Origin: a virus
DNA: 20,279 nt
Virus record (IMG/VR): IMGVR_UViG_3300047560_000742
Span: 1-20,279 of that record
Direction: 5' to 3' (one strand)
Each line of letters starts with the position of its first letter. Positions within the stretch are counted from its first letter, which is position 1. The notes beneath the pieces are model-generated. The model was not told the DNA's origin. It ran no database searches and worked only from the letters and a program-made list of their open reading frames with translations. Shown here in pieces: positions 1 through 20,279 of the stretch. The position numbers were made by a program, and so were the translations under genes.

Positions 1-140
1 GATCAGCCTTCGACAATAAGATTATTAATATTGGTGGATCTGGTAAGGTTATTCAACTAGGTTTTGAAACTACAGTATTCGCTAAATCAATATCCATTCA
101 GAAACTTGATGTCTACGTTAAGACAGGAAAGACTAGGTAA
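1..140 (+). CDS. 3' end of a late structural-region gene (partial)
   Basis: An open frame enters from the left edge (first full codon at base 3) and stops with TAA at 138-140, giving the last 45 residues of a protein. The visible part is beta-prone with alternating hydrophobic residues (for example KVIQLGFETTVFAKSISIQKL), and the other two forward frames have stops here. It lies directly upstream of a tail-fibre-like small protein and internal virion protein candidates, so it is probably a virion or tail component. Nothing in the visible part identifies a family. The real gene lies mostly outside the window. Confidence 0.55.
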   Translation, partial: SAFDNKIINIGGSGKVIQLGFETTVFAKSISIQKLDVYVKTGKTR

Positions 141-145
141 ATAAA

Positions 146-376
146 TTGTCTAATTATACAAAAGCTACTAACTTTGCAATTAAGGATAGTCTAAACACAG
201 GTAATCCCAGCAAGATCATTAAAGGTACTGAGATTAACACTGAATATGATGCTATTCAATCAGCGGTTAACTCTAAAGCTGATGCTAATAACGCAGCATT
301 GACAGGAACAGCCACTGCAGTAAATCTTACTGTCTCTGGTACTTTAACAGCAACTGTGGACGGAGGCACGTACTAA
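146..376 (+). CDS. Small tail-fibre-N-terminus-like protein, TTG start
   Basis: This 76-residue protein reads like the N-terminal module seen at the front of many marine and freshwater phage tail-fibre/appendage proteins: a 'NYTKATNFA.KDSL..GNPSKIIKGTEI..EYDAI' block followed by a short beta-rich tail containing 'ALTGTATAVNLTVSGTLTA'. Family resemblance is from memory. No fibre shaft or receptor-binding part follows; the frame ends in TAA. The start is TTG, placed 5 nt after the preceding stop, with a weak AGG 8 nt upstream and no better ATG. It may be a virion adaptor that seats a separately encoded fibre, or a shortened fibre gene. The next gene starts 1 nt after its stop. Confidence 0.65.
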   Translation: MSNYTKATNFAIKDSLNTGNPSKIIKGTEINTEYDAIQSAVNSKADANNAALTGTATAVNLTVSGTLTATVDGGTY

Positions 377-377
377 T

Positions 378-1406
378 ATGGCAGATCCTATTGATTGGAC
401 AAGTTTACTCGGAAACCTCGGTGCTAGTGCCGTAGGTGCTGTAGGTACTAACTACGCAGCTAACCAAGCAGCTAATGCAGCTACTCAGTCAGCACAACAA
501 GCTGCACAGATGGCTCAATTTAGACCTGTAGGTGTTACCACTCGCTTTGGTAAGTCAGGCTTCAACTACGATCCTACAACAGGCCAACTTATTGGTGCTG
601 GTTATCAAGTAGCTCCAGATGTTGCAGCAGCTCGTGAAGGTTTGATGGGTATGGCAGGTACTGCTTTAGGCAGTGCTCAGCAAATACAAGCTTTTCAGCC
701 TAATGTTAATGCTCAAGCTGCAGGTTTGTTTAACTTGGGTGCTCAGTATGTTGGTCAGTCGCCACAACAAGTTGCTCAGAACTATTTAACTCAGCAGCAG
801 CAACTATTAGCTCCCGGACGTGAACAGACACTAGCTAACTTGACTAACCAACAGCAACAGCAAGGTCGTTTAGGTCTAGCTACTGGTGGTACTTCAGCAG
901 GTTATACAACTGGTGCTCAAGGCTTACAAGCTACCAATCCTAAGATGGCTGCGTACTACAATGCTATGGCTCAGCAGGATGCTCAGTTGGCTGCTCAAGC
1001 TCAACAAGCTGGTCAGCAACAAGTTACATTCGGTCAAGGCTTGATGACAGGTGGTCTAGGCTTGTCAGGTGCTGGTTATAACTTGCAGAACACTGCATTG
1101 TCTCCATACACTAACTATGCTCAAGGTGCTATTAACTTGGAGAACCAAGGCTTGAATGTTTTGACTCAAGGCTCAGCTCTGGGATCAGCAGCAGCAGCAC
1201 AGGCTCAACAAGCTGCTCAACTGTATCAACAAGGACAAAACACAGCTAACCAAGCTCAGAGAGCAGCTTTGCAAGGTACGGTAGCAGGTCTTACAGATCC
1301 TATTAGTGCATTGATTAAAGGACTATCCACTACATCTACAGGAACAGGAGTAGCCGGAAATCCTTATGCTGTTGGAGCATATTCTGATCCCGGGTATTGG
1401 ACTTAA
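378..1406 (+). CDS. Ala/Gln-rich internal virion protein candidate (gp14 position)
   Basis: A 342-residue protein extremely rich in Ala, Gln and Gly, with many AQQA/QQQQ runs (around residues 137-165 and 205-215) and long predicted helices, preceded by an N-terminal 'GNLGASAVGAVGTNYAANQAANAA' helix-prone region. It starts at ATG with GGAGG 11 nt upstream. It is the first of three consecutive large genes in the place where T7-like phages encode internal virion proteins gp14, gp15 and gp16, which are ejected to build the DNA-translocation channel. T7 gp14 is also Ala/Gln-rich but shorter (about 196 residues). The assignment rests on position and composition, not on a conserved motif, so the exact role is inferred. 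Confidence 0.6.
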   Translation: MADPIDWTSLLGNLGASAVGAVGTNYAANQAANAATQSAQQAAQMAQFRPVGVTTRFGKSGFNYDPTTGQLIGAGYQVAPDVAAAREGLMGMAGTALGSAQQIQAFQPNVNAQAAGLFNLGAQYVGQSPQQVAQNYLTQQQQLLAPGREQTLANLTNQQQQQGRLGLATGGTSAGYTTGAQGLQATNPKMAAYYNAMAQQDAQLAAQAQQAGQQQVTFGQGLMTGGLGLSGAGYNLQNTALSPYTNYAQGAINLENQGLNVLTQGSALGSAAAAQAQQAAQLYQQGQNTANQAQRAALQGTVAGLTDPISALIKGLSTTSTGTGVAGNPYAVGAYSDPGYWT

Positions 1407-1416
1407 GGAGTAATAC

Positions 1417-2700
1417 ATGACTACACAAGGAATTCAAGGTTTATTTGGAGGTATGAGTTCTCCTGAGGAAATGCAACAACAAGCTTTACAGGCTAAAGCT
1501 ATGCAGTTTGCTCAAATGACCCCAGACCAACAATTAGGTATTATGGGTTATAAAGGAGGTGCTAACTTAGGTCGAGGATTAGCAGGTGCTATGGGTGTAG
1601 AGATTCAAGATCCTACAATTCAGCGTGCTACTCGTTTGCGTCAGCTTGCAAGTCAATACAACACCAGTACGGCTCAAGGTTTACGTGATATGGCTGCAGC
1701 AGTTCGTGGAGCGGGTGATTATGAGTCTTCTGATATGTTGATCAAACGTGCAGAAGAAATGGAAAAGAATGAAGCTGAATTAGGTTACAAGAAAGCACAG
1801 ACAGCTAAAGCATTAACAGCTAAAGAAACATCATCTACTTCTGAGCGTAACCGTAAGCTTATTGCAGATGCTGAAGTTAAGCTTGCTGAAGGTAAACCAC
1901 TTACAAATGCTGAATTAGCTAACCTTCGTTGGTTAGTGTCTCAAGAGACTAAGGTTAAGACCTTCCAAGATCCTGATACTCGTGAGATTGTACGTATTGA
2001 GCCTATTGACTTGTCTCAAGCTGCTCCTAACTTGTTTAAACAGTTGGTACAAGCCCCTGAGAATTTAAATACAAGCACACCACAAGCAGCTGCTCAAGGC
2101 CAGCAACCGACACAACCTACTACAGGTACTTTTGGTGGCGGTAAAGTTACTACTATGCCTACTCCAGCTTCTATAGCTAAAGAAACAGCTGCAAATGAAG
2201 CTAAAGACATGGCTGTAAACAGATTAGGAGAAGGATTAACTAATATTAATCAAGCTTTAGAGTTAATGAAAAGCCCTTCAGCTAATCCTTGGGTATCTAC
2301 TTGGACTGAGAACTTCCCAACTGATGCTCGTGCTTTGAATAATGTTGTAACATCTTTGAAGAGTCAGAAAACTATTGACTTGATTACACAGATGAAACAA
2401 GCTTCTAAGAATGGTGCTACAGGCTTCGGTTCTGTCACTGAGAAAGAACTTGACTTGCTTCAGTCTGATATCGTTAATCTTGATCAACGTAGTCCAACAT
2501 TTAAAGAAGATCTTAAACGTCTTCAGACAACTTGGACTAACTTACAAAATAAGATTAAGAATAGTGGCGGTAAAGTTGGTGGAGACGCAGGAACGGGAGC
2601 TTTAGAATCTAAAGTAGCACGTTTCATGGCTGCAAACCCTAAAATGTCTAGAGAAGCTGTTATTGAGCAGATGAAGAAAACTGGACACTATAAACCTTAA
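1417..2700 (+). CDS. Internal virion protein candidate (gp15 position)
   Basis: A 427-residue, mostly helical protein with a strong AAGGAG site 6 nt before its ATG. Residues 1-60 are Gln/Gly-rich ('EEMQQQALQAKAMQFAQM'), the middle (about 100-150) is charged and probably coiled-coil, residues 215-250 form a low-complexity Gln/Thr/Pro linker, and the C-terminal half (about 260-420) is another helical block. No enzymatic motif was recognised. It follows the Ala/Gln-rich protein by 10 nt and precedes the 753-residue protein by 8 nt, so the three are almost certainly cotranscribed and likely act together in the virion. The assignment to the gp15-like slot is by order only; T7 gp15 is longer (about 747 residues). 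Confidence 0.55.
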   Translation: MTTQGIQGLFGGMSSPEEMQQQALQAKAMQFAQMTPDQQLGIMGYKGGANLGRGLAGAMGVEIQDPTIQRATRLRQLASQYNTSTAQGLRDMAAAVRGAGDYESSDMLIKRAEEMEKNEAELGYKKAQTAKALTAKETSSTSERNRKLIADAEVKLAEGKPLTNAELANLRWLVSQETKVKTFQDPDTREIVRIEPIDLSQAAPNLFKQLVQAPENLNTSTPQAAAQGQQPTQPTTGTFGGGKVTTMPTPASIAKETAANEAKDMAVNRLGEGLTNINQALELMKSPSANPWVSTWTENFPTDARALNNVVTSLKSQKTIDLITQMKQASKNGATGFGSVTEKELDLLQSDIVNLDQRSPTFKEDLKRLQTTWTNLQNKIKNSGGKVGGDAGTGALESKVARFMAANPKMSREAVIEQMKKTGHYKP

Positions 2701-2708
2701 GGAACACA

Positions 2709-4970
2709 ATGGCTGATAATCGTCCAAACACACGACAAGAAGCTTATGACTCACTTGTTAAACAGCTTAACGCAGCTAAGGATCGTCTAAGCGCAGCCAT
2801 TAAAAGTGGTGAAGTACCTAACGACTCTCGTGCAATTATTAACAGTAAGTACGCAAAAGAGATTGACAAGATTCAGTCTCAGATGCGTTCTACAGGGCCG
2901 ATAGGAGAACTTGGGTCAGGTATCACATCAGCTGCTGTAGGTCTTTTTACAGGTCTCCCTGATTTAGGTATTGCAGGTTATAACTACTTAGCACAACCAA
3001 AAGAACCTGTTAAACCTCTACGTGAGCGTGTAATGGAGTTTGCTGGCATGGCTCCTGAAGCTGCGTCTCAAGAGGGCTCGATGCTTCAATCAGCTCCTGA
3101 CATTGCTGTAGGTGTTTATGGTGCTGCTCAACTCGGTAAACTAGGCTACACAGGCATTAAGAACTGGCTTAACAATCGTAAGACACAAGAATTACTTTCT
3201 AAACTTCCTCCCGGAGATAAGAATGTATTTAGTGATCTTATGCTTAAAGGTCAAGGAAGTTCCAACACTGAAGTAGCTGCTCAGATCGCTAAACTTGAAA
3301 GCGATCCTAAGTATGCTGAGCTGTTAGCTTCTCTTAAGCGAGGGGCTTCAACACGTAGTGTGCGAGGCATGACTCCATCTGCATCTAATATTACTGAAGA
3401 ACAAGCTGCTGCTGGTTCGGCTAAAGCTGTACAAAGTAAACTTGACAAACTATCAGAAGAGAGAAAAGTTGCTGGAGATCAGTCTTTTAGTAAAGCTTTT
3501 GGGTATGGTGCAGGACGACAACTTGTAGATCCTACTAAAACTGTAGAACGTATTGATGAACTTATTGGTCGTTATTCTAAACAAACTACAGGTAACGCTG
3601 AAAAAGCTGTTGAAGTTTTAAATAACCTTAAGACTAAACTAACAACACCAACAGCTCCTGCTTCTCCTTTCACAGGAGTTGGAGGAGGTGTCTTGCCTTC
3701 TAACCGTAAGACTGTTGAAGAGGTGCAAGGTATTTTGTCTGAGTTTGGTAAGAAAGCATCACAGGGTGATAGTCTTATTAAAGACCTAGCCTTGTCTGAT
3801 GAAAAGATTATTAGTTCAGCAGTATTTGGAGGAATGAAGGATGATCTTGTAGCTGCTTATAAAGAAACTTCAGGAGCAGATCGTACAGCTTTAGGAATGC
3901 TTATTCGTGCTCGTAAGGAAGTGTCTAACGCTTCTACAGCATATACAGATGCGATTGCTCAAGGCATTCCAGCATGGTTAAAAGATAAGCAGATTGCTCA
4001 GATTAACTTTGAAGACCTGTATTCACAGTATAAGAATACTACACCAGCTCAGCGTGCTGTGTTTAGATCTTATGTTCAGAATACTGAGCCTGAAGCACTT
4101 AAGAGTTTAGATTCTCGTGTGTGGGCTGATTTTACTAAAAAGTATACAGATGATCTTCCTGACGGATTGCCCGGAATTGACATCGCAGCTATGTCAAGGG
4201 ATTGGGCTAAGATGTCAACTGTAGAGAAAGACGCAGTAACTACGGCTTTAGGGAAAGACACAGCTACTTTTAGTGAGCGTATGAAAGATGCTTTAGTTTT
4301 TACACGTAAACTTAAAGTAGGAGCAGGAGAAGACACTTCTGGAAAGGTTGTTAGAGACGCTGCTGCCGTAGCTGGTTCAACTCCTTTGGGATATCAAGGA
4401 GCTAAATTTACACAGCTTTTAGGTGATGTTATAACTTCTTTTAAATCAGGAGTTGTATCAAATGAACTGGCTATGAAGACTTTATTAACACCTGCTGGAG
4501 CTTCGTTTCTTAAGTCAGCTGCTTTGTCTCCCGGAAGTCGTAAGACATTAGAAGAACTAACTAAAGTAACACAGTCTCAAGGTGTTTTACCTACAGTTGC
4601 TCAAATTAGCACTGCAGTGGCTCCTTCCACAGCTGAACAACCATCTGAAACTGAGTTTGTAATTCCTGATGAGTTTAAAGTTCCTGCTGAAGATTCTACT
4701 ATGAGTGCACAACCTCAGCAAGATCAAACTACTGAAGATACTGGTTTTGTAATTCCACCTGAGTTTCAGCAGCAACAACAACAAACACCTACAGAAACTT
4801 CTACTGCACCTACTGCTCAAAGATCTCGTAGGGACATGGCTAAAGATATTCTACAAACTGAATACAACGCAACACAAGCAAGTCTTGCTAATGCTACAGA
4901 TCCTGCAACACAAGCTAGATTACAACGAGATCTACAAGCTCTACAACGAGAAATGGGGAGAATGAAATAA
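2709..4970 (+). CDS. Large internal virion protein candidate (gp16 position)
   Basis: A 753-residue protein, the largest of the late genes here. It has a charged helical N-terminus, two moderately hydrophobic helices (about residues 65-95 and 128-150) that could insert in a membrane, a long helical core, and a Gln/Thr/Pro-rich tail from about 630. In the tail a short motif occurs twice, FVIPDEF at 650 and FVIPPEF at 680, separated by low-complexity sequence. The final 45 residues return to a charged helix. No lytic transglycosylase motif, which T7 gp16 carries at its N-terminus, was seen. Its stop overlaps the next start (TAATG). An ejected channel or membrane-perforating protein is the best guess from position and size. 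Confidence 0.55.
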   Translation: MADNRPNTRQEAYDSLVKQLNAAKDRLSAAIKSGEVPNDSRAIINSKYAKEIDKIQSQMRSTGPIGELGSGITSAAVGLFTGLPDLGIAGYNYLAQPKEPVKPLRERVMEFAGMAPEAASQEGSMLQSAPDIAVGVYGAAQLGKLGYTGIKNWLNNRKTQELLSKLPPGDKNVFSDLMLKGQGSSNTEVAAQIAKLESDPKYAELLASLKRGASTRSVRGMTPSASNITEEQAAAGSAKAVQSKLDKLSEERKVAGDQSFSKAFGYGAGRQLVDPTKTVERIDELIGRYSKQTTGNAEKAVEVLNNLKTKLTTPTAPASPFTGVGGGVLPSNRKTVEEVQGILSEFGKKASQGDSLIKDLALSDEKIISSAVFGGMKDDLVAAYKETSGADRTALGMLIRARKEVSNASTAYTDAIAQGIPAWLKDKQIAQINFEDLYSQYKNTTPAQRAVFRSYVQNTEPEALKSLDSRVWADFTKKYTDDLPDGLPGIDIAAMSRDWAKMSTVEKDAVTTALGKDTATFSERMKDALVFTRKLKVGAGEDTSGKVVRDAAAVAGSTPLGYQGAKFTQLLGDVITSFKSGVVSNELAMKTLLTPAGASFLKSAALSPGSRKTLEELTKVTQSQGVLPTVAQISTAVAPSTAEQPSETEFVIPDEFKVPAEDSTMSAQPQQDQTTEDTGFVIPPEFQQQQQQTPTETSTAPTAQRSRRDMAKDILQTEYNATQASLANATDPATQARLQRDLQALQREMGRMK

Positions 4971-5467
4971 TGATTGATCCGATTGCAGCTCTTGATGGGC
5001 TACAAAAAGCAATAGGGATGGTCAAGAAGGCAAGCAAGGTAGCCAACGATCTCGGTGGTCTTGCTCCTATGATCGGTAAGATGTTTGATGCTAAGAGCCA
5101 AGCTACTAAGGCTATGCTCGAAGCTAAAAGGGAGAAAAAGGGTTCCAACATGGGAACTGCTCTCCAGATTGAAATGGCTCTCGAACAAGCAAGAGCCTTT
5201 GAAGAGGAACTTAAGATGCTCTTCATGCAGACAGGTAAGATTGATGTCTGGAACAAGATCAAAGCTCGTCAAGCTGAAATGGACAGGGATGACGCTAAAG
5301 AGATCAGTGCATTGAAGGCTGAAGAGAAGAGACTTAAGCAGAAGGAACAGGAAGAGTTAGAGATTATCTTAGTTGTTGGTGGTTCTCTATTAGTTTTACT
5401 TCTAGTAGGTATTGGTATCAACGAGATGATGGACTTCTGTGCAACTACTCATAGGTGTGGAAGATGA
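4970..5467 (+). CDS. Coiled-coil protein with one C-terminal membrane segment
   Basis: A 165-residue protein with an amphipathic N-terminus, a highly charged helical middle (about residues 45-130, Lys/Glu/Arg-rich, ending 'AEEKRLKQKEQEELE'), one clear transmembrane segment ('IILVVGGSLLVLLLVGIGI', about 132-150) and a short tail with two cysteines. The ATG overlaps the preceding TAA. It sits between the virion block and the lysis genes. The family looks familiar as an unnamed conserved protein next to holins in aquatic podoviruses. It could be a virion or envelope-associated protein, or a lysis accessory such as a spanin-type factor. A spanin would normally have its anchor at the N-terminus, so that reading is weak. 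Confidence 0.65.
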   Translation: MIDPIAALDGLQKAIGMVKKASKVANDLGGLAPMIGKMFDAKSQATKAMLEAKREKKGSNMGTALQIEMALEQARAFEEELKMLFMQTGKIDVWNKIKARQAEMDRDDAKEISALKAEEKRLKQKEQEELEIILVVGGSLLVLLLVGIGINEMMDFCATTHRCGR

Positions 5468-5479
5468 GGATTTTAACCG

Positions 5480-5629
5480 ATGAATGAGTACCAAAAGCAG
5501 TTCAATCTATTTTGCAGAGTCTTCTGTTATGGATGTGCTGCTTGGTGGTTCTTAGGCTTCCTTAAGTTTCTTCCTAACGATCTCTCTAATAAGATTGTAG
5601 CTTTATTATTATCTAAAATAGGACTTTAA
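5480..5629 (+). CDS. 49-residue membrane peptide in the lysis cassette
   Basis: A short frame reading MNEYQKQFNLFCRVFCYGC and onward, through a hydrophobic Trp/Phe-rich stretch ('AAWWFLGFLKFLP', about residues 20-32), to a second hydrophobic end ('IVALLLSKIGL'). GAGGA lies 9 nt before the ATG, and the stop is followed after 1 nt by the TTG of the holin. It fills what would otherwise be a 160-nt gap in a tightly packed operon, which supports it being real. Position and hydrophobicity suggest a lysis-related membrane peptide (small holin, antiholin or pinholin-like), but no family was recognised. Confidence 0.6.
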   Translation: MNEYQKQFNLFCRVFCYGCAAWWFLGFLKFLPNDLSNKIVALLLSKIGL

Positions 5630-5630
5630 A

Positions 5631-6134
5631 TTGTTATCACTATTCTCAACACTAGGTGGTCTGTTAGTATCTGGTCTACCTAAACTATTAGATTTTTTCC
5701 AGAACAAAGATGATCAGAAACATGAGTTAGCCTTAGCGCAGATTCAAGTTCAAATGCAGCTTCAAATGATGGCTCAAGGCTTCGCAGCTCAAGAGCGTAT
5801 GGAAGAGATTCGTACAGATCAGATTGCAATGCAGACTGATGCTCAAATGACTGTAGCGGCCTATGATCATGATAAGAAGATCATGGACAAAGCTAGTAAG
5901 TGGGTAGTTAACTTTGTAGGCACTGTACGTCCTGTGGTGACTTATATCTTTGTCTTGGAGCTGTGTGCTATCAATGCTTGGATTGCTTACTATGTTTACT
6001 CTAACCCTCAATTAGTGTTGAACATGGAAGACTTGATTAAATTGTCAGACATTATCTTTAGTACTGATGAAATGGCTATGTTAGGTGGTATCATAGGCTT
6101 CTGGTTCGGATCACGTAGTTGGGCTAAGAAATGA
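5631..6134 (+). CDS. Holin of the 3-TM (GTA-holin-like) superfamily, TTG start
   Basis: A 167-residue protein with the layout of the 3-TM holin family: an N-terminal hydrophobic helix ('LFSTLGGLLVSGLPKLL', 3-20), a Gln/Glu-rich cytoplasmic coiled-coil (28-75), then two C-terminal membrane helices ('VVTYIFVLELCAINAWIAYYVY' and 'MLGGIIGFWFGSRSW'). The 'RPVVTY' and 'GFWFGSRSWAKK' endings are typical of this family. It permeabilises the inner membrane so the endolysin can reach peptidoglycan. The start is TTG with AGGA 7 nt upstream, and no ATG lies earlier in frame. Its last codons overlap the endolysin start (ATGA), giving translational coupling of holin and endolysin. Confidence 0.85.
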   Translation: MLSLFSTLGGLLVSGLPKLLDFFQNKDDQKHELALAQIQVQMQLQMMAQGFAAQERMEEIRTDQIAMQTDAQMTVAAYDHDKKIMDKASKWVVNFVGTVRPVVTYIFVLELCAINAWIAYYVYSNPQLVLNMEDLIKLSDIIFSTDEMAMLGGIIGFWFGSRSWAKK

Positions 6135-6643
6135 AACTGAGCAAAGCTGGCGCTGATTTAATGCACCAGTATGAAGGATGCAGGAATAAACCATACCTGT
6201 GTCCTGCTCATATCTGGACTATTGGTTATGGTCACGTCCTTTATCAAGATCAGATTAGATTACCAATGGTAGCTAAAGAAGGACAATCTACAACCATTCG
6301 TAAGGAGTACCCGTTAAAGCAGGAGGATAATCGTGTATGGTCTAAAGAGGAAATCGAGAAACTATTCGAAGATGATGTCAGTCTTTTTGAACGTGGTGTT
6401 CTACGACTTGCTCCTACTCTATCTGGTCATCAAGGGGCTTTCGATGCGTGTGTCAGCTTTTCCTTCAACGCTGGATTGGGTAATTTTCAGCGGTCTACTA
6501 TTCGGATGAAAGTCAATAGAGGTGAATGGGAAGCTGCTGCTGAAGCTTTCATGCAGTGGACTAAGGGAGGTGGAAGAGAACTCCCCGGTCTAGTTAAACG
6601 TAGAAAAGCTGAGAAAGCCTTGTTTCTATCAGATACAGATTAA
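6131..6643 (+). CDS. Endolysin, GH24 muramidase (phage lysozyme)
   Basis: A 170-residue phage lysozyme of the GH24 family, which cleaves the N-acetylmuramic acid to N-acetylglucosamine bond of peptidoglycan. The catalytic spacing Glu-8-Cys-5-Thr is visible as E15, C24 and T30 in 'YEGCRNKPYLCPAHIWTIGY', followed by GYGH. Cys replaces Asp in the triad, as in several family members. An insertion of roughly 30 residues (about 37-70, 'LYQDQIRLPMVAKEGQ' and onward) separates the active-site lobe from 'WSKEEIEKLFEDDV', a form I associate with aquatic phages. The family's 'AFDACVSFSFNAG' and 'GLVKRRKAEKALF' segments are present. There is no signal peptide or SAR-type N-terminal anchor, so release depends on the upstream holin. 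It is the last gene before the terminator. Confidence 0.93.
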   Translation: MKLSKAGADLMHQYEGCRNKPYLCPAHIWTIGYGHVLYQDQIRLPMVAKEGQSTTIRKEYPLKQEDNRVWSKEEIEKLFEDDVSLFERGVLRLAPTLSGHQGAFDACVSFSFNAGLGNFQRSTIRMKVNRGEWEAAAEAFMQWTKGGGRELPGLVKRRKAEKALFLSDTD

Positions 6644-6649
6644 GTATAC

Positions 6650-6674
6650 AATTGTAAGTTTTAAGTTTACAATT
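6650..6674. repeat. 8-bp inverted repeat between endolysin and terminator
   Basis: AATTGTAA at 6650-6657 is the exact reverse complement of TTACAATT at 6667-6674, with a 9-nt loop. It lies just after the endolysin stop and 9 nt before the main terminator hairpin. Being A/T-only with few GC pairs it is a weak hairpin; it could help 3' end stability of the late mRNA or act for the opposing transcript. Confidence 0.5.
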
Positions 6675-6682
6675 ACAACAAG

Positions 6683-6716
6683 AAAGCCCCTTAGGAGTGA
6701 TCCTTTGGGGCTTTTT
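6683..6716 (+). terminator. Rho-independent terminator between convergent operons
   Basis: The stem AAAGCCCC (6683-6690) pairs with GGGGCTTT (6707-6714), with an inner AGGA/TCCT pairing around a GTGA loop, followed by a run of five T (6712-6716). It ends the right-pointing late operon 40 nt after the endolysin stop. In the opposite direction the hairpin is followed by a weaker T-rich tract (TTTCTTGTTG), so it may also stop the left-pointing operon, whose last gene ends at 6722. Confidence 0.88.
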
Positions 6717-6721
6717 AGTTT

Positions 6722-6877
6722 CTAGTCCATTATGAATGCTACTGTAATGAATCCAATGTGTAGATAGACAACAGGTACAGGCTCGTCGTGCATATTCTCC
6801 TCTTCGTCCATGATGTACAGTTGATCAGCTTCTAAGCCAAACACCAGACCAGCTTTAGTTTCAAACTCAATAGTCAT
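6722..6877 (-). CDS. Small acidic protein, last gene of the left-pointing operon
   Basis: A 51-residue frame beginning MTIEFETKAGLVFGLEADQL and ending with a hydrophobic 'VVYLHIGFITVAFIMD', with an acidic 'MDEEENMHDE' middle. AAGGAGA lies 7 nt before the ATG, and the ATG overlaps the TGA of the upstream redoxin gene. It stops with TAG, 6 nt from the terminator. No family recognised. The sequence resembles the small unnamed proteins common in aquatic phages; a function cannot be given. Confidence 0.65.
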   Translation of the reverse strand: MTIEFETKAGLVFGLEADQLYIMDEEENMHDEPVPVVYLHIGFITVAFIMD

Positions 6878-7059
6878 GTTGGTTCTCCTTCAACAACTGT
6901 GTATGGTACTGTACGAACTGTAGGAAATTTACTCATGAAGTCTTCCCTTGTGATGTCTCTACCAATGTTAATCTCTTTAAAAGGCTTACCCTCTTGTTTG
7001 AGAGTAGCCTTCAAAGATACACAAGCTGGACAATTGTCTTTTGTGTAAACTGTAATCAT
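6874..7059 (-). CDS. Glutaredoxin / NrdH-like redoxin
   Basis: A 61-residue mini-redoxin with the active site CPAC (residues 10-13 in 'TKDNCPACVSLK') and the cis-proline segment 'VRTVPYTVVEG', the two signatures of the glutaredoxin/NrdH fold. It probably returns electrons to the ribonucleotide reductase encoded immediately upstream, whose TGA overlaps this ATG (TGATG). The ATG at 7059 is preferred over a TTG one codon earlier, because stop/start overlap with the reductase gives natural coupling. At about 61 residues it is shorter than typical glutaredoxins (about 80) and close to a trimmed NrdH. The reducing partner (glutathione or thioredoxin reductase of the host) cannot be told from sequence. 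Confidence 0.85.
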   Translation of the reverse strand: MITVYTKDNCPACVSLKATLKQEGKPFKEINIGRDITREDFMSKFPTVRTVPYTVVEGEPT

Positions 7060-8963
7060 CAAATTTCACAGCCTCCAGCGGCACATGATAGGGTCTGAGC
7101 ACCTTCAACATTGTCTGTACGTTCAATGAACTTATCCCAGTCAATACCTAAAGGCATCTTAGACACCATGTCGTGATACTCAAACTCATTGATGGACTCA
7201 TAAGGAGCTTGTCGATATGTTCCTCCATCCATAGGCAAGAAGCTCACACCTGTAATCTCATCAAAGTTATTCCATACCCATGCCCCAACTTCAGGCCACT
7301 CATTCTCGTTCACTGAGATAGTCACTGAAGGCTTATGCTCACAGTAATGACGCTGGAACAACAACCACAGTTTCAAGTGTTTCAAAGCATTCAAGTCTTC
7401 ACGCAGTACAGCACCTTTCTCAACTCGCATTGGGAAGCTAAACACTGTAGTACTATCAGGCTTCATAACACAAGGCTCAGCTGGGAATCCTTGAGACTTC
7501 AGGAAATCAGTGAGTGGATCTTTATTATCAGACCGGACACGACGAATAAAGTACTGACTGTGCTGAGGATGGATGCCACTAGCAGTGCCAGTAAGCTGAG
7601 ATACAGTGCCCTCTGGCTTAATTGCAGTAATGGCAACACTCCGGTTAATCCCGATAGCGTCAGCCAACTCAGCATTAGTATCAATAGCCACATTCTTCAA
7701 TCCTTCCAAGATAGCAGGTAGTTCAGCATTATCAGGATCATTCAACAAGACATTATCCAAGATACCTGTCATCGACACACCCAACAAACGCTCCTCTTCA
7801 GTGTTTGTCTGCCACACCTTACGCAGGTACGGGAAGTGAGTCATTGTCGATTGAAAAGTCCCAAGAATAGTTGCCAAGCGCACTTTATTCCGTAGAGTAT
7901 CCACACTATCGCTGCTCCGCACAATAACAGAAGACAGATTACAAAATTGATAAGGTCTAAGGATAATCTCACTGCAAGGGTTCGTACCCCACTCTTTACC
8001 CAGTTCCCTACGTCCATTCTTAGCTGCTTGAAGTTCACTTGCATAACGATTAAAGATACCTCGCTCTCCTGAGTGTGATTCATAAATGCTTGACCACTCA
8101 CGCATGAACTTACCTACATCAGGTTTAACTTCGTAGATGGCACTGTTGTTAGCCAAGGCACGTTGACCATTACCGTCCCACCAGTTACCAGCTTTAGCGT
8201 GAGCCATACGATCATCGCTCAAGTCTGACAATGAGATCATAGCCGATCGACGCACTCCACCGACCACCACAACTTCGCCAACTTTGCAGAGGATGTCGTG
8301 AGCTTCCAAGCTTGTAAGTTTTCGTCCCGCAGCAAGCTTGAATTTACTAACAACATACTTGAACAAGTCGACAAGAGGCTCAGGGCCACTGGCACGTCCA
8401 CCGAAGGTTTTGAGGCGTGTACCTGCAGGTCGTACAGCAGATACGTCCCACTTCGGAATCTCGCCAGCATATAGTAAGGCAATGACTTGTCGCAGTGACT
8501 TAGCCCAACCTTCTTTGGAGTCTTTAACACCAATAGTAGTGTTAGACTCAAACAGCTCAGTTGGGATCTCAGGTAACTTAGATACATACTTTTGCTCCAC
8601 ACTAAAGCCTACACCTGTACCACACAACAGAATATACATAGCTTCATCAAAGGCTTTAGGATCATCGATAGGCAGATATGAGCAGTTATAACCTGCAATG
8701 TTCTGACGCTCCAAAGCATCACCAGCTGTCATGATGCTGCGCATTGAAGGCATCACTTCCAAGTTAGTTACAGCATCCTGCAACTCTTTACGCATCTCAG
8801 GCGGGATGTCGTAGTTATGGTTAGTCTTCAATTGCTTAGTCATGAACTCAAAGTAGCGATTGACTGTTTCAGGCCAATGCTCTCGTCGTCCCTTATCATC
8901 CAAGTAGCGAGAGTAGCGGCTTTTGCCAATGTACTCTTGGTATGGTGTCATTACAGCTGTCAT
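7059..8963 (-). CDS. nrdJ: Class II (adenosylcobalamin-dependent) ribonucleotide reductase
   Basis: A 634-residue ribonucleotide reductase resembling the monomeric class II (RTPR-type) enzymes, which reduce ribonucleotides using adenosylcobalamin. Visible active-site features: the N-terminal redox cysteine C94 in 'GYNCSYLP', 'GTGVGFSVEQ', the loop 'NPCSEIILRPYQFCN' with N328, C330 (thiyl radical Cys), E332 and second redox C341, 'GTVSQLTGTASGIHP', and a C-terminal cysteine pair C627/C632 (CAAGGC) that shuttles electrons. The C-x4-C spacing matches the Lactobacillus-type enzyme. No class I metal-radical subunit gene or class III activase is nearby, consistent with class II. AAGGA is 11 nt before the ATG. 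It forms a functional pair with the downstream redoxin and supplies dNTPs for phage DNA synthesis. Confidence 0.93.
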   Translation of the reverse strand: MTAVMTPYQEYIGKSRYSRYLDDKGRREHWPETVNRYFEFMTKQLKTNHNYDIPPEMRKELQDAVTNLEVMPSMRSIMTAGDALERQNIAGYNCSYLPIDDPKAFDEAMYILLCGTGVGFSVEQKYVSKLPEIPTELFESNTTIGVKDSKEGWAKSLRQVIALLYAGEIPKWDVSAVRPAGTRLKTFGGRASGPEPLVDLFKYVVSKFKLAAGRKLTSLEAHDILCKVGEVVVVGGVRRSAMISLSDLSDDRMAHAKAGNWWDGNGQRALANNSAIYEVKPDVGKFMREWSSIYESHSGERGIFNRYASELQAAKNGRRELGKEWGTNPCSEIILRPYQFCNLSSVIVRSSDSVDTLRNKVRLATILGTFQSTMTHFPYLRKVWQTNTEEERLLGVSMTGILDNVLLNDPDNAELPAILEGLKNVAIDTNAELADAIGINRSVAITAIKPEGTVSQLTGTASGIHPQHSQYFIRRVRSDNKDPLTDFLKSQGFPAEPCVMKPDSTTVFSFPMRVEKGAVLREDLNALKHLKLWLLFQRHYCEHKPSVTISVNENEWPEVGAWVWNNFDEITGVSFLPMDGGTYRQAPYESINEFEYHDMVSKMPLGIDWDKFIERTDNVEGAQTLSCAAGGCEI

Positions 8964-8964
8964 A

Positions 8965-9123
8965 TTAATCTAGTTCCTTTGTTAAATATTCTTGTTTTTT
9001 CTCAATCACATCATCAAATCTTTCGACAAGATCATCACTCTGGATTCCTAGCAGTTCCAAGAGTGTGACCTCATCTAAACGTTTGAGAGCCTCTTTCAGT
9101 TCTTCAAATGTTATGTTTTTCAC
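8965..9123 (-). CDS. Small acidic helical protein, GTG start
   Basis: A 52-residue, highly charged helical protein ('FEELKEALKRLDEVTLLELL' then 'DDLVERFDDVIEKKQEYL'). The frame can be extended upstream to 9198, but that would overlap the preceding gene by 95 nt. The GTG at 9123 has GGAG 8 nt upstream and gives a normal 20-nt overlap, so it is preferred. Its stop lies 1 nt before the reductase ATG. Similar short proteins with an 'SDDLVERF..VIE...EYL' core occur in many phages, but no function is known to me. Confidence 0.7.
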   Translation of the reverse strand: MKNITFEELKEALKRLDEVTLLELLGIQSDDLVERFDDVIEKKQEYLTKELD

Positions 9124-9505
9124 ATTCGTCGCTCCGCTCACGTTTGTTGATCTCTCTGTCAATATACCACTTAGCCTTCTTAAGGTCTTCAATGGCATCT
9201 TTCTTCAAGTCACAACGCCAGATATATTTGATTGCATTACCTAAGTTAAAGCCCATGTGTTCTGTAACTTGGATACATTCAATACCTGATGGATGTTCAG
9301 TATAGTGCTTAGGTTTGTTAACTATATCATCCTCATCCCTAACATCCACCCATTCCTTGATAGCTTCACTCAGAGGCTTAGATGCTTCTTGATTGATGTA
9401 GATATTACGATCAACCCATCGATCATATTGAAAGCAATGATTACAAGGGTGTATAGTCTTGTCTAAGTTACCGTAGAAGCAAGTATTACATTTCTTAAAG
9501 TCCAT
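9104..9505 (-). CDS. DUF3310-type protein with N-terminal zinc-ribbon-like cysteines
   Basis: A 133-residue protein. The C-terminal part ('IVNKPKHYTEHPSGIECIQV' through 'GNAIKYIWRCDLK' and 'EDLKKAKWYIDREI') matches the phage DUF3310 family, sometimes annotated as SaV-like or nucleotide kinase on thin evidence. The N-terminal part carries CxxC...CxxC ('KKCNTCFYGN' and 'HPCNHCFQYD'), likely binding a zinc ion, a fusion seen in other phage members. The ATG at 9505 is preferred over 9526 because GGAGAA sits 6 nt upstream and the overlap with the metallophosphoesterase becomes 11 nt. The real biochemical role is not established; nucleotide metabolism is suggested by the RNR neighbourhood only. Confidence 0.8.
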   Translation of the reverse strand: MDFKKCNTCFYGNLDKTIHPCNHCFQYDRWVDRNIYINQEASKPLSEAIKEWVDVRDEDDIVNKPKHYTEHPSGIECIQVTEHMGFNLGNAIKYIWRCDLKKDAIEDLKKAKWYIDREINKRERSDECEKHNI

Positions 9506-10259
9506 ATCGTTTCTCCAAGTATTCAATGCTTAAGAACATTTCATCGAAGTGTCCATCGTTAACTTCATTCATCATCAGTAAGCCACGCCAGTGTCTGTTA
9601 CTTAACTGATCCATATAGCTTTCATCATGAAGGTAATAAGACCCAACGATGATAGCACATATAGGCTTGCCGTCAGCTCGTTTACCATAGGCGATCTGCT
9701 TTCCTTGTTGGTGTCCTGCAACACACGACATATGAAGCTTGTTAATAATAGCACTAGCAGCACCTGCTGGTCGTCCCATCGCACCCACAGGCCAGTAATG
9801 ATTAAACCCAACACCGTTGATAAACACAGGGTGGAGAAAACCGTGAACCTCCCAGTCTTTCTCATACTCTAAGTCCTTAGTTGAGATCAAACCCTCTAGA
9901 GTTGGGTTGTTATTAACAGCTCTATCGATACGGTTCTCATGGTTCCCTAGAGTCAATACCATACGAGGTTTGTATACCTTGTGTTTGGATTCCTTCTGAG
10001 CCTTCTGAGCTTCCCTCAATGGAGCCAGTAACAACTTCATGGCCTCTTTAGCAGCTTCAATGTCTTTCTTGTAGCGTAAACCTTCAAAGTACTTACTCCC
10101 TTTAATGTCGTGGCTACTAAGGCTTGGCATATCTGCAAAGTCACCTAGATTAACAACTACATCAGGCTTGTAATCGACAATGGCTTTACCAGCCCATGTC
10201 AGATGCTCTAAAGGTACACCTTCTTTAACTTGGCAGTCAGGTATCACTAAGATTTTCAT
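9495..10259 (-). CDS. Calcineurin-like metallophosphoesterase
   Basis: A 254-residue metallophosphoesterase. Motifs in order: 'ILVIPDCQ' (D8; Gln10 in place of the usual His of DxH), 'VVNLGDFAD' (G39-D40), 'LTLGNHENR' (N106-H107-E108), a later His in 'GFNHYWP' (H154), and 'CVAGHQQG' (G182-H183). These residues bind two metal ions and hydrolyse a phosphoester; the substrate could be DNA ends, RNA or a nucleotide. The D-x-Q variant of motif I is found in several phage members and need not abolish activity. AAAGGG lies 5 nt before the ATG. In this replication/nucleotide operon a nucleic-acid processing role is plausible but unproven. Confidence 0.88.
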   Translation of the reverse strand: MKILVIPDCQVKEGVPLEHLTWAGKAIVDYKPDVVVNLGDFADMPSLSSHDIKGSKYFEGLRYKKDIEAAKEAMKLLLAPLREAQKAQKESKHKVYKPRMVLTLGNHENRIDRAVNNNPTLEGLISTKDLEYEKDWEVHGFLHPVFINGVGFNHYWPVGAMGRPAGAASAIINKLHMSCVAGHQQGKQIAYGKRADGKPICAIIVGSYYLHDESYMDQLSNRHWRGLLMMNEVNDGHFDEMFLSIEYLEKRYGL

Positions 10260-10422
10260 GTTTACCCTTTAATGTGGTATTAATCCGTCCTAATTGTTTA
10301 ATAACTAGAAGTGAACATGATGCAGTTAAGATGTAAGGTTCTTTATTTATTGCTGCGACAATAATAGTAAAAAACAATACAAGCATATAAACTGTTTCGA
10401 TAATATCTTTATATTTATTCAA
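10237..10422 (-). CDS. Small two-helix membrane protein (TTG start likely)
   Basis: About 61 residues with two hydrophobic segments, 'VYMLVLFFTIIVAAI' and 'YILTASCSLLVIKQL', joined by a short polar turn, followed by a basic tail. Three candidate starts exist: TTG 10437, ATG 10428 and TTG 10422. The ATG has GAAGGA only 1 nt upstream, too close to work well, whereas the TTG at 10422 has it 7 nt upstream, the same spacing seen at other starts here, so TTG is preferred. It overlaps both neighbours slightly. An inner-membrane phage protein of unknown role. Confidence 0.6.
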   Translation of the reverse strand: MNKYKDIIETVYMLVLFFTIIVAAINKEPYILTASCSLLVIKQLGRINTTLKGKHENLSDT

Positions 10423-10582
10423 TGTCATTTCCTTCAACTGTTAATCGTTCACCTTCACGTAGTCCAGCTTTGATGGCTTCTAGAATACCGAAGGTGAGGA
10501 GTGATTGAGCTTCACTAGCAGTTAAGTCAAACTGATATGTAGCATCACCATTCTCATGCTCTTTAATCAAGTTTACGTTCAT
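10415..10582 (-). CDS. Small conserved phage protein (55 residues)
   Basis: A frame of 55 residues beginning MNVNLIKEHENGDATYQFDL, followed by a helical 'EAQSLLTFGILEAIKAGLRE'. It fills an otherwise empty 150-nt space between two genes, overlaps the upstream gene by 20 nt and the downstream one by 8 nt, and reads like a real protein (charged N-terminus, amphipathic helix). A weak GGAAG precedes the ATG. The 'HENGDATY.FDLT...LLTFGI..AI.AGL' pattern is one I associate with short proteins in aquatic phages; its function is unknown. Confidence 0.7.
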   Translation of the reverse strand: MNVNLIKEHENGDATYQFDLTASEAQSLLTFGILEAIKAGLREGERLTVEGNDIE

Positions 10583-10826
10583 GCTCAGCTTCCTTCAAGA
10601 ACTCTTCAGCATCAGCGATGTACATGAAGTATCGTAAGACAACAGCGATAGCCTCATTAACTTTCTTGTTCTCAGCGATGTCTTCAGGATGGCTGCTAAA
10701 CCCACCATTGATAGTGTTGAGATAAGTCTCTTTAAGCTTCTCAACGATAATAACATCTGTAAAGTCTTCCCAAGCCCACTTAAGTTCCTGAGACTTTTCC
10801 ATTGCTTTAATAAGATTACTTAACAT
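10563..10826 (-). CDS. Small helical phage protein of unknown function
   Basis: An 87-residue helical, acidic protein with a conserved-looking core 'ELKWAWEDFTDVIIVEKLKE' and 'VVLRYFMYIADAEEFLKEAE'. The frame extends to an ATG at 10853, but the ATG at 10826 has AAAGGA 10 nt upstream and leaves an 11-nt overlap with endonuclease I, so it is preferred. No enzymatic motif was seen. It is cotranscribed with endonuclease I and the small genes downstream. Confidence 0.7.
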   Translation of the reverse strand: MLSNLIKAMEKSQELKWAWEDFTDVIIVEKLKETYLNTINGGFSSHPEDIAENKKVNEAIAVVLRYFMYIADAEEFLKEAEHERKLD

Positions 10827-11280
10827 AGATCTGTTTTCCTTTACCTTTTTCATTGGGCGTAACGCCCTCGGTTAACCAAGCTGTAGGAATATCTTTATCA
10901 GCAAATTTAAACCCAAACTTGTCACACCACATACCATATGTTGTCTGACTTAGCTTTGAAAGCTTAGCTTTAGAGTTACTAAAGACAAATCTAATATCTA
11001 ACTCAGGGTACTGCTCTTGAATCATTAGATGCTTTTGTCTGTCTGCTGTAATGAACCTACCTTTACTCTCAATAATAATACCGTTGTTCAGAAGTACAAA
11101 GTCAGGCGTGTATTTCCTCGCTTTAGCTGGTTGAATATAGTCTATAACTAGCTTCTCATACTCAAATGGAATTCCTAGATTAGTTAAATTCTCAGCTATC
11201 TTGTCTTCTAAACCTGACCTGAATCCATGCTTCAAAGCTACTTGACGTACAGATAGAGGTTTCTTGCGCTTAGATTTCAT
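10816..11280 (-). CDS. Endonuclease I, T7 gp3-like Holliday junction resolvase
   Basis: A 154-residue T7 endonuclease I homologue, which resolves branched DNA and helps break down host DNA. Catalytic residues of T7 (E20, D55, E65, K67) align with E25 in 'RSGLEDKIAE', D60 in 'KYTPDFVLL', and E71/K73 in 'IIIESKGRF'. The 'DRQKHLMIQEQYPELDIRFV' and 'TYGMWCDKFGFKFADKDIP' segments also match the T7 protein closely. Start chosen at ATG 11280, which has AAGGAG 4 nt upstream and an 11-nt overlap with the HExxH gene; an ATG at 11322 would overlap far more. The N-terminal 20 residues are basic. Position next to the exonuclease mirrors T7-like gene order. Confidence 0.93.
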   Translation of the reverse strand: MKSKRKKPLSVRQVALKHGFRSGLEDKIAENLTNLGIPFEYEKLVIDYIQPAKARKYTPDFVLLNNGIIIESKGRFITADRQKHLMIQEQYPELDIRFVFSNSKAKLSKLSQTTYGMWCDKFGFKFADKDIPTAWLTEGVTPNEKGKGKQIYVK

Positions 11281-11566
11281 GTGACTCCTTAGTGATCTGA
11301 TACTGATGGAGGAATGCTCCAAAGGTATCTACAAACTCCTCATCATGGTTTAACTTACCCATTGTGAATAGAATGGCATGAACTAACTCATGGTAGAAGG
11401 TCTGCTCAGTGGTTTGCTTATTCATGTCCATACGTATGTGGATAACTTGTCTTTCGGGATCACACTTACCCATCTCTTCCATGTGAAATAAGTAGTTTAC
11501 GTGCCACTTAGATCCTGCTAGGTTGAAGGTGGTTGCCACATCTGGTTTGGTTCCCTTCTTAGCCAC
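11270..11566 (-). CDS. Putative zinc metallopeptidase-like protein (HExxH), GTG start
   Basis: A 98-residue protein with 'FYHELVHAILFTMGK' (HELVH at about 59-63), the HExxH zinc-binding motif of gluzincin/SprT-like peptidases, followed by 'DEEFVDTFGAFLHQ', where an acidic residue could provide the third ligand. The size is near the minimum for a peptidase domain. The start is uncertain: GTG at 11566 gives the full frame but overlaps the exonuclease by 49 nt; a GTG at 11539 ('VATTFNLAG') overlaps by 22 nt. Comparable short HExxH proteins occur in aquatic phage replication operons. The substrate is unknown. Confidence 0.75.
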   Translation of the reverse strand: MAKKGTKPDVATTFNLAGSKWHVNYLFHMEEMGKCDPERQVIHIRMDMNKQTTEQTFYHELVHAILFTMGKLNHDEEFVDTFGAFLHQYQITKESHEI

Positions 11567-12213
11567 AATAGTTTCCCATTCTCCAGTACCCTTTCAGAGT
11601 TTCCGTCATAAGCCTTGAGGCAAGCATCATATAGTTCCCTTTCAGTTGTACAATCTTTCAAGATCTTATCAGCCTTTACAGGGCCAATACCTCTGATTCC
11701 CTCTATGTTATCAACTCTGTCACCTGTCAATATCTGTTTGTAGAAACTGTACAAGCCTTCAAACTCAGTAACATAGTATTCTTCATCCTTTACAGGATTG
11801 TAGTGCCATCCCGGTAACTGATCAAGATCCTTATCTACGTGCACAATCCAGTAGTTACCTTCAGTGGATGCTATGCCTACAGCATCATCAGCCTCTTCAC
11901 CTTCTGACATCTTAGCACCGAGCTTTAGTAGATGGTTTCTGAGAGCATCATAATGCTTAGGCTTAGGAGCATCCTTACGGTTGCCCTTGTAAGGAACTGT
12001 GGTAGCTACTTCGAATCTAAAGTTAGTTTTACCTGTAATCCAAGCTCTGTAGTCATCACACTTCAAGCGCATATAGATTATGTCGGTAAACCACTCTGTG
12101 AGTCGATTTAGTGCCCACCGTTCCTCTTCATCCTCATTGGAGAAGCCAACTTTGTATACTAGCTAAAGGAAATCAGCATCTACAATAGCTTCTAGCGGTC
12201 GATCTAATTTCAT
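11518..12213 (-). CDS. 5'-3' exonuclease (FEN/T7 gp6-like), interrupted by in-frame TAG
   Basis: A FEN-family exonuclease reading 231 residues if codon 17 is decoded. The intended start is ATG 12213: AAGGAGGT lies 5 nt before it and it overlaps the HNH stop (ATGA). The first metal-binding motif 'AIVDADF' (D12, D14) is followed by TAG at 12165-12163 (codon 17), then the frame continues as 'LVYKVGFSNEDEEERW'. Further motifs: 'PYKGNR', 'EGEEADD' (106-110), 'VDKDLD' (126-131), 'TGDRVDNIEGIRGIGPVKA' (helix-hairpin-helix). A product starting at the internal ATG (12072, 184 residues) would lack the first acidic motif and the internal start has no clear ribosome site. Possible explanations are a recent mutation, suppression or readthrough, or a sequencing error. 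The gene also ends with TAG. T7 gp6 is about 300 residues. Confidence 0.85.
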
Positions 12214-12707
12214 TTTTTACCTCCTTCAAAGTGCCTAATACGATGACAATTTGCACAGAGAAGAACACACTTTGATAGTTCTTTCTCTACGAATTCAAAA
12301 TCTTTTCTACGAAGAATGTTTCCAAGATTGAATTCTTTTTCACTGGGATCTAAATGATGAAAATCATAAACAGAAGTAGGAAATACACCTTTACAATCAA
12401 CACATTCACCACCTAAATAGTCAATGGCTTTTTGTTTCTTTTCAAGGCCGTGTTTTGCTACTTTATTGTTTCTTTTATTTAACCATTCAGGACTTGTTTT
12501 GGCTTTGTTGTAGTATGCTCTTGCTTTTTCATTAGCGCATTTCTTACACACACCACCTTTAGATGAAAATGACTCAATAGATAATATGGTTGTACATTGA
12601 GAACAATATTTAAATCCTTGTGGAACTTCTTTTCCGTCCACTAGGAACACATACTCAAGTATCTTACCTTTACTATCTCTTTTAGTTACTTTCCGCTCTG
12701 TTTTCAT
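12210..12707 (-). CDS. HNH homing-type endonuclease with N-terminal zinc ribbon
   Basis: A 165-residue endonuclease. Residues 35-57 form a zinc ribbon (C35-x2-C38 ... C54-x2-C57); the HNH nuclease core follows, with C102/C105, 'YDFHHLDPSE' (H117, H118, D120), and 'CVLLCANCHRIRH' (C141, C144, H145, H149). Such free-standing HNH genes cut DNA of related phages lacking the gene and spread by repair. It interrupts the usual SSB-exonuclease order, is more A/T-rich than its neighbours, and has its own upstream control region (hairpin plus promoter). GGAGA lies 4 nt before the ATG. Its last codons (GAAGGAGGT, encoding EGG) provide the Shine-Dalgarno of the exonuclease, so the insertion is fitted neatly to the next gene. 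Confidence 0.92.
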   Translation of the reverse strand: MKTERKVTKRDSKGKILEYVFLVDGKEVPQGFKYCSQCTTILSIESFSSKGGVCKKCANEKARAYYNKAKTSPEWLNKRNNKVAKHGLEKKQKAIDYLGGECVDCKGVFPTSVYDFHHLDPSEKEFNLGNILRRKDFEFVEKELSKCVLLCANCHRIRHFEGGKK

Positions 12708-12760
12708 ATTATCTCCAATAAATATAAAATATATTAGTATTCTACACTATTGGAGATAAT
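12708..12760 (-). promoter_or_regulatory. 13-bp inverted repeat hiding the HNH ribosome binding site
   Basis: ATTATCTCCAATA (12708-12720) and TATTGGAGATAAT (12748-12760) are perfect reverse complements, separated by a 27-nt A/T-rich loop. In left-pointing mRNA that arrives from upstream genes, the arm nearest the HNH ATG contains the GGAGA ribosome site and would be paired, reducing translation. RNA folding energy was not computed. Confidence 0.75.
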
Positions 12761-12767
12761 TTGTCAA
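12739..12767 (-). promoter_or_regulatory. Sigma70-type promoter for the HNH gene
   Basis: On the minus strand TTGACA (12767-12762, perfect -35) is followed by a 17-nt spacer and TAGAAT (12744-12739, 5 of 6 of TATAAT). The predicted start, near 12732, lies inside the hairpin loop, so transcripts made here lack the upstream arm and would have a free ribosome site. It is the most convincing host-type promoter I found in the window. Confidence 0.75.
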
Positions 12768-12783
12768 GTTTTTTTAACTTATT

Positions 12784-13215
12784 TTAGAGGATGTCATCCG
12801 CTGTCTCTTCTTCAGCGACACCTTCAGGGATATAGAGCTTCAACTCAGTGATCACCAGCTTCTTGATAGACGGTGCAGCACCAAACTTAGCTGACATCTT
12901 GTGGCGGTATGAAGATACCAGTGCAAAGCACTTAGTACCATTACCAATATGAGATACGTCCACAGGATTGCCCTCTTCATCGACAGGCTCAAACAAGAAC
13001 TTAGACTTACCAACAATGTACTTACCCATTGTGTCTTTCTCTTTGATCTTGATGCCCAACTCTTCAAGCTTAGCTGCAGCAGCATCGCTCAGTTGTCCCA
13101 ATGTGCACTCATACTTATCGTTATCGTCATTGAACTTCTTGTTGTAGTCTTTCATCCAACCAGCCCAGAACAGTTCACCAGCAACTTTAACGGGTTTCAT
13201 GCTATCAATACTCAT
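12784..13215 (-). CDS. Single-stranded DNA-binding protein (gp2.5-like)
   Basis: A 143-residue protein in the position and with the properties of phage gp2.5-type ssDNA-binding proteins: an OB-fold-sized beta-rich body ('PVKVAGELFWAGWMKD', 'KYIVGKSKFLFEPVDEEG', 'VITELKLYIPEG') and an acidic tail 'AEEETADDIL', the kind of C-terminus that contacts DNA polymerase and helicase in T7. It coats single strands during replication and recombination. The ATG at 13215 is preferred over 13245 because AAAGGA lies 7 nt upstream and it leaves a clean 16-nt gap. It stands between the polymerase group and the HNH insertion. The fold assignment is from pattern and context. Confidence 0.8.
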   Translation of the reverse strand: MSIDSMKPVKVAGELFWAGWMKDYNKKFNDDNDKYECTLGQLSDAAAAKLEELGIKIKEKDTMGKYIVGKSKFLFEPVDEEGNPVDVSHIGNGTKCFALVSSYRHKMSAKFGAAPSIKKLVITELKLYIPEGVAEEETADDIL

Positions 13216-13231
13216 TTCATTTTCCTTTAAG

Positions 13232-13414
13232 TTAATGCAGTTCATTATTAGGAGGAACTGCGACCCCTCCAGCTAGATCTTCCAAGTAACACAATGCCGA
13301 TAAAAGCACTGTATATACCTCTTCAAGATCTAGATCCTCTCCTATCTTAATCTTGAAAGTGTCACCTTCAACATTAAATAGTATTTGATTCTTTTGTATG
13401 TTAGTGACAGTCAT
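13232..13414 (-). CDS. Small acidic protein after DNA polymerase
   Basis: A 60-residue protein starting at an ATG that overlaps the end of the polymerase gene by 14 nt. It has a beta-prone N-terminus ('NQILFNVEGDTFKIKIGEDL') and a hydrophobic helix ('VYTVLLSALCYLEDLAGG'). AAGGGAAG is present about 7 nt upstream. It lies between polymerase and ssDNA-binding protein genes, so a replication accessory role is possible, but no family is recognised. Confidence 0.65.
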   Translation of the reverse strand: MTVTNIQKNQILFNVEGDTFKIKIGEDLDLEEVYTVLLSALCYLEDLAGGVAVPPNNELH

Positions 13415-15098
13415 ACCAAGTCTTCCCTTGTTTGAATTCAGCTCCTACAGGGCATCTAAACTTTAGAATCTCACCTGCATCTGCTGCTGCTTTAACTACA
13501 ATCTCACCTACTATTGTACCATACTTTTCAGGAACTTCAATTTGGACTTCGTCGTGAACCCACGCTACGAGCTTAAAGGGTATCTTCTTAGCAGTGAGTT
13601 CCTTGTGAAAGCACACAATCCATTGCTTAGCAATAATCGCTCCTGCCGACTGCAAGAGTGTATTAAGTGCACTATGCTCAGATCTAATCTGTAACTTCCG
13701 TCCATCAAGACCCGGTATCCAGCCTTTTGCAGCGAAATTAGATACTTTCTTCTTAAGCTTAGCGTATGCTGGGACGTTACGTTGAAAATTATCAATAATC
13801 TTTTTCCCTTGCTTTTCTGAACCACCAATAATTGTACCAACTTTACCCGGTGAAGCACCGTAGAGTGTGGCATAGAGGACAGTCTTGGCAAGATCCCTCG
13901 TAGCGACTCCAAATGCATTCTGATTTCTCGTGTGGACATCTCCATTTACAACCTCATTTGAATATTCAGGATCATTAAGATAGTGAGCAAAGCAACGCAA
14001 CTCAATACCAGACAAATCTGTGCCAACAAGTACATTCCCTTCCTCAACAGTCCAGCAACTTCTACATTCTTTTCCATATACAGACCTTGTAGCAGGTATC
14101 TGAGCCATATTAGGAGTGCTATGCGTAGCTCTACCCGACACAGCTCCATTCGTGATCACTTTACCATGAACTCTACCGTCCTTACCTACAGCCTCTAACC
14201 AGCTTTCAATCTGAGCTACACGTTTCTGTAGCATTAGGTATTCAGCGATCATCTGAGCCTCAGGAATCTTAACCTTAGCCAGTACTGACTCATCGACAAT
14301 AGGCTGTCCCTTCTCAGTAAAGTCCTTAGGCTTCCATCCCAACTCCATCAGCTTTTCTCCGATCTGCTTTCTACTTCCGGGATTGAAAGTATCAACGGAG
14401 TCTTTGATAGGCTTTCCACTTGTCTTGTGGAACCTTGGAGTGATGACTGGAGGCCACCTCTCTTGCATCTGCTCATATATTCCTGCCATCTTTCCTTTGA
14501 TGTCAGCAAGTAAGCAGGTTGCGAAGGGTAAGTCAAGTTTGAAGCCATTACGTTCCTGTTCAGCTATGATAGCAGCTACCTTATGCTCAAGATCAAGGCT
14601 TTCTTGTGAAAAGTCTTTCTTAGCGAATTCATCAGTAAGATGCTTGTAAAGATTGCAAGTGACCTCAACGTCCCTAATGCAATAATGCTCAAGAAGAGCC
14701 ATGTGAGGAACATCGAAGCACTCACCTTTGTACTCCTCTCGTCTTTCCATTAACCATTCCCATACACCTTTATAGTTCACCTTCTTTACTGTCAGTCTCT
14801 CGCCCCAAGCGTCTAAGCTGTGCCCGTTCTCTATTGAGGGATTTAACAACCTTGAGGCTATCAACGTATCGTACACTTGGCTCAAACGAATCTTCGTATT
14901 CCATAGCCGATTGAGTATCGGGAAATCGAAGCTTATTCCGTTCTGAGCGATTATCAACGTAGTGTCCTTTAAATACTCCACGAGGTTGTTTGCTGCTTTC
15001 CATACGTTAACTTCTCCAGTGTCAATATCCTTAGTGACTACCATCCAGATCGTGTTGTGATCTAATGTTGTCTCGATGTCTAGAACGATACGCTTCAT
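13401..15098 (-). CDS. DNA polymerase, family A (T7 gp5-like) with 3'-5' exonuclease
   Basis: A 565-residue replicative polymerase. The exonuclease domain has DxE at D7/E9 ('VLDIETT'), 'NGISFDFPIL' (D58) and 'HYCIRDVEVT' (D143). The polymerase domain has motif A 'VGTDLSGIELRCFAHY' (D361), motif B 'RDLAKTVLYATLYGA' (R401, K405, Y409) and motif C 'VAWVHDEVQIEV' (H515, D516, E517). The residue equivalent to E. coli F762 / T7 Y526 is Tyr409. T7 gp5 is 704 residues; the shorter length is usual for aquatic podoviruses and suggests a reduced thioredoxin-binding/thumb region. The start at 15098 has AAAGG upstream and overlaps the preceding small gene by 68 nt. Confidence 0.96.
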   Translation of the reverse strand: MKRIVLDIETTLDHNTIWMVVTKDIDTGEVNVWKAANNLVEYLKDTTLIIAQNGISFDFPILNRLWNTKIRLSQVYDTLIASRLLNPSIENGHSLDAWGERLTVKKVNYKGVWEWLMERREEYKGECFDVPHMALLEHYCIRDVEVTCNLYKHLTDEFAKKDFSQESLDLEHKVAAIIAEQERNGFKLDLPFATCLLADIKGKMAGIYEQMQERWPPVITPRFHKTSGKPIKDSVDTFNPGSRKQIGEKLMELGWKPKDFTEKGQPIVDESVLAKVKIPEAQMIAEYLMLQKRVAQIESWLEAVGKDGRVHGKVITNGAVSGRATHSTPNMAQIPATRSVYGKECRSCWTVEEGNVLVGTDLSGIELRCFAHYLNDPEYSNEVVNGDVHTRNQNAFGVATRDLAKTVLYATLYGASPGKVGTIIGGSEKQGKKIIDNFQRNVPAYAKLKKKVSNFAAKGWIPGLDGRKLQIRSEHSALNTLLQSAGAIIAKQWIVCFHKELTAKKIPFKLVAWVHDEVQIEVPEKYGTIVGEIVVKAAADAGEILKFRCPVGAEFKQGKTWYDCH

Positions 15099-15216
15099 AC
15101 TCTGCCTTTAGATCTTCATAGTGATGGATAAGTAACTGGTACTTGTCTTGCAACTCATAGTACTTACTTTCCAAGTCAATCATTCTACCAGCTATCTTAT
15201 CTAAGTCAAGCATCAT
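15031..15216 (-). CDS. Small coiled-coil protein overlapping the polymerase start
   Basis: A 61-residue, strongly helical protein ('MIDLESKYYELQDKYQLLIH' and 'YEDLKAEYEAY') with heptad-like hydrophobic spacing, probably a coiled coil. AAGGGG lies 5 nt before its ATGATG, and it overlaps the upstream gene by 11 nt. Its last 68 nt overlap the start of DNA polymerase in another frame, a long overlap for this genome. Real status is supported by the ribosome site, the absence of another gene in 15099-15205 and a coherent protein. Function unknown. Confidence 0.7.
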   Translation of the reverse strand: MMLDLDKIAGRMIDLESKYYELQDKYQLLIHHYEDLKAEYEAYRSRHRDNIRSQHDLDGSH

Positions 15217-15688
15217 GCTTCCCCTTCAGATCCGTAGGATCGATAATGCCGTGTGCGGCTTCGATGGCTCGGGCAAAGTCCCACTGTGCGTGCATTGGTC
15301 GATCTGTATGGTTCATGTAAATACTTGCAATCTCCTCATCCGTCAGCGGCTTGCGCGGTGGTGGGGTGGTGTAGAGAGGAATAGATTTCGGCATATTCTT
15401 TGGCTGTTCATTTCCTCGCACAACATAAGGAACGTCACCATCTTCTCCAGCTTCTAAGTCATAAAGATCATCAATATTGACCCACGCCACAGGCTCATCC
15501 TTTGCTTCTAGTGGCTCATAGTCCAAGCCCAACTCTCTAGCGTTCTCGGCTTTTCTTTCTAATGCTTCGTTTGCTAGTGCGGATTTAATGGCTTGAATTG
15601 TCTCGATGGTTGCGCCTGTAATTTTCTCTGTATCGAATAGTCGATTGATTTCCACCAATGCAAGGCGTAATGCTTCGTCTTTTGTCAT
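15206..15688 (-). CDS. Modular paralog 5: EALRLAL / DEPVAW / TTPPxR / LTDEEI protein
   Basis: A 160-residue member of the local paralog family. Modules in order: N-terminal helix 'MTKDEALRLALVEINRL', 'TIQAIKSAL', linker 'EAKDEPVAWVNIDD', 'IPLYTTPPPRKPLTDEEIAS', then a unique helical tail ('QWDFARAIEAAHGI'). A 40-bp DNA segment encoding the TTPP part (15345-15384) is repeated in paralog 3 with one mismatch. AAGGAG, part of the previous gene's end, provides the ribosome site. Such proteins are common and unnamed in betaproteobacterial phages and prophages; no function is known to me. The DEPVAW tryptophan and TTPP segments suggest short binding modules rather than an enzyme. Confidence 0.75.
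   Translation of the reverse strand: MTKDEALRLALVEINRLFDTEKITGATIETIQAIKSALANEALERKAENARELGLDYEPLEAKDEPVAWVNIDDLYDLEAGEDGDVPYVVRGNEQPKNMPKSIPLYTTPPPRKPLTDEEIASIYMNHTDRPMHAQWDFARAIEAAHGIIDPTDLKGKHDA
15345..15384. repeat. 40-bp direct repeat, copy A
   Basis: Identical to 16528-16567 except for one base (39 of 40), in the same orientation. It encodes the IPLYTTPP(P/Q)RKPL part of paralogs 5 and 3. Its conservation at the DNA level points to recent duplication or recombination rather than protein-level constraint alone. Confidence 0.9.
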
Positions 15689-16083
15689 GTGTTCTTCTCC
15701 TTGAGTTTGTGCTCAATGTTTCTGATAATGTCACGCAATCCCTGACTATCTCCTACTTCCTGAGTAATCTCATCCTCCGACAGACTTACCCATGTGCGCT
15801 GTTTTTTTACAGTAGTCAACATCATTGCCTCAATCTCAGCCTGCAACTTTAGGCTTGCTGGGACAGCTTCTATACTTGATGGGATTGCATCCATGGCAGA
15901 TGTTGCTGCCCACTGTTCGGTTGGCTGTTGCTCATCCTTCGCTTCTCCGTCACTTCGTGACAATAGTGCGGCTTTAATGGCGGTGATTGCCTTTTGCTCT
16001 CGTGTGTATTGCTGTGACGCATTCCAAGAAGCCGTATTTTTTAACACATCCAACGCAAATTTAAGAGTTTCGTCTTTATTCAT
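15685..16083 (-). CDS. Modular paralog 4: short LTDEEI-family protein ending LKEKNT
   Basis: A 132-residue paralog: N-terminal 'MNKDETLKFALDVLKNT', 'KAITAIKAALLS', 'EAKDEQQ', a family-specific middle without the DEPVAW Trp, then 'RTWVSLSEDEITQEVGDSQG' and the C-terminus 'HKLKEKNT'. That end is shared, down to the DNA (15685-15705), with two other genes of the cluster and doubles as the ribosome site of the next gene. AAGGAGGAG lies 7 nt before the ATG. It overlaps the lipoprotein gene by 8 nt and the next paralog by an ATGA. Function unknown. Confidence 0.75.
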   Translation of the reverse strand: MNKDETLKFALDVLKNTASWNASQQYTREQKAITAIKAALLSRSDGEAKDEQQPTEQWAATSAMDAIPSSIEAVPASLKLQAEIEAMMLTTVKKQRTWVSLSEDEITQEVGDSQGLRDIIRNIEHKLKEKNT

Positions 16084-16387
16084 ACCGGCACTCCTCCTTA
16101 ATATTTTTTAGCTTTCTGTGTGATTGGTATTGCGAGGCAATTTGGCACTCCTTAACTACCTCATCCCAGTCGTTGTATTTTGTGGCTAGAGGGCCAGCAG
16201 GCAAGGCTTTTAAACATTGCTGAAAAAGTGTTGCTCTTAAACACTGGTCCATTGATGCTTTTTCGCTTTTATCAATTTCCGTTGCTGAAATAGTCGTCAC
16301 ACCATTTGCGTCTGTGTGTTTATTGCACCCAGTTAAAAACAACAAACTTAAAACTAATGCAAGAAATAGCGCAGTATCTTTATCCAT
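16076..16387 (-). CDS. Phage lipoprotein (lipobox LTGC)
   Basis: A 103-residue predicted lipoprotein: Lys3 and a hydrophobic core 'TALFLALVLSLLF' followed by the lipobox 'FLTGCNKH' with Cys21 as the lipidated residue, so signal peptidase II processing is expected. The mature part is polar with four further cysteines ('DQCLRATLFQQCLKALPAG', 'KECQIASQYQ', 'KEECRYE'), likely forming disulfides in the periplasm. AGGAG lies 7 nt before the ATG. It is not the late o-spanin type (no proline-rich region, not nested in an Rz gene). Early lipoproteins in other phages block superinfection (for example Llp of T5), which is a candidate role. Asn-Lys after Cys gives no clear inner-membrane (Asp+2) retention signal. 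Confidence 0.8.
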   Translation of the reverse strand: MDKDTALFLALVLSLLFLTGCNKHTDANGVTTISATEIDKSEKASMDQCLRATLFQQCLKALPAGPLATKYNDWDEVVKECQIASQYQSHRKLKNIKEECRYE

Positions 16388-16751
16388 TGTTATCTCCTGT
16401 TATTCCGTGTGTGGCCTCTACATTGCGTGCAATGTCGTGCAGTGTTTGTGCGGATACACGCAACCATCCGTCTTGCTCTGAAAAAATTGCTTCATCTGGA
16501 AAGCAGTCCTCTACTTGCTCAAACGATAGCGGCTTGCGCTGTGGTGGGGTGGTGTAGAGAGGAATAGTTGGTGTATTTCCAAATTCAGATTTCTTAAATC
16601 CAACGTCATGCGCATTCATCCACGCCACAGGCTCATCCTTCGCTTCTAGTGCGGCTTTAATGGCGGTGAGGGCTTCGTAAATGAGTTTTGTGGGCGCGTT
16701 TTTATTCGATAGCGCACGTTGCGCCAGCTTCAATGCTTCAGTTTGCATCAT
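16380..16751 (-). CDS. Modular paralog 3: DEPVAW / TTPPQR protein
   Basis: A 123-residue paralog: 'TEALKLAQRALSNK', 'EALTAIKAAL', 'EAKDEPVAWMNAHDV', 'IPLYTTPPQRKPLSFEQVED', then 'TLHDIARNVEATHGI', which resembles the tail of paralog 5 ('DFARAIEAAHGI'). Starts at the first of two ATGs with AAGGAG 8 nt upstream, overlapping paralog 2 by 4 nt. It shares 39 of 40 bp (16528-16567) with paralog 5 and 22 of 22 bp (16648-16669) with paralogs 2 and 4. Function unknown; these shared DNA blocks suggest module exchange by recombination. Confidence 0.75.
   Translation of the reverse strand: MMQTEALKLAQRALSNKNAPTKLIYEALTAIKAALEAKDEPVAWMNAHDVGFKKSEFGNTPTIPLYTTPPQRKPLSFEQVEDCFPDEAIFSEQDGWLRVSAQTLHDIARNVEATHGITGDNNG
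16528..16567. repeat. 40-bp direct repeat, copy B
   Basis: Second copy of the TTPPQR-coding repeat (39 of 40 bases the same as 15345-15384; the one difference changes Pro to Gln). A shorter related segment encoding TPPQRTW occurs near 16862-16880 in paralog 2. Confidence 0.9.
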
Positions 16752-17338
16752 GTGTTCTTCTCCTTGAGTTTGGCTTCGACCTTGCGGAAGTCAGCCAGAT
16801 ACACGCTATCTAAGGTATCTCCTACCGCTTCTGCAATCTCCTCATCTGTCAGCCCTACCCATGTGCGTTGTGGTGGGGTGTTCTTGCATTGATTGCCCAA
16901 TTGACAACGCACTGACCAACATCCTTGTGGGTCTTTGTCACACACAGGCTCACCCTTCGCTTCTATCGCTTTAATAGCGCCGTCCATAAAGCCACTTGAA
17001 TAGCCAGATTCATACGCCTGCTCCGCAATTGCTTTTGCCACAGACTCATCCTTCGCTTCTTGATGTGCTGGGGTAATGTAGACATCGGTGTAATAAAGGT
17101 TCTGCGTGACAACCTTTCCGTCTTCAAACCAAGTCTTTGTCCCGACTACAGGCTCATCCTTTACGACACTCCGTGTCTGCGCTTCTCCACTAAGTGCGGC
17201 TTTAATGGCGGTGATGGCTTTGCGCTCTAATGGATAATTTTCAGAGCCGCACCTCTCCAACGCCTCCAATGCAAGACGTAACGTTTGTTCCAAACTCAAT
17301 GCTTCTTCAGTACTTCGTACTTGATCTTTATCAGTCAT
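16748..17338 (-). CDS. Modular paralog 2: longest member, triple KDEP-like repeat
   Basis: A 196-residue paralog, the longest. It has 'DKDQVRSTEEALSLEQTLRL', 'RKAITAIKAALSG', then three copies of the linker motif ('VKDEPVVG', 'EAKDESVA', 'EAKGEPVC'), a Cys-containing section ('DKDPQGCWSVRCQLGNQC'), 'NTPPQRTWVGLTDEEIAEAV', and the shared end 'EAKLKEKNT'. Its N-terminal DNA shares a 26-bp exact block with paralog 1. GAGG is upstream of the ATG, which overlaps the previous stop (ATGA). The internal linker copies make it look like several family members joined together. Function unknown. Confidence 0.75.
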   Translation of the reverse strand: MTDKDQVRSTEEALSLEQTLRLALEALERCGSENYPLERKAITAIKAALSGEAQTRSVVKDEPVVGTKTWFEDGKVVTQNLYYTDVYITPAHQEAKDESVAKAIAEQAYESGYSSGFMDGAIKAIEAKGEPVCDKDPQGCWSVRCQLGNQCKNTPPQRTWVGLTDEEIAEAVGDTLDSVYLADFRKVEAKLKEKNT

Positions 17339-17616
17339 ACCTTACCTCTATAAGTTAATTCAGGACAGTAGTACATAGGAGCTTCTTTCCAGTTAGGACG
17401 GTAGGTACTTTTAATAACTACTCCAACTTCTGTGGACTTAGTTTTCTTCTTAGCCCTATAAGCTCGTTTGTGTGCAGCTTTCTTGTCCTTGTTAATCAAA
17501 GCCCACAGACGATTCTTCTTTCGTCTATCCTCAGCTCTCCATGCAATTAGATCTGGGTGAACACCCCTGTCAATCATTTCTTGCATCCACTTAGGTGCAG
17601 GTTTAAAATCACTCAC
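17335..17616 (-). CDS. Small basic protein, GTG start
   Basis: A 93-residue, strongly basic protein ('RRKKNRLWALINKDKKAAHK', 'RAYRAKKKTK') that could bind nucleic acid. It starts at GTG with AAGGA 7 nt upstream and lies 10 nt after the Tat-leader gene. The pattern 'APKWMQEMIDRGVHPDLIAWRAEDRRKKNRLW' has the feel of an unnamed conserved family; no function is known. The ATGA overlap links it to paralog 2. Confidence 0.7.
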   Translation of the reverse strand: MSDFKPAPKWMQEMIDRGVHPDLIAWRAEDRRKKNRLWALINKDKKAAHKRAYRAKKKTKSTEVGVVIKSTYRPNWKEAPMYYCPELTYRGKV

Positions 17617-17626
17617 TTTTTTATCC

Positions 17627-17890
17627 TTAAATAGTATGTTGAATCCAATTGCCAGTCTCTCGTGACTTTACAAGAATAAAGGATGGAGCCCATCCAAGAC
17701 TGTGCTTGATAGTCTGACTCTGTCCTGTTCCTGTGTACAAGTAACTGCCAAAAAGTTTATCAGCACCAGTAATAATCTCCTGTGATGGAACACTGATCTG
17801 ACGCACAGGCATCAGAACATCAGACCTGATAAATATAGGCGCAGTAGCTGCAGCTAATATACCACCTAAGAAGCCACGCCTTGTTGTCAT
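17627..17890 (-). CDS. Short protein with Tat-like leader and tail-fibre-like C-terminus
   Basis: An 87-residue protein. Residues 2-30 look like a twin-arginine export leader: 'TTRRGFLGGILAAATAPIFI', with RR at 4-5, a Phe-Leu pair and a moderately hydrophobic stretch. The rest contains 'YLYTGTGQSQTIKHSLGWAP' and 'FILVKSRETGNWIQH', a pattern found in larger phage tail-fibre/appendage proteins, here cut short at residue 87 (NWIQHTI). GGAGG lies 8 nt before the ATG, which overlaps the upstream stop. It is read in the early direction, so it is unlikely to be a fibre itself. Export through Tat is inferred only from the leader. Confidence 0.7.
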   Translation of the reverse strand: MTTRRGFLGGILAAATAPIFIRSDVLMPVRQISVPSQEIITGADKLFGSYLYTGTGQSQTIKHSLGWAPSFILVKSRETGNWIQHTI

Positions 17891-18033
17891 TTAGATGCCT
17901 CCAAATACAATCCTACATTACCTAAAGCATAGCCTACAAAGGCAATGCCTAAGCCCATGTTACCTTTGATAATCAAGTCTACAGCTACCACAGCGTAGAC
18001 AACCCCTACTACAGCAATTAGCCAAGCACTCAT
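17887..18033 (-). CDS. 48-residue membrane protein with two helices
   Basis: A short protein beginning MSAWLIAVVGVVYAVVAVDL, with a second hydrophobic stretch 'LGIAFVGYALGNVGLYL' after a KGN turn. GGGGAGA lies 6 nt before the ATG, and both ends make 4-nt ATGA overlaps with neighbours, which is good evidence that it is a real gene. The two-helix pattern 'AVVA.D..IKGN....I.F.GYA..NVGLY' is familiar from small membrane proteins in phages of freshwater bacteria. Its role is unknown. Confidence 0.75.
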   Translation of the reverse strand: MSAWLIAVVGVVYAVVAVDLIIKGNMGLGIAFVGYALGNVGLYLEASK

Positions 18034-18263
18034 TTGTTATCTCCCCTTGCTCGGATAACGGCTGCACATACCATTGAGCCTTCCCAATCGTTTGTCTTGG
18101 CCTCTTCACATGCATTTGCACACGCTTCACGCTCTTCCACTTGCGCTTGTTGAGCAACTAGCTTGACAAAGGGTTCAAGCAGTTCAATATTACGACAACG
18201 GGTCAAAACATCAATATTCATTCCTGCTTGTCTAGCCATCTCAATGATTTCATCTTGTGTCAT
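18030..18263 (-). CDS. Small conserved phage protein with paired Cys (77 residues)
   Basis: A 77-residue helical protein: 'MTQDEIIEMARQAGMNIDVL', then 'LLEPFVKLVAQQAQVEEREA', 'CANACEEAKTNDW' and the end 'MVCAAVIRARGDNK'. The ATG at 18263 with AGAGGA 8 nt upstream is chosen over a longer frame to 18338, which would overlap the upstream gene deeply. The 'ELLEPFVKLVA....EREACA..CEE....AA.AIRARG' pattern is a well-known unnamed protein in betaproteobacterial phages and prophages. Function unknown. Confidence 0.75.
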   Translation of the reverse strand: MTQDEIIEMARQAGMNIDVLTRCRNIELLEPFVKLVAQQAQVEEREACANACEEAKTNDWEGSMVCAAVIRARGDNK

Positions 18264-18426
18264 CTTTAGTATCCTCTTTCTTATCAGACTCTTTGTCAAA
18301 CTTAAAGTCACGTGCCTTATCTTCTTTGTCTCGTCCAAAGATCATATCCCACCGAGCTTCATACTCAGCCTGAGCTACACTGAAGGGACGAGGTGAGCTA
18401 CCTTTACCACCATCACTCTTACTCAT
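18250..18426 (-). CDS. Small conserved phage protein (SDGGKGSSPRPFSV)
   Basis: A 58-residue hydrophilic protein: 'MSKSDGGKGSSPRPFSVAQA' followed by 'YEARWDMIFGRDKED' and a Lys/Asp-rich tail. The 'GGKGS.PRPFSV....F...WD.IFG' pattern is a frequent unnamed small protein of tailed phages. The ATG at 18426 overlaps the stop of the upstream gene, and the repeated AAGGAGAAG element gives its ribosome site. Function unknown. Confidence 0.75.
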   Translation of the reverse strand: MSKSDGGKGSSPRPFSVAQAEYEARWDMIFGRDKEDKARDFKFDKESDKKEDTKDDTR

Positions 18427-18614
18427 GTGTTCTTCTCCTTGAGACTTCCATCCCACCATTCTTCATCCGCTTTGTCACCCCATCCACCATCGCCATTACG
18501 CCAGCCTATTTCAAGGTTTAGCCAACCAATTCCAATCCAAAATTCATCGTCTAAACCCAATGCAAGCACAGGCCATACAAAATAGTGCGGTTGGTTTGTT
18601 TCAAAGTAAATCAT
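18423..18614 (-). CDS. Trp-rich small protein ending LKEKNT
   Basis: A 63-residue protein unusually rich in Trp (9 residues) and Gly: 'MIYFETNQPHYFVWPVLALG', 'EFWIGIGWLNLEIGWRNGDG', 'DEEWWDGSLKEKNT'. The N-terminal part is beta-prone. The last six residues and their DNA (18423-18443) are identical to the ends of paralogs 2 and 4, so the terminal module has moved between unrelated proteins. AAAGGA lies 5-6 nt before the ATG. No function known. Confidence 0.75.
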   Translation of the reverse strand: MIYFETNQPHYFVWPVLALGLDDEFWIGIGWLNLEIGWRNGDGGWGDKADEEWWDGSLKEKNT

Positions 18615-18846
18615 GTGCTTCCTTTAAAAGTTTCCTAGCGTCACAAGCTGGGCAACCATCTGTGCAGTGTTTGCACTTCCCATCTTGCTCTGTCTGTTCC
18701 AAGGCTTCTTTAATGGCGGTGATGGCGTTTTCATGGGCAATCTGTGCTGACAACCCATAAAGTTGAGGCTTGCTTTGTTTCAACGCCTCCAATGCAAGGC
18801 GTAATGCTTCTTCAGTACTTCGTACTTGGTCTTTGGTCATGCTCAT
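18601..18846 (-). CDS. Modular paralog 1: N-module fused to a four-Cys cluster
   Basis: An 81-residue paralog: 'TKDQVRSTEEALRLALEALK', 'NAITAIKEALEQ', then a compact four-cysteine cluster 'CKHCTDGCPACDARKLL' (C58, C61, C65, C68; C-x2-C-x3-C-x2-C) that could bind zinc or an iron-sulfur cluster, and a short helix. It lacks the DEPVAW, TTPP and LTDEEI modules of its relatives. GGAGG lies 7-8 nt before the ATG, which overlaps the primase-helicase stop. It shares 26 bp exactly with paralog 2 (18803-18828). Function unknown. Confidence 0.75.
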   Translation of the reverse strand: MSMTKDQVRSTEEALRLALEALKQSKPQLYGLSAQIAHENAITAIKEALEQTEQDGKCKHCTDGCPACDARKLLKEAHDLL

Positions 18847-20279
18847 AACGTTTCCTCCTGCATCTCCATCATACGTCCAGTTTCCATGTCATACTTAAGT
18901 ACACAAGCTGGGCCTGTATAGCCATTGTAACGATTCTTAGCTACAGCTATCTTAGTCATGTGACGTTCATTCTCATCCTCAGCCATACTGTTACGCTCCA
19001 ATGTGATCACAGCGTCTGACAGCTGAGCAATAGAGCCTGAGCCTCGCAGCTGAGACAACGATACAGCCTGTCCATCCTCATGTCCTGCATTACCTTGAGG
19101 TCTACGAAGGTGACTTACACAGATCAATGTAATCTCTAACTCTTGCACCAGTGTACGAAGCTTCGTCATCATATTATCAATAGCCTTACGCTCATCACCG
19201 TTATCCAAACCAGACACAACAATAGAGATGTGGTCGAGAAAAACAATACGACAATCACACGCCTTAGCCATATATCGGATTCTGTTTGAAATGTTGTCAA
19301 CATCACTAGAGCCGAAATGGTCAAACAAATACACACGATTAGTCCCAAGAGTAGCATCGAAAGCATCTTTAAGCTCCTGTTCTGTTGTTGGTGTATCAGG
19401 TAAGTGCAACAGCTTATTAGCGTGCAAAGACATGATACTTCTAGCTGTCTTACGAGTTGACTCTTCGAGGAATAACCCTCCAATGTTCCACTTCGTAGTG
19501 TTCAGAATGTTAAACAAGATCTCACGTAAGAATTGACTCTTACCGAGGCCTGAGCCTGCTGTGACTGTGACTAACTCCGAAGGTCTCATACCATAGAGAA
19601 GCTTATTCAATCCCTTCCAAGGATACATAGCCTCAGCCTTAGCTTCAGGTTTAATCACTTCCTCCCACAGTGAGGCTGCATTGATAATTCCATCTGGGAT
19701 GTAAACCTCAGCTCTCCACCACTCATTCACGAACTCTTTAGTAGCCCCTGCAATGAGGTAATCACAAGCATCTTTGTAGCCACTCAAATGCTTAACAATC
19801 TTAGCCTTCTGTCCGAACAGTTCAGCTACTTCCTTAGAAGCTTTCTTACCCGGCTCATCAGCATCGAAGCAGATAACAATGTTCTCAAAGCTATTGAGCC
19901 ATTCATACTGGGCTTTACAGTCCTTCAGAGCTGCTTGTGCTCCATTACGTATTGATACACTAGGCCACTGGCTACCTGTGAGTTGATACCCTGCAAGCGC
20001 ATCAAGTTCTCCCTCATAAACCGTGACGTATTTTCCCCCAGCATGGAATAACTGTTGTCCAAATAATGTAGCTTCTTTAAAAGTTCCTTGGATACTAAAA
20101 GACTTGTCGGAGACTGTCCTGACTTTGAAAGCAACTCTATTGCCTTCTCCATCTGTGTAAGGGTAATAGTGTCGTTCTGCATCTTGAGTAACTCCGTACT
20201 TCTCACAGGTTTGTAGGTTAATACCTCTGTCAGGTATTGATTTAATTTGCCCTTTGATGTCTAACATCTGAGTCTTCCT
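18843..20279 (-). CDS. Primase-helicase, T7 gp4-like (5' end outside window)
   Basis: T7 gp4-like replicative primase-helicase. Numbering from an internal ATG at 20267: TOPRIM motifs 'VYEGELDA' (E85-E87) and 'ICFDADEPG' (D135, D137), Walker A 'GSGLGKS' (238-244), catalytic Glu in 'FLEES' (268-269), Walker B 'IVFLDHISIV' (D345), motif H3 'CVSHLRRP' (H386) and H4 'LRGSGSIAQLSDAVITLERN'. It synthesises primers and unwinds DNA ahead of the polymerase. The frame stays open to the window edge (RKTQ before the Met), so a zinc-binding N-terminal domain probably lies outside. The ATG at 20267 has AGGA 8 nt upstream, so a shorter helicase-only form, like T7 gp4B, is also possible. Confidence 0.94.
   Translation of the reverse strand, partial: RKTQMLDIKGQIKSIPDRGINLQTCEKYGVTQDAERHYYPYTDGEGNRVAFKVRTVSDKSFSIQGTFKEATLFGQQLFHAGGKYVTVYEGELDALAGYQLTGSQWPSVSIRNGAQAALKDCKAQYEWLNSFENIVICFDADEPGKKASKEVAELFGQKAKIVKHLSGYKDACDYLIAGATKEFVNEWWRAEVYIPDGIINAASLWEEVIKPEAKAEAMYPWKGLNKLLYGMRPSELVTVTAGSGLGKSQFLREILFNILNTTKWNIGGLFLEESTRKTARSIMSLHANKLLHLPDTPTTEQELKDAFDATLGTNRVYLFDHFGSSDVDNISNRIRYMAKACDCRIVFLDHISIVVSGLDNGDERKAIDNMMTKLRTLVQELEITLICVSHLRRPQGNAGHEDGQAVSLSQLRGSGSIAQLSDAVITLERNSMAEDENERHMTKIAVAKNRYNGYTGPACVLKYDMETGRMMEMQEETL

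Follow-up and report, generated by a model that had tools for sequence, protein, structure and literature searches.

How can a mobile gene that sits in a phage replication operon keep its expression under its own control? The question is raised by a free-standing HNH endonuclease gene on the minus strand of a 20,279-nucleotide viral DNA (IMG/VR record IMGVR_UViG_3300047560_000742, positions 1 to 20,279; hereafter, the window), whose start is preceded by promoter-like boxes lying within a hairpin. We read this region, with a probability of about 0.77, as the 5′ control unit of a free-standing mobile HNH cassette with a hairpin/internal-promoter switch, where promoter function and translational outcome are predicted from the sequence.

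Genomic context of the HNH gene

The HNH gene and its neighbours are arranged as follows:

12784..13215, minus strand: upstream gene, 143 aa; its end is the left edge of the insertion, as seen from empty sites
12210..12707, minus strand: HNH endonuclease gene, 165 aa (PHROG 2255, E 1.6e-27)
11518..12213, minus strand: 5′-3′ exonuclease gene (phrog_107, E 7e-55 for the C-terminal part)

The HNH domain was assigned from the PHROG match together with the invariant YDFHHLD and CxNCHRI motifs; no Pfam model matched the protein. The 143-aa upstream protein, for which neither a PHROG nor a Pfam match was obtained, is probably a T7 gp2.5-type ssDNA-binding protein, judged by its position. PHROG matches identified DNA polymerase and primase-helicase genes further upstream, and the HNH gene is followed by the exonuclease, an endonuclease I-type protein, a metallophosphoesterase and ribonucleotide reductase. 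Based on the DNA polymerase, the nearest cultured relatives are pelagiphages, e.g., HTVC103P and HTVC104P, and roseophages, at 38–45% identity. A nucleotide search of a phage collection with the locus gave no match, nor was an exonuclease interrupted in this way found in any cultured phage; one annotated exonuclease-HNH pair has the HNH gene downstream. A search for a T7-type RNA polymerase in six related records of 36–44 kb, which may be incomplete, gave no match, phage T7 being recovered as positive control; host sigma70 promoters are therefore expected.

Predicted promoter and hairpin at the HNH start

The control region upstream of the HNH gene comprises the following elements:

12762..12767, minus strand: −35 box TTGACA, from motif reading and a promoter scan, and conserved in the leaders
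12748..12760, minus strand: hairpin 5′ arm ATTATCTCCAATA, wholly inside the promoter spacer (12761-12745)
12739..12744, minus strand: −10 box TAGAAT, in the apical part of the hairpin
12722..12747, minus strand: upper helix and loop; 12747-12739 pairs with 12730-12722 in the computed fold
~12732, minus strand: predicted transcription start, from the position of the −10 box
12708..12720, minus strand: hairpin 3′ arm TATTGGAGATAAT, including the Shine-Dalgarno (SD) sequence GGAG (12716-12713)

The first-pass annotation had described TTGACA-17-TAGAAT on the minus strand and a perfect 13-bp inverted repeat with its upstream arm in the promoter spacer and its downstream arm containing GGAGA, and both are present as claimed. 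The two boxes, separated by 17 nt, match the consensus in 11 of 12 positions and gave the top score in the 10–15.5 kb region, using a sigma70 consensus that was assumed for scoring and may not be that of the host. The arms are complementary over all 13 bp, and 4 nt separate the end of GGAGA from the HNH ATG (12707). A weaker second helix of ~9 bp extends this stem through the −10 box. Scanning of the whole window revealed the repeat to be the sole one reaching ≥11 bp within 120 nt, and the RNA fold had an energy of −23.1 kcal/mol compared with −8.1 ± 2.4 kcal/mol for shuffled sequences (z = −6.2; 0/200 shuffles as good). No known RNA family was matched by the leader in an Rfam search. No intrinsic terminator was found, and the stem has no U run after it. 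A chance promoter was ruled out by the exceptional joint score for promoter and opening energy (see below); the hairpin-promoter arrangement is not due to chance.

In the proposed mechanism, read-through RNA from the upstream replication genes would contain both arms and fold (13 bp plus ~9 bp), which would bury the SD and prevent the HNH protein from being made. The sigma70-type promoter, with the first arm as its spacer, would start RNA in the hairpin loop at ~12732; such RNA would have no first arm, leaving the SD open for HNH translation. Carrying its own switch, the cassette would let HNH output follow its own promoter, insulated from the host operon. Promoter activity, the start site, the silence of the read-through RNA, the timing of HNH expression and homing by this HNH protein are what we infer, and given the host-type promoter, HNH expression could be early. 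It may be speculated that later read-through of the operon interferes with the promoter and yields locked RNA alone.

Computed accessibility of the Shine-Dalgarno sequence

Folding from both predicted 5′ ends, as suggested in the first-pass annotation, gave the contrast expected there, with the SD buried in the long RNA and free in the short one. In the window, opening of the SD cost 12–15 kcal/mol for 5′ ends from 13007 to 12757, 5.7 kcal/mol with the 5′ end at 12753, 0.7 kcal/mol with the 5′ end at 12751 and ~2.4 kcal/mol from the predicted start at 12732; overall, the computed cost drops from 13–15 to 1–2 kcal/mol as soon as the 5′ end lies past the first arm. In the window, the AUG of the short RNA is itself weakly paired with the 5′ leader. 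Opening of the SD through the AUG in 18 HNH leaders (16 distinct) required 5.0–22.5 kcal/mol in the long RNA versus 1.4–5.6 kcal/mol in RNA from the predicted start, and the short RNA was cheaper to open in all 18; the contrast was weak for L005 (5.0 vs 2.4 kcal/mol). For T4 I-TevI as the proven case, the same calculation gave a drop from 11–12 to ~1 kcal/mol. Of the features of the T4-type switch, sequestration of the SD by a stable hairpin in the read-through RNA is thus present in the computed folds, and a promoter RNA without the first arm is present at the sequence level, with the start predicted and the 18 leaders alike.

Conservation of the layout in related leaders

An IMG/VR search returned 47 relatives of the HNH protein, and further ones were obtained via other queries. 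The layout is common to 18 HNH leaders from five sequence groups, although the arms differ. Group A consists of the window and L002-L004, group B of L005, L006, L010, L012, L064, L065, L067 and L193, group C of L015-L018, L020, L028 and L056, group C2 of L052 and L053, and group D of L021. The 5′ and 3′ arms are ATTATCTCCAATA / TATTGGAGATAAT in group A, ACAGCTCCAATA / TATTGGAGTTGT in L010, GACTTTTCCTA / TAGGAGAAGTT in group C and AGCATATCCTTATTC / GAATAGGAGATATGCT in group D, those of groups C and D being quite unlike those of A and B, with identical layout. The −35 box is TTGACA or TTGACT, and once TCGACT; the 17-nt box spacing is exact in 18/18 leaders, with the −10 box in the same place, and the predicted start falls between the arms, 21–28 nt before the ATG, in every leader.

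The constancy of these boxes bears on an alternative in which the SD is freed through RNase III cleavage of the read-through RNA within its ~22-bp stem, the promoter-like boxes being of minor importance. T7-like phages are known to use RNase III sites between genes, and the stems total ~20–23 bp in all groups. However, the −35 box does not vary in groups A and B despite its position beyond the stem, and every group retains the −10 box and its 17-nt spacing, whereas processing needs neither; we consider RNase III processing unlikely.

In the ungapped alignment of groups A and B, 4 of 13 arm pairs are changed on both sides. The covariation score of 0.255 was reached by 3/500 shuffles, a value that is not a probability, as this control uses related sequences; slid versions scored at most 0.193. 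G-U pairs are frequent among the arm pairs, which fits RNA pairing and not the symmetry of a DNA palindrome. For L006 and L012, the leader is ~67% alike, less than most surrounding genes, implying that the layout was kept by selection and not for lack of time to diverge. Loss of complementarity between the arms of related leaders had been named beforehand as the observation that would speak against the switch; instead, the arms stay complementary while their sequences change, with compensating and G-U changes.

These pairing data also bear on the possibility that a repressor, conceivably the HNH protein, binds the inverted repeat as a DNA operator. One arm does lie inside the promoter, and autorepression of its own late promoter is established for I-TevI (PMC2988022). 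However, the frequent G-U pairs and one-sided, pairing-preserving changes break DNA symmetry, and the second arm is always placed over the SD. Comparison of the leader with the presumed exonuclease target, which may not be the true one, revealed no similarity above that of shuffles. Taken together, we regard an operator as very improbable, clearly more so than RNase III processing.

The HNH gene of L007-L009 starts instead at what used to be the exonuclease start codon (ATGACGACATCCTCTGAG...); promoter and hairpin are absent there, either through loss or because they were never present. Some lineages can thus do without the switch.

Specificity for endonuclease genes

To score the layout, a sigma70 matrix was combined with the difference in opening energy between the long and the short RNA, applying cut-offs of ≥5 for the promoter and ≥8 for ddG. 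In the fetched loci, 20 HNH leaders passed, as opposed to 1/496 control ORF starts, and this single ORF itself encodes an HNH-type protein. When 313 gene starts of the window and six related records were ranked (L052 with its 10.5-kb locus alone, the other related records being long), ranks 1-7 were taken by the seven HNH genes and ranks 8-10 by one HNH_3/AP2 gene and two Endonuclease_7 genes elsewhere in the genomes; as the score was designed after the HNH leaders had been seen, the HNH ranks are partly circular, and those of the other families are not. The same arrangement was found at a further Endonuclease_7 gene (L015:802). Other endonuclease-like genes in these records are without the layout, e.g., the Endonuclease_7 gene L180:17119. 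In these phages, the layout thus recurs at free-standing endonuclease genes of at least three protein families and is not a phage-wide trait.

In a different phage, two genes of record L034, one DNA ligase-like (L034:490) and one with no assigned function (L034:6411), have TTGACG-17-TATAAT inside an SD-hiding hairpin. The layout is therefore not strictly confined to endonucleases and may serve other genes elsewhere.

Insertion of the cassette

In ~60 HNH-less relatives, the upstream gene overlaps the exonuclease (GCGGATGACATCCTCTAAGG...; exonuclease MTSSKKDRPVEAIVDADFLVYK), leaving no room for promoter or hairpin, from which it follows that both came with the HNH gene. In the window, GATGACATCCTCTAA directly precedes the cassette, whose end provides a new exonuclease SD and start, GGAGGTAAAAAATGAAATTA; the exonuclease is interrupted at codon 4-5, and the cassette supplies its new start at 12213. 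Empty sites in close relatives give the presence/absence pattern of a homing endonuclease.

The cassette splits the exonuclease gene and provides it with a new start; the promoter could therefore help that gene, now separated from its operon, with the hairpin providing low, constant HNH translation. However, no terminator-like site was found between the genes, and the upstream operon can still read through; the arm covers the HNH SD and not that of the exonuclease; and the layout is found ahead of further endonuclease genes at different sites. We rate this explanation lowest of those considered, marginally below the operator. The insulating switch for the HNH gene is the reading retained in the comparison below.

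Comparison with known systems

In T4 I-TevI, a hairpin in read-through RNA hides the SD, and RNA from an internal promoter, which has no first arm, is translated (PMC2988022). The first-pass annotation had likened the window to this logic; the likeness is correct according to that source and agrees with the energy drop computed for I-TevI. The window leader shares the SD-hiding logic with I-TevI of the td intron as well as with I-TevII and I-TevIII. I-TevI is, however, an intron-encoded GIY-YIG enzyme with a T4 late promoter, whereas the HNH gene of the window is free-standing and has a host sigma70-type promoter, the phages concerned being unrelated to T4 and their records showing no T7-type polymerase. 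Closer in this respect are T4 segB and mobE of Aeromonas phage Aeh1, free-standing genes that have an internal promoter and a hairpin masking the SD (PMC2988022, PMC3014915); they have T4-type late promoters and are single cases, the layout not having been shown across several endonuclease families. Middle and late endonuclease-specific promoters, and no early ones, are listed for T4 (PMC2988022). Since the window has TTGACA-17-TAGAAT of the host sigma70 type in place of a T4 late (TATAAATA) or middle promoter, its switch would work alike but is not counted as a member of the T4 class.

While the logic is already known, what is new here is the host-type promoter, its occurrence with several families of endonuclease in phages not of the T4 type, and the demonstration by comparative analysis. 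A T4-type translational lock thus appears to recur in unrelated phages that depend on the host polymerase, at HNH, HNH_3/AP2 and endonuclease VII-type genes. The mobile gene would bring its own promoter together with a lock against the operon in which it lands, and this combination can be recognised from sequence alone.

In-frame stop in the downstream exonuclease

The exonuclease downstream of the cassette contains an in-frame stop:

12160..12168, minus strand: CTT TAG CTA, Leu-STOP-Leu in the active-site motif DADFL*LVYK; the HNH-less relatives are 6 nt shorter here

The stop is present in 18/18 non-redundant exonucleases behind this HNH class (...VDADFL*LVYK...) and in 0/62 HNH-less relatives, most of them 89–96% identical to the window protein. 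In 19 loci it reads CTT TAG CTN; the distant L035 has CTG TGA CTA. The following codon is CTN in 20/20 loci; it is TTA in 53/62 HNH-less relatives. After the stop, the window exonuclease is 98% identical to HNH-less L306 and L309, which have no stop, and 50–68% identical to other stop-sharing carriers outside group A. We conclude that the stop travels with the HNH cassette.

Group B provides a trace of this transfer. A tract of ~190 bp from about HNH nt 345 to CTTTAGCT shows 98–100% identity with flanks mostly at 62–93%, and its edge is sharp and lies exactly at the stop insertion (L005, L006, L010, L012, L064, L067). This co-conversion tract, which adjoins the presumed cut site, looks like the outcome of homing with a break at CTTTAGCT, presumably by the HNH protein.

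Uninterrupted exonucleases follow the HNH genes in groups C and D, as well as those of more distant types. The group C carriers L014-L017, L020 and L028 have no stop and show altered codons at the motif (DADLITYR, DADIITYR, DGDILVYR), perhaps another way to escape cleavage.

The dN/dS of the exonuclease after the stop is 0.06–0.13, implying that the protein is made and needed, whatever its mode of production. The stop is flanked by codons that one tRNA can read, and a hop would give DADFLVY, the motif of the HNH-less relatives; readthrough would yield a motif with two additional residues. A ribosome hop from CUU to CUN across the stop is a candidate that we rate slightly short of an even chance, and readthrough is somewhat less probable, with the remainder going to something else. 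General reassignment of TAG was rejected, as large conserved genes are without internal TAG. The terminal TAG of the window exonuclease was set aside as proof that TAG terminates; it carries little weight, as the tail length varies among relatives.

The closest precedent is T4 gene 60 with mobA, where a homing endonuclease resides in a replication gene beside a coding insert; this insert has UAG after the take-off codon and matching flanking codons, and is thought to protect from cleavage (PMC5009743). Both systems thus combine an endonuclease with a UAG insert between matching codons, although the gene 60 insert is 50 nt long and out of frame, whereas that of the window is 6 nt, in frame (CUU UAG CUN) and a candidate for bypass. 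The 2016 review reports no known natural in-frame stop hopping (PMC5009743); the exonuclease stop is a compact candidate for such a hop, linked to endonuclease immunity. It is conceivable, though we hold it only tentatively and as less probable than not, that the whole forms a two-ended mobile unit, with an insulating sigma70 switch, possibly giving an early pulse in reversal of the T4 timing, at the 5′ end and an obligatory, self-protecting 6-nt stop insert that is hopped at the 3′ end.

A search for a suppressor tRNA found none; the only tRNA was tRNA-Leu(UAA), in two records. Its genes (L178:6656-6740 and L179:15260-15344) lie ~0.5–0.8 kb upstream of the HNH start, and their carriers are two of the three long group A/B records.
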